NCBI GenBank assembly: GCA_009838515.1
Contig: VXRL01000011.1
Coordinates: 1 to 64,000 of the forward strand
From: Terriglobia bacterium
Lineage (GTDB): Bacteria; Acidobacteriota; Terriglobia; Bryobacterales; UBA6623
DNA length: 64,000 nt
Reading direction: 5' to 3'
Position numbers and translations under genes: made by a program. The notes below the pieces were generated by a model. The model saw only the letters and a list, made by a program, of their open reading frames with translations. It ran no database searches and was not told the origin of the DNA. Shown piece by piece: positions 1-64,000 of the stretch. How positions within the stretch are numbered: the stretch's first letter is position 1; the number at the start of each line of letters is the position of its first letter.

Positions 1-89
1 CAGACACCCAGCCAATATGTCACCATGCAGAATCCGATGGGAAATCAGGCTAGTGGTGCGGAACGTGGGCAAGGCTAAACTTGTTGTTG

Positions 90-1541
90 ATGGCGCGACT
101 AACGCGACGAGACTTCTTGGCCACTTCGACGGCGGCTGGCGCTGCTGCGTGCGGCAGTGAATCCACCGCGCCCGAGGCCCCTCCCAACATCCTCCTAGTC
201 GTGCCCGACCAGCTCCGCCCCGACTGGACGAGCCTAAACCCCGCGATCAGCGTGCGCACCCCGCACCTTCAAGCGCTCGCAGCCCGGGGAGTCAATTTCG
301 TGAACTGTTACTGCGCCTCTCCGCTATGCGCGCCGTCGCGGGCCTGCCTAGCCGGGGGCAGGGAATATGACCGCTGCGGCGTGCCCGACAACAGCCTGAA
401 CTACCCGCTGGACCAGACCACCTACTACACGCTGCTTAGGCAAGCGGGCTATCACGTGATGGGCTGCGGCAAGTTCGACTTGCACAAGCCCGAGCCGAGC
501 TGGGGCGTCGAGGGACAGCACCTGCTGCCCGAGTGGGGCTTTTCCTCTGGAATAGACAGTGCTGGCAAATGGGACGCGATCCGCTGGGGCATGGATGATC
601 CGTGCGATCCCTACACTGCGCACTTACATGCCACCGGACGTGTCGACACCCATCATGACGATTTCATCAAGCGGCGCGAGATTGGCACGTTTGCCGCGAC
701 CTTCCCGACGCCGCTGCCGGAAGAGTCCTACTGCGATAACTGGATCGCAGCCCAGGGCGTACGCCTGCTCCGGGAGGCTCCGCGCGACCAGCCATGGCAC
801 TTGGTCGTCAACTTCGCCGGGCCGCACGAGCCGGTAGATATCACGACGAGCATGGAGAGCCTCTATCGCGATGTCGATTTTCCGCAGCCGTTCAAGAATA
901 CGGAGTTCACGACCGAAAAGCATACTGAAATCCGCCGCAACTATGCCGCGATGATCGAGAACATTGACGAGTGGATGGGGAGGCTGCTGGCCGAAGTTGA
1001 AGCACGCGGCGAGCTTGAGAATACTTTGGTGGTGTTCACCAGCGACCACGGCGAGATGCTGGGTGACCACGACCTGTGGATGAAGCGCCTGCCGCACCAA
1101 GCCTCGGTGGGTGTGCCGCTGGTAGTGGCTGGGCCTGGCGTGCAGGGCGGCGTTTCCACAGCAGCCCTGGCGAGCGTGATGGACCTTGCAGCGACCTTCC
1201 TCGATTACGCTGGACTCGACACCCCGTCTGAGATGGACAGCCGTTCGTTGCGGCCGGTGTTGGAGGGTGGGTCAGGCGATCACCGTCAATTCCTCCTCAG
1301 TGGCATGGACCCGTGGCGGTGCGTCACCGATGGAAGGCTGAAGCTGGTCCGCGGCTATCCAGGCGGCAAGGCGCAGGGCGGCAGCGGCATCCCGGTCTAC
1401 CCGGAAGGCGATTCGGCTGCTGCACCGCTGTTATTCGACATACTGGAAGACCCGTTCGAAGACCGCAATTTGGCCGACAGCGCACCCAGCGATGTCGCCC
1501 GATTGACGGCCGAGCTGCACCGGCTGATTGGCGTTGCATGA
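90..1541 (+). CDS. Sulfatase (formylglycine-dependent), Tat-exported
   Basis: A type I sulfatase of the alkaline-phosphatase superfamily, 483 residues, expected to remove sulfate esters from glycans or other organosulfates outside the cytoplasm. Seen: an N-terminal twin-arginine signal (TRRDFLAT), NILLVVPDQLRPD at the first metal site, the CAPSR motif whose Cys (about residue 80) would become formylglycine, and a later TSDHGEMLGDHD metal motif. A Cys after the Tat hydrophobic stretch (AAACGS) suggests it may be a lipoprotein. The ATG at 90 is chosen because it begins MARLTRRDFL; TTG codons at 81, 84 and 87 are alternatives, and AAGG at 71-74 lies nearer to 81. No formylglycine-generating enzyme is in the window. 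Its stop overlaps the start of the next gene. The natural substrate cannot be told from sequence. Confidence 0.92.
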   Translation: MARLTRRDFLATSTAAGAAACGSESTAPEAPPNILLVVPDQLRPDWTSLNPAISVRTPHLQALAARGVNFVNCYCASPLCAPSRACLAGGREYDRCGVPDNSLNYPLDQTTYYTLLRQAGYHVMGCGKFDLHKPEPSWGVEGQHLLPEWGFSSGIDSAGKWDAIRWGMDDPCDPYTAHLHATGRVDTHHDDFIKRREIGTFAATFPTPLPEESYCDNWIAAQGVRLLREAPRDQPWHLVVNFAGPHEPVDITTSMESLYRDVDFPQPFKNTEFTTEKHTEIRRNYAAMIENIDEWMGRLLAEVEARGELENTLVVFTSDHGEMLGDHDLWMKRLPHQASVGVPLVVAGPGVQGGVSTAALASVMDLAATFLDYAGLDTPSEMDSRSLRPVLEGGSGDHRQFLLSGMDPWRCVTDGRLKLVRGYPGGKAQGGSGIPVYPEGDSAAAPLLFDILEDPFEDRNLADSAPSDVARLTAELHRLIGVA

Positions 1542-1921
1542 TGGCCGAGCCCCTGCGTATCCCAACCGGTTCGTACTCCAGGCACATACTGTTGTGCGCG
1601 GACCAATCCAATCCGAAGTGCGCCCCTCGGCACGTCACAATCCGCGCTTGGCAGAAGCTCAAAGACCGTCTCAGAGAGATCGGCTTGGCCCAAGGCGACG
1701 GCTGCGTGTATCGCTCCAAGGTGAATTGTCTGCGGGTTTGCGACAAGGGCCCTATTGCCGTCGTTTACCCAGACGGCACTTGGTATCACTCGGCGAGCGG
1801 GGAAGTCTTAGAGCGCATTCTTGTGGAACACCTGCGCGACGGCAAGCCGGTAGAGGAATACATTTTCGCTCGGAACCCGCTGCCGCAGTTCGCGAATCAG
1901 GCCGTGCAAGGTGCCGAGTGA
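1538..1921 (+). CDS. Thioredoxin-like [2Fe-2S] ferredoxin
   Basis: Small (127 residues) electron carrier of the thioredoxin-fold [2Fe-2S] ferredoxin family (Shethna/NuoE-like). Seen: SRHILLC followed seven residues later by a second Cys (NPKCAPR), then VNCLRVCDKGP with a CxxxC pair and PIAVVYPDGTWY. This four-Cys layout binds the cluster in the family. The ATG at 1538 overlaps the sulfatase TGA (ATGATG; a second ATG is at 1541), so the two genes are probably translationally coupled. Its redox partner is unknown; coupling to a sulfatase is unexpected. Confidence 0.85.
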   Translation: MMAEPLRIPTGSYSRHILLCADQSNPKCAPRHVTIRAWQKLKDRLREIGLAQGDGCVYRSKVNCLRVCDKGPIAVVYPDGTWYHSASGEVLERILVEHLRDGKPVEEYIFARNPLPQFANQAVQGAE

Positions 1922-2033
1922 GAGCTGTTCGGCCAAACCGGCACGTCGTTAGATTCGCTTGATTCGCGGTTCAACCGGACGGAATCCGAGAACTCGTGTT
2001 GACTCGGTTGGCCATGCCTGCAATACTCTCGCC

Positions 2034-3122
2034 ATGCGACGCCTTCAATTTGCACTAGCGCTTACTCTTGCGGCTCCGGCACTGGTCTGGGCCGACTCCG
2101 GAGAAGTCAAGCGGTACCTGTACCTCAGCATGCCGGACGGTGCCCAGAAAGAAGGGCGTTCCAACGCCGGGATTCTGGTGTTTGACATCGACAACGGGCA
2201 CAAGTTCGTCCGGCGGATTGACATGCCTATCTTCGAGGAAGGGCTGCGCGGCTTTGCAGGGAACCTCGCCAAGCACAGCGTCTATTACTCTTCGACGAAC
2301 CACCGGCTCGGCCGCTTCGACATCGAGAGTGACAAGACCGTTTGGGAGAAGGTCTACGACGCAGGCTGCGACCGTTCGTCCGTGACGCTGGACGGGAAGA
2401 AGATCTACGTCCCCACCGGCTGGTGGTACAAGGGCGAGGACAGCGGGTTGCTCGTTGTCAATGGCGAGACCGGCGAGATCATGAAGCGAATCACGGTCGG
2501 GCCGGCTGCCCACAACAGCATCGTCAACCTGACCGGAACCAAGCTCTATCTCGGCACCACCACCATGCTCTCGGTGTTTGACACCCGGACAGAGAAACTC
2601 TTGATGCAAGTCAAAGATGTCGGCGAGCGCGGGGTCTTCCCTTTTACGATTGACAGTCGCGAGCGCTATGCCTATGTCTGCCTAGGCAATCACGTCGGCT
2701 TCGATGTCGTGGACCTAAAGACCGGGAAAATCATCCACCGCGTTTTCGCAGGGGACGAGAAGATACCGAATCGTACCCACGGCGCTGGGCTCACGCCTGA
2801 CGAATCCGAGCTTTGGATCAGTGACCAGAGGGGCAAGAAGTTGTTCGTCTTCGACGCGACCAAGATGCCGCCGGCGCCGAAAGGCCACGTGGAACTCTCG
2901 CAAGGCGGGCACGGCTGGGTGGCCTTCAGCTTGGACGGCACCTACGCATGGAGCCACACGCCCGATGTGTTCGACGTCAAGACGAAGAAGCTCGTGGCCA
3001 CATTGCGCGACGACAGCGGGACCCCGGTCAGCGGCTCGAAGTTCATGGAAGTCCATATGCGCGACGGCAAGGTCGTGAGGATGGGCCACGAGTTCGGATT
3101 GGGACGCAAATACTCCGACTAG
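2034..3122 (+). CDS. Secreted YncE-like beta-propeller protein
   Basis: A 362-residue exported protein of WD40/YVTN-type beta-propeller appearance. Seen: a clear Sec signal peptide (MRRLQFALALTLAAPALVWA) and repeated blades of the kind LLVVNGETGEIMKRI, LSVFDTRTEKLLMQV, FDVVDLKTGKIIHRV and LFVFDATK, each about 40-45 residues. In the family such propellers act as periplasmic binding or scaffold proteins, and some sit beside quinohemoproteins; no catalytic residues are recognisable. The ATG at 2034 is preferred over an upstream start at 1959 because it begins directly with the signal peptide. It converges on the cytochrome c gene: the two stop codons share the sequence CTAG at 3119-3122. Confidence 0.85.
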   Translation: MRRLQFALALTLAAPALVWADSGEVKRYLYLSMPDGAQKEGRSNAGILVFDIDNGHKFVRRIDMPIFEEGLRGFAGNLAKHSVYYSSTNHRLGRFDIESDKTVWEKVYDAGCDRSSVTLDGKKIYVPTGWWYKGEDSGLLVVNGETGEIMKRITVGPAAHNSIVNLTGTKLYLGTTTMLSVFDTRTEKLLMQVKDVGERGVFPFTIDSRERYAYVCLGNHVGFDVVDLKTGKIIHRVFAGDEKIPNRTHGAGLTPDESELWISDQRGKKLFVFDATKMPPAPKGHVELSQGGHGWVAFSLDGTYAWSHTPDVFDVKTKKLVATLRDDSGTPVSGSKFMEVHMRDGKVVRMGHEFGLGRKYSD

Positions 3123-3604
3123 CGCAGATCTAGCAGTTCGTCAGCATGCCAGTAGGCTGTCCTGCCGGGATGCTCGTCACGTATCCGTCTGACTTCGGCA
3201 GGCGTAACGCGCGGTTTGGCGGCACCGAAGCGGGAGCGGGTGTAGGTCGCCAGCGCTGCCACATCGGCATCGGAAAGGGTCCTGCCGAATCCGGGCATCT
3301 CGCGGTCGTAAACCCGACCGCCTAGTTCGATCCGGCCGGTGACTCCGTGGAGGAGGATACGCACCAGGCGCTCGCTTGGCCCGACCACCCATGGCGAGTC
3401 TTCTAGGGGAGGGGCCTCGCCCATGCCTTGGTCATCGTATTGATGGCAGGCCGAGCAGTGGCTCTCGAAAAGTCGCTCGCCGAGGTCCGGCGCACTCACA
3501 GATTGCCGCTGGGCGCTGGAGTGCCAGGCAGCCGCCAACAGCAGCGGGAGCGCTCTTGCGCACAGTCGCCGCGTCGCCTTGGCTGCTGCGGGAAGGGAAC
3601 TCAA
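3119..3604 (-). CDS. Periplasmic c-type cytochrome (single heme)
   Basis: A 161-residue exported mono-heme cytochrome c. Seen: a signal-peptide-like N terminus (LPLLLAAAWHSSAQ), one heme site CSACH within FESHCSACHQYDDQG, a candidate axial Met in REMPGFGR, and the LSDADVAALATYTRSRFG helix usual at the end of this fold. There is no ATG; the TTG at 3604 is chosen because GGAG lies 9 bases upstream and the upstream dsbD stop is only 17 bases away, so the two genes are probably one transcript. The open frame extends to 4171, but that part lies inside dsbD in another frame and is not credible. DsbD supplies reducing power for Cys pairs in the periplasm, including apocytochrome maturation, which fits the pairing. 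Confidence 0.82.
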   Translation of the reverse strand: MSSLPAAAKATRRLCARALPLLLAAAWHSSAQRQSVSAPDLGERLFESHCSACHQYDDQGMGEAPPLEDSPWVVGPSERLVRILLHGVTGRIELGGRVYDREMPGFGRTLSDADVAALATYTRSRFGAAKPRVTPAEVRRIRDEHPGRTAYWHADELLDLR

Positions 3605-3621
3605 GGCTGCCGACTCCAGCC

Positions 3622-5544
3622 CTACGCCGCGCTCATCAAGAACTTGCGGAACTCTTGCACATCGCGTGTCTGGCCGGAAAACGTGGCCGCCACGGATCCG
3701 TCTGGCAGGATGAGCGCATAGAAGGGAATGCTGGATGAGCGGAAGCGTTCGATTTGGTACGCCTGATTTCTCTCGCTGGCCTCGTCGAAGCCATCGGTGT
3801 ACAGCTCGACCAGGACAAAGTCGCGAATCAGCTCGTCGACTTCTGGCTTGGTGAACATGTTGGCCTTCATCCACTTGCAATTCGAACAAGCGTAGCCGGT
3901 GAAGCTCACCAAGAGAGGCTGGCTGGCGTTGCGGGCCGAGGCCGCAGCACCCTCGTAGTCGTCCTTGATCCAAGCAAGCTTGCCGTCGCTGCCCGCGCCC
4001 AATCCCGACCCGCTGGCCTCCGGGATGTGCGCTTCCAACTCGCCCAGCGAGCCACCGAACATGCCGGGCAGCAGGCTGAGGGCGAGCGCCAAGAAAGCAG
4101 TGCCGAACCCGAATCGAACAAGTCCGACGGACTGCGCGGGAGCGTCCTCTCCAAGGCGCAGCACCCCCCACAGATACAGCGCTGCCGCGACGAAGAGCAC
4201 CATCCAGATCGCTAGGAAGCGTTCACGAGAGAGGATCTCCCAGCCGACGACTTGGTCGACGTTCCCAAGATATTTCAGACCAACGGCGAGGATCAGGATT
4301 CCGGCTGTCCGCTTGGAGAGAGCTAGCCAGCCTCCGCTTCTCGGCAGCTTGTTCACCAAGGCCGGGAACATTGCCAGCACGAAGAACGGTGCCGACAGGC
4401 CCGTCGCGAATAGGGTCATGCCGAGCACGGGATAGACGCTGCTACCTTCCGCGACCGAACCGGCCAAGAGCGATCCGATGAACGGGCCTGTGCACGCGAA
4501 CGAAGCCAGCGTGAAGACCAGGCTGAGCATCAGCGTGGCCACCACGCCCGTCCCGTCAGAGCGCTTGCTCGCGGCTGTGGTCCAGCCGCTGGGAACCGTG
4601 ATTTCGAACGCGCCCAGCATGCTGAGTGCGAAGCAGAGCATTACCGCGGCGATCAGTAGGTTTGCCCAAGCATTCGAGCCAATCTGGCTGAGCCCGAAGG
4701 GTCCCAAGGAGGCGCTCAGCACACCGCCCAAGGCCGTGAACAGCACGATCACTCCGAGACAGAACGTGCCCGCTTGGCGCAATACCGCGCCCCAAGGCCG
4801 GTTCGCGTCGCTCATGAACGAGCCCATATAGATCGGGATCATGGGAAAGACACATGGAGTCAGAATTGCTACGAACCCGAAGCCAAGAGCCAGCAATGAG
4901 AAACCTAACAATCCCTGATTGGATGCTTCAAATACCTCACCTTCCGCTGCGGTAGCCGCGACGCTGTCTGTGTCGCGAGAGCGGGGACGTCCCACCGGGT
5001 TGACCTGAACGGGCTGATAACCTGCTGGCAGGGTCAGCGCTGACAACTCGGCGGAAGGGTTGACCGTGATGACAGCGGTTGCGCTCTTGCGCTTAGGGGC
5101 CAGGCACTGGCGATCGTCGCAAGCACCGTACCGGACTAAGGCCTCGACGGTGTATTCCCCTGATATGTTCTCGGCTAGGTCAATCTCGACCAAGATCACC
5201 GCTTCGGTGGTGTACCACTCGACTTCGGCCTGAAAGTTAGGATCGAAGACAATCTCGGGATCGGGTTGGTGCGCCCGCCATCCGCTCACCGCGGCTGACT
5301 CGGCCATGCCCACGGCTAGAGGGATGCCTTCTGGAGTCGTAGTGGAATAGAAGTGCCAACCGTCCTCGATCTCCGCAGTGAGCCGTGCTAGTACCGTTGT
5401 GCCCGGTGCGTACTCTTCTGCGGCAAGTTCGAGACGCCACTGCACGGGGTCATAGACTTGGGCTGCGGCCGGCACGCCTGGCAGTAGCGCCGCGGCGAGA
5501 GCTAGTGCGACGAGCACGCATGGCGTGAGCAGGCGGGAATTCAT
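3622..5544 (-). CDS. dsbD: Thiol:disulfide interchange protein DsbD
   Basis: A full-length DsbD-type transmembrane thiol reductase (640 residues) carrying electrons from cytoplasmic thioredoxin to periplasmic proteins. Seen: a signal peptide; an N-terminal immunoglobulin-like alpha domain with a Cys pair (CDDRQC); a membrane domain of about eight helices with the two redox Cys in ILTPCVFPMIPI and SFACTGPFIGS; and a C-terminal thioredoxin domain with YACSNCKWMK. All three Cys pairs of the family are present. The ATG at 5544 begins MNSRLLTPC and gives the signal peptide; the frame extends to 5745 without one. It is followed by the cytochrome c gene after 17 bases. Confidence 0.93.
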   Translation of the reverse strand: MNSRLLTPCVLVALALAAALLPGVPAAAQVYDPVQWRLELAAEEYAPGTTVLARLTAEIEDGWHFYSTTTPEGIPLAVGMAESAAVSGWRAHQPDPEIVFDPNFQAEVEWYTTEAVILVEIDLAENISGEYTVEALVRYGACDDRQCLAPKRKSATAVITVNPSAELSALTLPAGYQPVQVNPVGRPRSRDTDSVAATAAEGEVFEASNQGLLGFSLLALGFGFVAILTPCVFPMIPIYMGSFMSDANRPWGAVLRQAGTFCLGVIVLFTALGGVLSASLGPFGLSQIGSNAWANLLIAAVMLCFALSMLGAFEITVPSGWTTAASKRSDGTGVVATLMLSLVFTLASFACTGPFIGSLLAGSVAEGSSVYPVLGMTLFATGLSAPFFVLAMFPALVNKLPRSGGWLALSKRTAGILILAVGLKYLGNVDQVVGWEILSRERFLAIWMVLFVAAALYLWGVLRLGEDAPAQSVGLVRFGFGTAFLALALSLLPGMFGGSLGELEAHIPEASGSGLGAGSDGKLAWIKDDYEGAAASARNASQPLLVSFTGYACSNCKWMKANMFTKPEVDELIRDFVLVELYTDGFDEASERNQAYQIERFRSSSIPFYALILPDGSVAATFSGQTRDVQEFRKFLMSAA

Positions 5545-5629
5545 GGCTGCGCCCAAAGCGCGGCTTCGACTGGGGTCATCGAGGTGTTGATGCTGCCGAG
5601 CGCTGGGATAGGAGGTTTCTGCTTCCAGT

Positions 5630-5935
5630 CTAACCCTCTTGCGACGAATCCCCGACAGAGTCGCGCTGCTGCCGTCGTGAGCGCCGAAATGCGAGGAAAT
5701 CCTGCAGCACCCGACGATACTCGTCGATTTCCACGTCGCGGTCACAGCAGACCATCATCAGTGATCCGTCGCTCCGGAAGTTCCCGTCCCACTCCCGCAG
5801 CTCTGCATCGTCGCAATCGGGATCCAAACGACCGAGCTTGCTCTCGCTCATCGCGTCGAAGTAGGCGCGCAGGTTCACGTCGGTCTCATCCGGGGGTACG
5901 GCATAAGGTGCGTCCTCAAATGCTGGGCTGGGCAT
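5630..5935 (-). CDS. Small hypothetical acidic protein
   Basis: A possible 101-residue protein, not recognised. It is acidic in its first two thirds (many Asp/Glu) and ends in a basic FRRSRRQQR segment. There is no signal peptide or membrane segment. It contains a CC pair (MMVCCDRDVEID). Its start overlaps the end of the MFS transporter gene by 20 bases, and it sits between that gene and dsbD on the same strand, so coupled translation is plausible. The mirror-strand frame over the same bases is rich in Arg and Ser and looks like a shadow. Confidence 0.5.
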   Translation of the reverse strand: MPSPAFEDAPYAVPPDETDVNLRAYFDAMSESKLGRLDPDCDDAELREWDGNFRSDGSLMMVCCDRDVEIDEYRRVLQDFLAFRRSRRQQRDSVGDSSQEG

Positions 5936-7202
5936 GGGAGATCTTCAAGCGACGGTCCGGTTCGATCAGTAGCCAAAGCAATGCGCTGGCAAAATAGTAT
6001 GCCGATGACACAAGCAGCGGCGGCTGCCAGCTCCCGGTGCGGTCGACCATCATGCCGATGAGCCACGGTGCTAAGGCGCCGCCGATCTGGCCTAGAGAGT
6101 TCATCGTTCCGGAGACGACGCCGGCGGCGGAGCCGCCTATGTCCAGGCAAGTGGCCCAAGTTACCGCCAGAATCAGCTCGGCCGAGCCGAAGCTGAGACC
6201 GAGGAAGACCAGCGACAGCGTGTTGTCGCTCGCAGTGGCAGCTAGCGCTAGGAAGACACCGGCCGCGAGCAAGCCGGCGATTGCCGGAATCCGTCGTGCC
6301 GCGCGGATGCCGAGCCTGGGTACCAACCTGTCACTGACCCATCCTCCAAACAGGTTGGCTACCGCTCCAGAGACAAGCACGGCGGCGGCCATCGGGCCGA
6401 TCTCGGGAAGCTCGAGCCCTCGGGCGCGCTCCAAATACGTGGGCAGCCATTGGATGTAGAAATACAGCCCCCAGGTGTAGCCCGAGTACATGCCGCACAG
6501 CGCCCATACATTTCGGTTCGTCAGCAGAGCGCCCCAGTGAATCTTCGGCTCATGGCTTGCAGCGGAGCGGTTTTGACGGATCAGAGCGAGTTCTGCCTCA
6601 CCCACTGCGGCGTGACTCTCCGGAGTGTCGCGGAACCACCCGCCCCATCCGATCGCCCATGCGATACCGAGAACAGCGAAGATCCAATACACGCTGCGCC
6701 AGCCGTGGGCGGTCATCAGCGCGATCACGACCCATGAGGTCATAGCGAAGCCGATTCGACTACCGAACATCACGATCGACTGAGCGCGGCCGAGTTCGTG
6801 CCGCGGAAACCAGCGTGCTATCGCCGAGGTCGATCCCGGGAAAGCTCCGGCCTCTCCGCAGCCAAACAGGAAGCGGATCGCCACTAGCGCCGTAAAGTTC
6901 CATGCCGCGCCCGTAAAGGCAGTGAAGGCAGACCACCAGATCACGATCCTTGTCAGCATCAACCTCGCACCGAAGCGGTCGGCGAGCCAGCCACCCGGGA
7001 TTTCGAACAGCACATAGCCGAGGACAAAGAACGAGCCGGCCATCCCAATCTGCTCCAGCGAAAGGCCCAGTTCATCCGCCATGGCGCCGGCCGTCGTGCT
7101 GAAGCAAACCCTGTCCAAGTACGTGATGAGCATCAGAACGAACAGATACCCCAGCACTTTGTAACGCACGGGCACGATCTGCCAGCTTACGACACTGGCC
7201 AT
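5916..7202 (-). CDS. MFS transporter, anion:cation symporter family
   Basis: A 428-residue twelve-helix major facilitator protein of the ACS type, whose members carry organic anions such as glucarate, galactonate or hexuronates with H+ or Na+. Seen: TYLDRVCFS at the end of helix 1, GWLADRFGAR in the loop between helices 2 and 3, RFLFGCGEAGAFPGST in helix 4, and a second-half signature GGWVSDRLVPR. The helices appear complete. A galactonate dehydratase and a mutarotase elsewhere in the window make a sugar-acid substrate plausible, but this is inference. Confidence 0.88.
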   Translation of the reverse strand: MASVVSWQIVPVRYKVLGYLFVLMLITYLDRVCFSTTAGAMADELGLSLEQIGMAGSFFVLGYVLFEIPGGWLADRFGARLMLTRIVIWWSAFTAFTGAAWNFTALVAIRFLFGCGEAGAFPGSTSAIARWFPRHELGRAQSIVMFGSRIGFAMTSWVVIALMTAHGWRSVYWIFAVLGIAWAIGWGGWFRDTPESHAAVGEAELALIRQNRSAASHEPKIHWGALLTNRNVWALCGMYSGYTWGLYFYIQWLPTYLERARGLELPEIGPMAAAVLVSGAVANLFGGWVSDRLVPRLGIRAARRIPAIAGLLAAGVFLALAATASDNTLSLVFLGLSFGSAELILAVTWATCLDIGGSAAGVVSGTMNSLGQIGGALAPWLIGMMVDRTGSWQPPLLVSSAYYFASALLWLLIEPDRRLKISHAQPSI

Positions 7203-7433
7203 ACACTGGACGAACCGGCCACGGCACCAACCCGCACTCTGCGGAGTCGGAAAGCTCGGAACGTCGCAGCGGCTTATTTTTCAGAGACTTAGGTGTCGTC
7301 CGACGGGAAATGCGGCTCTGTGCTGGTCTTCCTTCTAGACGCCGGCCCTTGGGCCTGCGGGAATCGGACAACCGCTTACTTGCTCACCGCATCTGCGGCG
7401 CGTCAGAGCGAATGAGCAGTCGTCTCGCGGGTC

Positions 7434-8345
7434 TCAGAGTTCCCTTACGCGGATCCGCCGCCAGCGACAGACTCTGCCGTGGAGCCAGCGCTCCGCTCCC
7501 AGGCGGTCGCCCTGTCCGCTGTTGTGGACTTCCAACGCGACGTGGCCGGCGCGGCCAAGAAGCTTCGCCACGGCCTCGGCGTCATAGCCATCCGCGACCA
7601 TTTTCGCCGCGTCGGCGGAAGCCATCTTCTTGCCGTTGATCCATGTCGTCAGCATTGGCAAGGGCCCCTTGCATCGGATGCGGATTTCGTTCCACTCACC
7701 GAAACGCCAGGTTTCGAAGAATGCATCGGGCCCAGCCGACCAAGTCGCCGCGCTCTTGCCCGGATCGGGCTGGGGACTCAAGTCCTGGTAGGCGACAGGT
7801 ATCATGCCAACGGCCTCTCCTCTCGAGTCCTTCTTTGCGTTGAACCCGAACTGGCGGGTGTTGAATCCGCCAATGCCGTTGCCGTAAAAGGAGCCGATGT
7901 TGCCTCCCTCGCGGTGGTCTACGAGGACCTGAAAGCCTTGGCTCCCAAGGCCCGTTGCGCGGATCATGACTCCGGTGTCTACTCCCCAATCAGGATTCGC
8001 CTCGAGGCTGAGCTCGAAATCGGCGAACTTCTCATCAGTGATCAGATAGCCCCCGACGCCGGATCCGGGGGGCTCTTGTCCGCCAGTGATGGCTCCATCG
8101 ACGACTTTCCAATCGCCCTTGCTCCGCAGGGCCTTCTGGTACTGCGGAGAGTCCTTTCCGGGAGACCGCCCGCCCGGAATTCTAGACACGGGCAGTCGAT
8201 GAATCGCGCGCCAGCCGTCGAGAGTCTCGCCGTCAAACAAGGGCCGCCAAGCGGGTTGGGCGGCAGCGGGCCCGAGGGGAGAGGCGCAGGCAGTACCTGC
8301 AAGAAAGCCCCTTCGGGTTAGGGTGGTGTCCTTCTTCATAGCCAT
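7434..8345 (-). CDS. DUF1080 (3-keto-disaccharide hydrolase-like) protein, Tat-exported
   Basis: A 303-residue exported protein with the concanavalin-like DUF1080 fold, a family associated with 3-keto-glycoside hydrolysis. Seen: a Tat signal (LTRRGFLAGT), the family start WRPLFDGETLDGWRAI, GDWKVVDGAI, FADFELSLE, FQVLVDHREGGNIGSFYG and WNEIRIRCKG. It lies 6 bases after the stop of the DUF1501 gene on the same strand and is probably the last gene of the PSD1-DUF1501-DUF1080 transcript. Starts at 8345 and 8339 are both possible. Confidence 0.88.
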   Translation of the reverse strand: MAMKKDTTLTRRGFLAGTACASPLGPAAAQPAWRPLFDGETLDGWRAIHRLPVSRIPGGRSPGKDSPQYQKALRSKGDWKVVDGAITGGQEPPGSGVGGYLITDEKFADFELSLEANPDWGVDTGVMIRATGLGSQGFQVLVDHREGGNIGSFYGNGIGGFNTRQFGFNAKKDSRGEAVGMIPVAYQDLSPQPDPGKSAATWSAGPDAFFETWRFGEWNEIRIRCKGPLPMLTTWINGKKMASADAAKMVADGYDAEAVAKLLGRAGHVALEVHNSGQGDRLGAERWLHGRVCRWRRIRVREL

Positions 8346-8351
8346 GCGATC

Positions 8352-9746
8352 TTACGCCAGCAGCTCTTCGACGACCCTTCCGTGGACGTCGGTGAGCCGG
8401 TAGTCTCGCCCTTGGTGCTTGAACGTCAGCTTCGTGTGGTCCGTTCCAAGCAGATAGAGAGCGGTGGCGTGGAGATCGTGAACGTGCACGGGGTTCTCCG
8501 CAGGTTCGAACCCGAAGTCGTCGGTCGCGCCATAGGTCAGGCCCGGTCGGATTCCTCCGCCGGCGAGGATCAGAGAGAACCCGTCCTTATGGTGGTCGCG
8601 CCCGGGGTCTTGCGTGAAGCCCTGCGGGGAAAGGGCTTGGACCATCGGCGTGCGGCCGAACTCCCCTGTCCAGATGACTAGGGTCTCGTCAAGCAAGCCG
8701 CGTTGCTTCAAGTCATCGATCAGAGCGCTGGTCGGGCGGTCCATGTTGCGGCAAGAGCGGGGCAGTCCGCCTGGCTGATAGATTCCCGTGTGGTGGTCCC
8801 AGCCGGCCATCATGACCTGCACGAATCGCACGCCTCGCTCGACCATCCTTCGCGCGAGCAGGCACATGTTCGCGTAGCTGGCTCCGCCCGGTTTCGCCCC
8901 ATAGGCCTCGAGCACTTGCTGCGGCTCGTCCTCGATCCGCATCAGCTCTGGGCCCGATGCCTGCAGCCGGAAGGCCATCTCGTACTGTGCGATCCGAGTG
9001 GTGATTTCGGGATCCTCGTAGCGATCGCGAGCCAGTCGGTTGAGAGCGGACACCCCGTCGATCACTTGTTTCTGGCGGTCTCGGTCAACTCCATCCGGGT
9101 TGGCTAGGTAGTGAACCGGCTCCGCCCCGGAGCGGAACTTGACGCCCTGGTGGATGCTGGGCAAGAAGCCGCTTCCCCAAGCGCTGTTGCCGGCCGTATT
9201 GGGTCCGGTTGCCATCACGACGAAGGTCGGCAGGCTATCGCTGAGCGAGCCTAGGCCGTAAGAGACCCACGAACCGAACGTGGGCCTTCCCAGGCGTCCA
9301 AAGCCTGTATGGAGGAACAGCTCGCCGGCGCCGTGATTGAACTCGTCGGTCTGCATCGAGCGGACAACGGTCAAATCATCCGCGCGCCCCGCCAGATGCG
9401 GCACCAGCTCGGAGAACCAAGCGCCGGACTCGCCGTACTGTGCGAACTTGTACGGCGAGGACAGAGCGCCTGCGCCCTTGGGCACAAAGGCGAACTGCTT
9501 GCCCTTCAGGATGCTGTCGGGCATGGGCTTGCCCTCGAATTTCGCGAGTGCCGGCTTCGGGTCGAGCAAATCGACCTGCGATGGACCGCCGAGCATGTGC
9601 AAGAAGATGATGTGCTTCGCCTTGGGCGCGAAGTGCTGCGCGACTGCTGAGCTGTCATCCGCCGCGAGCAGCGACTGTAAGGCGATCGAGCCTAGGCCTG
9701 CGGCACCAGCCCGCAAGAACGCTCGACGTTGAAGCTCCATCGCCAT
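8352..9746 (-). CDS. DUF1501 protein (alkaline-phosphatase superfamily), Tat-exported
   Basis: A 464-residue DUF1501 protein, a sulfatase-related alkaline-phosphatase-superfamily group that is abundant in Planctomycetes and Acidobacteria and has no settled biochemical role. Seen: a Tat motif (LQRRAFLRAGAAG), AKHIIFLHMLGGPSQVDLLD near the N terminus, GAGELFLHTGFGRLGRP, and WTGEFGRTPM and GRDHHKDGFSL near the C terminus, all typical of the family. Its ATG shares one base with the TGA of the upstream PSD1 gene (TGATG), a strong sign of translational coupling. In related genomes DUF1501 genes pair with DUF1549/DUF1553 genes in the same way. Confidence 0.92.
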   Translation of the reverse strand: MAMELQRRAFLRAGAAGLGSIALQSLLAADDSSAVAQHFAPKAKHIIFLHMLGGPSQVDLLDPKPALAKFEGKPMPDSILKGKQFAFVPKGAGALSSPYKFAQYGESGAWFSELVPHLAGRADDLTVVRSMQTDEFNHGAGELFLHTGFGRLGRPTFGSWVSYGLGSLSDSLPTFVVMATGPNTAGNSAWGSGFLPSIHQGVKFRSGAEPVHYLANPDGVDRDRQKQVIDGVSALNRLARDRYEDPEITTRIAQYEMAFRLQASGPELMRIEDEPQQVLEAYGAKPGGASYANMCLLARRMVERGVRFVQVMMAGWDHHTGIYQPGGLPRSCRNMDRPTSALIDDLKQRGLLDETLVIWTGEFGRTPMVQALSPQGFTQDPGRDHHKDGFSLILAGGGIRPGLTYGATDDFGFEPAENPVHVHDLHATALYLLGTDHTKLTFKHQGRDYRLTDVHGRVVEELLA

Positions 9747-12229
9747 CAGCTCTTCGAAATGGTTTCGTCCAGGTTCAGCAGGACTCGCGCCAGCGAAACC
9801 CAGGCCTCGGATTCGTTCTCCGACGTTCCACGGAACTCGTTGAGCAGGCGAGTGAGCTCATCGAGCTCGACCGCGCTGGGCGCCCGGGTCACGGCGCGCC
9901 GAAAGGCGTAGACGAGCCGCTCCCTATCAGACTCCGCCGGCAAGGCAGTGACGATCCTTGCCAGGGCGCCAGCGGCCTCTAGGTAGGCCGGGTCGTTCAG
10001 CAGCGTCAGGGCCTGAAGCGGCGAGTTGGTGCGGGCTCGCATCGCGACGCAATCTGCTCGAGGAGAGGAGTCAAACGTCATGAAGCTGGGGTAGGGAGCT
10101 CCCCGGCGAAGGATCGTGTAGATCCCGCGACGGCGCCCGTCGGCCCCCTGCGACGTTGGGTAATTGGGATCCTCTACGGAGCTGATCTCCTTCCAAAGCC
10201 CGTCCGGCTGCGGGGGGTGGACTGGGGGCCCGCCCATCTTGTGCGACAACAGGCCACTTACCGCCAGCAGCGAATCCCGAATCGCTTCAGCCGGTAGACG
10301 GAAACGCGGCCCCGACGCGACAAGCATGTTGTCGGGATCTCGCCCCAGTAGCTCGGCTGATCCGCGCGAGCTCTGTCGATAGGTCGCCGAAGTCACGATC
10401 AAGCGAACGATGTCCTTGATCGACCAGCCTCCCTCGACGAACTCCACCGCAAGCCAGTCGAGTAGCTCCGGGTGAGTCGGAGGGTCGCCCCTCCGGCCGA
10501 AATCCTCAGCCGACGCGACGATACCGCGACCGAACACTTCCGCCCAAAGCCGATTGACGGTCACGCGCGCCGCTAGCGGGTTGTCTGGCGAGGTGATCCA
10601 CTTCGCCAGTCCCAGACGGTTTCGTGGCAGACCCGGGTCAAGCGCGTGCAACGCAGCAGGCGTTCCGGGCTCGACCGCCTTGCCGTGGGCGCCGATCTGG
10701 CCACGCGTGAGCAGATGGGTCTGGACCGGAGCGGGCTTGTCGGCCATGATCAGCGTCGTCGTCGGCGCCAGAGCCTTCATGCGCTTTGCGAGCGTCTCAA
10801 GCTCCTTGCGCGGCTTGGCAACCTCAGGACGCGTCTGGAGGAAGGCGTCCCGAATCGCGTTGTGATCCGACTCCGTCCGCTCAGCTATCGGCTTCGCTAG
10901 GGCGCTGGAAACCTTCGGTGGTAGGTCACGATTGGTCGCCTGCTGCTCCACCCACGCCGGCAGGTCCGCGACCGCCTCGAACTCCGCCTGGTTGATCACC
11001 ATCTTGAGGTATTCGTGCTGAGCCTTTGCGGCGGAGTATCGCGATCGCCGCCCCGCGGAGACAGGCAGCTCGATCTGCGCGCCGACGTAGTACTTCCGCG
11101 TGTTGCCGTCGCCGCGCAACACCGTTTCGTCGACGCCGCGGTCAAAGTAAGCGTAGAAGCGATAGTATTCCTCGATCGTGAAAGGGTCGTACTTGTGGGT
11201 GTGGCACTGCGCGCAGCCCAGCGTGGCCCCCAGCCAAACTGTCGCGGTCGTGTTGACTCGGTCGACCAGCATGGCGTTGCGAACCTCGTCGATCTTTGAT
11301 CCGCCCGACCCGTTCATCGGCGTGTTGCGGTTAAATCCCGTCGCAATCAGCTGATCTAGGGAAGGCTCTTCGAGCAGATCTCCGGCGAGTTGCTCGATCG
11401 TGAACTGGTCAAACGGCATATCGTCGTTGAACGCCCGGATGACCCAGTCCCGGTAGGGCCAAATCTCGCGCAGGTCGTCGTGCTGATACCCGTTTGAGTC
11501 GGCATAGCGAGCGAGGTCGAGCCAGTGCCGCGCCCAGTGCTCGCCGTATTGCGGCAAGGCGAGCAACTCTTCCACCTTTGCCCGGTAAGCCTTGTCAGTT
11601 GGACTTGCGAGGAAGTCGTCTATCTGCTCGGGCAGCGGGGGAATCCCGATCAGGTCAAGATACAGTCGCCGCATCAACACCGCTGGATCGGCTCTTCCGG
11701 AAGGCTCAAGCCCCTCGGCGTCGAGCCTGTTCAGGATGAAGCGGTCGATCGGGTTGCGCACCCATCCTGCGTCCGAAACGGGAGGCAGTTGCGGCCGTGC
11801 GGGTTTTTCGTAGGCCCAGTGGCGCTCGTACCTCGCGCCCGCCAATATCCACTCTTCCAACAGCTTGATCTGCCCTTCCGCCAGAGGGTCTCCTCCGAGA
11901 GGCATCCTGCGTGCTGGATCGTCCGCCTTGATCCGCGCAATCAGCTCGCTCGCCCCCGGAGCCCCTGGGGCGATCGCCCTCCTGCCTGCCCGCTCCTCAA
12001 CGGCCCCGGCGTATTCGTCGAGTCGAAGCCCGCTTGCCCGGGCCTCCGCGTCGGGGCCATGGCAACTAAAGCACCTCTCGGAGAGAATCGGACGAATGTC
12101 GCGGGTGAAGTCGATATCGGCCGCGGCACCCGGCAGGGCCAAGGGAGCCAAGAGCACTGCAAGCGAAGCGGTCCCGAAAGATAGGCAAGCCCTAGCGGAT
12201 TCGCTACCTCGCTCAGTTCTGGGCCACAC
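9746..12229 (-). CDS. PSD1 protein: cytochrome-c-like PSCyt1 + DUF1549 + DUF1553
   Basis: An 827-residue exported protein with the three-domain arrangement called PSD1. Seen: a hydrophobic signal segment (LAVLLAPLALPGAAA); a single heme-c site CFSCH within PILSERCFSCHGPDAEAR at about residue 50; a DUF1549 part with PIDRFILNRLDAEGLEPS, YADSNGYQHDD and FTIEQLAGDLL; CAQCHTHKYDPFT, a second CxxCH within DUF1549; and a DUF1553 part with NRLWAEVFGRGIV and SPLQALTLLND near the end. Function in the family is unproven; redox or polysaccharide processing is suspected because of heme sites and gene context. It is the first gene of the cluster with DUF1501 and DUF1080. The N terminus before the signal is long, so the exact start is uncertain. 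Confidence 0.92.
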   Translation of the reverse strand: MWPRTERGSESARACLSFGTASLAVLLAPLALPGAAADIDFTRDIRPILSERCFSCHGPDAEARASGLRLDEYAGAVEERAGRRAIAPGAPGASELIARIKADDPARRMPLGGDPLAEGQIKLLEEWILAGARYERHWAYEKPARPQLPPVSDAGWVRNPIDRFILNRLDAEGLEPSGRADPAVLMRRLYLDLIGIPPLPEQIDDFLASPTDKAYRAKVEELLALPQYGEHWARHWLDLARYADSNGYQHDDLREIWPYRDWVIRAFNDDMPFDQFTIEQLAGDLLEEPSLDQLIATGFNRNTPMNGSGGSKIDEVRNAMLVDRVNTTATVWLGATLGCAQCHTHKYDPFTIEEYYRFYAYFDRGVDETVLRGDGNTRKYYVGAQIELPVSAGRRSRYSAAKAQHEYLKMVINQAEFEAVADLPAWVEQQATNRDLPPKVSSALAKPIAERTESDHNAIRDAFLQTRPEVAKPRKELETLAKRMKALAPTTTLIMADKPAPVQTHLLTRGQIGAHGKAVEPGTPAALHALDPGLPRNRLGLAKWITSPDNPLAARVTVNRLWAEVFGRGIVASAEDFGRRGDPPTHPELLDWLAVEFVEGGWSIKDIVRLIVTSATYRQSSRGSAELLGRDPDNMLVASGPRFRLPAEAIRDSLLAVSGLLSHKMGGPPVHPPQPDGLWKEISSVEDPNYPTSQGADGRRRGIYTILRRGAPYPSFMTFDSSPRADCVAMRARTNSPLQALTLLNDPAYLEAAGALARIVTALPAESDRERLVYAFRRAVTRAPSAVELDELTRLLNEFRGTSENESEAWVSLARVLLNLDETISKS

Positions 12230-12712
12230 AGCCAGTCAGCGCCTCTTGGGGTTCGGCTAGCGGGCATGGTCGCCGTTCGTGAACCCGCTGGTACGACCAG
12301 TACCTATATCGTAGTCCGCGTGCTCATAGTCGGGCCACTCGTCTTGGCCTGCCTTCTTGGATCGGAAAGAAGACGTCGAGCCTATTCGTCCGTGCGCTTT
12401 TTCAACAAGGCGAATCGCAGTTCCATGACACGGCGGTATGCGGCATTGGTCTCGATGTAAGAACGGTGAAGCTCGGCGATCGATGTTTCGTCGAGGAGAT
12501 CGCGAACCGACTCAAGGATCCGTTGATTGGCGTTGTGGGCCGTCTCCACAAGCCTCTGGTTCGGCTCGCCGTCGATATTGAAGAAGCCTGGCTGGCCGCG
12601 GTCGTAGGCCCGTCGCTCCGAGATTAAGAGGCTAGCGGAAACAGAATTTCCATTTAATGTTTCGAGACGCCCCTATCCCTATCTCGTTCGGCACTCAAGT
12701 CTGCAGGCCCCT
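12230..12712. other. Gap between PSD1 gene and ABC operon
   Basis: A 483-base stretch without a complete gene. It holds the protein-like open frame described separately at 12382-12672 (minus strand). Downstream of that, a second minus-strand frame ends at 12257 with an acidic, Asp/Gly-rich tail and no start of its own. No convincing terminator, promoter or RNA gene is visible. The plus-strand frame at 12266-12460 has no protein-like features. Confidence 0.5.
12382..12672 (-). pseudogene. Start-less open frame, possible gene remnant
   Basis: A 96-codon minus-strand frame opens after a TAG at 12673-12675 and ends with TAG at 12382-12384. The translation reads like a real, mostly helical protein: RAYDRGQPGFFNIDGEPNQ, then NQRILESVRDLLDETSIAEL, then YRRVMELRFALLKKRTDE. 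There is no ATG, GTG or TTG in frame until a GTG well inside. An ATG in another frame (MEILFPLAS) runs into TAA after nine codons, so a one-base indel near 12640 would join a start to this frame. I read it as a decayed or frameshifted small gene after the ABC operon. No family recognised. Confidence 0.4.
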
Positions 12713-13408
12713 CTATTGGATTTCGGGCATTTCCGTGATCCTGCCCTTGTCCAGATAACGGCTCTCCTTGGCGTACTGGCGGGCTCGCGGATCGTGGGTC
12801 ACCATGATGATCGTCTTGCCGTGATTAGAGTTCAATCTCTCTAGGATGGTCAGCACGTCCGTGGCGGACTGTGCATCCAACTCGCCGGTGGGCTCGTCGG
12901 CCAAGATGATGGAGGGATCAGTCACAATCGCCCTGGCGATCGCGACGCGCTGCTCCTGCCCCCCGGACAGTTGCTGCGGCCGGTGGCCCAGCCGATCCCC
13001 AAGGCCCACGATCTCCAGCGCGCTCCGCGCTCGCTCGCGGCGCTCTTTCTTGGACAGGTGGGTGAGTAGCAGCGGCAGTTCAACGTTCTCGGCCGCCGTC
13101 ATCACCGGCACCAAATTGAAACTCTGGAAGATATAGCCGATATTTTGGCTTCGCCACCGCGCCAGGCTGCGGTCGTCCATCTCGCCGATCGCAGATCCGA
13201 GCACCTCGACCGCGCCGTCCGTAGGGCGATCGATTCCGGCGACTAGGTGCAGTAGGGTGGACTTGCCCGAGCCCGACGGTCCCATCAGGCAGAAGAACTG
13301 GCCGGACCGGATGTCCAGCGTGATGTGATCCAATGCGCGCACGGAGTAGTCAGCGCGCTGATACTCCTTGAGAACGCCCCTCAGGGAAACGGCGGTACCA
13401 GCGCTCAT
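12713..13408 (-). CDS. ABC transporter ATPase, LolD/MacB type
   Basis: A 231-residue ATP-binding subunit of the MacB/LolD family (type VII ABC). Seen: Walker [11 protein letters not shown]-loop [14 protein letters not shown], signature [15 protein letters not shown], Walker [13 protein letters not shown] and switch His in MVTHDPRA. Together with the two FtsX-like permeases and the adaptor upstream, it forms an export or lipoprotein-handling complex driven from the cytoplasm. Its start overlaps the adaptor stop by 4 bases (ATGA). It is the last gene of the operon. Confidence 0.93.
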
Positions 13409-14769
13409 GCTTCTCTCATCCTCTGGACGGCATCGCCGTCCTCAAGCTCGTCCGGCGGCGAGAGGATCACGTCCTCCCCGCCGCTGAGACCTTGTTCAAT
13501 CTCGACGCCGGCCGACGTTGTTCGCATGACGCGTACGGGCCTTCGCACAGCCTTGCCTTCTACATACAGGAACACGCTGTTGCCGTCCACCAGAGCCTCG
13601 GCCGGGATGCTCACCCGGGCACTCGAGATGCCCTGCTCGCCTCCTCGCTCTCCCTCGCCCGGTGCCAGGAACGCTACATTCGCGTTCATTTCTGGCCGGA
13701 TTAGCCTGTCAGGCTCGAGAACTTGGACCTTGACCTGGACCGTGGCCTTCTGTCGATCCGCTTCCGGGGAGATCTCGACAACCGCGCCGGAATAGTCGCG
13801 GTCCTTGTAGGCGTCGGTGGCGACGATGGCCCGCTGGTCCATGAAGACTCTCGCGAAGTCGCTCTGGCTGATATCCAGCTCGATCTGGATATCGTCTAGG
13901 TCGGCCATGGCTACCACGTACCCCTTCGCCCCGCGCTCGCCCACGAAACCGGTGGTGACGAGTTCGCCGACCTCGACGTTGCGCTCCAGCACGGTGCCTG
14001 TGACAGGCGCCCGAATCACCGTGGCATCGACCAGAGTGCGGTTGTAGGCTACGCTGCCCTCGGCCCGCTTGACCTCGGCCCTGGCCGAGTCGATGTCCTC
14101 TTGGCGCGGTCCGAGCCTGAGCAATTCCAGGGTCTTCGTCAGCGACTCGACGCGGCTGACCAGCCCGTCACGGCGGAATTGCGCTTGGTCGAATTCCGCG
14201 CTCGCGATCAACTCCTGTTTGTGAAGCTCTGTCGCGCGCTTGAAATCGATCTCCGCCTCCTGGAGCTGCGCTTTGGCTTCCAGCAGGTCTGCCGCAGCCC
14301 GATCGATCTCTTCCGGGCGGGAACCCGCTTCCAATTCCTGAAGGCGTGCCTTGGCCGCCTGCAGCGTGCCAACCGATTCCGTCAGGCGGGCCTGGTATTC
14401 ATCATCCTCGAGTCGGACGATTGCGTCTCCCGCATTGACATGGTCACCCTTTTCGACGCCCATCCAGCGGACGCGCCCGACGACTTTGGATGCAACCTCG
14501 ATCCTGTAGTGCGGGATCACGTAACCGGCTGCCTGCAGGACAATAGCCTCGCCCGAATCACCGCTTCTCGGCGCGAGCACACGGAACGTCTCAATTTCCG
14601 GGGCTGCGAACAGCGCGACCGCGATGCGCCAGGCGGCGAGCGCGCCGAAGACGAGCACGCCGCCCACGATCCATGCGGTGGCAGCCCTGGACCGTCGCCT
14701 CCGGCCTTGGTTTGAGCGGTCGATCTTGAGGCCCTCCAGGGCCTGGTCAAATGAGCGCTGGTCAGGCAT
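13405..14769 (-). CDS. Periplasmic adaptor (HlyD/MFP family) of ABC exporter
   Basis: A 454-residue membrane-fusion protein. Seen: a cytoplasmic basic N terminus (GRRRRSRAA), one membrane helix at about residues 31-52, a lipoyl-like half (VGRVRWMGVEKGDHVNAGD), a coiled-coil hairpin at about 120-230 rich in Ala/Glu/Leu, the matching barrel segment TVIRAPVTGTVLERNVEVGE, and a beta-barrel C domain. In MacAB-like systems it links the inner-membrane ABC pump to an outer-membrane channel; no TolC-type channel gene is in the window. It sits 9 bases after the second permease and overlaps the ATPase gene. Confidence 0.92.
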   Translation of the reverse strand: MPDQRSFDQALEGLKIDRSNQGRRRRSRAATAWIVGGVLVFGALAAWRIAVALFAAPEIETFRVLAPRSGDSGEAIVLQAAGYVIPHYRIEVASKVVGRVRWMGVEKGDHVNAGDAIVRLEDDEYQARLTESVGTLQAAKARLQELEAGSRPEEIDRAAADLLEAKAQLQEAEIDFKRATELHKQELIASAEFDQAQFRRDGLVSRVESLTKTLELLRLGPRQEDIDSARAEVKRAEGSVAYNRTLVDATVIRAPVTGTVLERNVEVGELVTTGFVGERGAKGYVVAMADLDDIQIELDISQSDFARVFMDQRAIVATDAYKDRDYSGAVVEISPEADRQKATVQVKVQVLEPDRLIRPEMNANVAFLAPGEGERGGEQGISSARVSIPAEALVDGNSVFLYVEGKAVRRPVRVMRTTSAGVEIEQGLSGGEDVILSPPDELEDGDAVQRMREA

Positions 14770-14778
14770 GGAGTACGG

Positions 14779-15945
14779 CTAGCGGTCGCCCAGCGACTGC
14801 AGGACCTCCCGTCTGGCGGCGAGCCAAGCCGGCAGCAGACCGCCCATGACGCCCATCGTCGCTGCAAAGATGAGGCCGCCGACGATGTAATCCAAGGTCA
14901 GCCGGAACTGAAACGTCGTCTCGGCAAAGGTCATGAAATTGCCGATCCGGCCCTCGAGCCCGTTCAAAGGCAGAACCAGCACGCAGCCCAGCAGGCCGCC
15001 CAAGAGCGAGAGCAACACTGATTCCAGCATGAAGCTGGTGAGGATGCTCGTCCGAGAGAATCCCAATAGGCGTAGGATTCCGATCTCCGCTGCTCGATTC
15101 GCCACTGCCGCGAACATCGTGTTCATCGCGGCGAAGCAGCTACCTATGGCCATGATCACCGCCACGAACATGCCGAGATAGCGGACCGGATCGGCGGATA
15201 CCATCTGCTTGGCGTAGTACTCGCTCTCGCGTTCGGCTTCAAGTCCTAGACGCTGGTCGTCCCCTACTAGGTTCTGCAGGGCTGACGCAGCTGCGCTGTC
15301 CTGGGCGCGTATCAGTACGCTACTCAGTGAGCCACCCCTGCCTAGATCTGTGCCAGCCAAGTTAGCGTCGACCCATATCTCGCTGTTGAAGGCTGACTGG
15401 CCCGCTGAGAAGACCCCTACCACCTCCCAATCGCCACGACCGTAGAGGATCTCTTCGCCAATGTCTGTGCCGGCCCGCTTGCCGTGCACCCCTCGCCCGA
15501 CGACCATCTCCCGCTTGCCTGGCGTGAACCAGCGCCCATCGATCAATTCGACATCGTGTCTGAGCTTGATGCCCATGGAGGAGAGGCCCCGCACGCTGAC
15601 GTTGGCCTGAGAGGTTGGATCGTCGCGCAGCGGCAGTTGTACGACCGATATGACCTCGTGGGATGCCATCGGCTCCCCGTCGAGTTCGGCGATCCCAGGG
15701 CTGAATTTGATGACGTCAAAGTCCTCTTTCGAGACGACGCTCACCAGTTCCGCGGTCGAGCCCTGTCTCATTACGATCAGGTGCTGCGGATCGCCGCCGG
15801 CTACCAACGAGGTCCGCAAGCCCTCGACCAGAGTTCCGACACCGAGCATGACCGCAACCGTCAAGCCGACGCCAAGCGCGGTCATGATGGTCGTCGTCTT
15901 GCGAACCAACAGGTTCCTGACGTTGTAGGTGATCGGGATCAGCAT
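14779..15945 (-). CDS. ABC transporter permease, FtsX/MacB type (second)
   Basis: A 388-residue permease of the FtsX/LolC/MacB family. Seen: an N-terminal helix after RNLLVRKTTTIMTALGVGLTVAV, a periplasmic domain of roughly 220 residues, and three C-terminal helices including AAEIGILRLLGFSRTSI, the cytoplasmic coupling segment typical of the family. The ATG at 15945 (MLIPITYNVRN) is preferred; the frame runs on to 16077 into the upstream gene. It follows the first permease after 14 bases. Two different permeases suggest a heterodimeric complex like LolCE. Confidence 0.92.
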   Translation of the reverse strand: MLIPITYNVRNLLVRKTTTIMTALGVGLTVAVMLGVGTLVEGLRTSLVAGGDPQHLIVMRQGSTAELVSVVSKEDFDVIKFSPGIAELDGEPMASHEVISVVQLPLRDDPTSQANVSVRGLSSMGIKLRHDVELIDGRWFTPGKREMVVGRGVHGKRAGTDIGEEILYGRGDWEVVGVFSAGQSAFNSEIWVDANLAGTDLGRGGSLSSVLIRAQDSAAASALQNLVGDDQRLGLEAERESEYYAKQMVSADPVRYLGMFVAVIMAIGSCFAAMNTMFAAVANRAAEIGILRLLGFSRTSILTSFMLESVLLSLLGGLLGCVLVLPLNGLEGRIGNFMTFAETTFQFRLTLDYIVGGLIFAATMGVMGGLLPAWLAARREVLQSLGDR

Positions 15946-15959
15946 TGCCAACCTACCCG

Positions 15960-17108
15960 CTACCCGGTATGACGCAAGGCGTCCACGATGTTTGCGCGTG
16001 CCGCAATCGTGGCGGGTATCACCGAACTGCCCACGCTGAGAAGAATCGCCGTCGCGAAACACGCCAGGACGCCCCAAGCCGGGAGTCTGAAGCCTGTAAT
16101 GAATTGCACTGCCACCTCGGACAACGCCTGGTTCACGAAAACCGTAATCAAGGTTCCTAACGCGCCGCCCACAAGAGAGATCAGCATCGCTTCACTGAGC
16201 ACGATGCCCAGCACGGAGCCGGGCTGGAAGCCGAGGGTCTTGAGAACGCCGATCTCCCGGGTCCGCTCTCTGACGGACATCGCCACCGTGTTGGCGGTGA
16301 CCATCAGCATGCTGAACATGATGGCGCAAGCGATGGATAGCAGGAACAGCTTGATGTTGCCCAGCTGATTGATGAAGCTGAGCTGGAACGCAGCCTCAGT
16401 CTCGGTCTTCGTCGGCACGGGCGAATTGCGAAACATGTCGTCGACGGCCGCAGCCACTCGCGAGGCGTCCGAGGCTGAGCGCAGCTTGATGGCAAAGACC
16501 CCGACCTCGGACCCGGACTCAGGCCCGAGGGCCTCTTCCAAATACTTGAAGTGGAAAAAGGCCTGCATGTCATCCGGGCCCTCGAAGATGGCCCTGACAG
16601 TGAGTTCCGGATCGAATGGGTAGATGTCCCCCTGGATCGTGATTCGCTGCCCGATCTCGAAGCCAAGCTTGTCAGCGACCGTCTTCCCAACAGCGAGCCC
16701 CTGGCGGTCGCGCTTGAACGCCTCGATTTGCTCGGGCGGAGCCTTGAACTCGGGATATATCTCAAAGACGGCTTCTTGATCGACTGCAAAGCGCGGGAAC
16801 ATGTGCTCCGGCCGCTGGTCGATGTAGGTGCCGCCGAACCAGTTCATCGGACAGATCCTGGCGACACCGTCGGTCTCGGCAATGCGCGCCCCGTAGTAAT
16901 ACGGCATCACTTGAGTCAGCGAGACCCGATGGCGCGTTATCAGCCGAAGAGCGGACTCCTCTCGGACTTCGTTGTCGAAGAAGACGGCGTAGACGGAGAT
17001 CAGCGACCCGATCAAGAAGACTGAGATGGCTGTGCTCAGCACGGTCAGCACCGTCCGACGGCGATTCCGGCGCAAATTTTTCAGGACTAGGTACAGCTGC
17101 TTGCCCAT
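15960..17108 (-). CDS. ABC transporter permease, FtsX/MacB type (first)
   Basis: A 382-residue FtsX-like permease and first gene of the exporter operon. Seen: LVLKNLRRNRRRTVLTVLST leading into helix 1, a periplasmic domain with PMNWFGGTYIDQ, then FtsX helices with VRERTREIGVLKTLGFQPGS as coupling segment. The ATG at 17108 (MGKQLYLV) is chosen; an upstream ATG at 17156 adds 16 residues without support. Transcription presumably starts in the 200-base gap shared with the divergent vapBC locus. Confidence 0.92.
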   Translation of the reverse strand: MGKQLYLVLKNLRRNRRRTVLTVLSTAISVFLIGSLISVYAVFFDNEVREESALRLITRHRVSLTQVMPYYYGARIAETDGVARICPMNWFGGTYIDQRPEHMFPRFAVDQEAVFEIYPEFKAPPEQIEAFKRDRQGLAVGKTVADKLGFEIGQRITIQGDIYPFDPELTVRAIFEGPDDMQAFFHFKYLEEALGPESGSEVGVFAIKLRSASDASRVAAAVDDMFRNSPVPTKTETEAAFQLSFINQLGNIKLFLLSIACAIMFSMLMVTANTVAMSVRERTREIGVLKTLGFQPGSVLGIVLSEAMLISLVGGALGTLITVFVNQALSEVAVQFITGFRLPAWGVLACFATAILLSVGSSVIPATIAARANIVDALRHTG

Positions 17109-17316
17109 GGAGAATCGATATGAACCGGGCAGCCGGTTAGGCAATCGGGCGGACAACCGCTCTAATCGATCGGCCGCTGCCTAGCTGCGGACGGGGCGCG
17201 GGATATCTACACCCATTGTGGCATGTACGATGGCGATTTGGCCGCGCTCACGCCAATCGACAGGGTCAGCCGAACTGATGCAATATAGATTCTGATCCCC
17301 ACGTATTGAAAACGCC

Positions 17317-17571
17317 ATGGCCCTGAATATTCGTAACGCCGAGACGGAGCAGCTCGCCGAAGCTCTGGCAAGGCTGACAGGCGAGACAAAGACGCGCGCG
17401 GTCACGGTAGCGTTGCGAGACCGACTGAATTGGCTCCGGCAGGACCGATCCGGTCGCACCCTCGCGCAGGAGCTGGAAGAGATAGCAGACCATTGCTCCT
17501 CTCTGCCAGTCCTAGATTCCTGCGATGCGGACGAGATCCTCGGATACGGCGAGATTAGCCCGCCGTCCTGA
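17317..17571 (+). CDS. vapB: VapB-type antitoxin
   Basis: An 84-residue antitoxin of the Rv0623-like PSK/VapB family. Seen: the N-terminal DNA-binding part MALNIRNAETEQLAEALA and ETKTRAVTVALRDRL, followed by a more acidic toxin-binding tail ending YGEISPPS. It would bind and neutralise the neighbouring PIN-domain toxin and repress their shared promoter. Its TGA overlaps the vapC ATG (TGATG at 17569-17573). No clear Shine-Dalgarno sequence precedes the ATG, and I see no obvious operator palindrome upstream. The partner toxin frame is broken, so the antitoxin may have no active partner. Confidence 0.85.
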   Translation: MALNIRNAETEQLAEALARLTGETKTRAVTVALRDRLNWLRQDRSGRTLAQELEEIADHCSSLPVLDSCDADEILGYGEISPPS

Positions 17572-17971
17572 TGGTGGTCGACACTTCGGCATTGGTTGCC
17601 ATTCTCCGAAGCGAGCCCGAGTGCAGGGAAGTCGTTCTTGCGATTGAGCAAGCGGAACACCGGGCCCTGTCCGCGGTCTCATTCGTCGAGACCTCGATCG
17701 TCATCGGCTCCCGCTACGGGCCTGAAGGGTTGCGTGACCCCGACTTCTTTATCGGCAAGGCCGCATCGAGATCGTTTCGGTGGAGGAGGAACAGGCTCGG
17801 ATTGCCCGTCGAGCTTTCGTGCAATACGGCAAGGGGCACCATCCGGCACGGCTAAACCTCGGCGACTGCTTTGCCTACGCCCTTGCGAAGGTGCTGAACG
17901 AACCTTTGCTGTGCAAGGGCGGCGACTTCGTTCAAATGGATATCGCGGCCCATCTCGGATCGACCAGTTGA
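17571..17971 (+). pseudogene. vapC: VapC PIN-domain toxin, frameshifted
   Basis: A PIN-domain RNase toxin split over two frames. The first part (from ATG 17571) has MVVDTSALVAILRSEPE with the first catalytic Asp, and FVETSIVIGSRYG with the conserved Glu. After about residue 64 the frame turns into Arg-rich nonsense ending at 17855. The rest of the domain continues in another frame as IEIVSVEEEQARIARRAF, NLGDCFAYALAK (the later catalytic Asp) and GGDFVQMDI, stopping at 17971. A single-base deletion near 17758-17766 explains the change. Either the toxin is dead or the assembly has an error here. All catalytic residues are intact on either side of the break. Confidence 0.82.
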
Positions 17972-18082
17972 CTCGGCCAGCCGTAGCCACCATCGCGCAC
18001 GTCTGCATCGGATGTCTTGCAGTGCTTGTGCCAATTCCGGAACTGCTGGGAGTTATCCTAGGTCAGCGCAGGGGGGCGCACG

Positions 18083-20335
18083 ATGGTTGTTCGGTCAGTT
18101 TTCTTCGGCATTGCGTTCGGTGTTTTGGCACCGCTCGGGCTTTGGTCACAGACCGAAATCGCGCTCCAGCCGCTCGCCCAGCACACGCGTCGGCTCGAGC
18201 AAGCGTTGGTCTACCTGGGCCAGCCGCTTGAGGCCGACGCCGCCAAGGCGATTAGCATGGCGGTGGGGCTGACCGACGAGTCGGTAGCCGTTCGCGAGAT
18301 CCAGCGGGTCTTGGACGAGCTGGTCCTGGTCCATGTGGAAATCAACCCGGAGAGCCGGGTCAAGGTCCGGCAGGGTGCCGCAAAGGCGACGTTGGTCGAG
18401 CAGGGGACGCGGCTGTTTCTGGTCAAGGTGCACAACGACGCGGGCGTAACCGCACCGTTGCGCGTGTTCAGCCCCAACAGCGGACCTACCTCGTTGCGCT
18501 CCCGAGGGGAGCACGAGCCGGCAATGGAACTCGGCCAGCAGGAGGTGCGCGAGCGCTGGGCCGAGATCTCGATTTACTCCGACCCGCCAATGGCGCCGCG
18601 GTTGACGGGCCTGCCGATCGAATACGAGATCTTGCAGGTCTACAGCCGTGACCGCGGGCAGCGGTCAGCCAAGATCGCGATGGACGTAGGGCAGGGCAGC
18701 CAGGACATCGGCTTTCGCAACGACATCCTGATCGCGTTCGACATCGCTCCGAGTCGTTCGATCCCGCTGCGCGTGCGCAGCGAAACCGGCGAGTCCGGGG
18801 TGGCGTCGTTCCTCTTCAAGGACAGGCAGGGCAGGGTGTACCCCAATCCTTCGAAGCGCCTAGAGCCGGACTTTCCGTTCCAGCAGCACGTCTATCGCTT
18901 CGATGGAGAAGACATCCGACTGCCGGATGGCTACTACACCGTGGAGTATGGCGGTGGCCCCGAGTTCCGCGCGCGCACCAAGGAGTTTCCGGTCTCCGCT
19001 GCCCGTCCAGCGGAGATCTCGGTACAGCTCGAGCGCTGGATCGATCCGTCGAAGTACGGGTGGTGGTCCGGCGACCACCATGTCCACGCTTCGGGTTGCG
19101 CCCACTATAAGAACCCGACCGAAGGCGTCGGGCCGATGGCCATGCTGCGCCAGATTCTCGGCGAGAACCTCAACATCGGCGCGGTGCTGACTTGGGGGCC
19201 TTCGTGGTATTTCCAGAAGCAGTTCTTTTCGAGCATGGACCACCCTCTCTCACGCGACGAGCGCGTCATGCACTACGACGTTGAGGTTTCGGGGTTTCCT
19301 TCCAGCCATGCAGGGCACTTGGTGCTGCTCGGCCTGAGCGAAGACGATTACCCCGGCACTACGCGAATCGAGGAATGGCCTTCTTGGGACCTGCCGGTCT
19401 TGCAGTGGGCCAAGGCCCAGGGCGCTGTCACCGGTTTCTCGCATTCCGGCTGGGGCCTCCAGATCAGTGCCGAGGAGCTTCCGTCGCAGGAGATGCCCGG
19501 GTTCGATGGCATCGGCGCGAACGAGTACATCGTCGACGTGACGCACCCGAACACGATCGACTTTCTCTCCGCAGTGGACACCCCTTACTTCTGGGAGATG
19601 AACATCTGGTACCACGCGCTCAACGTGGGCTTCCGGACGCGCATCTCCGGCGAGACTGACTTTCCTTGCATTTATCAGGAGCGGGTTGGCCTTGGACGCA
19701 GCTACGTTAAGCTCGACGAACTCTCGTACGCCGGATGGGTTGAAGGCATCCGCCGCGGCGCCGCCTACGTCAGCGACGGCAAGAGCCACTTAATGGACCT
19801 TGAAGTGGGCGGTGTGGCCCTAGGATCGGGCGAGCCTGAGCTTGCTGTCCAAGCGACCGAACCAGTTACCGTACGGCTCAAGGCCGCGGCGATGCTAGGC
19901 CGGCATCCGGATCCTAGCTTTGACGGACTCGCGGCCGACGAGAAGCCGTACTGGGATGTCGAGCGAGCGCGTGTGCCCGGCACTCGCAATGTCCCGGTGG
20001 AATTGGTAGTGAACGGCCAGGTGGCCGAGCGGTCCGAGATATTCGCCGACGGGACGATCCACGACCTGGAATTCTCGCTCAAGCTGCCGCGCAGTGCATG
20101 GGTCGCAGCGCGAATCCCGATGTCATCGCACACCAATCCAATCTTCGTCTCGGTCGACGGCAAGCCAATCCGAGCGTCACGGCGTAGCGCCGAATGGTGC
20201 TTGGCCGCCGTCGATCAATGCTGGTCCCAGAAAGCGCCGCTCACGCGTGCCAGCGAGCGGGAAGAGGCGCTGGCGGCATACGACCACGCTCGGCGGACTT
20301 ACCGGCGCTTGATCGCGGAGTCTCCAGTTCCTTGA
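18083..20335 (+). CDS. CehA/McbA family metallohydrolase, exported
   Basis: A 750-residue protein with a signal peptide (FFGIAFGVLAPLGLWSQ), an N-terminal region of about 300 residues of beta-rich look, and a PHP/CehA-like metal-dependent hydrolase domain. Seen: YGWWSGDHHVHASGCAHY at about residue 340, the His cluster that binds metal in this group; VTGFSHSGWG; ANEYIVDVTHPNTIDF; and ETDFPCIYQERVG. The named family members CehA and McbA hydrolyse carbamates, but here the natural substrate is unknown and is more likely a polymer or glycoside fragment. It stands alone, with a 371-base gap after it. Confidence 0.82.
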   Translation: MVVRSVFFGIAFGVLAPLGLWSQTEIALQPLAQHTRRLEQALVYLGQPLEADAAKAISMAVGLTDESVAVREIQRVLDELVLVHVEINPESRVKVRQGAAKATLVEQGTRLFLVKVHNDAGVTAPLRVFSPNSGPTSLRSRGEHEPAMELGQQEVRERWAEISIYSDPPMAPRLTGLPIEYEILQVYSRDRGQRSAKIAMDVGQGSQDIGFRNDILIAFDIAPSRSIPLRVRSETGESGVASFLFKDRQGRVYPNPSKRLEPDFPFQQHVYRFDGEDIRLPDGYYTVEYGGGPEFRARTKEFPVSAARPAEISVQLERWIDPSKYGWWSGDHHVHASGCAHYKNPTEGVGPMAMLRQILGENLNIGAVLTWGPSWYFQKQFFSSMDHPLSRDERVMHYDVEVSGFPSSHAGHLVLLGLSEDDYPGTTRIEEWPSWDLPVLQWAKAQGAVTGFSHSGWGLQISAEELPSQEMPGFDGIGANEYIVDVTHPNTIDFLSAVDTPYFWEMNIWYHALNVGFRTRISGETDFPCIYQERVGLGRSYVKLDELSYAGWVEGIRRGAAYVSDGKSHLMDLEVGGVALGSGEPELAVQATEPVTVRLKAAAMLGRHPDPSFDGLAADEKPYWDVERARVPGTRNVPVELVVNGQVAERSEIFADGTIHDLEFSLKLPRSAWVAARIPMSSHTNPIFVSVDGKPIRASRRSAEWCLAAVDQCWSQKAPLTRASEREEALAAYDHARRTYRRLIAESPVP

Positions 20336-20706
20336 GGTCTTTCTCCAGCTCACGGCAACCCGCGGAATGTCTGTACAGCTCGAGATCTGGAGGCGGCCCG
20401 CGGCCAGCTATTGGGATTCTTGTTATAGCTTTCCTTAAGCAAGCAGTGCCTGAACGAGATGTCTAGGACAACGCGGAAATCGGTAAGGACGCATCCCGAG
20501 CGCTCACGGACGGGCGCGTCGTCGGCTCCCATCGCCGGAGAGAGGGGCGACCCGCAATGTGGCAAATCAGGTCCGAGCGGGCTTCGCTCACCTGGTCGCC
20601 GCTTGCTCGATCACTGTCGCGCAGCCGCATGCGCGGAAGCGTAGCGCGGCCACCGACAGGGCGATTGGGCCGGGCCATGATCACCTGTGGGCGGCGGGCG
20701 TGCTTC
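20336..20706. other. Gap between convergent genes, nothing recognised
   Basis: A 371-base gap between two converging genes. It should hold both transcription ends, but I see no clear hairpin followed by a T run. The open frames crossing it on both strands are Arg/Ser-rich and look like shadows. No repeats or RNA gene were recognised. Confidence 0.5.
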
Positions 20707-22146
20707 TCAGCGTCTATCCGAAGCGATCTCGTAGATTTCGGCCGTGCACTTCGTAAGCGCGTCCTTGAGTGCGGGATACGGCTCGCCAAAGCTGTCGAGC
20801 AGGCCGGAATGCTGGCGCTCCCGCTTGCCCGTCACCCGATTCGACGCGTCGATCAAGCCGCAATAGTGCCAGCCGACGAAGTCCGGCCGGGCGAACGCGC
20901 TCCGGAAGAACTCCGACGTCCAGACAGCGCGCTCCTCGATGCTATCGGCAACCGGCCCGTAGGGCCTTGGCATGGTCTCGGTGATCATGGTGAACGCCGA
21001 GTCCCCGTTGATCAGCGGCTTGTCAGCAAGCGTTGACCAACGGTCCAAGCCCGGCTTCTGCACTTCGTATCGCCCGTACATCTGGTAGAAGACGATGTCC
21101 GTGAAACGGCTTGTGACGGGCAAAACGGTATCTAGCGAATCGGTGTTGGCGTTGATCTTGTCCCCTACGAAGAGGTGATTTGGATCGTGGCGCATGATCG
21201 CATCCCGGGCCGTCTGGTAGTACTTCGCCACCACGCGCTTGAGGAACTCGATGTTGTCTCGAGTCTCGTTTCCGTTCGATAAGTCCGTTCGGGGACGCCA
21301 TTGTTCGGCGGATGCGAGTGCCCCGAACGAGTTGAATTGCGTGCCGTAAGCCGCATTGAAGTTGTTGATATCACCGCGGTAGAGACCGCTTACGGTCTCG
21401 ACGTAGGCGATCTTCCCAGGGTCTTGCGGCCCTAGGTTCCGGAGGCGACGCGGCCAGCCGATCCTAGCGGGCCGCCGCGCGCCGCCGATTACGTCCGGGC
21501 GCTCGCGGCAATCCTCTTCTGTCAGAAGCGGGCAGTCCGTCATGGCGTAGCCGAGGAGGAATCGGTCGTCTCTAGCTGGGGCGGCGAGTTCTCTTGCCAA
21601 CCGGTCGCAACGGCGGCCGAAGTCATCGTCGAAGACGTCCAGAAAATTGTCGTCGGGAATTTCCGTCCTCCAGTGGGGGATGTCCACAAAGCGGATCGGC
21701 TGCATGTACGGTATGGCGGGTCTCGGGTTGTTCAAAACCGGCAGGCCCGTGTGGACTCCAGCGGTATTGAATCCGTACTCTCGGCACGTCTCAAGAAACC
21801 AAGCCCTCAACGCCGTGCGAAACTCGGGCCCCTCCAGCTTGCTCAGTCCCAGCCGGGCTGCCCACGCATCACGGTTGAATTCCTGGTTCCACCAATTCGA
21901 ATGCAAGTGGTTGATTCCGAAGCTAAGAAAAGCATTGCCTTCAGGGGTTACAAGCCACCACCGGTCGTCCTTCTCGACACGGAAGAATCCGGTGGCTTGG
22001 AAGCGCTTGCCTGGCCATCCACCGAAGCGGTCCCGGCTGTCGGCAGTAGCCGTGCCTCCCGCCACCGTGCGCTCGACGAACGGATCGAACGCGAGTGGCG
22101 TGAGGGCGTTGCGAATGAACTGGCGCCGGTTCAATGCGCCTGACAT
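20707..22146 (-). CDS. Agarase/beta-galactosidase-like glycoside hydrolase, exported
   Basis: A 479-residue exported TIM-barrel-like glycosidase. Seen: a Tat-like start (LNRRQFIRNALTPLAF); then GGWPGKRFQATGFFRVEKDD, WWLVTPEGNAFLSFGINHLH, TCREYGFNTAGVHTG, FLLGYAMTDCP, a second-half INGDSAFTMI and WTSEFFRSAFARPDFVGWHYC. The first segments resemble agarase-type (GH50-like) proteins from marine bacteria. I cannot assign the exact family or the two acid residues with certainty. The ATG at 22146 (MSGALNRRQF) fits the signal peptide; the frame runs on to 22242. A sulfatase and galactose-related enzymes elsewhere in the window fit degradation of a sulfated galactan, but this is inference. Confidence 0.75.
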   Translation of the reverse strand: MSGALNRRQFIRNALTPLAFDPFVERTVAGGTATADSRDRFGGWPGKRFQATGFFRVEKDDRWWLVTPEGNAFLSFGINHLHSNWWNQEFNRDAWAARLGLSKLEGPEFRTALRAWFLETCREYGFNTAGVHTGLPVLNNPRPAIPYMQPIRFVDIPHWRTEIPDDNFLDVFDDDFGRRCDRLARELAAPARDDRFLLGYAMTDCPLLTEEDCRERPDVIGGARRPARIGWPRRLRNLGPQDPGKIAYVETVSGLYRGDINNFNAAYGTQFNSFGALASAEQWRPRTDLSNGNETRDNIEFLKRVVAKYYQTARDAIMRHDPNHLFVGDKINANTDSLDTVLPVTSRFTDIVFYQMYGRYEVQKPGLDRWSTLADKPLINGDSAFTMITETMPRPYGPVADSIEERAVWTSEFFRSAFARPDFVGWHYCGLIDASNRVTGKRERQHSGLLDSFGEPYPALKDALTKCTAEIYEIASDRR

Positions 22147-22326
22147 TCTCGCAGGGAAGCCAGTTATTCCACAAACCAGAAGTGTTGCGGAACAGGAACG
22201 CCGGAGGCCTGAATGCGGGAGGACGGCTGGGGCGCATACCACCGCGCTTGGCTCACCGACCGATGCCTGATTGCGGAATCCCCCGTCTGCTGAGGTCTTG
22301 CTGCGAAGCTGTTGCTGGGATTCGGC

Positions 22327-23085
22327 TTAACGGGCAGTCGCTCCCCCGTCAATGACCATCGTTTGGCCAGTGACCCACGTAGACTCATCCGATGCCAAGT
22401 ACAGTGCGATGCCGCCAATGTCGCTGGTTTCTCCGAGCCGCTGGATCGGCTGATTCGGCGGGTACGGGGCGTCTTCGTCCAGGTTCTTCCAAAAGTACGA
22501 GCTGAAGTCGGTACGCACCAAGCCCGGCGCGATGGCGTTGACGCGCACTCCGCGCGGCCCCCATTCGTTGGCCCAGGTGCGGGTCATCATGATCAGGCCC
22601 GATTTGGTGAGGCTGTACAACAATCCCTCCCTCTGGGGCCGCAGGCCCGCGATGGAAGCCACGTTGATGACCGACCCGCCCCCCTTTTCCATCATCTTGG
22701 GCACGACCAAGCGCAGGAAGCGCACTGCCGACAGGACATTGATCTCGACCATCTTGAGCACTGCAGCGTCGGTCACGTCGAGCGACGGGCCTTGTTCGAG
22801 GTTGGTCGCTCCGTTATTGACCATGACATCGACCGTGCCGAACCGCTTCTCGGTGGCTGCGACTGCGGCTTCGATCTGATCCGCCTTGCCGATGTTGCAG
22901 GGCACTACGTCGATGCGGCCCGGAAGCGACGAGAACTCCTCCGCGGTCTGTTGGAGATTCTCCAGCTTGCGGCTGGCGATCATCACGTCGGCGCCTGCTT
23001 CGACGAAGCGTCGCGCGATCTCCTTGCCGATTCCCCGGCCGCCGCCGGTGACTAAAGCAACTTTGCCTTCTAGGCTGAAACCCAT
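22327..23085 (-). CDS. Short-chain dehydrogenase/reductase (SDR)
   Basis: A 252-residue classical SDR using NAD(P)H. Seen: the cofactor motif [16 protein letters not shown] in place of the usual NNAG, catalytic Ser in [15 protein letters not shown] (Tyr-x-x-x-Lys) and the C-terminal [12 protein letters not shown]. The substrate is not evident; the nearest relatives in my memory are 3-oxoacyl-ACP reductase-like and gluconate 5-dehydrogenase-like enzymes. It is divergent from the phosphotransferase gene at 23238, with 150 bases between, so they may share a regulatory region. Confidence 0.9.
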
Positions 23086-23237
23086 ATTCTCGCGAGCCTC
23101 CTTTGCTGGGAATCCAACACAGTATCACGCATGGGCACCTTGCTGCGCACAGCCGGGGCAGCTCGCGTGCGGCCACTTGCAGCGTGGCCTGGGATCTCCC
23201 CTTTCGCTACAATCGCTGAACCGCGCAAGCCGCCGTG

Positions 23238-24311
23238 ATGAGCCCGGAACCGATTACCACCCCGGTCCGCGAGGCCCACCGCTTCGACGAGCGGTCGCTT
23301 GAGGACTACCTAGCCGCCCACTTGGACGGCTTCGAGCGTCCATGCGTGATCCGCCAGTTCGAGGGCGGCCAGTCCAATCCCACGTTCTTGCTCGTAGCAA
23401 ACCACAGGCGCTTCGTCCTGCGGAAGAAGCCGCCCGGCCAGCTGCTGCCTTCCGCTCATGCTGTCGAGCGCGAATTCCGCGTCATGCAGGCCTTGGCCGA
23501 CTCAGCGGTTCCGGTTTGCTCGATGTTGCTGATCTGCGAGGACAGCGACATCATCGGGACACCATTCATCGTGATGGAGCACGTGCCCGGCCGCGTCTTC
23601 CACGACCCGACGCTGCCTGGCCTGTCGCGGAGCGATCGATCAGCGGTGTACGCGCATTCCTGCGAGGTGTTGGCCGCCCTGCACGCGGTGCAGCCGGCCG
23701 ATGTCGGCCTTGAGCGCTTCGGGAAGCCGGGCAACTACTACGCCAGACAGATCAGTCGCTGGTCACGCCAGTACCAAGCCTCCGAGACCGAGACGATCCC
23801 GGCCATGGACCACTTGGCCGACTGGTTGCCCCGGAGCATTCCGGACTTCGAGGAAACCCGGATCGTTCATGGGGACTACCGGCTGGGAAACATGATTCTG
23901 CACCCTACCGAGCCTCGCATCGTAGCGGTGCTGGATTGGGAACTGTCCACGCTCGGCGACCCGCTCGCAGACTTGGCCTACAACTTGATGACCTATTACC
24001 TCCCCAGTCGTCGCCACCATACCTTGAAGGCCAACGTGCCCCGTCAGACTGGAATCCCATCCCACGAAGAACAACTAGAGCGATATTGCGAGCTTAGCGG
24101 GCGTGACGCGAAGAAACACTGGAACTTCTACTTGGCATTCTCGATGTACCGGTCCGCAGCGATCGGCCAGGGCGTTTACAAGCGAGGCCTGGATGGCAAC
24201 GCTAGTTCGGCCACTGCGCTGGAGCTGGGGCGCGAGGTGGCCTCCACAGCCGAGATCGCGTGGTCAGTCGCGTGTAACGAGCATCCAGTCGGAGTGCAAG
24301 CCGCGGGCTGA
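23238..24311 (+). CDS. Phosphotransferase family protein (ACAD10/APH-like)
   Basis: A 357-residue aminoglycoside-phosphotransferase-fold kinase of the ACAD10 group, which is linked in other organisms to hydroxy-fatty-acid or acyl-CoA metabolism. Seen: ATP-binding part RFVLRKKPPGQLLPSAH, IVMEHVPGRVFHDP, the catalytic loop IVHGDYRLGNMILHP and metal-binding VAVLDWELSTLGDPLADLAY. All kinase residues are present. A GTG at 23235 directly precedes the ATG and could be the start. It is divergent from an SDR gene, an arrangement that fits lipid or alcohol oxidation. Confidence 0.88.
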   Translation: MSPEPITTPVREAHRFDERSLEDYLAAHLDGFERPCVIRQFEGGQSNPTFLLVANHRRFVLRKKPPGQLLPSAHAVEREFRVMQALADSAVPVCSMLLICEDSDIIGTPFIVMEHVPGRVFHDPTLPGLSRSDRSAVYAHSCEVLAALHAVQPADVGLERFGKPGNYYARQISRWSRQYQASETETIPAMDHLADWLPRSIPDFEETRIVHGDYRLGNMILHPTEPRIVAVLDWELSTLGDPLADLAYNLMTYYLPSRRHHTLKANVPRQTGIPSHEEQLERYCELSGRDAKKHWNFYLAFSMYRSAAIGQGVYKRGLDGNASSATALELGREVASTAEIAWSVACNEHPVGVQAAG

Positions 24312-24414
24312 CCGGCCCTCGCGCCGCGGCCCTCCTGCGCCTGTCCGAGCGCGCCGCCCCTGAGGCCGGATCTCGTCGCTGCCGGCCAAGCAGCGCGGGA
24401 TGTCTGCGCTCGTC

Positions 24415-25395
24415 CTACATCCGGCCATCCGCGTCGATGTGATACACCGGTGCGTCGCGTCCAAAGTCCTCGGGCACGCCGTGCGTCGCCATGTCGATCC
24501 AAGCTCCGTCGAAGTGTTTCCAAGCGGCTTCCTCGGGCTCGTCGGTATGGCTCACTGGCAGCGAAAGGGTCTCGCACGGACACCTTAGGTGGGAGATGAT
24601 TGCAAGCACCGTCTCGGGCGGCACGATGATGTCCCGGCGGCCGTATCCGGCCAACGTGGGGCACTCAATGAGCGGTGCGAAGTTCATCGAATCGAAGTAG
24701 CTGAGAGTGTGCATGACGCGGTCCCGGTCATGGGGCCGGGCCTCGAGATAGCGGCGGACCTCGACGGCACTGCCATGGACCACTAGCTTGAGACGCCCCT
24801 CATGCCATCCGAACGTTGGCACACCGATGGCTAGGACGTTCGCCGCGCGCGTGACCGCCTGGGACATCAGCGCCAAGGCCCCCGAGAAGCTGAAGCCGTG
24901 GAAGACCGTCCGCCGGGTTCTGTCGCCGAACATCTCCGCGCCAACCTGGCTCGCCCGGATATAGTCGCAGACCGCTCCGCGCAGTACGTACTGGCGGGTG
25001 TCGTCGATCCCGGTCAGCATCCAGCCCCAATCGGAGCGGTTCGGCAGGGCAGCCAGCGACTCGCCGAAGCCCCGGACATCAAACCCCACGACATTGAAGC
25101 CGCTGCGCGCCCACAGCCATTGCTCCGCGACCCGCCCGCCGTAGCCGTGGGCGTGGATCACCAGCGGGCGCGCGGCGTCGTCTCTCCAGGAGATCGAGTA
25201 GCCCCGCAACTTGACCCGTCCAAGCGATGAGAAGCGTAGCTTGTGACCCTGCAGCTGGCGGTAGACCGGATAGCTGAACGACTCGGCTTCGATGTCTGCA
25301 GGCGTCGCCCGCAATTCGTCCAAAGCTTCGCCCCAGAAGTCGCCGAACCCTACCGGGGTGGTCAGCGCCGGGCGTGCTGGGGGTTGCGTGTCCAT
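24415..25395 (-). CDS. Alpha/beta hydrolase, acetylxylan-esterase (AXE1) family
   Basis: A 326-residue alpha/beta hydrolase resembling cephalosporin-C deacetylase/acetylxylan esterase. Seen: FGDFWGEALDELRA at the N terminus as in AXE1 proteins, IHAHGYGGR at the oxyanion region, FDVRGFGES, nucleophile Ser169 in HGFSFSGAL, Asp in GYGRRDIIVPPET and His in PVSHTDEPEE. The nucleophile elbow has Ser where most family members have Gly, a mild change. No signal peptide. It stands alone. Confidence 0.85.
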   Translation of the reverse strand: MDTQPPARPALTTPVGFGDFWGEALDELRATPADIEAESFSYPVYRQLQGHKLRFSSLGRVKLRGYSISWRDDAARPLVIHAHGYGGRVAEQWLWARSGFNVVGFDVRGFGESLAALPNRSDWGWMLTGIDDTRQYVLRGAVCDYIRASQVGAEMFGDRTRRTVFHGFSFSGALALMSQAVTRAANVLAIGVPTFGWHEGRLKLVVHGSAVEVRRYLEARPHDRDRVMHTLSYFDSMNFAPLIECPTLAGYGRRDIIVPPETVLAIISHLRCPCETLSLPVSHTDEPEEAAWKHFDGAWIDMATHGVPEDFGRDAPVYHIDADGRM

Positions 25396-25564
25396 GCGAG
25401 CGGACTCACCCGGAAATCCGGTTGGCGGGCCATGATCGTCAAAGATTCATTTGATCGGCCCCATAACGGGAGGCCCAATTCCCCTGCAATGCTAGCATTC
25501 TGGTGCGTCAGGGCGGCCCGGGCTAGCCGCGCACCCCATCGCCAGGGGCGGGACGCAAGCGCTC

Positions 25565-27049
25565 ATGCAGGCACCGCTCGACTTGCTGCGGGACTCGGCT
25601 TTCTTCGACGTGTTCGAGGACGAGGATCTGGTGGCGCTCGCCAGCGAAGCCAAGCGCATGAACTTCCGCAAGGGTGACCGCATCGTGGAGGAGGGAGAAC
25701 CCTCGGAGCGCCTCTATATCTTGGTTTCCGGGACCGTCGAGCTCTCGCTGCTCGCACAGCACAGCCCGGACGAGATGGATCCTCGTCTCGACGCGTCCCA
25801 TGAGAGCATCACGATCCACCGGATCAACGAGCCAGGGGCGCTGATCGGGTGGTCCGCTATGGTTGAGCCCTACCGCTGCCGCGCGACCGCCACCGCCCTC
25901 GAGATAACCCGAGTAGTAGCGTTCGACCGCGAACTTGTCGAGGCGCAATGCCAGCAGCGGCCTGGCTTCGGAATCGTCTTCATCAGACGCATCCTGTGGG
26001 CCTTGGGGGACCGGCTCGGCAGCAGCCGAGCGCAGCTAGCCTCGCGGAAGCACTCGCCGGAAGCCGACCAAGTCCGCCTGTTGCTGGCGAAGCGGGGCGG
26101 AATGCTCGGCGTGAACTCGCCGCTGTACAAGATCCCGATCTACCTGGAGAGTCGGCTCACGGCCCCAGACGCCTTCGAGATCCTAGACGGCCTGGCGCGA
26201 GCGGACGACGGCGCGGAGCGGGAACTGGCTCTCGAGTGCCGGCGGCTGGCCGCAGGGGCACAGCGCGAGGCCCAAGTCTTTCGCCAGTTGCAGAGAATCT
26301 ACGATACGGTAGCGCAGGCGCCGGAAACCAACACTTCCGAAGAGGTCCGGCAAATCTGCTGCGACGAGTTCCGCAAGCTGTACAACTTCACCGACTACCG
26401 AATCGAGGGCTGGGAGAACCTGCCTGCGGATGCCGGGTTTGTGGTGGTGATGAATCACCTGTCGAATCACCCGGAGAACACGTTGCCCAACGAGTTCCAA
26501 CTCACGTTGGACACGCACTTCGTCAGCGCGATGATCTTGTACGAGCGCTACAGCGCGGCACCAGTGCGAGTAGTGCGCCAGTCCGAGCCCGATGAGGAAG
26601 GGCACAGGAGGTACTTCGACCGGTTGGGCTACATCACGGTGACTTCCGGGTCAGTGTCTGCGACCGCTGAGCAGACACGTGACGACTTGCGGCGGGTGCG
26701 CGAGCGGTTCCTCGAGGATGCTCGGGATGTCCTTGCCGCCGGGCGGAATCTTGTGATCTGCCCCGAAGGCGGTTCGACCAAGACCGAGTCGTCGCCGATG
26801 CCGTTCCGGGCGGGGGCCTTCAGGGTGGTGCGCAGTACCGAACCAGAACCGCTGATGGTCCCCATTGCGGTGGCCAACTTTGACAAGCAGATCGCTAGGA
26901 CTCGCCTGGCGGCGAAGATCTTCCCCCCGGTCCGACTCTCGGATTCTGTGTCGCCAACCGCTGCCGACGCAGTGCTCTATGAGTTCATCAACCGGTTCAG
27001 GGATCGGTACCGGGGCTTCGTGCGCCAGGCCGCCGAACTCGCTGCGTAG
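25565..27049 (+). CDS. Cyclic-nucleotide-binding domain fused to PlsC-like acyltransferase
   Basis: A 494-residue two-domain protein. Residues about 1-130 form a CRP-type cNMP-binding domain (FRKGDRIVEEGEPSERLYIL, then GALIGWSAMVEPYRCRATAT with a candidate phosphate-binding Arg). Residues about 270-494 look like a glycerol-phosphate acyltransferase: VVVMNHLSNHPEN in motif I, VICPEGGSTK in the motif III position and FRAGAF after it. The classical motif I is NH-x4-D; here the fifth residue after His298 is Pro303, so the Asp is missing and a second His and a Glu follow. EGGST replaces the usual EGTRS. The acyl acceptor is unknown. The domain order suggests an acyltransferase gated by a nucleotide. 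It stands alone, with a clear ATG. Confidence 0.8.
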   Translation: MQAPLDLLRDSAFFDVFEDEDLVALASEAKRMNFRKGDRIVEEGEPSERLYILVSGTVELSLLAQHSPDEMDPRLDASHESITIHRINEPGALIGWSAMVEPYRCRATATALEITRVVAFDRELVEAQCQQRPGFGIVFIRRILWALGDRLGSSRAQLASRKHSPEADQVRLLLAKRGGMLGVNSPLYKIPIYLESRLTAPDAFEILDGLARADDGAERELALECRRLAAGAQREAQVFRQLQRIYDTVAQAPETNTSEEVRQICCDEFRKLYNFTDYRIEGWENLPADAGFVVVMNHLSNHPENTLPNEFQLTLDTHFVSAMILYERYSAAPVRVVRQSEPDEEGHRRYFDRLGYITVTSGSVSATAEQTRDDLRRVRERFLEDARDVLAAGRNLVICPEGGSTKTESSPMPFRAGAFRVVRSTEPEPLMVPIAVANFDKQIARTRLAAKIFPPVRLSDSVSPTAADAVLYEFINRFRDRYRGFVRQAAELAA

Positions 27050-27289
27050 TTCTGCGACAGCGCGGATCCGACCGCTCGCGCACCCGCTCGTCCTACCCCA
27101 GCCGCTCGCCGCGAATCGATCTGCGCAATTCCTCTCCCGCAGCTTGTGCGCCATGCGCCGCACGCCCCGCCGTTCGGGCGGTGATGTTCTCTCGCGGCGA
27201 GGCCAGCCTCTCGCAGTTGCTGCGACACTGCCGAGCTGATCGCAAGACCCAGTCCTAGGGCGTTCTGGCATAGACTCAAGGGAGCGGAC

Positions 27290-28081
27290 ATGCGCTACAC
27301 GTACCGCCAATCTGGGATGTCGTCAGGCTTCGGCATGATGCCCCCGACGCCGCGCGCCATCAAGCAGTTGCTGTGGGCGAACTTTGGGGCGTGGTTCGTG
27401 TTTGCGGTTGCCTTCGCGATCGGGCTCGGCCCGATCATCGGACTGTTCCGGTGGCTGAGCCTCACTCCGGACATGTTCGTGCGCGGCGCCCTCTGGCAAC
27501 CCGCCAGCTACATGTTCCTGCACGATCCCGGCGGGCTCTGGCATGTGGGCCTCAACTTGTTCGCCCTGTGGATGTTCGGCGGGACCCTGGCGCGCGACTG
27601 GGGCGGGCGGCGATTCTTGCACTTCTATTTCGCCTGCGGCGCAGGAGCGGCCCTAGTGGACGTGATCATTCGTCTCGTCACGGGCTCGGGCGGCGTGGCG
27701 ACGGTCGGGGCATCGGGTGCGGTGCTGGCTGTAGTCACCGCTTTCGCGGTTACATACCCCAACACGCCCATCCTGATCTCCTTCATCCTGCCGGTACCAG
27801 CTTGGGTGGTGGCGGTGGCCTATGCCGCGATCAATCTTCTGGGTGCGGTTCAGGATTTCTCGCACGGCGGAAATCCGACCGGGACGGCGTTCACTGTCCA
27901 CTTGGCGGGCATGGCGCTGGGATACTACTTCGTCCGGCGCCGGGCCGGGCTCCCAGAGCTCTCTCTGCCATCGTGGAATCCGCAGGCGCGCTACCGCGAG
28001 TGGCAACTCAGGCAGGCGCGCAAGAAGTTCGAGGTCTATATGCGAGATCGAGACAAGCGCAACGGACCAAGAGTGCAATGA
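27290..28081 (+). CDS. Rhomboid family intramembrane serine protease
   Basis: A 263-residue six-helix rhomboid. Seen: LWHVGLNLFALWMFG on helix 2, catalytic Ser in TVGASGAVLAV (GxSG) on helix 4 and catalytic His in FTVHLAGMALGYY on helix 6. All residues of an active rhomboid are present. The C-terminal 50 residues are a basic cytoplasmic tail. Substrates are unknown; in Providencia a rhomboid processes TatA, and here tatA is the next gene, but this TatA has no visible N-terminal extension needing cleavage beyond about seven residues. Confidence 0.92.
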   Translation: MRYTYRQSGMSSGFGMMPPTPRAIKQLLWANFGAWFVFAVAFAIGLGPIIGLFRWLSLTPDMFVRGALWQPASYMFLHDPGGLWHVGLNLFALWMFGGTLARDWGGRRFLHFYFACGAGAALVDVIIRLVTGSGGVATVGASGAVLAVVTAFAVTYPNTPILISFILPVPAWVVAVAYAAINLLGAVQDFSHGGNPTGTAFTVHLAGMALGYYFVRRRAGLPELSLPSWNPQARYREWQLRQARKKFEVYMRDRDKRNGPRVQ

Positions 28082-28171
28082 AGTCGGGACGCAGCCGCGA
28101 ATGCGCCGGCCGGATGGGAATCGGAACCACTCGGCGCACCGGATGGTCTGCTAAACTGGGGGCACAACGAT

Positions 28172-28393
28172 ATGGCACACCTTGAACCAACCATGGCTCT
28201 CTTCATGGGGCCGCTTGGCATGCAAGAGCTGCTCATCATCCTGCTGATCGCTCTGATCATCTTCGGCGGCAAGAAGATCCCGGAGCTTGCGAAGGGGCTG
28301 GGGCAGGGCATCCGCGAGTTCAAGACCTCGCTCAAGGCTGGCGAGGAAGAGGGCCAAGGGACCAGCCAAGCGGGCGCGGCCAAGGACAGCTAG
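28172..28393 (+). CDS. tatA: Sec-independent translocase subunit TatA
   Basis: A 73-residue TatA/E. Seen: GPLGMQELLIILLIALIIFGGKK, the single membrane helix with the FGGKKIPELAKG hinge, then an amphipathic helix GLGQGIREFKTSLKAG and a short acidic tail. It forms the pore for twin-arginine substrates, of which several are encoded in this window. A second in-frame ATG at 28193 gives a shorter N terminus. GGGGG lies about 9 bases before the first ATG. No tatC or tatB is nearby. Confidence 0.92.
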   Translation: MAHLEPTMALFMGPLGMQELLIILLIALIIFGGKKIPELAKGLGQGIREFKTSLKAGEEEGQGTSQAGAAKDS

Positions 28394-28610
28394 CTCGACC
28401 CCTCACGCCGGGGCGAATCGCGTTCGCGCCGCAGCCACGCAGTCCGCTCATTCTCTCGATCCGCTTCGCGACGCGCCGAGCGCCGTGAAGTCTAGAACCA
28501 ACCTGGGCTAAAATGTTTTCTATGGCGAGCCGGTCGTGAACCGCGCCATGTGTCGGCGAGTGGCCGGGGTTGGTCGTGGGTTCGCTGCCGGTTAGCGATT
28601 CCGGTCCGCG

Positions 28611-29960
28611 ATGCCGCGCCCAATCCATGTAGTCGGAGCAGGGCTGGCGGGCTCCGAGGCTGCCGTCCAGATCGCCCGCCATGGTGTGCCGTGCGTGCTG
28701 CACGAGATGCGCCCGGGCAAGCGGACCCCGGCTCACCAGACCGATGCCCTGGGCGAGTTGGTCTGCAGCAACTCCCTCAAGACCGAGACACAGGGCAGCG
28801 CTCCGTGGCTTCTGAAGGAGGAGTTGCGCCGCATGGGTGCGATGTCGATGCGGGTCGCGGCCGAGGTGCGGATTCCGGGCGGGACCGCTCTGACGGTCGA
28901 TCGTGGCTTGTTCGCGCGAGGTGTGACCGATGCGGTGGAATCGGAGCCGTTGATCAAGATCGAGCGCGGCGAGGTCACCGATCTCGCGACTGACAGCGAC
29001 AAGATCTGGATCATCGCTACGGGGCCTCTGACGAGCGACGCCTTGGCGGAGGCGATCGCCGAGCGCACGGGGAACGATCGCCTGTACTTCTACGACGCGA
29101 TCAGCCCGATCGTCGACGCGGAAACGATCGATATGTCGGTCGCCTATCGCGGCTCGCGCTACGGGCACTCTATCGATGGCAGCGATGACTACGTGAACTG
29201 CCCGCTCACCAAAGAGCAATACGAGCGGTTCCTGGCCGCCCTGCTGGCTGCCGAGCAGCACCATTCCAGCGATTTTGACAATCCCAACTACTTCGAGGGC
29301 TGCTTGCCGATTGAAGAGATTGCTCGACGGGGTGCGGACACGCTGCGTTTCGGGCCGATGAAGCCCGTTGGCTTGCGCGACCCGAGGACAGGGCGGGGCG
29401 CCTACGCCGTTGTGCAGCTCCGCCAGGAGGACGCCCGGGCCGGCTCGTACAACGTCGTGGGATTCCAAAACCATCTTAAGTACGGCGAGCAGAAGCGCTT
29501 GCTTCGCATGATTCCCGGCTTGGAGCGCGCCGAGTTCTTGCGCTTCGGGCAGATTCATCGCAACACATATATCAACGCGCCCGCCCTGCTGCTTCCGACG
29601 CTCCAGTGGAAGCAGCACGCCAACATCCTGTTCGCAGGCCAGATCTCGGGCGTCGAGGGGTATGTGGAGTCCATAGCGACGGGCCTGATGGCCGGTTGGA
29701 ACGCTGTTCGCCTGTCCCTCGGGCAAGCCTTGCTGGAATGGCCGCCCGCCACCGCCCACGGATCCCTCTGCCGCTACATTTCCGGTGCCGACCCGGACAA
29801 CTACCAGCCGGCAAACATCACGTTCGACCTGTTGCCTCCACCGTCAGCTGAGCTGAAACGGAAGTTTCGAAAGCAGAAGCGGGAGCGGCGCCGGCAGCAG
29901 TGCGCGCTGGGGCTAGCCGCGCTTGACGAGTTTCTCAATGTCCAGCAAGCAGCAGCCTGA
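28611..29960 (+). CDS. trmFO: Methylenetetrahydrofolate-tRNA-(uracil-5-)-methyltransferase
   Basis: A 449-residue folate/FAD-dependent enzyme making T54 (m5U) in tRNA. Seen: the FAD fold VVGAGLAGSEAA, the conserved Cys in LVCSNSLKTE and the second Cys in YFEGCLPIEE, and FAGQISGVEGYVES and GLMAGWNA near the C terminus, all typical of TrmFO rather than MnmG. Its end overlaps the xerC start by 23 bases. The trmFO-xerC order matches the gid-codV arrangement in Firmicutes. The large minus-strand frame over the same bases is a shadow. Confidence 0.95.
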   Translation: MPRPIHVVGAGLAGSEAAVQIARHGVPCVLHEMRPGKRTPAHQTDALGELVCSNSLKTETQGSAPWLLKEELRRMGAMSMRVAAEVRIPGGTALTVDRGLFARGVTDAVESEPLIKIERGEVTDLATDSDKIWIIATGPLTSDALAEAIAERTGNDRLYFYDAISPIVDAETIDMSVAYRGSRYGHSIDGSDDYVNCPLTKEQYERFLAALLAAEQHHSSDFDNPNYFEGCLPIEEIARRGADTLRFGPMKPVGLRDPRTGRGAYAVVQLRQEDARAGSYNVVGFQNHLKYGEQKRLLRMIPGLERAEFLRFGQIHRNTYINAPALLLPTLQWKQHANILFAGQISGVEGYVESIATGLMAGWNAVRLSLGQALLEWPPATAHGSLCRYISGADPDNYQPANITFDLLPPPSAELKRKFRKQKRERRRQQCALGLAALDEFLNVQQAAA

Positions 29961-30882
29961 CGACACCATCTCGGCGGCGGCGACGCGGTTCTTGGCGTCG
30001 TTGCGGGCACGCAACGCATCGGAGAACACGATTGCGAGCTACGGCAGGGACCTAGGCTTGTTCGTCAGCCATTTCGGTTCCGACCAAGGGCAGGCCCTAT
30101 CGGTGGGACGAGTCACGCGGCTAATGATTCGCGAGTTCATGGCCGAGGGCCGCTCGAAAGGTCTGTCACCAGCGACACTGGCGCGCCGCTTGGCGGCCCT
30201 GAGGGGCTTCTTCGACTACTTGGTTCTCGAGGAGGGCCTTCCCAACAATCCGGCCCGCAGCCTCGCGGCTCCCAAGATATCCCAGAAACTGCCTCCCGTC
30301 ATGAGCGCCGAGGATACCAATCAAATGGTCAATGCCGTGCGGTTCGACAGCGAGCGAGACCGCTTTCCAGACAAGGTCGTTCGCGACCGCCTGATCTTTG
30401 AACTGCTCTACGGTGCGGGGCTGCGTGTCAGCGAGCTCGTCGGCTTGAACCTGAACGACATCGACAGGGCCGAGCGCTGGATCGAAGTCAGAGGCAAGGG
30501 TCGCAAGGAACGCCAAGTGCCGTACGGAGTGCGAGCTGACGAAGCGCTGGAACGCTACTTGACGGTGCGGGAGCGTCTCGAGGCACCGCGCACGGAGAAG
30601 GCCTTGTTCCTGCACCGCTGGGGAGGGAAGCTACGACGCCTGACGCCTCGCAGCGTCGGATTGATCGTCAAGAAGTACGCACGCTTGCTGAGTGGCGACC
30701 CATCCCTGCATCCGCACTCGTTGCGGCACGCCTTCGCCACGCACTTGCTCTCCGAGGGAGCGGACCTGCGCGCAATCCAGGAGCTATTGGGCCACGCCAG
30801 CCTGTCGACCACGCAGAAGTACACCCAACTGTCCATGAGCGAGTTGATGAAGGTTTACGACGCGGCGCACCCGAAGGCCTAG
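29938..30882 (+). CDS. xerC: Tyrosine recombinase XerC/XerD-like
   Basis: A 314-residue tyrosine recombinase that would resolve chromosome dimers at dif. Seen: the N-terminal SAM-like core-binding domain (LARRLAALRGFFDYLV), and catalytic Arg in YGAGLRVSELVGL, Lys in VRGKGRKERQVP, HPHSLRHAFATHLL (His-x-x-Arg), LGHASLSTTQKYT with the second His and the Tyr nucleophile. All six residues are present. The ATG at 29938 is preferred; TTG at 29923 is possible. The overlap with trmFO and the housekeeping context argue that it is the cellular recombinase, not a phage integrase. Confidence 0.92.
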   Translation: MSSKQQPDDTISAAATRFLASLRARNASENTIASYGRDLGLFVSHFGSDQGQALSVGRVTRLMIREFMAEGRSKGLSPATLARRLAALRGFFDYLVLEEGLPNNPARSLAAPKISQKLPPVMSAEDTNQMVNAVRFDSERDRFPDKVVRDRLIFELLYGAGLRVSELVGLNLNDIDRAERWIEVRGKGRKERQVPYGVRADEALERYLTVRERLEAPRTEKALFLHRWGGKLRRLTPRSVGLIVKKYARLLSGDPSLHPHSLRHAFATHLLSEGADLRAIQELLGHASLSTTQKYTQLSMSELMKVYDAAHPKA

Positions 30883-30973
30883 CCTCGGCGCCAGATTTCC
30901 CGTTCCGCGCTAAAGTGGGGTGGTCAGCAGCCGGCTGGAGCGTCCGCCGAGAGCGCAGGAATTCATCGCAACA

Positions 30974-32413
30974 ATGCCGAAACGGACGCTCTTTCTCAAC
31001 CCGCCGTCGTACGAGAACTTTGACGGCGGCGCCAGTTCCCGCTGGCCCGCCACGCGGGAGATTGAATCGTACTGGTACCCGGTCTGGCTCTGCTACCCGG
31101 CCGGGATGTTGGGGGATAGCACCGTTGTCGATGCGCCTCCGCACAAGCTCAAGCCCGCCGATGTGAGGGGCTTGGCGAACTCGTACGAGTTCATGGTCCT
31201 GTTCACCTCGACTCCCGGGTTTGCCAACGACTGCGTCTTGGCAGAGTCGATGAAGGCTCTAAACCCCGACCTCGAGATCTGCTTTGTCGGACCTCACGTT
31301 GGCTCTCGCCCCGCCGAGAGCTTGCGGGCGTGTCTGGCCATAGACTTCGTGATTCGCAAGGAGTTTGACTTCCAAGTCGTTGATTTCGCGAACGGCAAGC
31401 CCTTCAGCGAGCTCGGAGGTGTCAGCTATCGAAATGGTGCCGGCGAGGCCGTGCACAACCCGGATGTGCCTCTGGTCGAGGACTTGGACGCGCTGCCTTG
31501 GGTGACACCTGTCTACAAGCGCTGCCTAGATGTGGAGCGCTATAACGTCCCCTTTCTCAAGCATCCGTACGTGTCGTTCTACACCGAGCGCGGCTGTCCT
31601 GCTCTGTGCACGTTCTGCCTTTGGCCGCAGACCATCTCGGGCCATCGCTGGCGCACGCGCTCGGCGGATGACGTGGCTGCCGAGGTGCGCTGGACGCTCG
31701 ACAACTTCCCGGACATCAACGAGATATTTTTCGATGACGATACCTTCAACATTCGCAAGGACCGCGTACTGGAGCTGTGCGCAAAGCTCAAGCCGCTAGA
31801 TTTCACTTGGTCCTGCACGTCCCGTGTCAATGTCGATTACGAGACTCTGAGGACCATGAAGGACGCAGGTTGCCGACTGCTGATCGTCGGCTACGAGTCA
31901 GGCGATCCGCAGATCCTGAAGAACATCAAGAAGGGAGCCACCGTCGAGCGGGCCCTCAAGTTCACCCGGGATGCCCACAAGGCTGGCCTGACTATCCACG
32001 GCGACTTTATCGTCGGCTTGCCGGGTGAGACACGCGAGACCATCCAACGCTCCTTGGAGTTTGCCAAGCGGCTCGACACGGAAACGATCCAAGTCTCTGT
32101 GGCGCACCCCTATCCGGGCACCTCGTTCTTCGACGAGGCCGTGGCCAACGGCTGGCTCACCGATGGCTCGATGACGGATGCAGCGGGCCACCAGGTGCCC
32201 AACATCCGCTATCCAGACCTAGACCAGAAAGAGATCCTGCAGTGGGTCGAGCGTTTCTATGACGAGTACTACTTCCGTCCGCGGGCGGCGTGGCGCATCG
32301 TCAGGAAGGCGATGTTTGATGCCAAGGAGCGCCGTCGGCTGGCGAAAGAAGCCCGCGAATACTTGGCTTTGCGAGCTAAGCGCAAGGAATACGCCCTCGA
32401 CACCCACCCCTGA
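30974..32413 (+). CDS. hpnJ: Hopanoid biosynthesis B12-binding radical SAM protein HpnJ
   Basis: A 479-residue radical-SAM enzyme. HpnJ is tied to bacteriohopanetetrol cyclitol ether formation, i.e. making the polar head group of hopanoids. Seen: an N terminus with RTLFLNPPSYENFDGG and WYPVWLCYPAGML typical of HpnJ, a cobalamin-binding-like domain, then the radical-SAM cluster site TERGCPALCTFCLWPQT (Cx3Cx2C) and IFFDDDTFNIRKDR in the core barrel. The ATG at 30974 (MPKRTLF) is chosen over an upstream frame start at 30920. No other hpn gene or squalene-hopene cyclase is in the window. Confidence 0.85.
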   Translation: MPKRTLFLNPPSYENFDGGASSRWPATREIESYWYPVWLCYPAGMLGDSTVVDAPPHKLKPADVRGLANSYEFMVLFTSTPGFANDCVLAESMKALNPDLEICFVGPHVGSRPAESLRACLAIDFVIRKEFDFQVVDFANGKPFSELGGVSYRNGAGEAVHNPDVPLVEDLDALPWVTPVYKRCLDVERYNVPFLKHPYVSFYTERGCPALCTFCLWPQTISGHRWRTRSADDVAAEVRWTLDNFPDINEIFFDDDTFNIRKDRVLELCAKLKPLDFTWSCTSRVNVDYETLRTMKDAGCRLLIVGYESGDPQILKNIKKGATVERALKFTRDAHKAGLTIHGDFIVGLPGETRETIQRSLEFAKRLDTETIQVSVAHPYPGTSFFDEAVANGWLTDGSMTDAAGHQVPNIRYPDLDQKEILQWVERFYDEYYFRPRAAWRIVRKAMFDAKERRRLAKEAREYLALRAKRKEYALDTHP

Positions 32414-32477
32414 ACGGCGGCGCGAACCCGCGATTGGATTGCCAGCTCGGCCTCGCCCGAGCCGCTGTCCGGGCATA

Positions 32478-32605
32478 GATTTCCACAACTGTGTTGGAAA
32501 ACTGACAGTGGAACTGTGGAAATCCTGTGTGTAGAGGTTGGAAACTGCTATCTAACTTACGCACAGACCAGCATTACCGAGTCTGTGCGGCGAAGCTGTG
32601 GAAAC
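32478..32605. repeat. Box module, copy 1 (TGTGGAAA boxes)
   Basis: First copy of a module of about 128 bases. Boxes seen: GATTTCCACA at 32478-32487, TTGGAAAA at 32494-32501, TGTGGAAATC at 32515-32524, TTGGAAAC at 32538-32545, TAACTT at 32553-32558 and TGTGGAAAC at 32597-32605. The first and third form a perfect 10-base inverted repeat with a 27-base loop. TTTTCCACA is the DnaA-box form reported in cyanobacteria and is one base from the E. coli box TTATCCACA, so DnaA binding is one reading. Confidence 0.75.
32561..32588. repeat. Inverted repeat GCACAGAC-N12-GTCTGTGC
   Basis: A perfect 8-base inverted repeat inside copy 1 of the module: GCACAGAC at 32561-32568 and GTCTGTGC at 32581-32588. It could form a hairpin. 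It is not followed by a T run, so it is not a classical terminator. Copy 2 has only the left arm in changed form (GCGCAGACC at 32851). Confidence 0.6.
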
Positions 32606-32750
32606 CTTGCACGCCTACTGATGGTTGGTTGGCGTAGCGGCCGCTCGCTGGAGGTCGCTGCGGCAACTCCGTGCCCTTGCCGGCACGTACCACCGCTCTG
32701 GCCTGGGCGGGCTGCCTGCCCTCGGCTAGAGTCGGGTGGTCGCGGGTCGA

Positions 32751-32877
32751 GATTTCCACACCCTAGGCAAGATTCGTGTGAAGCGGTGTGGAAAACCTGT
32801 GTGCGCCTGTTGGAAAAGACTCCGTAACTTCCATCTCTGAAACACTTCAGGCGCAGACCTAATTCAGTGTGGAAATC
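32751..32877. repeat. Box module, copy 2 (TGTGGAAA boxes)
   Basis: Second copy, 273 bases after the first. Boxes seen: GATTTCCACA at 32751-32760, TGTGGAAAA at 32787-32795, TTGGAAAA at 32810-32817, TAACTT at 32825-32830 and TGTGGAAATC at 32868-32877. Offsets from the first box core are 34, 57, 72 and 115 bases, against 35, 58, 73 and 117 in copy 1. CCTGTGTG follows the middle TGTGGAAA box in both copies. Sequence between the boxes has diverged, so the spacing looks conserved. Confidence 0.75.
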
Positions 32878-32901
32878 TTGGCGGCAGTCGCTGCGTGAGC
32901 G

Positions 32902-34764
32902 CTATGCGGTGTCGGAGGTTCCTGATGCGAAACGGTCGATCAAGAACATCACCGCTGCCACGGCCGCCAGCGATAGCCACAGGCTGTCGACCAGCGGTAT
33001 GGGAATCTCAATGCCCGTGAACAGAGTCTTCGGAATTGCGATGAGTATGCCTGCGATCGCCTCGCCGGCGATCAGTCCGGAAGCGATCAGCAGGCCCCTG
33101 TGGCGTGCTTCCTCCGAGCGCCTCTGGAGGCGCTGCGAGATCAAGCCCCCGAGGAAGATAGGCACCATCAGCGAAAGCGGCAGGTAGATGCCAACCGCGA
33201 CGGGCATCACATGCGCGCGAAAGCGGCTGCCGGAGCGCTGCAGGAAGCCGTCGAACAGGACGATACCGACCGCGATCAGCGCTCCGATCCAGACCATGTT
33301 CCACGGAATGCTGGAGTCTCCGAACAACCCCTCCGCGATCGAGGCGAAGAGCGTAGCTTGCGGTGCTAGCAAGGCATTGGGTTCGCCCGTGCCAATGCCG
33401 TAGGCCCTGTGCAGCAGCGTCAAGACCGGCGCGATGGTGAAGACGGGCACCAGAATGCCGATCAGCTGGCCGATCTGCTGTAGGCGCGGCGTTGCCCCGA
33501 CCAACTGGCCAGTCTTAAGGTCCTGCGACGTGTCTCCGGCAGTCGCGGCGGCGCAGCACACGATGCTGGCCACGCCTAGCGCGCCCAGGATTCCGGCGCT
33601 GCCGGTCATGCCCAAGATCAGCAAGATGACGGACGAGAACATCAGCGCGCAGATTGTCGTGCCCGAAATGGGATTGTTGGACGACCCCACCAAGCCGCAA
33701 ATGTAGCTTGAAACCGCCACAAAAAAGAGCGAGCTGACGAGCATCACGATTCCTGCGGTCAACGCAACCGGCACGGAGCCCGTGACGGATTGGTACAGCA
33801 CGAACGTACCGAGGGCGACCACTGCGAAGGCTGCGCCGACCAAGGAGTTGGGAAGGTCCCTGTCGGTGCGTTCGATCGATTGGCCGCTTCTTCCAACGCC
33901 GCCAAGCAGGTGGCGCACCGCCTTCGCAATTCCGCCGCGGATACTCCACATCGATGCCAGCCCGCCGACGATCATGGCCCCCACGCCCATGTAGCGGATC
34001 TGGCTGCTCCATAGCGTCCACGCCGCGTCTAGGGCAGACTGTTCGGCCACGGGGCTTAGCCAGTAGAAGATCGGAATGGCGAACAGCCAGGCGATCACGC
34101 TTCCCGCCAAGGCGGCGATGCCAATCTCGACACCGACAATCACGCCGACTCCTAGTAGCGCGACCGAGATGTCCGTGCCGCCATAGAGCACGGTGCCCCC
34201 CACCCTCCAAGCGAACTCTGCCGTGCTGCGGAAAACCGCAAGCAAGCCTACGAGCGATTTGAACACCAGTCCACCGCCAAGAGCGGACAGGATCGTGCGC
34301 ATGGGGCTGCCGCCTGACTCTCCCGCCTCAAGCACTTGGGCGCAGGCCACTCCCTCCGGATAGATCAGCTCCTTGTCCTCGACGATCAGGACCCTTCGCA
34401 GGGGGACCATGAACAGCACGCCGAGCAGGCCGCCCAGCAAGCCGATCAGGGAGACCTTCCAAAAGGAGAACTCCAGCCAAACCCCGGTGATCAGCATGGC
34501 GGGAACGGTGAAGATGATCCCCGCCGCGACCGCCTCTCCAGCCGAGGCGATGGTCTGCACGATGTTGTTCTCGCGGATCGTGCCACGCCTCAGCAGCCCG
34601 CGCAGGATGCCCATCGAAACGATAGCCGCCGGAATGCTGCCGGTCACGGTCATCCCCGCATACAGCCCGAGGTATGTGTTCGCCGCAGTGAGTACCGTGC
34701 CGATCAGCAGTCCGATGACGACCGCCCGAATGGTGAGTTCGCGAGCTGGATAGGACGGAAGCAT
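32902..34764 (-). CDS. OPT family oligopeptide transporter
   Basis: A 620-residue polytopic membrane protein of the oligopeptide transporter superfamily, which moves peptides or metal chelates into the cell. Seen: ELTIRAVVIGLLIGTVLTAA and NTYLGLYAGMTVTGSIPAAI at the N terminus, ENNIVQTIASAGEAVAAGI, ELIYPEGVACAQVLEAGE, and many later hydrophobic helices, all family signatures. The ATG at 34764 (MLPSYPARELT) is chosen; one at 34806 adds 14 residues. It is a single gene. The chelate or peptide carried cannot be told from sequence. Confidence 0.88.
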   Translation of the reverse strand: MLPSYPARELTIRAVVIGLLIGTVLTAANTYLGLYAGMTVTGSIPAAIVSMGILRGLLRRGTIRENNIVQTIASAGEAVAAGIIFTVPAMLITGVWLEFSFWKVSLIGLLGGLLGVLFMVPLRRVLIVEDKELIYPEGVACAQVLEAGESGGSPMRTILSALGGGLVFKSLVGLLAVFRSTAEFAWRVGGTVLYGGTDISVALLGVGVIVGVEIGIAALAGSVIAWLFAIPIFYWLSPVAEQSALDAAWTLWSSQIRYMGVGAMIVGGLASMWSIRGGIAKAVRHLLGGVGRSGQSIERTDRDLPNSLVGAAFAVVALGTFVLYQSVTGSVPVALTAGIVMLVSSLFFVAVSSYICGLVGSSNNPISGTTICALMFSSVILLILGMTGSAGILGALGVASIVCCAAATAGDTSQDLKTGQLVGATPRLQQIGQLIGILVPVFTIAPVLTLLHRAYGIGTGEPNALLAPQATLFASIAEGLFGDSSIPWNMVWIGALIAVGIVLFDGFLQRSGSRFRAHVMPVAVGIYLPLSLMVPIFLGGLISQRLQRRSEEARHRGLLIASGLIAGEAIAGILIAIPKTLFTGIEIPIPLVDSLWLSLAAVAAVMFLIDRFASGTSDTA

Positions 34765-34909
34765 CGGCGATCGCAAAGAGCTCGGATAAAGGGCGTACCA
34801 TATCACAGCGGTCCGCCCGTGCGGCCAGGCCGTGCGTCTCGCGTCAGACAGTGAAACGGCGCTTGGCTCGGCCCGGGCTAGGCGTTTGGCACTGGCGCCC
34901 GTGGCTGGG

Positions 34910-35791
34910 CTAGTCCAATCCGAGAGAGCGCTTCTGGGCGTCCAGCCACTCTTCGTATTCCCTCTTAAGCGCTTCGTCCGTCGGGCTTGGATACAGTTCG
35001 CTCGCCGTGTAGCGCCCTGTAGCCAGCTTGCCCTTAGTCCAGATGTCGTGCAGTTCCGTCAGCTTCGCCTGCTTGACGGCGCTCTCGACAAGGTGTGGCG
35101 GCACGAACGTTAGCCCTTCGCGGTCACCTACTACCAAGTCACCCGGCATGACAGTAGTCGTGCCGATCCGTACTGGTACGTTGATGCCCATCAGCATCAC
35201 GTCTTGGAGCGCCGAGACGTGGAATCCCCGGACATATACCGGAATGTTCAGGGGATGAACCCCGTCCAGGTCGCGGATCGCTCCGTCAATAACGAACCCC
35301 TGGCCCGTTGCGGCGTGTATCGCTGTCGCGAGATTGTCGCCCGCGAAGGTTCCGCCTTCAATCTTGCCAAACAGATCGACGACGAGCACGTCGCCGGGCC
35401 GGAGCGCATCAATCACTCGCTGGTTGCCGTTGGGGCCTAGCTTCCGAGCTGCTGCGTCTTCTTCGATGATCTGGTCCAGATCGGGACGGACCGGCATGAA
35501 GACAGCGGTGACGGCCCGCCCGAGCAGCTTCTTCTCCGGATGGACGATCTGCCAGCCCCCAGACCACTGGTGATGATAGCCGGCTTGCCGCAGCGGCCCC
35601 CAAAGCATCTCGGAGCTCGCGTTGGCCAGCGAATCGATCAGGGTTTGCGGCACCTTCGGCCGACCGTCGTCGAAGCGTTCGAACGGATTGAAGCGGGTGT
35701 ATTTGGCCAGCTGGGTCTTGTCGAATCCGCCGACCTGTGCGGCAACGGGGCCAGCTAGCGCCAAAGCGAGGATGATTCGGAGGATTCGCAT
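34910..35791 (-). CDS. Exported RraA-like protein (HMG aldolase/dimethylmenaquinone methyltransferase fold)
   Basis: A 293-residue member of the RraA-like family, which includes 4-hydroxy-4-methyl-2-oxoglutarate aldolases and the RNase E regulator RraA. Seen: a signal-peptide-like start (LRIILALALAGPVAAQ), RPGDVLVVDLFG, GDNLATAIHAATGQGFVIDG, AIRDLDGV (the metal-site Arg-Asp) and VMPGDLVVGDREGL. Most family members are cytoplasmic, so the signal peptide is unusual, though seen in Acidobacteria. The ATG at 35791 is chosen because the 111 residues upstream have no protein character. It is divergent from the dehydrogenase-aldolase pair. Confidence 0.82.
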   Translation of the reverse strand: MRILRIILALALAGPVAAQVGGFDKTQLAKYTRFNPFERFDDGRPKVPQTLIDSLANASSEMLWGPLRQAGYHHQWSGGWQIVHPEKKLLGRAVTAVFMPVRPDLDQIIEEDAAARKLGPNGNQRVIDALRPGDVLVVDLFGKIEGGTFAGDNLATAIHAATGQGFVIDGAIRDLDGVHPLNIPVYVRGFHVSALQDVMLMGINVPVRIGTTTVMPGDLVVGDREGLTFVPPHLVESAVKQAKLTELHDIWTKGKLATGRYTASELYPSPTDEALKREYEEWLDAQKRSLGLD

Positions 35792-35917
35792 CGCCGTGAC
35801 TCTACCACGTTTTTCCTCCATCTGGGGCACCAGCGCGAGCGGAGCAGGGAACTGACGGTCGGAGCGGCCTGACGGAGGGGACGCGTTCTTGGCGGAGTAC
35901 AATTGGCAGTTCTGCAA

Positions 35918-36958
35918 ATGAGTGATCTGTTTCGTGTTGGCGTCGATCCCGGCTGGAAGGCTACCTTCGAGTCTGTCATGGGATCGCACGTGCGAGATGT
36001 CTTCGATTCCCGGCCTGACATCGAATGGGAGATCATGGCGCCTCCGGTCGATGGTGCCGCAAGTGCCGAGGTGATTGATCAATACGATGGCTTGGTGACC
36101 TTGGGCACGCCCTTTCGTGCGCACAGTTTCGAGGGCGTCAAGCGGTTGGCATGCATCTCGCGCTGGGGAGTGGGCTTTGACATGATCGACATCGCGGCTG
36201 CGGGGGCCGCCGATGTGATGGTCGCGCTGACGCCTGAAGCGATCAAGCGGTCTGTCGCTGAGTCGCAGATCGCGCTGATCTTCGCGTTAGCGAAGCGGCT
36301 GCCTGATCTGGACAGGCGCACCCGGGCGGGCATCTGGCGCACCGACCTGCCGATTGACGGCATTGACGTCAAGGGGCGCACCCTGTCGTCGGTCGGCCTT
36401 GGTCGGATCGGTGTGGAAATGTTCCGGATGGCGCGTGGAGTCGGGTTCGGCAGGCTGTTGGCCTACGATCCCTATTGTTCGGAGACCCTTGCGCGCGACG
36501 TCGGTGTAGAGCTGGTCAGCTTGGAGACCGTCATGTCCGAGGGCGATTTCGTAACTGTGAATGCGTTTCTGAACTCCGAAACACGCGGCATGATCGGCGC
36601 TGCCGAGCTTGCGCTGATGAGGCCAAGCGCATACTTTGTCAACACCGCCCGCGGGCCGATCGTCGACGAAACCGCTCTGGTACAAGTCCTGCGGGGTCAG
36701 CTCATTGCAGGCGCAGGCCTCGACGTGTTCGAGAAGGAGCCTCCCGCCGAGGACAACCCGTTGCTTGAGATGGACAACGTCATCTTGTCCCCGCACAGCA
36801 TGGCTTGGACGCAGGAGGGCATGGCTGGGAACAGCCGCGACGCCTGTCGCAACATCGCCAGCGTGGCCTCAGGCGAAGTGCCGCCGTGCCTGGCAGACCC
36901 GTCGGTCGTCAACCAAGAGGGGGTGCAAGCCAAGCTTGCGCGCTGGAGGAAGTCATGA
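35918..36958 (+). CDS. D-isomer-specific 2-hydroxyacid dehydrogenase
   Basis: A 346-residue NAD-dependent 2-hydroxyacid dehydrogenase (phosphoglycerate-dehydrogenase fold). Seen: cofactor motif SVGLGRIGVEM, catalytic Arg in NTARGPIVDE, the Asp/Glu pair in LDVFEKEPP and catalytic His in LSPHSMAW. Its stop overlaps the aldolase start by 4 bases (ATGA), so the pair works together, probably interconverting hydroxy acids and keto acids that the aldolase splits or makes. The ATG at 35918 is chosen; TTG at 35903 is an alternative. Substrate not evident. Confidence 0.92.
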   Translation: MSDLFRVGVDPGWKATFESVMGSHVRDVFDSRPDIEWEIMAPPVDGAASAEVIDQYDGLVTLGTPFRAHSFEGVKRLACISRWGVGFDMIDIAAAGAADVMVALTPEAIKRSVAESQIALIFALAKRLPDLDRRTRAGIWRTDLPIDGIDVKGRTLSSVGLGRIGVEMFRMARGVGFGRLLAYDPYCSETLARDVGVELVSLETVMSEGDFVTVNAFLNSETRGMIGAAELALMRPSAYFVNTARGPIVDETALVQVLRGQLIAGAGLDVFEKEPPAEDNPLLEMDNVILSPHSMAWTQEGMAGNSRDACRNIASVASGEVPPCLADPSVVNQEGVQAKLARWRKS

Positions 36959-37740
36959 AGCCTAACCGAGCCCGCCAGGCGGCCTCGCGGCCTGGAAGCT
37001 ATGCCGTCGGGCACATGGTGATGGAGTTCTCCACTCCCGGCATCGCCAAGATCTGCGAGGCGGCGGGCTTGGACTTCGTGCTCATCGACATGGAGCACGG
37101 CCCGCTCGAGATCCCGGAGGTTGCTCGCATGATCGCGTTGTTCAAGGCCACCGCGATCAGCCCGTTCGTGCGAGTCCCAGCATCGGAGTATCACTTCGTA
37201 GCACGCGTCATGGATGCCGGGGCGCAGGGCATCATGGCACCCAACGTGAGGACAGCCGAGCAGGCGCGCCTGCTCAACGACGCGATGCGATATGCGCCAG
37301 ACGGCAACCGCGGCCTCGGGCTAGGGACTTCGCATAACGACTTCGTGCGACCGGATCCTGTCGCGTACATGGCCGAGGCGAACCGCGAAAACCTCCTGAT
37401 CTGCCAGATTGAGAGCACGCAGGCGCTGGAAAACTTAGACGAGATTGCAGACGTGGACGGTGTTGATTGCCTGTGGGTGGGCCACATGGACCTCACGCAA
37501 TCTATGGGCATTGTCGGCCAGTTTGACCATCCAGACTTTCTTTCCGCGTTGGCGAGCGTGGCGCAAGCAGCCCGCGCGCGCGGGAAGTTCGCGGGGATTC
37601 AGCCCGGCTCTCTCAGACAGGCCGTGGACTGGCTCGCGATCGGCTATAACCTGATCTCGTATAGCACGGACATCGGGGTATACGGGGCCGCGCTCGCCTC
37701 CGAAGTCGCCGAGGTGCGCGCGCACGGGCACTTGCAGTGA
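36955..37740 (+). CDS. HpcH/HpaI aldolase family protein
   Basis: A 261-residue class II aldolase of the HpcH/HpaI type, which cleaves 4-hydroxy-2-keto acids to pyruvate and an aldehyde. Seen: GLDFVLIDMEHGPLEIPEVA, a metal/base region with DMEHG; FVRVPASEYHFVARVMDAGA; QGIMAPNVRTAEQA; and QIESTQALENLDEIADVDG with the metal-binding Glu, then CLWVGHMDLTQSMG. It is coupled to the dehydrogenase by an ATGA overlap. An RraA-like gene nearby has related chemistry, so these three may form a keto-acid module. Confidence 0.9.
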   Translation: MKPNRARQAASRPGSYAVGHMVMEFSTPGIAKICEAAGLDFVLIDMEHGPLEIPEVARMIALFKATAISPFVRVPASEYHFVARVMDAGAQGIMAPNVRTAEQARLLNDAMRYAPDGNRGLGLGTSHNDFVRPDPVAYMAEANRENLLICQIESTQALENLDEIADVDGVDCLWVGHMDLTQSMGIVGQFDHPDFLSALASVAQAARARGKFAGIQPGSLRQAVDWLAIGYNLISYSTDIGVYGAALASEVAEVRAHGHLQ

Positions 37741-37912
37741 CCAGCCGGCCATGGACCGGAGACTGATCCGGGGGCCGCACGGAGCCCGACACGCACTGCG
37801 CGGGTCAGAAGGCGGCGGCGCTTAGCTCTTCCCGCAACATAGCTTCCTGTCCACAGGCGCGCGCGTCGGCGGAGCGGACCGGCTGGCACTCGCACTGTGC
37901 CATGATGAACCC

Positions 37913-39724
37913 GTGGGCGACCTAGCGCGGCTGTTCGGCTACGTCCGCCCCTATTCCGCGCACATCGCTGTCGCCGTGGTGCTGATGGCGGTAGTGGGGG
38001 CCAGCTACGGCCTGTTCGCGCTGCTGCTGGAACCGTTGCTGGATCGGTTCCTGAGCCCCGAGCCGGTGACTGCGCCGGTCGAACTGTTTAGGTTGCCGTT
38101 CTTCGATACGGCGATCATGTTGGACGACCTCCTGCCAGCCGGTGTTTCCGGCGCCTTCGGAGTGTTCTGCTGGGTGTTCCTGGCGGTCGCGGTGGCTAAG
38201 GGGCTGTGCGACTACGCGGCGAGCTGCCTGGTGAACCACGCGGGCTATTCCGCGGTGCGCGACATCCGAAACGAGATGTACGGTGTTGTGCTGGGCCAGT
38301 CGCCAGCCTTCTTCCAGACCAAGCATACCGGCGAGTTGATCTCTTCCCTGGTCAGCGACATCGAAAGGATCCAATCTGCCTGCTCGCACTTCCTGGCCGA
38401 CCTGATGCGGCAGCTCTTCACGACGCTCGCGTTGCTGTTCGTTTTGCTACAGCACGATCCGATCCTGACGATCGGCTGCCTCGTCGTGCTGCCGCTTGTG
38501 TTGCTGCCGGCCTCGCAGATTGGCCGCCGACTGCGAAGGACCTCTACCAAGGCCCAGGAGCACTTGGCGCAATTGGTCAAGATCATGCAGGAGACGATCT
38601 CGGGCAATCGCATCGTCAAGGCTTTCGCCATGGAGAACTCCGAAGTCAGGCGCTTTCGCGAGCGTGCCGACCATTGGTTCGAAGCCAGCATGCGGATGGT
38701 CAAGCAGCAGGCGGTCGTCTCTCCCCTGATCGAGGTGCTAGGAGCGGGCATGATCCTTTGTCTGTTGGTCTATGTGCGCGGGCGGATCTTGGCGGGCGGG
38801 CTGACGGCCGGCCAAGTGGTGAGCTTCATCGTCGCCCTCGTCATGCTGCTGCAGCCCATCAAGCGGCTGATCGGCATCCACAACATCTTCCAGCAGGCCT
38901 TGGGGGCGGTGCAGCGGGCCTTCGCATACATGGATCATCCCCACGACATCAAGGATGCCCCCGGGGCCAAGCCCTTGCCCCCCATCCGGGAGGTGATCGA
39001 GTTCGACGGTGTGCGTTTCTTTTACCCGGGCCACCCGGGCGAGCCCGCGCTGGATGACGTCAGCCTGACTGTCCGCGCCAGAGACGTCGTCGCCTTGGTC
39101 GGGCTCAGCGGAGCAGGGAAGACAACCCTGATGAGCCTGCTGCCGCGATTCTTCGACCCGACGGCCGGCGCCGTCCGAATCGACGGCAGGGACCTGCGCT
39201 CGGTCACGGTGGAGTCCATCCGCAGCCAGGTGGCAATCGTCACGCAAGAAACGTTTCTGTTCGACGACACGATCTTCAACAACATCGCCTACGGGCAAGC
39301 TGACATCGCCCGGGACAGGGTCTACGCTGCCGCCAAGGCCGCCTATGCCGCGGAATTCATCGAACAAATGCCCGAAGGCTACGAGACCAAGCTCGGCGAG
39401 CGTGGGCAGCGACTCAGCGGCGGGCAGCGCCAGAGGATCGCAATCGCGCGCGCTCTGCTCAAAGACGCCCCGATCCTATTGCTCGACGAGGCCACTTCGC
39501 ACTTGGACAGCGAGGCCGAGACCCTTGTCCAGCGGGCGCTCTCGAATCTGATCCACGGCCGTACCGTCATCGTGAGCGCGCACCGCTTGTCGACCATCCG
39601 CTCCGCCGACGAGATTCTCGTGATCGACGGCGGTCACATCGTCGATCGCGGCACCCACGGTTCGCTACTCGAGACATGCGGGCTCTACCGCAGGCTCGTT
39701 GAGTTGCAGGCCGTGGGGGCGTGA
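37913..39724 (+). CDS. msbA: ABC exporter, MsbA-like (fused permease-ATPase)
   Basis: A 603-residue half-transporter: six-helix membrane domain (about 1-330) with ENSEVRRFRERADHWF in the coupling region, then an ATPase with Walker A GLSGAGKTTLM, Q-loop IVTQETFLFDD, signature LSGGQRQRIAIARAL, Walker B ILLLDEATSHLD and switch His in SAHRLST. It resembles MsbA, which flips lipid A and phospholipids across the inner membrane. The start is GTG at 37913; ATG codons just upstream are out of frame. It lies just before gmk-rpoZ. Confidence 0.9.
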   Translation: MGDLARLFGYVRPYSAHIAVAVVLMAVVGASYGLFALLLEPLLDRFLSPEPVTAPVELFRLPFFDTAIMLDDLLPAGVSGAFGVFCWVFLAVAVAKGLCDYAASCLVNHAGYSAVRDIRNEMYGVVLGQSPAFFQTKHTGELISSLVSDIERIQSACSHFLADLMRQLFTTLALLFVLLQHDPILTIGCLVVLPLVLLPASQIGRRLRRTSTKAQEHLAQLVKIMQETISGNRIVKAFAMENSEVRRFRERADHWFEASMRMVKQQAVVSPLIEVLGAGMILCLLVYVRGRILAGGLTAGQVVSFIVALVMLLQPIKRLIGIHNIFQQALGAVQRAFAYMDHPHDIKDAPGAKPLPPIREVIEFDGVRFFYPGHPGEPALDDVSLTVRARDVVALVGLSGAGKTTLMSLLPRFFDPTAGAVRIDGRDLRSVTVESIRSQVAIVTQETFLFDDTIFNNIAYGQADIARDRVYAAAKAAYAAEFIEQMPEGYETKLGERGQRLSGGQRQRIAIARALLKDAPILLLDEATSHLDSEAETLVQRALSNLIHGRTVIVSAHRLSTIRSADEILVIDGGHIVDRGTHGSLLETCGLYRRLVELQAVGA

Positions 39725-39928
39725 ACCGCGGGTTGAGTTCGACGACTGGCTTCGCCCGGGCAGCACGCGTTGGAGCACTCCGGCCGGGCTCTGTCGCCGC
39801 GCAGTCCCGCGCGCGAGCGCACCTCGGAAGTTCCGGAGCGCGCTAAACTAGTTGTCCGGCTTGGTTTCGCTCGGCGGCCTGCAGACGCCGCCGGACCTCG
39901 GGCCGCGCGTACGGCCGCTCCGCTGCCC

Positions 39929-40555
39929 ATGCCAATCGTACTGGTGATCTCAGGCCCGTCCGGGACAGGCAAGAGCACCTTGGTGAAGCGGCTGATAGCT
40001 AGCGAGCGCGATCTAGAGTTTTCCGTTTCGGTCACCTCGCGCCCGCCGCGCTACCAGGAAGTTGCGGGCCGTGCTTACCGTTTCGTGTCCGAGGAACGCT
40101 TTCGCAGCATGGTCGAGGAGGGAGAATTCCTTGAGTGGGCGGCCGTGTTCGGAAACCTCTACGGCACGCCCAAGGCAGCCGTAGAGGAGGCAGCTACGCG
40201 CGGGTGTGACATTTTGCTGGACATTGACGTGCAGGGTGCGGCACAATTAATGGAGAAGCTACCGGAAGCCGCCACGGTCTTCGTTCTTCCGCCTTCGCGC
40301 CGCGCCTTGGAGGAGCGGTTGCGGAGACGGTCGTCGGAAAGGGAGCAGGAGATCGAACGGCGCTTGGGTGAAGCAACGGGGGAAGTGGGTCGATTTCCGG
40401 CCTACAAGTACGTCATCGTCAACGACGATGTCGAATCAACAGTCGAGGCCTTGCGCACGATTCTCGCCGCCGAGCGCAGCAAGCGTGAGCACATGGCCGG
40501 CCGAATCCAGCCGATCTTGATGGAATTCGGCATTGATCCGGAGGAACCCGAATGA
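39929..40555 (+). CDS. gmk: Guanylate kinase
   Basis: A 208-residue guanylate kinase, converting GMP to GDP. Seen: P-loop SGPSGTGKSTL, VTSRPPRYQEVAGRAYRFV for GMP binding, FLEWAAVFGNLYGTPK and ILLDIDVQGAAQL. Full length. The ATG at 39929 starts the P-loop domain; 53 codons upstream are low-quality. Its end overlaps rpoZ by 4 bases (ATGA), a common gmk-rpoZ arrangement. Confidence 0.96.
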   Translation: MPIVLVISGPSGTGKSTLVKRLIASERDLEFSVSVTSRPPRYQEVAGRAYRFVSEERFRSMVEEGEFLEWAAVFGNLYGTPKAAVEEAATRGCDILLDIDVQGAAQLMEKLPEAATVFVLPPSRRALEERLRRRSSEREQEIERRLGEATGEVGRFPAYKYVIVNDDVESTVEALRTILAAERSKREHMAGRIQPILMEFGIDPEEPE

Positions 40556-40974
40556 GCGACTCGCATCAGAAACTCTTCGAGGGCTACGAAAAGGGACCCG
40601 ACCAAAAGTGGACGATCCCGAACGACGATCAGAGCGGCGTCTACCGCTTTATCTTGGCCGCCGCCCGCCGTGCGCGCCAGCTCCAAAGCGGCCAGCGGCC
40701 CCTGATCAACACCACCCTGCGCAAGCCCACGAAGATTGCGATGGAAGAAATCCGCAGCGGTGCCGTGGCCGTAGAAATCGTCCCCGAGGGCCAGCCTTGG
40801 CCGCCTCAGCCCACGGCCGATGGCGACGATGGCGCGGCTGCCGATGCCCTTGGCCCCTTGCCGGAAGGACTGGACGCAGTGCCTGCCGAACAGGGCGGCG
40901 ACGCAGATGCATGGTCCGACCCGTTGAAATCGGAAGAAGGAGCCGAGATGCCGGTCGCCTTCAGGCCCGAGTAG
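40552..40974 (+). CDS. rpoZ: RNA polymerase omega subunit with long acidic tail
   Basis: A 140-residue omega subunit. Residues about 22-75 carry the core: SGVYRFILAAARRARQLQSG, then LRKPTKIAMEEIRSGAVAVE. The family is usually 70-100 residues; here about 60 extra residues (from GQPWPP on) are Pro/Ala/Gly/Asp/Glu-rich and look disordered. Starts within the gmk end. Confidence 0.93.
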   Translation: MSDSHQKLFEGYEKGPDQKWTIPNDDQSGVYRFILAAARRARQLQSGQRPLINTTLRKPTKIAMEEIRSGAVAVEIVPEGQPWPPQPTADGDDGAAADALGPLPEGLDAVPAEQGGDADAWSDPLKSEEGAEMPVAFRPE

Positions 40975-41108
40975 TCCGGGCAGCGAGGCCTTCCGCTCTG
41001 CCCGCGGTTGCGCTCCGACGGCCCTTGACGGTCCCTTGGTGTGCGGAACTGCAGCGACGATTCCGGCTCCGAAGGGCAGACGCCGCTGAAGCGGTCGGAT
41101 CCGCGAGA

Positions 41109-42188
41109 GTGCCCGTGACGCGAATTCTCGCAGTTGTCAGCAGCCTGCTCTGTGCAGGGGCTGTCGCCCAAGAACTGCGCGTCGAAGACTGGGAACCACG
41201 CTCGACACTTGTTGTCGAGCAACATCCGGTCCCGCGCGCGAAATTCCCCGCAATCGATGTGCACAGCCATCACGGCCGTTCCACTTCGCCGGAGCGGCTG
41301 GAACAGATCGTCGCCGAAATGGACGCGCTCAACTTGGCGGTGCTAGTGAACCTGAGCGGCGGGCACGGCGATCGGCTCCGCAACACCGTCGGGACGTTCC
41401 GTTCGAAGCATGCCAAGCGCTTCGCCGTGTTCGCCAACCCGGACTTCAGCGGTATCGGCAGTCCCAGCTGGCCCCAGCGTGCGGCACGGCAACTCGAGGC
41501 GGATGTCAGGGCTGGCGCGCAAGGGCTGAAGATCTTCAAGAACTTCGGCATGAGCGTTCGCGACCGCGCCGGAAAGCGAGTTCCGGTCGACGATCCGGCG
41601 ATGGCCCCGTTGTTCCAGACGTGCGCCCGGCTGAACATCCCAGTGCTGATTCATGTCGCCGACCCGGCGGAGTTTTGGGCGGAGCACGACCGCCACAACG
41701 AACGCTGGTTGGAGCTGAAGCTGCGCCCGCGGCGCAAGCGCACAGCGCCTCCCAGCTTTCAGGACCTGATCGAAGAGCGCGACCGCATGCTGGAGCGCCA
41801 TCCGGATGTCAACTTCATCCTGGCCCACATGGGATGGCATGGCCACGACCTCAAGCGCTTGGGAGGACTCCTCGACAAGCACCCGAACGTCCACGTCGAC
41901 CTTGCGGCTGTGCTATATGAATTGGGCCGCATCCCGTTCAGCGGGCCGGAATTCCTGAATCGTTACAAGGACCGGGTATTGTTTGGCAAGGATTCCTATG
42001 CTCCGGCCGAATTCCCGTACTATTGGCGCGTTTTGGAAACGCGGGACGAGTACTTCGAATACTACCGCCGCTACCACGCCCACTGGCGCATGTACGGCCT
42101 CGGCCTGCCCGACGAGACGCTCCGACACATCTACTGGAAGAACGCCTTGCGGCTGATCCCCGGCATCGACGCCAGCTTGTTTGAATGA
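41109..42188 (+). CDS. Exported amidohydrolase (amidohydrolase_2 family)
   Basis: A 359-residue metal-dependent TIM-barrel hydrolase or decarboxylase with a signal peptide (VTRILAVVSSLLCAGAVAQ). Seen: metal site AIDVHSHHGRS, IHVADPAEFW (His on a strand), ILAHMGWHGHDL and a C-terminal FGKDSYAP Asp. In this family (ACMSD, 2-amino-3-carboxymuconate decarboxylase-like) members act on aromatic or keto acids. GTG at 41109 has GGAT 9 bases before it; GTG at 41115 is possible. It converges on the M42 peptidase gene, 10 bases apart. Confidence 0.85.
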   Translation: MPVTRILAVVSSLLCAGAVAQELRVEDWEPRSTLVVEQHPVPRAKFPAIDVHSHHGRSTSPERLEQIVAEMDALNLAVLVNLSGGHGDRLRNTVGTFRSKHAKRFAVFANPDFSGIGSPSWPQRAARQLEADVRAGAQGLKIFKNFGMSVRDRAGKRVPVDDPAMAPLFQTCARLNIPVLIHVADPAEFWAEHDRHNERWLELKLRPRRKRTAPPSFQDLIEERDRMLERHPDVNFILAHMGWHGHDLKRLGGLLDKHPNVHVDLAAVLYELGRIPFSGPEFLNRYKDRVLFGKDSYAPAEFPYYWRVLETRDEYFEYYRRYHAHWRMYGLGLPDETLRHIYWKNALRLIPGIDASLFE

Positions 42189-42198
42189 CGGCGCCTCC

Positions 42199-44397
42199 TC
42201 AGCGTGTGCCCAGCGCTTTGAGAGCGAGCGCCTCGACCAGGTCGACTACCGCGTCGGCGTCTCGCAAGTCGGCCGTCTCCACTGCCGAGTGCGCATAGCG
42301 CAGGGGAAATCCGATGGGCACGTTCACAGTCTCCAGCGAGCGGAAAACCGAACCGTCGTTCCCGCCAGCAGTGACGCCCAACTGGAGCGGGATCTTGCGC
42401 TGGCGGGCGAGGGCGACAACGCGGGCGATCTCAGCGGTGGGCGTGAGTCCACTCTCGTCGAACGCGCGCAGTACTGCGCCGCCCCCCAGGCGCGCATGGG
42501 CCATTCGCCTCGATTCGAGCGGGCTGTCTGAGGTTACGAACGTGTCGATGGGGAAGACGTGAGCCGGAGACGCCGTCTTGGCATAGTGCCGCGCTCCCAA
42601 GCGTCCGACCTCCTCGCTGACGCTGAAGACGAAATCCACTGCCCCGCGCGCTCGGCGGGCCGGACCCTCAAGCCGTTTCAGGGCTTCGACCAGCGTGGCG
42701 CAACCGAGCCGGTCGTCGAGCGACCGGGCGCTGACACGGTTGCCGAGGAGCCTTCGGAAGCGCTTGAGCACTGTTGCCGTATCTCCCTCGCTGATGCCCG
42801 CTCTTGCTACGGCCTCTCGAGAGGACAGGCCGAGATCCAGACTGCGTCGGCCGGTCATCACGCCGTTGATGCTGCCTCGGCTTCCGTGGACCAACATCGG
42901 CTGCCACGAAAACAGACGCAGATCACCTCCCCCCTTTAGAGACAGCGCCACGCTGCCGTCGGATGAGATCGCGGTCACGCCGAACCCGATCTCATCCAGA
43001 TGAGCGATGAATGCGGCCTTTGGCTGTTCGCCGCTGCCGAGCCTGACGATGAGGTTGCCCCAGTCGTCGATGCGCAGGGCTCGCCTTGCGTAGGGCGGCA
43101 AGAGGCTCTGGAGCAGCGTCCTCACTGGCTCTTCCTTCCCGCTCACGCCCGGCATCTCCACGAGCTGCTCGATCATCTGTGCCAACGAGCCGATCTGGCG
43201 CGCCGTTGCTACGGCGCCGGCCTGGGCGAGAGGGCGTTGCTCTCCGCGCAGTTCCAAGGGTGCGCCAACCAAGTGGCAGAGTAGGCGCACGATCTCGGAC
43301 AGATCGCCGTGGCGGACCGCCGCCGAGGGGGTGGCGCTGTTCTGCACCGGAGGCCAAACGACGGCGTAAGCGTGCCCGTCCTGCCAGGGAACCCCATCGC
43401 CGAAGGGTCCGAACGCGAAGCCGCGCGGCGGCTTGCGCTCGATCTCGATCCCTTCACGATCGGCAAGATCGGCGATCTCTCTCACCAATGCGTCGGATTG
43501 GCCGCGTACCGCGGCGATTCCGGCGCTTGCACCGCCGTTCGGACGCAGGAGCACGACGCGCTCGAAGTCCAGAGACCGCAACAGCCTGACAAGGCCAGCG
43601 TTGTGCGGGTAGCGCTGCGTGACGAATGCCACCGCGACCGTGCCTTCCGGCTCGGCTCCCGCCAAGCGGCGGGCGACTTCCAGCAGGATTGCGGCACCAC
43701 TCCGGCTAGAGATCCAAGGTGCCGCGATCCACCCGCTCCCAATCGGCGCGACGCGCTTTTCGAGCGTGACGCGGTCGAGGACGTTCAGGCCAGCGGCGCG
43801 GGCCTCGCTAGCGCCAGAGGCGCCCACATCAATATATAAGTCGTCCGTTTCGGTGCGCCGATAAGACGCCCGGGATCCGAAATGAACGGCCGGAGCCGCG
43901 ACGACCCCTGGCACGACCCCTCCCGTCAGGGTCGATACCCGCACGTTTTGGCCGAGGAAATACTCACCGAGTCCAGCTCCAAACGGAGCGTCTGCGAGGG
44001 GCTGCAGTCGCAGGTAGCCGTCCGGTTGGATCTCCGATACCGCGTAGCCGGGCTCGTCAACGCCCGCGGCCAAGAGGGTGCGTGGCGTCCCCTTGCCGAA
44101 ACGGGCCACGAGCATTCCGTTGCTGCCTCTCCGATGGGTTCCGCCTACGCGGCTCGCGATGAACTCGATGACCCTGCTCTCGTCACCTGATGCCGCATCC
44201 AGGCCCGCCAACTCGAACAGGTCCGATGCTGGAGCCGGGGCTGCCGCAAGCGCGCCGGCGAGTACGAAGCGCAGGGTTGGACTGGGAGGCCACCGCAGGC
44301 ACCCGAATCCGGCCCCACGCCACTTTGACCGGGCCAGCGCTGCAGGGCAGGGAAGCTCACGCCCCCGTCCAGCGAATGCTTGGAGGCGACCCGCCAC
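42199..44397 (-). CDS. Tandem M42-type peptidase, N-terminal half degenerate
   Basis: A 732-residue exported protein made of two M42/M20-like modules. The C-terminal module (about 400-732) has every M42 site: AHLDEIG (His466, Asp468), RSLDDRLGC (Asp561/562), SVSEEVGRLGA (Glu595, Glu596), VTSDSPL (Asp624) and RYAHSAVE (His703). The N-terminal module (about 60-385) aligns by shape but has lost them: AAGVDEPG lacks the His, ISSRSGA replaces the LDDR site, FVTQRYP replaces the EE pair and NSATPSAAV lacks the last His. It therefore looks like a duplicated domain kept for structure. GTG at 44397 has GAGG 9 bases upstream. A hydrophobic stretch LRFVLAGALAAAPAPA near residue 42 suggests export. M42 enzymes act on small peptides or acylated sugars. 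Confidence 0.85.
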   Translation of the reverse strand: MAGRLQAFAGRGRELPCPAALARSKWRGAGFGCLRWPPSPTLRFVLAGALAAAPAPASDLFELAGLDAASGDESRVIEFIASRVGGTHRRGSNGMLVARFGKGTPRTLLAAGVDEPGYAVSEIQPDGYLRLQPLADAPFGAGLGEYFLGQNVRVSTLTGGVVPGVVAAPAVHFGSRASYRRTETDDLYIDVGASGASEARAAGLNVLDRVTLEKRVAPIGSGWIAAPWISSRSGAAILLEVARRLAGAEPEGTVAVAFVTQRYPHNAGLVRLLRSLDFERVVLLRPNGGASAGIAAVRGQSDALVREIADLADREGIEIERKPPRGFAFGPFGDGVPWQDGHAYAVVWPPVQNSATPSAAVRHGDLSEIVRLLCHLVGAPLELRGEQRPLAQAGAVATARQIGSLAQMIEQLVEMPGVSGKEEPVRTLLQSLLPPYARRALRIDDWGNLIVRLGSGEQPKAAFIAHLDEIGFGVTAISSDGSVALSLKGGGDLRLFSWQPMLVHGSRGSINGVMTGRRSLDLGLSSREAVARAGISEGDTATVLKRFRRLLGNRVSARSLDDRLGCATLVEALKRLEGPARRARGAVDFVFSVSEEVGRLGARHYAKTASPAHVFPIDTFVTSDSPLESRRMAHARLGGGAVLRAFDESGLTPTAEIARVVALARQRKIPLQLGVTAGGNDGSVFRSLETVNVPIGFPLRYAHSAVETADLRDADAVVDLVEALALKALGTR

Positions 44398-44408
44398 TGC
44401 CCCACGCC

Positions 44409-44732
44409 TCAGTCGCCGAGACGAGCGAGGGCTTCCTCGAGTTCGGAGCGCGCATGCGCGTCGCCGGTGCGGTGTGACGCCGCAATGCCGCGCATGTAGA
44501 TTTCTCGGGCCTTGCCGGCACGCTGCAGGCGCTCTAAGGTCTTGCCAGCGTGATAGTAAGCAGCCTGATAGTTAGGATCTCCTTCAAGTAGGCGTCTGAA
44601 TTCCTCGAGGGCCTTGCTGTCTTCCCCGCGCTTGACGAACTCGTGCGCCAGGCCATAGCGGGCGAACTGGTTCGATGGGTCCACCTCGAGCATGGCTCGG
44701 AGAGCTTCGATGCGATCCATGGCTGATGCCAT
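44409..44732 (-). CDS. Small TPR protein
   Basis: A 107-residue protein with about two tetratricopeptide repeats: NQFARYGLAHEFVKRGEDSK and NYQAAYYHAGKTLERLQRAG, each with the alternating Ala/Gly and aromatic pattern of the repeat. No signal peptide. A protein-protein interaction role is likely but no partner is known. It is 11 bases upstream of the M42 peptidase gene and probably co-transcribed. Start at 44732 or 44720 (MDRIEAL). Confidence 0.85.
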   Translation of the reverse strand: MASAMDRIEALRAMLEVDPSNQFARYGLAHEFVKRGEDSKALEEFRRLLEGDPNYQAAYYHAGKTLERLQRAGKAREIYMRGIAASHRTGDAHARSELEEALARLGD

Positions 44733-45163
44733 TCAGCATAGCAACGCGGCCGGTTCTCGCCGACGTACACTGGGGTGGCTTGGCGTGTCCGTGCTTCGAA
44801 CCAACTTCTAGGTTGCCGTGGTCTGCCTGGCCGGGGAAGTTCCGCCCGCCATTAGGTGCCCCCCGCGAGGGCATCTGCCACGCCGATGCCGCGCGCCCGT
44901 ACCGGCCGGCTGGGCAACTGCTGGTGACCGGCTGCAACATGGGCTACGCTCGCGATCGGTGCGAGCGCGTGCCCGCTGACGCGCCGGACGCTGCTCGCTT
45001 CGCTCATGCCGGACCCGGCATCGTGCGCTGGGTGCTGGAAACGGACCACCGTCCGGTCGCGTGCGGTGTTTCCGAACAGGGCTCGCCGGGGGGGCAGGGG
45101 CCAGTGCTCGACAGCCAAGTGAACGCCTACCGGAGCGCGATCGAAGAGCCAGGCCCGCGGTAG
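44726..45163 (+). CDS. Hypothetical protein with conserved-looking CNMGYARDRC segment
   Basis: A 145-residue frame not assigned to a family. The C-terminal two thirds look protein-like: GICHADAARPYRPAGQ, LLVTGCNMGYARDRCERVP, then GIVRWVLETDHRPVACGV. The CN-x5-RC arrangement could bind a metal or a nucleic acid. The N-terminal third is weaker; the neighbouring frame reads VAVVCLAGEVPP here, so a frameshift near 44830 is possible. The start is uncertain, and the ATG at 44726 overlaps the divergent TPR start region. I reject a shadow reading because the opposite frame is Arg-rich and shows no motif. Confidence 0.45.
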   Translation: MPFSIATRPVLADVHWGGLACPCFEPTSRLPWSAWPGKFRPPLGAPREGICHADAARPYRPAGQLLVTGCNMGYARDRCERVPADAPDAARFAHAGPGIVRWVLETDHRPVACGVSEQGSPGGQGPVLDSQVNAYRSAIEEPGPR

Positions 45164-45277
45164 CCAGCCGTGCGCCCGACGCGCCCAGCAAGGGGCCGAC
45201 GAGGCTGCGGACGACAGTTGCGGTCCGTGTCCATTCCCGATACACTCGGCTTAGGAGCAGACCTCCCGGAGAGACGC

Positions 45278-46705
45278 ATGGCAGAGAGCGAAACCAAGCA
45301 AGTACAGATGGATCGGCGCGATTTCACGAAGGGCGCCGCCGCATTGGGCATGGCCGCGGCAGCCGCGAGCAGCGGACCATTGGTGCGCAAGGCGAAGGGG
45401 GCCGATAAGGTCATCAAGTACGCCATGATCGGGCCCGGCAGCCGGGGGCGGAGGCTGCTCGAGCGCCACTTGGTGCACATGGAGCACGGCGAGTGCGTCG
45501 CGCTGTGTGACATTTACCAGAAGAACCTCGACCGGGCATTGAAGGTCTTTGACGGCAAGCCGGCAGCTTACACCGACTACAACGAGTTGCTCCAGGACGA
45601 CTCGATCGAGGCCGTCTTCATAACGGTTCCGCTATTCCTGCACTACCCGATCATGAAGGCCGCTCTCGAGGCCGGCAAGCACGTCTTCTGCGAGAAATCG
45701 CTGGTCTTCACGCCCGAGGAAGTCCACGGCCTGAGGGCTGTGCACGAGGCGCATCCGGATCAGATCATCCAGGTCGGCCTGCAGCGGCGCTACAGCAAGC
45801 TGTACCAGCGCGCCAAGGACCTCATCGATAGCGGAGCGATCGGAGAGGTGACGCACATCCAAGCCCAGTGGCACCGCAACACGAACTGGCGCCGCAAGGC
45901 AGCCGCCGAGTTCGAGGACCAATTCAACTGGCGCCTGTACCGCAGGTACTCTGGCGGGCTGTGTGCGGAGCTGATGTCCCACCAAGTCGACGTGGCCGAC
46001 TGGATTCTCGACCAGCACCCCAAGTCGGTGATGGGCGTGGGAGGTCTCGACTACTGGAAGGACGGGCGCGACATCTACGACAACATCCAGCTCGTGTTCG
46101 AGTACCCGGGCGGCCAGAAACTGCAGTACAGCTCGATCATGACCAACCGCCACATCGCCGGTCGGCGCGTGCCGGGCGATGGCTGCCGCGAGACGATTCT
46201 TGGAACCGACGGCGCAATCGAGCTCACGCTGATTCCCTACGGCGACGGCATGCTGTATCCGGACGTGATGAAGGTCAAGATGGAAGACCAGGCCAAGCAG
46301 AAGGATGATGGCGAGAACTGGGTGGCCGGCGCCACCGTGGGCATGGACACAGCGGAGCAGGGCGATGGATTCCCGATCGACCCCGAAGCCGTGGACCCCA
46401 GCCAGGTAAGCTTCATCGAGAAAGAGATCTTCTTCGCCAAGACGTGGGCCTACCACAAGGGAATTCTGCGACCCGAGGAGGATATTGATCCCGAGTACGC
46501 CGAGCTCTCCAGCTTCCTAAAGGATGTTGCGACGGGCTCGCGGCCGGAGGCCGACATCGATGTCGGCCTGCAAGACTCCGTGGCCGTCATGCTGGCGAAC
46601 CTGGCCATGGATGAGCAGCGCAAGGTCCACTTCGCGGAGATCGAGCAGATGGGACGGTCGGATGTCGAGCTGACATCGGCTGGCGCCCCGAGCCGGGGCG
46701 ACTAG
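45278..46705 (+). CDS. Gfo/Idh/MocA family oxidoreductase, Tat-exported
   Basis: A 475-residue NAD(P)-dependent oxidoreductase with a Tat-type start (DRRDFTKGAAALG) before the Rossmann domain. Seen: YAMIGPGSRGRRLLER for the cofactor, KHVFCEKSLVFTPEE with the catalytic Lys, GGLCAELMSHQVDVADWIL in the substrate-domain active site. In Acidobacteria and Planctomycetes such proteins act on sugars or sugar acids, often in 3-keto-glycoside chemistry, and this window also has a DUF1080 protein. GGAGAGA lies about 5 bases before the ATG. A periplasmic NAD(P) enzyme is odd unless the cofactor is bound tightly, as in glucose-fructose oxidoreductase. Confidence 0.9.
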   Translation: MAESETKQVQMDRRDFTKGAAALGMAAAAASSGPLVRKAKGADKVIKYAMIGPGSRGRRLLERHLVHMEHGECVALCDIYQKNLDRALKVFDGKPAAYTDYNELLQDDSIEAVFITVPLFLHYPIMKAALEAGKHVFCEKSLVFTPEEVHGLRAVHEAHPDQIIQVGLQRRYSKLYQRAKDLIDSGAIGEVTHIQAQWHRNTNWRRKAAAEFEDQFNWRLYRRYSGGLCAELMSHQVDVADWILDQHPKSVMGVGGLDYWKDGRDIYDNIQLVFEYPGGQKLQYSSIMTNRHIAGRRVPGDGCRETILGTDGAIELTLIPYGDGMLYPDVMKVKMEDQAKQKDDGENWVAGATVGMDTAEQGDGFPIDPEAVDPSQVSFIEKEIFFAKTWAYHKGILRPEEDIDPEYAELSSFLKDVATGSRPEADIDVGLQDSVAVMLANLAMDEQRKVHFAEIEQMGRSDVELTSAGAPSRGD

Positions 46706-46726
46706 CTCGCTGCCGGAGCCAGGCCG

Positions 46727-47074
46727 CTAGCCCGGATTCGACCGCTTCGGCTTCGGTCCCGGCGGCGGTGCCATGATCGTCAGCACGACGAGGTTTGCCG
46801 GGCCCGGGTTCGCGAGCGAGTGCGGCTCGCCCTCGCGAGCCAGCACGAGGTCTCCGCTCTCGATGCGCTCGGTCCGCTCGCCGACGGTCACGTCTCCGCA
46901 GCCCTCGAGAACCAAGTAGAGCTTGTCCTGCCCGGCATGGGAGTGCAGCTGGTGGAGCTGCCCAGGCCGGAAGCAATTCAGCCCGGAGAATACCTGCTCG
47001 CCGGAGAGCAGGTCGGCCTTGGCCATCTTGAGGCCGGAGAAGACCGCACGCTCGGCGATCCGGCGGACGATCAT
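46727..47074 (-). CDS. Small cupin-domain protein
   Basis: A 115-residue single-domain cupin. Seen: QLHQLHSHAGQDKLYLVLEG (first cupin box with His-x-x-His-x-His and Glu) and IESGDLVLAREGEPHSLANP (second box with His). All usual metal ligands are present. Function unknown. The ATG at 47074 overlaps the stop of the Spy-like gene (ATGA), so it belongs to the sigma/anti-sigma operon. The frame runs on to 47173 in another reading. Confidence 0.85.
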   Translation of the reverse strand: MIVRRIAERAVFSGLKMAKADLLSGEQVFSGLNCFRPGQLHQLHSHAGQDKLYLVLEGCGDVTVGERTERIESGDLVLAREGEPHSLANPGPANLVVLTIMAPPPGPKPKRSNPG

Positions 47075-47433
47075 CGGCCTTCGTTCGCCACCTGGATGAG
47101 CTGGTTGAAGAGCTGGTTTTGCTCGGGCGTGAGGTACTGGACTATGCGCTGGTGCGCCTCGAGCTGATTCCACTTCAGCTCGCCCAGCAGTTCGGCCTCT
47201 TGCATGATCACGTCGTCGAGGATGGCCCGGATCTGTTCCATCTGACTCGGGTTGAGCGACAGTTCCTCGGCCAAGTCCTGCAGCGTCGCTTCGATGCGGA
47301 ACTCGGTGCTCCGCTCTTCCTCGAACGCCTCCATCAGGTTCGAACTGAGCAGGCCGGTCGCGAAGCCGCTGAAGAAAATCAAGGCAAGCACGCCAGCTGC
47401 CTTGCCAACCGAGCCTGCCGAGAAGCCCTGCAC
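47071..47433 (-). CDS. Spy/CnrX-like periplasmic sensor or chaperone
   Basis: A 120-residue membrane-anchored helical protein. Seen: one helix VLALIFFSGFATGLLSSNLM near the N terminus, then a charged helical hairpin with two LTxxQ-type motifs, LSLNPSQMEQI and LTPEQNQLFNQL, the mark of the Spy/CpxP/CnrX group. The group binds misfolded proteins or metal ions. The GTG at 47433 overlaps the stop of the anti-sigma gene (TAGTG). The gene order sigma, membrane anti-sigma, this protein resembles the parts of CnrYXH, where CnrX senses nickel and cobalt. No Met-rich metal loop is obvious. Confidence 0.75.
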   Translation of the reverse strand: MQGFSAGSVGKAAGVLALIFFSGFATGLLSSNLMEAFEEERSTEFRIEATLQDLAEELSLNPSQMEQIRAILDDVIMQEAELLGELKWNQLEAHQRIVQYLTPEQNQLFNQLIQVANEGR

Positions 47434-47930
47434 TACCGTCCCGCGCCCCCCGAGTACATTACGACCGCCAGCATCGTGCTGCGGTTCAGGTCGATATCGC
47501 AACCGAGGCGGACATTGCAGTAGTCCGCGCTCTCCGGAGGCTCGGCCAGAACGCTCTGGGCGATGTTCTGCACTTGGGGTTCGGCGGCAGCTTGGTAAGC
47601 GCTAGTCCCGAAGAGCACCAACAGCCAAGCGCCGCAAGCGAGAACGAGACGGCGGGCCATGAGCGGCTGGAAGAAGATGTCCCAGAACGGGGCCTGGCGC
47701 TGGGATTGAATTTCGCGCAGGATCTTACGGTGGAAGCCAGGCGCCGGGCCGATGCTACTGTCGGGCGGCATGTCGAAGCTGCAAAACAGCCCTGAAATTC
47801 CCGCCATTTCCTCGACCACTTGGCGATCGCTCGGGTTTCGGGCCAAGCGTTCCTCGTACTCGCGGCGCCCCTGGTCTCCGAGCTGGCCGGCTAGGTACGC
47901 CTCTAGGTTCTCCTCTAGGTACTTGTCCAT
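47433..47930 (-). CDS. Membrane anti-sigma factor (group 1)
   Basis: A 165-residue protein with a cytoplasmic N-terminal domain (LEENLEAYLAGQLGDQGRRE), one transmembrane helix at about 93-112 (LVLACGAWLLVLFGTSAY) and a short periplasmic tail with two Cys (YCNVRLGCDID). No zinc-binding HxxxCxxC is visible. It follows the sigma gene after 36 bases, which is the usual place of an anti-sigma factor. I infer that role from position and topology. Its stop overlaps the next start. Confidence 0.75.
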   Translation of the reverse strand: MDKYLEENLEAYLAGQLGDQGRREYEERLARNPSDRQVVEEMAGISGLFCSFDMPPDSSIGPAPGFHRKILREIQSQRQAPFWDIFFQPLMARRLVLACGAWLLVLFGTSAYQAAAEPQVQNIAQSVLAEPPESADYCNVRLGCDIDLNRSTMLAVVMYSGGAGR

Positions 47931-47966
47931 CCCCGTCTCCCCCTCGGCTCGTTCCTGCCGCGCATT

Positions 47967-48635
47967 TTACACAATCTCGCCGGGCCCTTCCGTGCGGAGC
48001 TGCCCGGCTGCCTTGACAAGTTTCTTGCGGGCTCGGAAAAGCTTCACCTTGATGGTGTTCTCGTTGATCCCCGTCTTGGCTGACAGCTCGTCCACTGTCA
48101 GTCCTTCGACTTCCTTCTGAAACAGCAACATGCGCTCCTCTTCGGAGACGTGCTCCAGCAGCTTCAGCAAGTAGTCGCGCCGCGACGTCTGCGCCTCGGC
48201 GTCCGGAGCGGTGTCGGCCGCGCGAGCCGAACTTTCGACGATCTCGTCGACGCCTTCGCCCAAGTCGCCCTCGAAAACCACGCGGCGACTCTTGATCCTG
48301 CGCAGGTAGTCGTAGGTCTCGTTCATCGCGATCTTGTAGATCCACGTCGACAGGGACGATCGCATGTCGAACTTCTTCAGTGCGAAGAAGACTTTGGTGA
48401 ACACCTGTTGGGCTACGTCCTCCGCATCGATGCTCCGTCGCACCATCCTCAGGGCGAGGCTGTAAACCATGTTCTGGTGCTGCTGGACGATGAGGGCGAA
48501 CGCTTCCTCGTCACCACCCTTGGCGCGGCGCACGATTTCGGCTTCTGAAGCGGTCTCGTACGGCACGAAGCGATCTGAGCGCACCCCGCCAAGGCAAGTC
48601 ACCGGATTGCGCTGTCCTGCGAGCAAACCTGTCAT
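47967..48635 (-). CDS. ECF RNA polymerase sigma factor (group 1)
   Basis: A 222-residue ECF sigma factor. Seen: region 2 MVRRSIDAEDVAQQVFTKVF and STWIYKIAMNETYDYLRR, region 4 LLFQKEVEGLTVDELSAKTG and ENTIKVKLFRARKKL with the helix-turn-helix. It would direct polymerase to promoters of its own regulon, released by its anti-sigma factor. Starts at 48635 (MTGLLA) and 48644 (MAGMT) are both possible; the frame runs to 48695. Confidence 0.9.
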   Translation of the reverse strand: MTGLLAGQRNPVTCLGGVRSDRFVPYETASEAEIVRRAKGGDEEAFALIVQQHQNMVYSLALRMVRRSIDAEDVAQQVFTKVFFALKKFDMRSSLSTWIYKIAMNETYDYLRRIKSRRVVFEGDLGEGVDEIVESSARAADTAPDAEAQTSRRDYLLKLLEHVSEEERMLLFQKEVEGLTVDELSAKTGINENTIKVKLFRARKKLVKAAGQLRTEGPGEIV

Positions 48636-48822
48636 TCCCGCCATGTGAGTTGGTTGGACGCACGACCGGCGCAACAGGTTGCAGATTGGATGCAAGGAAT
48701 TGAGTTTATCTCGATGGGGCCCGCCTGCGAAATCGCCGTGTGCCAGAAGGCAGCTTCGCAGCCACGCCCGACAGCGGCTGCCCGCCGATGCCTGATTGGC
48801 CCGCGAGAGCGCACGCCGCGGG

Positions 48823-49494
48823 CTACGCGGCGCTCTCCACGCTTTGGAACAGGATCACCCTACTGCTGGGAATCGGCTGTCCGAACAGAGTCGCGGGCCG
48901 AAACTTGCTGGTCAGCAGCGTGTTGGCCAATTGTCGGCGGGCGCGAACCTCTAGTGGCCCCTGAGTGACGATCATGTAGTCATACACACCGCCGTGGGCG
49001 TCGATGTATGCCACCACCGCGATCTCGTCGGCCACCGGATACGGTGAAGGCAGCGTCATCATTGGGGCACTCACGACCGGGTTGGCCAAGAAGCGCAGCG
49101 GCACGTCGTCGGCATGGGCCACCGGCTCCATCCAGACCGCCGATAGCAGCATCGGCACCAAGATCAGAGCCATCAGCAGGCCGCCCAGCACAGGCACGGT
49201 GATCGGCCGCAGCCAGTTGCCGAACCGGACCTGTCGCCGCTTCCAAGACATCAGCGGCCGATCGCGCATGAGCGCCTCGACCGACAGGGCGCTAAGGATG
49301 CGCAGCTCCAAGCTTCTAGGCGGTGCCGCGACCGGAAGTGCGGCCAGCAGGCCGCCAACCGTCTCCTCGCGCTCGTTCTGCGCGTGGCATTTCGCGCAGC
49401 GAGCCAAATGCCACCGGACTAACAGCGTCTCGGTCAACCCGAGAGCGCATTCCCGGTACCGATCAAGTCGGCGTGAAATCCAACCACATGTCAT
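48823..49494 (-). CDS. Anti-sigma factor with zinc finger and TonB-C-like periplasmic domain
   Basis: A 223-residue membrane protein. Seen: a zinc-binding anti-sigma motif HLARCAKCHAQ (His-x3-Cys-x2-Cys); a transmembrane helix at about 96-118 (VLGGLLMALILVPMLLSAVW); and a periplasmic domain VVAYIDAHGGVYDYMIVTQG ... SKFRPATLFGQPIPSSRVI, which has the pattern of the TonB C-terminal fold (periodic V-x-V strands and an RF-PA-x-x-G-x-P turn). It is 4 bases from the upstream sigma gene. A TonB-C-like sensor on an anti-sigma factor is uncommon. Confidence 0.82.
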   Translation of the reverse strand: MTCGWISRRLDRYRECALGLTETLLVRWHLARCAKCHAQNEREETVGGLLAALPVAAPPRSLELRILSALSVEALMRDRPLMSWKRRQVRFGNWLRPITVPVLGGLLMALILVPMLLSAVWMEPVAHADDVPLRFLANPVVSAPMMTLPSPYPVADEIAVVAYIDAHGGVYDYMIVTQGPLEVRARRQLANTLLTSKFRPATLFGQPIPSSRVILFQSVESAA

Positions 49495-49498
49495 TGCT

Positions 49499-50146
49499 CT
49501 ACTCCAACTGCCATCTAGCGCTCCGCGGCGCGATCGATGGGGCGTAGCGCAGCAGGTGGCGTTTCAAAGCCTCCCGGCCGCGCAGGATCCTTGACTTCAC
49601 CGTGCCTAACGGGACTCCCAGCGTGTCTGCGATTTCGCCGTAGCTGAAGCCCTCGATATCGCGCAGCACGACGGCCTCGCGGAAGCGCGGATCGAGGGCT
49701 TGCAGGGCACCGTTGAGAATGTCGCGGCGCTCCCGGTCAGTGGTGTGCTCGAACGGAGTCACGGCCTCGGACCGGAACGAGTCCGAGAACTCGTGCGCCT
49801 GGTCACGCACCGAGGACTCGCTGACCTCCAAGCCTCGATGCCGCGAGAACCAGCGCCGCTTGTTCGAAGCCTCGTTGGTCGCAATGCGATAAAGCCACGT
49901 CTTGAACGTGGACGAGCCGCGAAAGCCGTCGACCTTCCGAAAGACCTTGACGAAGACCTCTTGGGTCACATCCTCGGCGTCAGCCTGATTGTCGATCAGC
50001 CTGCAGACGTAGCTGTACACCGGGCGCTGGTAGCGGCGCAACAGCAGCTCGTAGCTTTGGGGCGTTCGTGCCTTGAGGCCACAGACCAAGTCCGCGTCGA
50101 GATCGGACTCGGCGAGGCCGCGCGGAAGCATCGTATTGTGGGACAC
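49499..50146 (-). CDS. ECF RNA polymerase sigma factor (group 2)
   Basis: A 215-residue ECF sigma factor. Seen: region 2 LIDNQADAEDVTQEVFVKVF and TFKTWLYRIATNEASNKRRW; region 4 GFSYGEIADTLGVPLGTVKS (helix-turn-helix) and RILRGREALKRHLL. It is followed after 4 bases by its likely anti-sigma factor. A candidate ECF-type promoter lies about 70-100 bases upstream. Confidence 0.92.
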   Translation of the reverse strand: MSHNTMLPRGLAESDLDADLVCGLKARTPQSYELLLRRYQRPVYSYVCRLIDNQADAEDVTQEVFVKVFRKVDGFRGSSTFKTWLYRIATNEASNKRRWFSRHRGLEVSESSVRDQAHEFSDSFRSEAVTPFEHTTDRERRDILNGALQALDPRFREAVVLRDIEGFSYGEIADTLGVPLGTVKSRILRGREALKRHLLRYAPSIAPRSARWQLE

Positions 50147-50217
50147 GGTCGTGGGCGTGCCGATTCAGGCTAGCAGGTGATTTCGCATCTAGCCATCTCG
50201 GGCCAGCCCTCGTCTGA

Positions 50218-50246
50218 TCCGACACCGACAGGCGGCGAATTGTTCC
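50218..50246 (-). promoter_or_regulatory. Candidate ECF sigma promoter upstream of sigma group 2
   Basis: On the minus strand, GGAACAA (50246-50240) and TCGGA (50222-50218) are separated by 17 bases, close to the RpoE-type pattern GGAACTT-N16/17-TCnnA. It points toward the sigma gene starting at 50146, so autoregulation is possible. Short motifs like this occur by chance. Confidence 0.35.
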
Positions 50247-50293
50247 CGGCGTGTTCGTTGCGGTCTGCTGATCTGGCGGCCCTTCAGAAAGTG

Positions 50294-50322
50294 CTGACAG
50301 GAACTGGTTTTTTTGATACAAT
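50294..50322 (+). promoter_or_regulatory. Candidate sigma-70 promoter
   Basis: CTGACA (50294-50299), a 17-base spacer with a T run, then TACAAT (50317-50322): close to TTGACA-N17-TATAAT. It points toward the CoA transferase gene at 50512 and would give a leader of about 180 bases. It lies in the gene-free gap 50147-50511 together with the divergent ECF-type candidate; nothing else is recognised in that gap. Confidence 0.5.
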
Positions 50323-50511
50323 GATCTTCTTTAGATCCTCGTGGATTCATAGGCAGACTCATCGCGGACTGCCGGAATCCTGCTGGTCCAAGAACCGCTC
50401 CTCGCATCCCCGCGTGCGCGGCGCTCTGCAAGCATCCGCGCCGGCCACGACGGAGTATTGGTGGATGGGGTCGAGTTCTTGACTCAGCCACAGGCGTCCA
50501 CCAAAGCTCCG

Positions 50512-52296
50512 ATGGCAAGCGAATCAGGAAAGGGCGGTAGCGCCGCAACAACCTCCGCCAAGAAGGCCGTCGCGAAGAAGCCTTCGGCGAAGAAGTCTGC
50601 CAGCACCAAGCGGGACGCTGCCGCCGACAAGACTGGCGCCAAGCGGCCGCCGACAGCCGCTCCGAAGCCAGCTGCCAAGAAGCGGGCAGCTTCTCCGAGC
50701 TCTTCCAGCAGCGCCCCCAAAGCGCCGACCGAGGGAAAATCCCCCGGAAAGAAGACGCCTGCGGCGCGCAAGAAGGCGCCTTCGGACATCAAGACCGCCT
50801 CCGAGGCTGCTGCGGCCGGTACCATCGAGGCGACCGGGGAAGCTCCGGCCGATTCGAAGACCAAGGCGACGCCCAAGAAGGCAGCAAAGGAGTCCTCCGC
50901 GACTGACAAGGCCGAGTCCGCGAAGGGGACCCAGCGGAAGGAGTCCGCAACCTCGAAGGCACAGAAAACCGCCAAGCGAGCCCCCTTGCCGGGCCCTGAG
51001 ATCAAGCGGGCTCCGAAAAAGTCCATCGAAAAGCCGACAACCCACGAGAAACTCGAATCCGCTGAGCAAAAGGAAGTCGAGGGCGGGCGTCGGCCATTGG
51101 ATGGAATCCGGGTCCTTGATCTGAGCCGACTCCTTCCAGGCCCGTACGCAAGCCACATCCTGGCCAGCTTCGGCGCGGACGTGATCAAGGTGGAGAGGCC
51201 GGGAGAGGGGGACTACATGCGCGAGTACCTCCCCCAGGCTCAGGGCTTCAACGCGACCTTTCTCACGATCAACCGTGGGAAGCGCAGCATCTCGCTCGAC
51301 TTGCGCAAGCCGGCGGGCAAGGAGGTCTTCCTCGCCTTGGTGGAGCGTTCCGACGTCGTCCTAGATGGATTCCGTCCCGGAGTGATGGACAAGCTGGGGC
51401 TGGGTTACCAGGCCCTGAGTCAAGTCAATCCCAAGATCGTTTACGCGGCGCTGACGGGATACGGCCAGACTGGCCCGAATGCACGGCAAGCTGGCCATGA
51501 CCTGAATTATCTGGCGCTGTCCGGCATGCTTGACCTGCTCGGGGATGCCGAGGGCGTGCCGTTGGTGCCCGGTATCCAGATCGCCGACGTGGCAGCCGGA
51601 GCGCTGCCCACTGTGATCGGGATCCTGCTCGCCCTTCAACACCGTAACAGGAGCAAGGCGGGGCAAATGGTCGATATCTCGATGTTCGACTCATTGCTCG
51701 GCCTGATGCCGGTGCAGATCGCAAACTACACGGCGACCAAACGGCGGCCGAAGCGCGGCCACGAACGTCTGTTCGGGCGTTACGCCTGTTACAACATTTA
51801 CCCCGTTCGCAACGGGCGCTTCATGGTGGTCGCAGCGCTGGAACCTAGGTTCTGGGCTGAGCTGTGCCAGGCGATCGATCGTGAGGACCTGATTCAGGAT
51901 CAGTACGTGGAGGGTCATGCACAAGACATCTTGATCGCCGAGCTGACGCGAATTTTCCAGAAGAAGCAGGTAGACGAGTGGATGGAGATCTTCGCTGACG
52001 TAGACGCATGCGTCACAGAAGTGCGGGAAATCTCCAGGTCCGTGCAAGACGAGCATGTGGCCCAGCGCGGCTTGATCACGCCAATTCGCGGGAACGATGG
52101 AGAGGTCTACGAGCAGCTGGGGGTGTTTCCGAAACTATCCGAGGCCCCTGGGTACATCGCAGGCGACGCCCCTCTGCGCGGCCAGCACACGCGCCAAATC
52201 CTGAGGTCTCTCAAGTATCCAGCGAAGCAGATTGACGAGATGGTAGCTGCCAAGATCGTCGAGGAGTCTGCGGGCATCGGCGGCAGCAAAGGCTAG
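50512..52296 (+). CDS. CaiB/BaiF (AMACR-like) CoA transferase with histone-H1-like N-terminal tail
   Basis: A 594-residue protein. Residues 1-192 are Lys/Ala/Pro/Ser-rich with repeated histone-H1-like blocks (AKKAVAKKPSAKKSA, KPAAKKRAA, TPAARKKAPS). From residue 193 a class III CoA transferase follows: LDGIRVLDLSRLLPGPYASH, FGADVIKVERPG, NRGKRSISLDLRKPAGKEV, AGHDLNYLALSGMLDLLG, GGQMVDIS-type segment (KAGQMVDISMFDS). GHDLNYLA with the later ADVAAG matches alpha-methylacyl-CoA racemase, whose His/Asp pair does the proton transfer. The tail has no catalytic part. ATG 50512 is chosen; TTG 50458 and GTG 50461 lie upstream in frame. The tail may bind DNA, RNA or an anionic surface. Confidence 0.88.
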   Translation: MASESGKGGSAATTSAKKAVAKKPSAKKSASTKRDAAADKTGAKRPPTAAPKPAAKKRAASPSSSSSAPKAPTEGKSPGKKTPAARKKAPSDIKTASEAAAAGTIEATGEAPADSKTKATPKKAAKESSATDKAESAKGTQRKESATSKAQKTAKRAPLPGPEIKRAPKKSIEKPTTHEKLESAEQKEVEGGRRPLDGIRVLDLSRLLPGPYASHILASFGADVIKVERPGEGDYMREYLPQAQGFNATFLTINRGKRSISLDLRKPAGKEVFLALVERSDVVLDGFRPGVMDKLGLGYQALSQVNPKIVYAALTGYGQTGPNARQAGHDLNYLALSGMLDLLGDAEGVPLVPGIQIADVAAGALPTVIGILLALQHRNRSKAGQMVDISMFDSLLGLMPVQIANYTATKRRPKRGHERLFGRYACYNIYPVRNGRFMVVAALEPRFWAELCQAIDREDLIQDQYVEGHAQDILIAELTRIFQKKQVDEWMEIFADVDACVTEVREISRSVQDEHVAQRGLITPIRGNDGEVYEQLGVFPKLSEAPGYIAGDAPLRGQHTRQILRSLKYPAKQIDEMVAAKIVEESAGIGGSKG

Positions 52297-52341
52297 CCCC
52301 TCCGTTTTGCGAACCATGGGGCTCAGGCAGAGTCATTCCCG

Positions 52342-53667
52342 CTAGCAGGCCGGCAGTGCGCAGAGCGCCGGGCGAAACGCGGCGATGAACGCGTCTACGT
52401 CCGCCGTGGAGATATTGAGCGGCGGGCTGATACGGATCACGTTCCCGTAGAGCCCGCCCTTGCCGACGAGCAAGCCTCGCTCTCGAGACTCTTCCATGAG
52501 CCGGTCGGTTTGGCGGGTCGCGGGCTCCTTCGTGGTGCGATCACAGACGAGTTCCAGAGCTTGCATCAGCCCGACTCCGCGCACATCGCCGATCACAGGG
52601 AACTCGGCTTGAAGTTCCGCTAGCTGGTTCGCGAGATAAGCGCCCGCGCACGCGGAGTTTGTCAATAGATCCTGCTCGGCGATGAAATCGACCACTGCGG
52701 CAGCTGCTGCGGTAGTGACGGGGTTGCCGCCAAAGGTTGACAGCGTGAGGAATCGCATCGAATCGGCGACTTCGGGGCGGGCCAAGGTGGCACCGATGGG
52801 CAGGCCGTTGCCCAAACCCTTGGCTAGCGTGACGACGTCCGGCACCACATCGTAGTTCTCGATTCCGAACCACCTGCCCGTCCGGCCGCAGGCAGCCTGC
52901 ACCTCGTCGCAAATGAAGATCCCGCCATGCTCGCGCACTATGTCCGTTACGATCTTGAAGTATTCCTTGGGAGGGGTGATGAAGCCGCCGATTCCTTGGA
53001 TCGGCTCGGCGATGAAGCCTGCCACGCTCCCCGAGGTTGATGTCTCGATCAACTCCTTCACATCTGTCGCGCAGGCTACGTCGCAGGACGGATAGGTCTT
53101 GCCGAACGGACAGCGGTAGCAGTATGCGTTGTGCGCGTGGACGACTCCGGCGTCCGGCGGCCCCGGCCCCCTCCACACGCTCTGGCCGGTCAGCGCCCGA
53201 CCGCCGGAGGTTCTGCCGTGGTAGCTATGACGCAGCGCGACGATCTCTGTGTTGCCGGTATAGCAGCGGGCGAGCTGGATTGCAGTCTCGTTCGCTTCAG
53301 ACCCACTGTTGGTAAAGAAGGACTTGGTCAGCTTCCCGGCGGGTGAGATCTTGGCGAGCTTCGCGGCGAGGTTGATCTGCGGGCGGGTAGGGAAGAGGGT
53401 CGAGACATGCTGCAGGCGGTCTACCTGTTGGTGTATGGCCGCATTGACACGATCGTTGAGATGACCAACGCTGATGGTGACGATGCCGCCGAAGAAGTCT
53501 AGGTACTGCTTGCCATCCGAGTCCCAAACGTATTGATCCTTGGCTCGTTCGATGACTAGCGGGCGGTCGAAGAAATGGAACACCGCCGGGAACAAGTGCT
53601 GTTTTCCGGCGAGGATCAGTTCGTCGCGGTCGTTGCGATTCGACGGCACGCTTGCATTGTGCCGCAT
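52342..53667 (-). CDS. Class III PLP aminotransferase (AGXT2-like)
   Basis: A 441-residue PLP aminotransferase of the acetylornithine/ornithine type. Seen: FFTNSGSEANETAIQLAR for phosphate binding, RHSYHGRTSG, FICDEVQAACGRTGRWFG with the PLP Asp, and TLAKGLGNGLPIGA with the PLP Lys. Closest by motif to alanine-glyoxylate aminotransferase 2 / 4-aminobutyrate-type enzymes. Amino donor unknown. It converges on the CoA transferase gene, 45 bases apart. Confidence 0.9.
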   Translation of the reverse strand: MRHNASVPSNRNDRDELILAGKQHLFPAVFHFFDRPLVIERAKDQYVWDSDGKQYLDFFGGIVTISVGHLNDRVNAAIHQQVDRLQHVSTLFPTRPQINLAAKLAKISPAGKLTKSFFTNSGSEANETAIQLARCYTGNTEIVALRHSYHGRTSGGRALTGQSVWRGPGPPDAGVVHAHNAYCYRCPFGKTYPSCDVACATDVKELIETSTSGSVAGFIAEPIQGIGGFITPPKEYFKIVTDIVREHGGIFICDEVQAACGRTGRWFGIENYDVVPDVVTLAKGLGNGLPIGATLARPEVADSMRFLTLSTFGGNPVTTAAAAAVVDFIAEQDLLTNSACAGAYLANQLAELQAEFPVIGDVRGVGLMQALELVCDRTTKEPATRQTDRLMEESRERGLLVGKGGLYGNVIRISPPLNISTADVDAFIAAFRPALCALPAC

Positions 53668-53765
53668 CGCGCCAGCCTGGGCGCGGTCCGATGGGACGGG
53701 CGCTCGCCGACCGGGCCGCCTTGCTTGCTGGCGCGGGACAGTCTGCGCTTACGGCCGCGGAAGGC

Positions 53766-54425
53766 TCAGCGCCCCAGGACCCTTGCCAGCAAGCCGGGCT
53801 CGTCGGTAATGATGCCGTCGACGTTGAGTGCCAAGAGGCGGCGCATTTCGGACTCGCTGTTGACCGTCCAGGCCAGCACCTTGAGATCCTCGTCGTGGAC
53901 TTCCTCGATGAAGTTACGCGAGGCGAGCCGGAATTGCGGGATCACGAAGTCGATTGGGCTGTTGAACCGGGTCTCTTCGTCTTGGGTGCGGTTGAAGATA
54001 AACCCGAGCTGGATGTCGGGCAGCAAGTCATGCACCTTGTTCAGCATCTTCGTGTGAAAGCCGCTGATCATGGTCTTGCTGACGTCTGCGTGTGCCTGAA
54101 TCAACTCGATCGCTTGCTCTTCGAAGCCCGGCTCCTTGAGTTCGATGTCGAGAAAAGCCCGGTCCGAAAAGCGCTTCAGCACATCTTCGAAGAGGGGAAT
54201 CTCGTAACCATCTCCCAAGTCACGGAACTCTGCATACGGAGTCGACGGCACGGAGCGGCGCCCCGAGACCGAGCTATGCACCACGACCAACTGGCCATCG
54301 CCGGACCGGCGCACGTCCAGCTCGACTCCATCGGCGCCCTGGGAGAGCGCATGCTCGAAGCTCGGCACGGTGTTTTCCTTGTGTCCCTTGGCACCGCGGT
54401 GTCCGATGATGGTGGCTTGTTGCAT
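53766..54425 (-). CDS. Glycerophosphodiester phosphodiesterase
   Basis: A 219-residue GDPD that splits glycerophosphodiesters to glycerol 3-phosphate and an alcohol. Seen: IGHRGAKGHKENTVPSF (His and Glu of the active site), GADGVELDVRRSGDG (Glu/Asp metal ligands), LVVVHSS, ELKEPG, AWTVNSESEMRRLL and GIITDEPGLL at the end. The usual HD after VVVH is HS here. No signal peptide, so it is probably cytoplasmic. Confidence 0.9.
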   Translation of the reverse strand: MQQATIIGHRGAKGHKENTVPSFEHALSQGADGVELDVRRSGDGQLVVVHSSVSGRRSVPSTPYAEFRDLGDGYEIPLFEDVLKRFSDRAFLDIELKEPGFEEQAIELIQAHADVSKTMISGFHTKMLNKVHDLLPDIQLGFIFNRTQDEETRFNSPIDFVIPQFRLASRNFIEEVHDEDLKVLAWTVNSESEMRRLLALNVDGIITDEPGLLARVLGR

Positions 54426-54676
54426 GAGCTTGCTTCCTGGGATTCTGCCAGCCGCTAGGCGCGGCTGCGCTGCGGCGACCGGTTAGAGAGAAATGCTAGG
54501 GCAGGCGTGCCCAGATGGCCGACAGCGGAAGAGCATCACAGAAGAAGGTATTATACCCCCGCTTGTGCAGCCCGACCCTAGAGCGGAAAAGAATTTCCCT
54601 CGGAGTGAAGCCGCGCGCCGCTAGGCAAGTTTGGGTCGATGGAAATGTCAGGTCGAATCGGCTAGAGTAACTGCCA

Positions 54677-55894
54677 ATGGCAGACCACCTCCAACGCCGA
54701 TCCGTATTGCAAGGTGCAGCCGCGGGCATCGCCGCCGGCGCAGCCTTGGCGCAGTCCGGAACTGCCGCGCCGGTCCCATTCTCCGACGGGCTCAAGATCA
54801 CCAAACTGGAAACGTTCTTGGTCAAGCCGCGCTGGCTGTTTCTGAAGATGCATACCGATGCCGGCTTGGTCGGTCTAGGCGAGCCCATCGTGGAGGGCCG
54901 GGCGAAGACCTGTGCCGAGGCTATCCGCGAGATGGAGCCGTACCTGCTGGGCAAGGACCCGCGGCGCGTGCAGCATCACTGGCAGGCCCTTTATCGACAC
55001 GCGTTCTATCGCGGCGGCCCGGTGCTGACCAGTGCGCTGAGCGGCATCGAGCAGGCGATGTGGGATATCGCCGGGCAGGCGGCCGGGTTGCCCGTGTACG
55101 CCATGTTGGGAGGCCCGACACGAGACAGGGTGCGCCTGTACAAGGGAGGCACGTCGCCGGACACAATCCGGGACGACATGGCACAGGGCTTCACAGCGTT
55201 CAAGGTCGGGCCGTACAAGGAGCGCCCGGCCCGGATTGTCGAGAACAGAGCCTTCGTTGACAAGGTGGCCGAATCGTTTCGCGCATTGCGAGAAGCCGGC
55301 GGAGACGAGGTAGATATCGGGATCGATTTCCATGGAGCGATCAGTCCGCAGACGGCGAAACTGCTCATCAAGGCCCTAGAGCCGTACCAGCCAATGTTCA
55401 TCGAGGAGCCGGTCAATTGTCAGAACCACGACATCATGGCGGAGATCGCTCACGGCACGCATCTCCCCATCGCAACCGGCGAACGCGTCTTCACCAAGTG
55501 GGGATTTCGCGAGGTTCTGGAGAAGGGAGCAGCCTCCATCCTTCAGCCAGATCTGTCGCACTGCGGCGGCATCATGGAGGCTCGGCTGATCGCCGGGATG
55601 GCGGAATCGTACTACGCGGCGATGGCGCCGCACAATCCCTTGGGGCCGATCGCCACGGCTGTTTGCGTTCACCTAGACGCGTCGATCCCCAATTTCATGT
55701 GCCAAGAGTTCCGCTCGCTTGGGGAAGGCTACTTCAAGGAGCCGCTGCGATTCGACGCCGGCTACGTGCCGCTGCCGACCAAGCCCGGCCTGGGGGTCGA
55801 GATCGACGACGAGGCGATTGCGGACAAGATCGACCACGATTGGACGAACCCCATGCCGTACGATGCGTTCGACGGCTCTGTCGTGGACTGGTAG
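54677..55894 (+). CDS. Galactonate dehydratase-like enolase-superfamily enzyme
   Basis: A 405-residue mandelate-racemase/muconate-lactonizing enzyme. Seen: a Tat-like leader (QRRSVLQGAAAG); metal ligands Asp in GIDFHGAISP, Glu in FIEEPV and Glu in ATGERV; and His in the DFHG motif and in MAPHNPLGP. The Asp-x-His and second His are those of D-galactonate dehydratase, which makes 2-keto-3-deoxygalactonate. A Tat leader on this enzyme is unusual since the family is cytoplasmic elsewhere. A TATTAT-like hexamer at about 54549 in the 250-base gap upstream is only a weak promoter candidate. Confidence 0.85.
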   Translation: MADHLQRRSVLQGAAAGIAAGAALAQSGTAAPVPFSDGLKITKLETFLVKPRWLFLKMHTDAGLVGLGEPIVEGRAKTCAEAIREMEPYLLGKDPRRVQHHWQALYRHAFYRGGPVLTSALSGIEQAMWDIAGQAAGLPVYAMLGGPTRDRVRLYKGGTSPDTIRDDMAQGFTAFKVGPYKERPARIVENRAFVDKVAESFRALREAGGDEVDIGIDFHGAISPQTAKLLIKALEPYQPMFIEEPVNCQNHDIMAEIAHGTHLPIATGERVFTKWGFREVLEKGAASILQPDLSHCGGIMEARLIAGMAESYYAAMAPHNPLGPIATAVCVHLDASIPNFMCQEFRSLGEGYFKEPLRFDAGYVPLPTKPGLGVEIDDEAIADKIDHDWTNPMPYDAFDGSVVDW

Positions 55895-56023
55895 CGCGGA
55901 GCGGTCCGCGCAGGCCGGGCCGCTTGCTGCGGAAAAGCGACCGCTGGCGGGGCGTAGCGACCGGAGTTCAGGCCAAAGGCTTGCCCGCCAGGGGATTATC
56001 GGATAACGTGAAGGTAGCCAGGC

Positions 56024-56042
56024 ATTGGCCGAACCGGCCAAT
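56024..56042. promoter_or_regulatory. Perfect palindrome upstream of a secreted Cys-rich protein
   Basis: ATTGGCCGAACCGGCCAAT: 8-base arms around a 3-base centre, 15 bases before the ATG at 56058. The arms are perfect. It looks like an operator for a dimeric repressor, or a hairpin in the leader. CATAAT (56050-56055) follows close behind, too near the start to be a normal promoter for that ATG. Confidence 0.55.
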
Positions 56043-56057
56043 TGGTTAACATAATCT

Positions 56058-56462
56058 ATGTTATCAGAAATTATATTCCGGCGATTCGCGGCGGTCGGGG
56101 TCCTGCTGCTAGCGGTTGCCGCTCTTGCCTCCGCCGAAGCGATTCGCGGCACACTGGTTGCTCCAGTCGCCGGTGAGAAGCTGGAGCTAGCTCTCTCGGG
56201 CGGCGGCACGGTGGAGCTGGAACTGGACGAGGGCCTTGATCTCACCATGCGCGACCCGCAGCTGGCGAAGCGGCTGTGGGAGCTGCGCGGCCAACACCAG
56301 GACGGAAGCCGATTCGCCGTGGAGAAGATCTTCACCGTGAAGGACGGCGAGTTACATCGCGTGACGTACTACTGCGAGATCTGCCATATCACGACGCATG
56401 AGCCCGGGCCGTGCATGTGTTGCCAGGGCGACACGGACTTGCGCGAGCTTCTCGGCGAGTAG
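56058..56462 (+). CDS. Secreted small protein with C-terminal Cys cluster
   Basis: A 134-residue exported protein of unknown function. Seen: a signal peptide (AAVGVLLLAVAALASAEA), a beta-rich middle (KLELALSGGGTVELELDEG), and a C-terminal cluster CEICHITTHEPGPCMCCQG, i.e. CxxC, then nine residues, then CxCC, with two His between. This arrangement would bind a metal, perhaps zinc or iron, or a heme (CEICH is CxxCH). I do not recognise a family. It follows a perfect palindrome. Confidence 0.75.
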   Translation: MLSEIIFRRFAAVGVLLLAVAALASAEAIRGTLVAPVAGEKLELALSGGGTVELELDEGLDLTMRDPQLAKRLWELRGQHQDGSRFAVEKIFTVKDGELHRVTYYCEICHITTHEPGPCMCCQGDTDLRELLGE

Positions 56463-56497
56463 CGTTAACTTGCCTGCGGTATTCTGGTCAACCGCAT

Positions 56498-57514
56498 ATG
56501 TGCGCTGCACACTCGGAGACCTACTCTGCCGAAGCCGCTGCTGCTGACGGTGTCGAGGTTGTCCGCCTGAACGGACCGGGCGGCGTCATTGTCTCGGTCG
56601 CACCGAAGATCGGCAACAACGCCTATGAATTCGTCGTCAATGGCAAGAACGCGTTTTGGTTCCCCTTCAACTCGGTCACAGAGTTTGCGGCCGCTCCCGA
56701 ATTGTGCGGCAATCCGCTGCTCGCCCCGTGGGCGAACCGCCTTGACGAGCACGCGCTCTATGCCGGCGGCGTGCGCTATGAGCTAAACCGCGGTATCGGC
56801 AACTACCTGACGGATCCAGCCGGGCAACCGATCCACGGGCTGCTTCTCTATTCGAGCGCATGGGAAGTTGTGGCGGTTGGATCCGATCCGGACTCGGCGT
56901 GGGTGACAAGCCGATTGGAGTTCGGCCGATTCCCTGCCCTTATGGCGCAGTTTCCGTTCGCCCACAGCATCGCCGTGACATACACGCTCGCGGGAACGAG
57001 CCTCGAGGTGCGGACCGAAATCGAGAACCAGGGCGCGGAGCCAATGCCGGTCTCGGTTGGGTACCATCCATACTTCCAGCTGCACGACAGCCCGCGCGAC
57101 GATTGGAGCGTCCATCTTGCGGCAGCCAGCCTGTGGGAACTGAACGAGCGGTTCACGCCGACTGGCGCAACCTCCCCTGTCACGGGCACGTTTCCGCGCG
57201 CCGAAGACCTGCCGCTGCGCGGCGAGTTCCTTGACCATGTGTTCGGTGATTTGAAGATTGATTCGGACCGTTGTGCCCGATTCAGCGTGCGCGGCGCACG
57301 AGAGAGGTTGACAGTTGCGTACGGCGACGGATATCCGGTTGCCGTCGTCTATGCGCCGAGCGGCGAGGGGCAGCAATTCTTATGCTTCGAGCCGATGTCC
57401 GGCATCACGAACGCATTCAATCTGGCGCAGCGCGGATTGTATCCCCAGCTTCCGTTCGTTCAGCCCGGCGACACTTGGACGGGAACATACAGGATTACTG
57501 TGCAGGGGTTCTGA
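56498..57514 (+). CDS. Aldose 1-epimerase (galactose mutarotase-like)
   Basis: A 338-residue mutarotase-fold protein that interconverts alpha and beta sugar forms. Seen: NPLLAPWANRLDEHAL with the conserved Asn-Arg, QPIHGLLLYS with the first catalytic His region, SVGYHPYFQL with the second His, and FLCFEPMSGITNAFN with the candidate Glu. The ATG at 56498 (MCAAHSE) is chosen; the frame runs back into the previous gene. Together with galactonate dehydratase it suggests galactose-type sugar use. Confidence 0.85.
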   Translation: MCAAHSETYSAEAAAADGVEVVRLNGPGGVIVSVAPKIGNNAYEFVVNGKNAFWFPFNSVTEFAAAPELCGNPLLAPWANRLDEHALYAGGVRYELNRGIGNYLTDPAGQPIHGLLLYSSAWEVVAVGSDPDSAWVTSRLEFGRFPALMAQFPFAHSIAVTYTLAGTSLEVRTEIENQGAEPMPVSVGYHPYFQLHDSPRDDWSVHLAAASLWELNERFTPTGATSPVTGTFPRAEDLPLRGEFLDHVFGDLKIDSDRCARFSVRGARERLTVAYGDGYPVAVVYAPSGEGQQFLCFEPMSGITNAFNLAQRGLYPQLPFVQPGDTWTGTYRITVQGF

Positions 57515-57598
57515 TCCAACGAGATCACGTCCTGCCGGTGCGGCGGCCTTGACGCTGGAGCCGAGGCAGTGTCGAATCGGTGTCGCGCGTAAACCGGG

Positions 57599-60500
57599 TC
57601 AGAAGACGATCTTGGTCAGCATCTGGAACGTTCTGGGAAATCCTCGCGTTCCGGGAATGCTGCCGAACGTATCGGATCCGTAGATCGTTAGTGGCCCGCG
57701 CCAATTGACTTGATTCAAGAGGTTTATGAACTCAAACCTCAGAGATAAGTTGACATTTTCGCGAATCGCTATGCCCTTCTCCAGCGATACGTCCCAGTTA
57801 AACAGAGCCGGACTGCGGACAGCTTCGGTCGTGTGCGGCGCTTGGCTCAGTCGCAGGCCGTCGGTCGGCACCACGGCGTTCGCGGTCACGTATTGGTTCG
57901 GATTGCTGGCCGGATTCCCTCCGCCACCGACTTGGACGTTCTGGGGGCGCTGGTGGCTGAAGCCGTAGGCGCTGAGCGGATTCTCGTTCTGCGTGATGAC
58001 GAGCGGAAACCCGCTGCGAAAGATCGTGGCCGTGGAGACTGACCAGCCGGACAGCAATTTCGACTTCCCCCTTGTCTGGTACATGAAGTTCAAGTTCACA
58101 AGGTGCGGCGCGTGCAGCCTTGACAGCGAATAGTCGGACTCCAATAGCGGGCACTTGCCCAACGCACACCCGTCCGGTGTGTTGTAGACGGTGCGGGTCA
58201 GGCTCTCCAGCAATGTGTTTGCCTCGTAGATGTTGTCGCGGTGTCTTGTGTGCGTGTAGTTCAGGCGTGCGCCCCAAGCTCGCGCGAAGCGCCGTTCCAA
58301 TTCGAATCGAAGCCCGTGGTACATCGACTTGCCCGCACTCACGTGACGGGCGTAGACGTTGCGGAAGTGCGGGAATGGGCGCAGCAGCTGGCCTAGCGGC
58401 AGAGTCTCCTCTTCTGCAAACGATCCAAAGCGAGCGTCGCCGAAGAAGGGGTTCGCGTAGCGTTCGTTAAGCTGGCCGCCCAGCGACAGGTTGTCGTCTG
58501 CGAGCTGGTTGATGTTGACGACTGAGTTGAAGGTTCCGCCGATCGGCAGGTTCGTCCCACGACTTCCCACGTAGCCGGCCTTCAGGGCCACCCCTCGGCC
58601 GATGTCCCGCTGCAGGTCCAACGACCATTTCTTGATGTATGGAGAATCGCGGTACTGGTCGTTGAAGTAGACATCGCCCCCAATGTTCTGCAGGCGCCCA
58701 TTTGCGTTTCCCACCGGATCGAGAATGCCGTGGGGGAACGGATTCGAGGCGGTCGACTCACCTGGCGTGATACCGTCTACGCTGGCCTCGACATTGGTTA
58801 CAGCCGTGTATCCGTAGGTGCCCGTCTCGGATGCGCCGGTGCCGGCCGGGATCGCATACGGCGCCCAGAACACTGCGAAGCCGCCTCGGATGACGGTCGA
58901 GGCGTTCAGGGAATAGGCGAATCCTGCCCGCGGGCCGAGTTTCGCCGCCGGCGGGTTCCATTGATGGGTTGGATTGCCGTCCAAGCCGGCGTACATGAGC
59001 CCGCCCCTCAAGGGAAAGCCGGGTAGCCTGCCCTCCAGTTCGGGCGGGAGGTTGACCTGCAGCGGGAATGCACTCTGGCGGTCCCATCCGACTGCGAAGC
59101 CATGCGAGTCTTCTTGGAGGCCAGTTTCGTGCTCGACCCGCAGCCCGAGATTCAGTACTAGATCCGGCGAAATCCTCCAGTCATCTTGGAAAAATCCGCC
59201 GAAGTAATCGAGAAACAAGTCCGCTGGCACAGCCAGAGTGGCGGAGCCGCCGTCGGGTACTCCCAGCAGCAAGTCCGCCAGCGCACTGCCCGAACCTGTT
59301 GCAGGCCTCGTCGGGTCGGGGCCTTGGGTGAACTTCTTGGCAAACCTGAGCACCATTCCGTTGCCAAAGTTGGCGGTGTGCAGCCCGAGCCTGCGCCACT
59401 GCCCTCCCCACTTCAGCGTGTGGTTGCCCACGAACTGACCGTACGTCCCGCTGATCTCGCGCGAAAGCCACTGGACATCGTCGTTGCTATTTCCGCCTAA
59501 GGCATTGCCGTTGTTGCCGAAGTCCGCGACGAAGATCTTCGGGAATTGCCCCTCGTAGCCGTCTTGTGCGTAGAGTTTGTCCAGAAAGCCGCCCCGAATC
59601 CCCAACTGGGCACCAAGCTGGTCCTTGCCAAACGCCGGATTGCTCCAAGAGTCGTTGAAATATGTCTGGCCGTAGCGCACAGTGAACACCGAGTTGGCAG
59701 TCGGCAGCACCGTGGCGTTGATCGCGACGGCATGCACGTCCCGGCCGAGCGTCGACGAATCGATCCCAAAAACAGGGCGGGTATCGCTGTTCAACAGATC
59801 TTGGTAATGCCCGAAGAGTGGTTCTGTGGACTGGTAATGCAGATATGTTCCAGACAGATGCCAGCGATCATTGAAGGCATGGCTGAGGTTTCCTGTGGTC
59901 TGGATTGCCCGCACTACCTGGATTCCCGATGTCGAGATTTGGCCGCCCGGCCCCAACGTGGCTAGGAAGCCTGCCAGTGTCGCTCCGGCGGTGTCTCGGG
60001 AACTTTCCGGGATTCGGCGGTTAGCGAAGGCCGGCCTCCGACCGTCTGCGGTCAGGCCGAACGGATCATAGATTGCGTTCCTGCTCTGCGAGAAATCGCC
60101 TGACGCCTCTGCGGGCGTTGGCACGGTGACGGTGGTGTTGCCGATCGCATGGTCGGAATAGCCTTCGGCCGCGAGCCAGAAAAACGTCTGTCCAGCAGAG
60201 ACCGGGCCGCCGAAAGAGCCTCCGAACAGGTTGTACGGGGCGTCCTCCAGATCCTGCTGGCGCAGCAGCCCGCGCTCGAAGTCCTGCTGCTGGAAATAGG
60301 CCAGCTTTCTCCAGAAGGTGTTCAGTTGTCCAGGACGGAACTGATACAACGCGCTACCGGCCCAGTCGTTGGTGCCCCGCCGATGGATCGTATTGAAGAC
60401 TCCCCCGCCGGTGCGGCCCATCTCTGCGTCGTACGTATTGGTCTGGACCTTCATCTCTTCGACGGCTTCGAAGACGGGAATGATCACCGAACGGTTGCGC

Positions 60501-61288
60501 AAGTCAGTCATCGAAACGCCGTCGATGGTGTAGTTGTTGCCCCTCAGAGGCCCGCCGCCGAGAGATAACAGCGACGAGTTGGTCTGGTCGGATTGCTTGA
60601 CCCAGACCGGGTTTCCGGTATGCACCACGTTCGGCGTCGTCACGGCAAGGATGAACACGTTGCGGCCCGGAGAGGGCAGGACTTCGATCTGCTTGCGGTC
60701 GATCGTGGAGGCAACTGACGCTGTGCCGTTCTCGATGAGGGGTGTTTCCGCGGTGACTGTGATGGTTTCCTCGACCCCGCCAACGTTCAGCGTGATATCC
60801 GAGACCAAGAATGTCGAGATTCCGATCGTCAGCCCCTCCGCTACGAAGGCACTAAAGCCTGCGAGGTCTGCGCGCAGGGTGTAGAGTCCGGGCTGGACGT
60901 TCGCGAAAGAATACTCTCCGGCCGTGTTAGAAGCAGTCGACCGGGCAACGCCGGTCTCATCGTTCACCAAAGACAGTTCTGCGCCGGGGATGAGTCCACC
61001 ATTCGCGTCCTGCACGATGCCCCGCACCCCGCCTTGAAACGTCTGCGCGAAAGCCTTGGGGAAACACAGCAGGCTCGCCAGGAGGCAGGCACACGACAAC
61101 ACGGCCCGCAAAGTGTTGCTTGGCAGTCCCGTAGGATTGGCAAGCCGCGGCGTGGTTGCGACGCCCATAAGCCTTGCTAGGGACGGGCCAGAATTTGGCT
61201 TCGAAGCCGCACGCGCAGGGACTCCGTTTCGCTTCAGCACGTTCGAGGCGCGTTTCGCGACACTTCTGGTCATTCGATCTTTGCTCAT
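57599..61288 (-). CDS. Oar-like TonB-dependent receptor with carboxypeptidase regulatory domain
   Basis: A 1229-residue outer-membrane receptor. Seen: a long basic N terminus; signal segment LSCACLLASLLCFPKAFAQ; a carboxypeptidase-regulatory-like Ig domain (GVRGIVQDANGGLIPGAELS ... GEYSFANVQPGLYTLRADLA); a plug with GGPLRGNNYTIDGVS; and a large barrel of alternating aromatic strands ending in FQMLTKIVF with a C-terminal Phe for BAM recognition. It is the acidobacterial Oar type, expected to bring glycans or siderophores in with TonB energy. It converges on the mutarotase gene. No TonB/ExbB gene is in the window. It has an unusually long N-region before the signal; the true start may be a later codon. 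Confidence 0.9.
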   Translation of the reverse strand: MSKDRMTRSVAKRASNVLKRNGVPARAASKPNSGPSLARLMGVATTPRLANPTGLPSNTLRAVLSCACLLASLLCFPKAFAQTFQGGVRGIVQDANGGLIPGAELSLVNDETGVARSTASNTAGEYSFANVQPGLYTLRADLAGFSAFVAEGLTIGISTFLVSDITLNVGGVEETITVTAETPLIENGTASVASTIDRKQIEVLPSPGRNVFILAVTTPNVVHTGNPVWVKQSDQTNSSLLSLGGGPLRGNNYTIDGVSMTDLRNRSVIIPVFEAVEEMKVQTNTYDAEMGRTGGGVFNTIHRRGTNDWAGSALYQFRPGQLNTFWRKLAYFQQQDFERGLLRQQDLEDAPYNLFGGSFGGPVSAGQTFFWLAAEGYSDHAIGNTTVTVPTPAEASGDFSQSRNAIYDPFGLTADGRRPAFANRRIPESSRDTAGATLAGFLATLGPGGQISTSGIQVVRAIQTTGNLSHAFNDRWHLSGTYLHYQSTEPLFGHYQDLLNSDTRPVFGIDSSTLGRDVHAVAINATVLPTANSVFTVRYGQTYFNDSWSNPAFGKDQLGAQLGIRGGFLDKLYAQDGYEGQFPKIFVADFGNNGNALGGNSNDDVQWLSREISGTYGQFVGNHTLKWGGQWRRLGLHTANFGNGMVLRFAKKFTQGPDPTRPATGSGSALADLLLGVPDGGSATLAVPADLFLDYFGGFFQDDWRISPDLVLNLGLRVEHETGLQEDSHGFAVGWDRQSAFPLQVNLPPELEGRLPGFPLRGGLMYAGLDGNPTHQWNPPAAKLGPRAGFAYSLNASTVIRGGFAVFWAPYAIPAGTGASETGTYGYTAVTNVEASVDGITPGESTASNPFPHGILDPVGNANGRLQNIGGDVYFNDQYRDSPYIKKWSLDLQRDIGRGVALKAGYVGSRGTNLPIGGTFNSVVNINQLADDNLSLGGQLNERYANPFFGDARFGSFAEEETLPLGQLLRPFPHFRNVYARHVSAGKSMYHGLRFELERRFARAWGARLNYTHTRHRDNIYEANTLLESLTRTVYNTPDGCALGKCPLLESDYSLSRLHAPHLVNLNFMYQTRGKSKLLSGWSVSTATIFRSGFPLVITQNENPLSAYGFSHQRPQNVQVGGGGNPASNPNQYVTANAVVPTDGLRLSQAPHTTEAVRSPALFNWDVSLEKGIAIRENVNLSLRFEFINLLNQVNWRGPLTIYGSDTFGSIPGTRGFPRTFQMLTKIVF

Positions 61289-61531
61289 CGCCCAGTCTAC
61301 AGCGGCGTATGCGGGTGAGCCGGCGTGGGCCTCTCGGCAAGGGGCCCGGCTTCCTACTCCGCGCCATCGCGTCGGCGGCAGGACCGATGGAAGGAGCCTG
61401 CTCTGGCCTCGCGCAAGACGCCGCCTAGGTCGGCTGGGTCACCCTGGGCGCGATGGATTTCGCTGAATCGAGACGAGCGCCAGGAGAGGCGTCGGTTCGG
61501 TGGAAATTCCGGCTGCCATGTCGTGGTGCTC

Positions 61532-64000
61532 TCAGAATTCGATGCGCAGCGTAAAGCGAAATGCCCGGCCGTCGTTGAGCGTGTTGGTGATCGCTCCGAA
61601 CGTCCGCGAAGCAAGATTGATGTCCGGCTCTGCGAATTGCGGATGGTTCAGGGCGTTCAGAGACTCGGCTCGGAATAGCAAAGACCTCTTCTTGTCCAAC
61701 AACACACGTCGCGACAGCGCCATGTTGATGTTCCAGACGCTGTCTTTGCGGAATGTGTTCCGCCCCAGATCCCCTCCCAAATCCGTGGCTTGGATGAACT
61801 CGAATGCGCTCTTCGGCAGAAGCGCCTTGGATTGATCGGGATGGCCGACGACGCGACCTAGGATTGAAGCATCGATGACGTTCGGCCTGTCGCTGCCTGC
61901 ACCGTCAACGTTGCCGACTCCGGGCGAGTCCGACCCCGAACGAAGGCTGAAGGGAGTTCCGGACTTCCAGAGCACAACTGAACTCAGTTGCCAACTTCCG
62001 AAGATCGATCGCAACACCGGCGGAAAGCGGTATCTTCCGGGAATCGCATAGCTTAGCCGAACGAGTGTCGCATGCGGTTGGTGGTAGTCGCTAACTCCCT
62101 TCATGTAACCCCAGACGTCAAACTCCGTAGGGCTGCGAGCCAGCCGCCCGTCGCGACCGGTCGCCGTGTTGGTGTAGTTGGAGGCGAGATCGATCGCCTT
62201 GCTCCACCAGTACGATGCGTCTAGATTCAGGCCCGCCCAGCTCGGCACCCGCAGAGAGACCTTGGCAGCGTCGAAGTAGCCAATCGACCCGTTGACGGTG
62301 TGCAGCACATCGTAGTAGCGCGGGTCCGCCCGCCTCCGGTTTATGGTGCGCGTGATCTGGGGTATGCCAGCGACTGGATGTGCGCGGTTGGTGTAGCGCT
62401 GGTTGAGTAGACGATGGGAGCGGCTTCCAACATAGCCGAAATCCAGTGTCCAGGCACGCTTCGGTTCGAATGCCCAGGACAGGTTGTATTGGTGTGAGTA
62501 TGGCGTGGATAGTTCCGGGTCCAATTGGAAGTGGGCGCTCCGCGCTGTCGGGTCCAAGTCTGAGGGCGAGAATTCGCGCAGCGGGTTGAGGAGGTCCGGG
62601 GCATTGACCACTACGGACAGCACGCCCGGGGTGTTAAAGCGCGACTGCATGAAGGTTGCGTTGAACAGCTGGCCGTAGTGCAGTCCGTACGCACCACGCA
62701 CCACGCCCCAGCGGCCGTCAGGCCTGTAGGCGAAGCCCAGCGACGGCGCGAAATTGTTCCAGTCGCCGTCATAGGGGACGTCGCTTAGGGCGTCAACCTC
62801 GGTCGGACTGCCGACCGGTTCGTATCGCAGGCCGAGTTGCAGCGTGAACTCAGGTGTGACCTTCCAACTGTCCTGCAAGTAGGTCAGAACGGAATAGTTC
62901 CGAAAGCCGCGGTGTGCATTGCCGATGGCGAAGCGGTACTGGCTAGGTGTTCCAGCGAGCAAATTCTCTACAGCGTTCCTTCCGAAATCCGCACGGAAGC
63001 TGAAAGTACCACGATGGTTGTTGCTTTCGAATCCATTAACCTGTTTCCGCAGCGTCTCCACTCCGGCGACGATGTTGTGGTTTCCTGAATTCCTCGCCAG
63101 ACGGGCTCCGTAGCGGAACACGTTCTGTACCCGGTCAATCGGGATGTTGCCTCCGGGCCCTATCGATTGCAGGATACGGCTAAACAGGAAAAAGGGCCCC
63201 AGGGAGGTCTCCTCAGGCACTAGTAACGAGCCGATGCGCTCGAATCCCGCCGTGACGTCCATGGTCGTGTACGGGCTCAATGCGCGGTTCCACGTCACCC
63301 GGGCGTTGTGATTCTTTGTGGTGGTGTCGGGATTCTGGCCGCCCACCAGTTGGAACGCCTCCACGTGCTGCAGTGTCACGTTATATCGCAGTGTCAACCT
63401 GTTGCTGCCCAAGGAATTATCCAGTACGGCGCTGACTCGGTCGTTGTGAATCTTCTGCGGCGCGTTGGTGTTCAGCGCCCGTGCGTTGATGTCCGTGCGG
63501 TTCGGCAGTTCGTCGGGGTACGCTCCAATCACCTGCTGAACTAACGTCAGCTTGTCGGGATCGGTGGTGATCGGGATTCGCTCGTCGGCGGCAGGGACGA
63601 GGACATTGCCGTTGACCTGGCCGAGCAGCTTGCGCTGGCTCATCTGTAGCGTCAGCGCCGTCCGCTTGCCTAGCGGGACTCCAACGTTGAGGCCGTAGTC
63701 ATTCGTCCGTGCCGGTTGGACCTCACCGACCTGAAAGAACGACCTCGCCGAAAGCGCACTGTTTTGGTGGCTCCAGAACAATTCAGCACGGATCTGATTC
63801 TGTGGCGCATTCCTCAGGTGCAGGCTGGGCTTGGGCGACCCGCCGTATTCTAGTCCGAAGAACGATTGCTCAGCAGGAAAATCCTCCACGATGGTCGCGG
63901 TGGCGCCCATGCGCCGCAGCAGTTCCTTCAAGACGTTGTTGTCGATCAGTGTCAGCCGCACATTTTCGTTGCGGCGGGCCTCGCCGGACTCGCTGTCTAC
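61532..64000 (-). CDS. TonB-dependent receptor, partial at right edge
   Basis: At least 822 residues of a second TonB-dependent receptor of the same acidobacterial type; the frame stays open to base 64000, so the N terminus (signal, regulatory domain and part of the plug) is outside. Seen: SGEARRNENVRLTLIDNN near the visible start, NVLVPAADERIPITTDPDK, plug/barrel segments, repeated barrel strands such as FGYVGSRSHRLLNQRY, and the C-terminal AFRFTLRIEF with terminal Phe. It lies 243 bases upstream of the first receptor on the same strand. The gap holds no clear gene. Confidence 0.9.
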   Translation of the reverse strand, partial: VDSESGEARRNENVRLTLIDNNVLKELLRRMGATATIVEDFPAEQSFFGLEYGGSPKPSLHLRNAPQNQIRAELFWSHQNSALSARSFFQVGEVQPARTNDYGLNVGVPLGKRTALTLQMSQRKLLGQVNGNVLVPAADERIPITTDPDKLTLVQQVIGAYPDELPNRTDINARALNTNAPQKIHNDRVSAVLDNSLGSNRLTLRYNVTLQHVEAFQLVGGQNPDTTTKNHNARVTWNRALSPYTTMDVTAGFERIGSLLVPEETSLGPFFLFSRILQSIGPGGNIPIDRVQNVFRYGARLARNSGNHNIVAGVETLRKQVNGFESNNHRGTFSFRADFGRNAVENLLAGTPSQYRFAIGNAHRGFRNYSVLTYLQDSWKVTPEFTLQLGLRYEPVGSPTEVDALSDVPYDGDWNNFAPSLGFAYRPDGRWGVVRGAYGLHYGQLFNATFMQSRFNTPGVLSVVVNAPDLLNPLREFSPSDLDPTARSAHFQLDPELSTPYSHQYNLSWAFEPKRAWTLDFGYVGSRSHRLLNQRYTNRAHPVAGIPQITRTINRRRADPRYYDVLHTVNGSIGYFDAAKVSLRVPSWAGLNLDASYWWSKAIDLASNYTNTATGRDGRLARSPTEFDVWGYMKGVSDYHQPHATLVRLSYAIPGRYRFPPVLRSIFGSWQLSSVVLWKSGTPFSLRSGSDSPGVGNVDGAGSDRPNVIDASILGRVVGHPDQSKALLPKSAFEFIQATDLGGDLGRNTFRKDSVWNINMALSRRVLLDKKRSLLFRAESLNALNHPQFAEPDINLASRTFGAITNTLNDGRAFRFTLRIEF

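Follow-up and report, generated by a model that had tools for sequence, protein, structure and literature searches.

A DnaA-box locus conserved in the terminus region of an acidobacterial genus and its likeness to E. coli DARS cores

A box cluster between hpnJ and an OPT transporter gene

The window, by which we mean the whole 64-kb stretch of DNA analysed here, contains nine copies of the word TGTGGAAA. Six of them, at 32480-32875, lie in the intergenic gap between hpnJ, which ends at 32413 on the plus strand, and a gene for an OPT family transporter, which ends at 32902 on the minus strand; the other three are singles at 1153, 18334, and 36412. A first-pass annotation of this DNA had reported six copies in ~400 bases and three elsewhere, with which our counts and positions agree exactly, and had correctly described the flanking genes as convergent. 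The features of the locus are as follows.

30920-32413, plus strand: hpnJ, left flank (TIGR03471, 743 bits)
32414-32901, no strand: intergenic gap between convergent hpnJ and OPT genes, containing the whole element (sequence, gene calls)
32479-32487, plus strand: module 1 box I, ATTTCCACA (word count; conserved in congeners)
32493-32501, minus strand: module 1 weak box II, GTTGGAAAA, head-to-head with box I and 5 bp from it (full box at the equivalent place in G004 and G009)
32515-32523, minus strand: module 1 strong box, TGTGGAAAT, 36 bp start-to-start from box I (word count, alignment)
32526-32534, minus strand: module 1 weak partner, TGTGTGTAG, 2 bp from the strong box, the 'double DnaA box' spacing (sequence, alignment)
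32597-32605, minus strand: module 1 outer box, TGTGGAAAC (word count, alignment)
32752-32760, plus strand: module 2 box I, ATTTCCACA (word count, alignment)
32787-32795, minus strand: module 2 strong box, TGTGGAAAA, 35 bp from box I (word count, alignment)
32798-32806, minus strand: module 2 weak partner, TGTGTGCGC, 2 bp from the strong box (sequence, alignment)
32868-32876, minus strand: module 2 outer box, TGTGGAAAT (word count, alignment)
32902-34806, minus strand: OPT family transporter gene, right flank (TIGR00733, 502 bits)

About one copy of TGTGGAAA is expected per 64 kb, and 100 shuffles of the window gave a mean of 0.96 and a maximum of 4. The whole genome (5.84 Mb) has 74 copies, no other 400-base stretch holds more than two, and a Poisson estimate for six copies in 396 bp anywhere in the genome is about 2e-12. 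The stretch 32479-32876 is the densest TGTGGAAA box cluster of the genome. A second pair of copies (G000:C23:34658/34758) lies within a coding frame and was taken as chance.

The two box modules proposed by the first-pass annotation were confirmed by direct repeats of 44 and 18 nucleotides, which are offset by 272-273 bp and show 73-83% identity. In both copies, a rightward box I is followed by a leftward strong box at 35-36 bp and, another 81-82 bp on, by a leftward outer box, and the gap between the opposed strong boxes is wide (26-27 bp) in the window's clade. The cluster also contains inverted repeats of 10-12 bases, in line with the 10-base repeat listed by that annotation, which had suggested a structured RNA. 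Long inverted repeats between convergent genes could indeed mark a structured RNA or a bidirectional transcription terminator, and a single-sequence RNA fold gave z = -6.0, a value that arises because the box inverted repeats and GC-rich spacers form hairpins. In a consensus fold of five relatives (a small depth), however, the covariation term was unfavourable (+5.4) and many predicted pairs were broken, no Rfam family matched, and the arms have T on the left and A on the right, the reverse of a bidirectional intrinsic terminator. We rejected the structured RNA upon the Rfam and covariation results and consider an RNA or terminator function very unlikely. A search for phage relatives of the hpnJ/OPT gap found none.

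Origin, terminus, and dif

Clustered DnaA boxes can also signal a chromosomal origin, another proposal of the first-pass annotation, but the origin of these genomes lies elsewhere. The dnaA gene is on a different contig from the box cluster, and in most congeners where the dnaA-dnaN gap was seen it carries TTTTCCACA-ATTCCACA followed by a run of CTAC repeats. The boxes of this oriC are TTTTCCACA, GTTTCCACA, and TCTTCCACA; box pairs occur together with a DnaA-trio-like CTACTACTAC run, as is expected of a basal origin. Its box words are identical to those of the cluster, but oriC has same-direction box pairs and the DnaA-trio-like run, a type of run that we did not see in the hpnJ/OPT gap sequence, and sits at the skew minimum. 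In one congener (G002, locus L042), the 700 bp downstream of dnaA are free of DnaA boxes, and oriC may be elsewhere.

The relative G009 is a single contig, with the hpnJ/OPT gap at 1.880 Mb and dnaA at 4.876 Mb. Noise in the raw GC skew of 20-kb samples made it necessary to use sampled strand-corrected third-position skew; fine mapping within 400 kb was noisy as well. Applied to this relative, the cumulative-skew check proposed by the first-pass annotation placed the minimum by dnaA and the high point at about 1.7-1.9 Mb, the region of the box cluster.

The window itself also contains a dif site.

56044-56071, minus strand: dif site, ATTTCTGATAACATAGATTATGTTAACC, intergenic (sequence match; the polarity of KOPS-like GGGNAGGG words flips here)

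In the window's contig, 11/11 GGGNAGGG words to the left of dif point right and 7/8 to its right point left, and the same flip at dif occurs in four other genera of the family. Every congener genome has one dif (G008 has one extra match with three mismatches). The window spans the replication terminus. An origin at the cluster is ruled out by the location of oriC, the skew, the KOPS polarity, and a dif only 23-33 kb away, and we give this reading virtually no chance.

The element lies 23.2 kb from dif in the window, about 23.7 kb in G010 and G006, about 25 kb in G005, 27.1 kb in G007, and 32.7 kb in G009, and is on the same side of dif in all six congeners measured (23-33 kb). No near-dif element was found within the stretches fetched from other genera of the family, and within this sample the placement is specific to the genus. 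The terminus position and a nearby xerC-like gene had raised the suspicion that the cluster is dif itself; we rejected this idea upon finding a separate canonical dif 23 kb away and another near 1.8476 Mb in G009. The gene in question (29923-30882) encodes a XerC/XerD-like tyrosine recombinase that scores 310 bits to XerC, just below cut-off, and lies 25 kb from dif and 1.6 kb from the box cluster.

Conservation and geometry of the modules

The same hpnJ/OPT gap is present in congeners with boxes at the same locus. Both modules are kept in G010, G001, G006, and G003 and are visible in G005, although the gap there is split over two contig ends; G009, G004, G007, G002, and G008 have one compact module. 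In an alignment of the five closest genomes, 49/54 strong-box columns were invariant compared to 173/417 other columns (p = 1e-12), and indels or length changes among relatives fell almost entirely outside the modules. Box I and the strong opposed box are 35-37 bp apart in every congener except G002 and G008, where the distance is 25 bp, approximately one helical turn shorter. The boxes, rather than the sequence between them, are conserved in congeners, and the gap is under selection as a DnaA-box locus in the terminus region. The alignment of relatives that the first-pass annotation had called for thus supports its argument for selection on boxes and spacing. The recognition motif of DnaA domain IV varies within the genus, being KDHSTV in the window's clade and KHHTTV in others (L001, L038, L039, L041); the clade with the altered motif is also the one with the duplicated, expanded module.

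A protein other than DnaA, such as a fork barrier or a terminus-organising or segregation factor, might use a DnaA-box-like word at this site. Such a role would suit one palindromic site per genome, placed between convergent genes on a fixed side of dif at 23-33 kb. By contrast, the box words are those of the genus's own oriC, G002 has canonical TTATCCACA in place of TTTTCCACA (a change that DnaA boxes tolerate), no mirrored box sites were found on the other side of dif, and other genera of the order have the same core 3' of hflX, as described below. We regard a different terminus protein as unlikely. Based upon the identity of the TTTTCCACA-type boxes with those in the genus's own oriC, we infer that DnaA binds them, and the cluster is most likely a DnaA-box locus that regulates DnaA.

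The geometry of the compact modules resembles that of E. coli DARS cores. In G004, G009, G007, G002, and G008, boxes I and II are head-to-head across a spacer of exactly 5 bp, and further boxes share the orientation of box II. A genome-wide search for TTTTCCACA-N5-TGTGGAAAA with at most two mismatches gave one match each in G004, G009, G007, and G008, always at the hpnJ/OPT gap. A third box in the direction of box II is 2 bp away in G002 and G008 and about one turn further than 2-3 bp in G004 and G009; the window has a weak partner at 2 bp. The compact module seems to be the ancestral-looking form. Module 1 of the window keeps the 5-bp spacer, but its box II is weak or degenerate, and module 2 is without box II.

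By our measurement, the E. coli MG1655 DARS1 core is TTATCCACT-ATTCC-TGTGGATAA-CCA-TGTGTATTA, with N5 and then N3 spacers, and the DARS2 core is TTATCCCAG-N5-TGTGGATAA, again with a 5-bp spacer. In E. coli, the AAA+ domains of DnaA can meet head-to-head on the opposed boxes I and II, which releases ADP (PMC8682772), and same-direction box pairs 2-3 bp apart are a preferred DnaA target (PMC11317965). Like DARS1 and DARS2, the compact congeners and the hflX-linked sites described below have intergenic cores with opposed boxes I and II over 5 bp and further boxes oriented like box II, and the chromosomal place is conserved, here within the genus. Unlike them, the acidobacterial locus is in another phylum, has other neighbour genes and the box form TTTTCCACA, and lies near dif rather than mid-replichore; in the window's clade, it has two modules and a degenerate box II. 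The E. coli 'double DnaA box' (PMC11317965) has counterparts in the same-direction boxes 2-3 bp apart of G002, G008, and the hflX-linked sites and in the weak TGTGTG partners of the window, but here the pair is joined to an opposed box and, in the window's clade, one partner is weak.

DARS-like cores in the order and the possible role of the locus

Allowing one mismatch, the N5 pair was found once each in 16/257 genomes of the order Bryobacterales, with no match for a reversed control; a few of these matches are inside genes and may be chance. A strict three-box core with 5- and 3-bp spacers (the third box at 3 bp) occurred in 15/257 genomes and never in the control, a count that is not fully independent as the pattern was shaped after the N5-pair matches had been seen. 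In 11 of these 15 genomes, representing seven genera, the core is directly 3' of hflX with diverged spacer sequences; these genomes (L230, L232, L234, L237, L238, and L241-L246) belong to genera other than the window's.

A matrix built solely from the 11 hflX-linked sites, leaving out E. coli sequences, gave the DARS1 core of E. coli the top score in its 3 kb (28.6 bits, 0/1000 simulations). In the DARS2 region, the sites ranked first and second (21.3 and 17.9 bits), and 0/1000 simulations reached the first. In the window's contig, module 1 was the best place in 91.5 kb, yet its 8.5 bits were reached by 33/200 simulations and are not significant, and the G009 element was not the best match in its 410 kb. 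The window module scores only 8.5 bits because module 1 has a degenerate box II and module 2 has none. By its position and its boxes, the window's copy belongs to the conserved genus locus, but taken alone it is not a strict DARS core. Among the three proposals of the first-pass annotation, a datA- or DARS-like locus is best supported; the box geometry adds new evidence for the DARS version.

Multiple observations bear on the choice between DARS-type action, the leading mechanism, and its main rival, in which DnaA binds but the locus sequesters it or promotes ATP hydrolysis, as datA does with its boxes around an IHF site, instead of ADP release. First, the window's clade has lost the strict DARS core and has six strong boxes in the densest cluster of the genome, and both its duplicated module and the wide spacing of 26-27 bp separating the opposed boxes would suit a sponge or bent complex. 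Second, six boxes near the place of lowest dosage on the chromosome would titrate little, and the ancestral-looking compact form shows DARS geometry. Third, E. coli datA resembles the genus locus in being a non-coding DnaA-box cluster away from oriC, but the strict-core matrix gives datA only 11.3 bits, and datA is near oriC and less effective at the terminus (PMC5010248), whereas the genus locus is near dif. We consider titration or a datA-like activity somewhat unlikely. E. coli datA also lies only some kilobases from hflX, which is probably a coincidence with respect to the hflX-linked cores.

By analogy with E. coli, the locus may quite plausibly work like a DARS core near the terminus, a reading that we favor tentatively. 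DnaA would bind the TTTTCCACA-type boxes; in compact congeners, two molecules would sit head-to-head over the 5-bp spacer, with more DnaA on the boxes oriented like the second, and AAA+ contact of the E. coli kind would release ADP, leaving apo-DnaA to reload with ATP. The window's clade carries a duplicate of this module, with approximately two helical turns added between the opposed strong boxes (from 14 to 35-36 bp start-to-start), and the activity of the locus may therefore have shifted. Its distance of 23-33 kb from dif means that the locus is copied when replication is all but complete, and thus whatever it does to DnaA would be doubled right before the cell divides. Both nucleotide exchange and this role in timing are what we infer. 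A search for an Hda equivalog found none, and so the ATP/ADP cycle of E. coli may not run in the same way here. Evidence against the DARS reading includes the low matrix score of the window module and the confinement of the near-dif place to the genus; in addition, the DARS sites of E. coli lie away from the terminus, and DARS2 is weaker when moved there (PMC5010248).

DARS2 cores have been reported to be conserved solely in gammaproteobacterial relatives of E. coli (PMC4245941), and our literature search found no paper on DARS in Acidobacteria. It is possible, if rather doubtful, that reactivating cores of DARS type are not a gammaproteobacterial invention and occur in Acidobacteriota both 3' of hflX in one family and next to dif in the window's genus, where they would couple the end of one round of replication to the recharging of DnaA for the next. 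The same box geometry in this phylum would mean deep conservation or convergence on a head-to-head DnaA arrangement, the DnaA-recharging step may be far older than thought, and DnaA reactivation would become testable outside gammaproteobacteria. The terminus-linked copy offers a direct hypothesis of how termination might be tied to the following initiation in a lineage where no Hda equivalog has been recognised.

A different arrangement was seen in L223 and L224, from another genus, where tandem boxes (TGTGGAAAA-N3-TGTG(N)5-N3-TGTGGAAAT) lie beside genes for a replication-protein-like product and a HAD phosphatase. This region also carries cgtatatctcggtgcgcc repeats and is possibly a plasmid-type origin.
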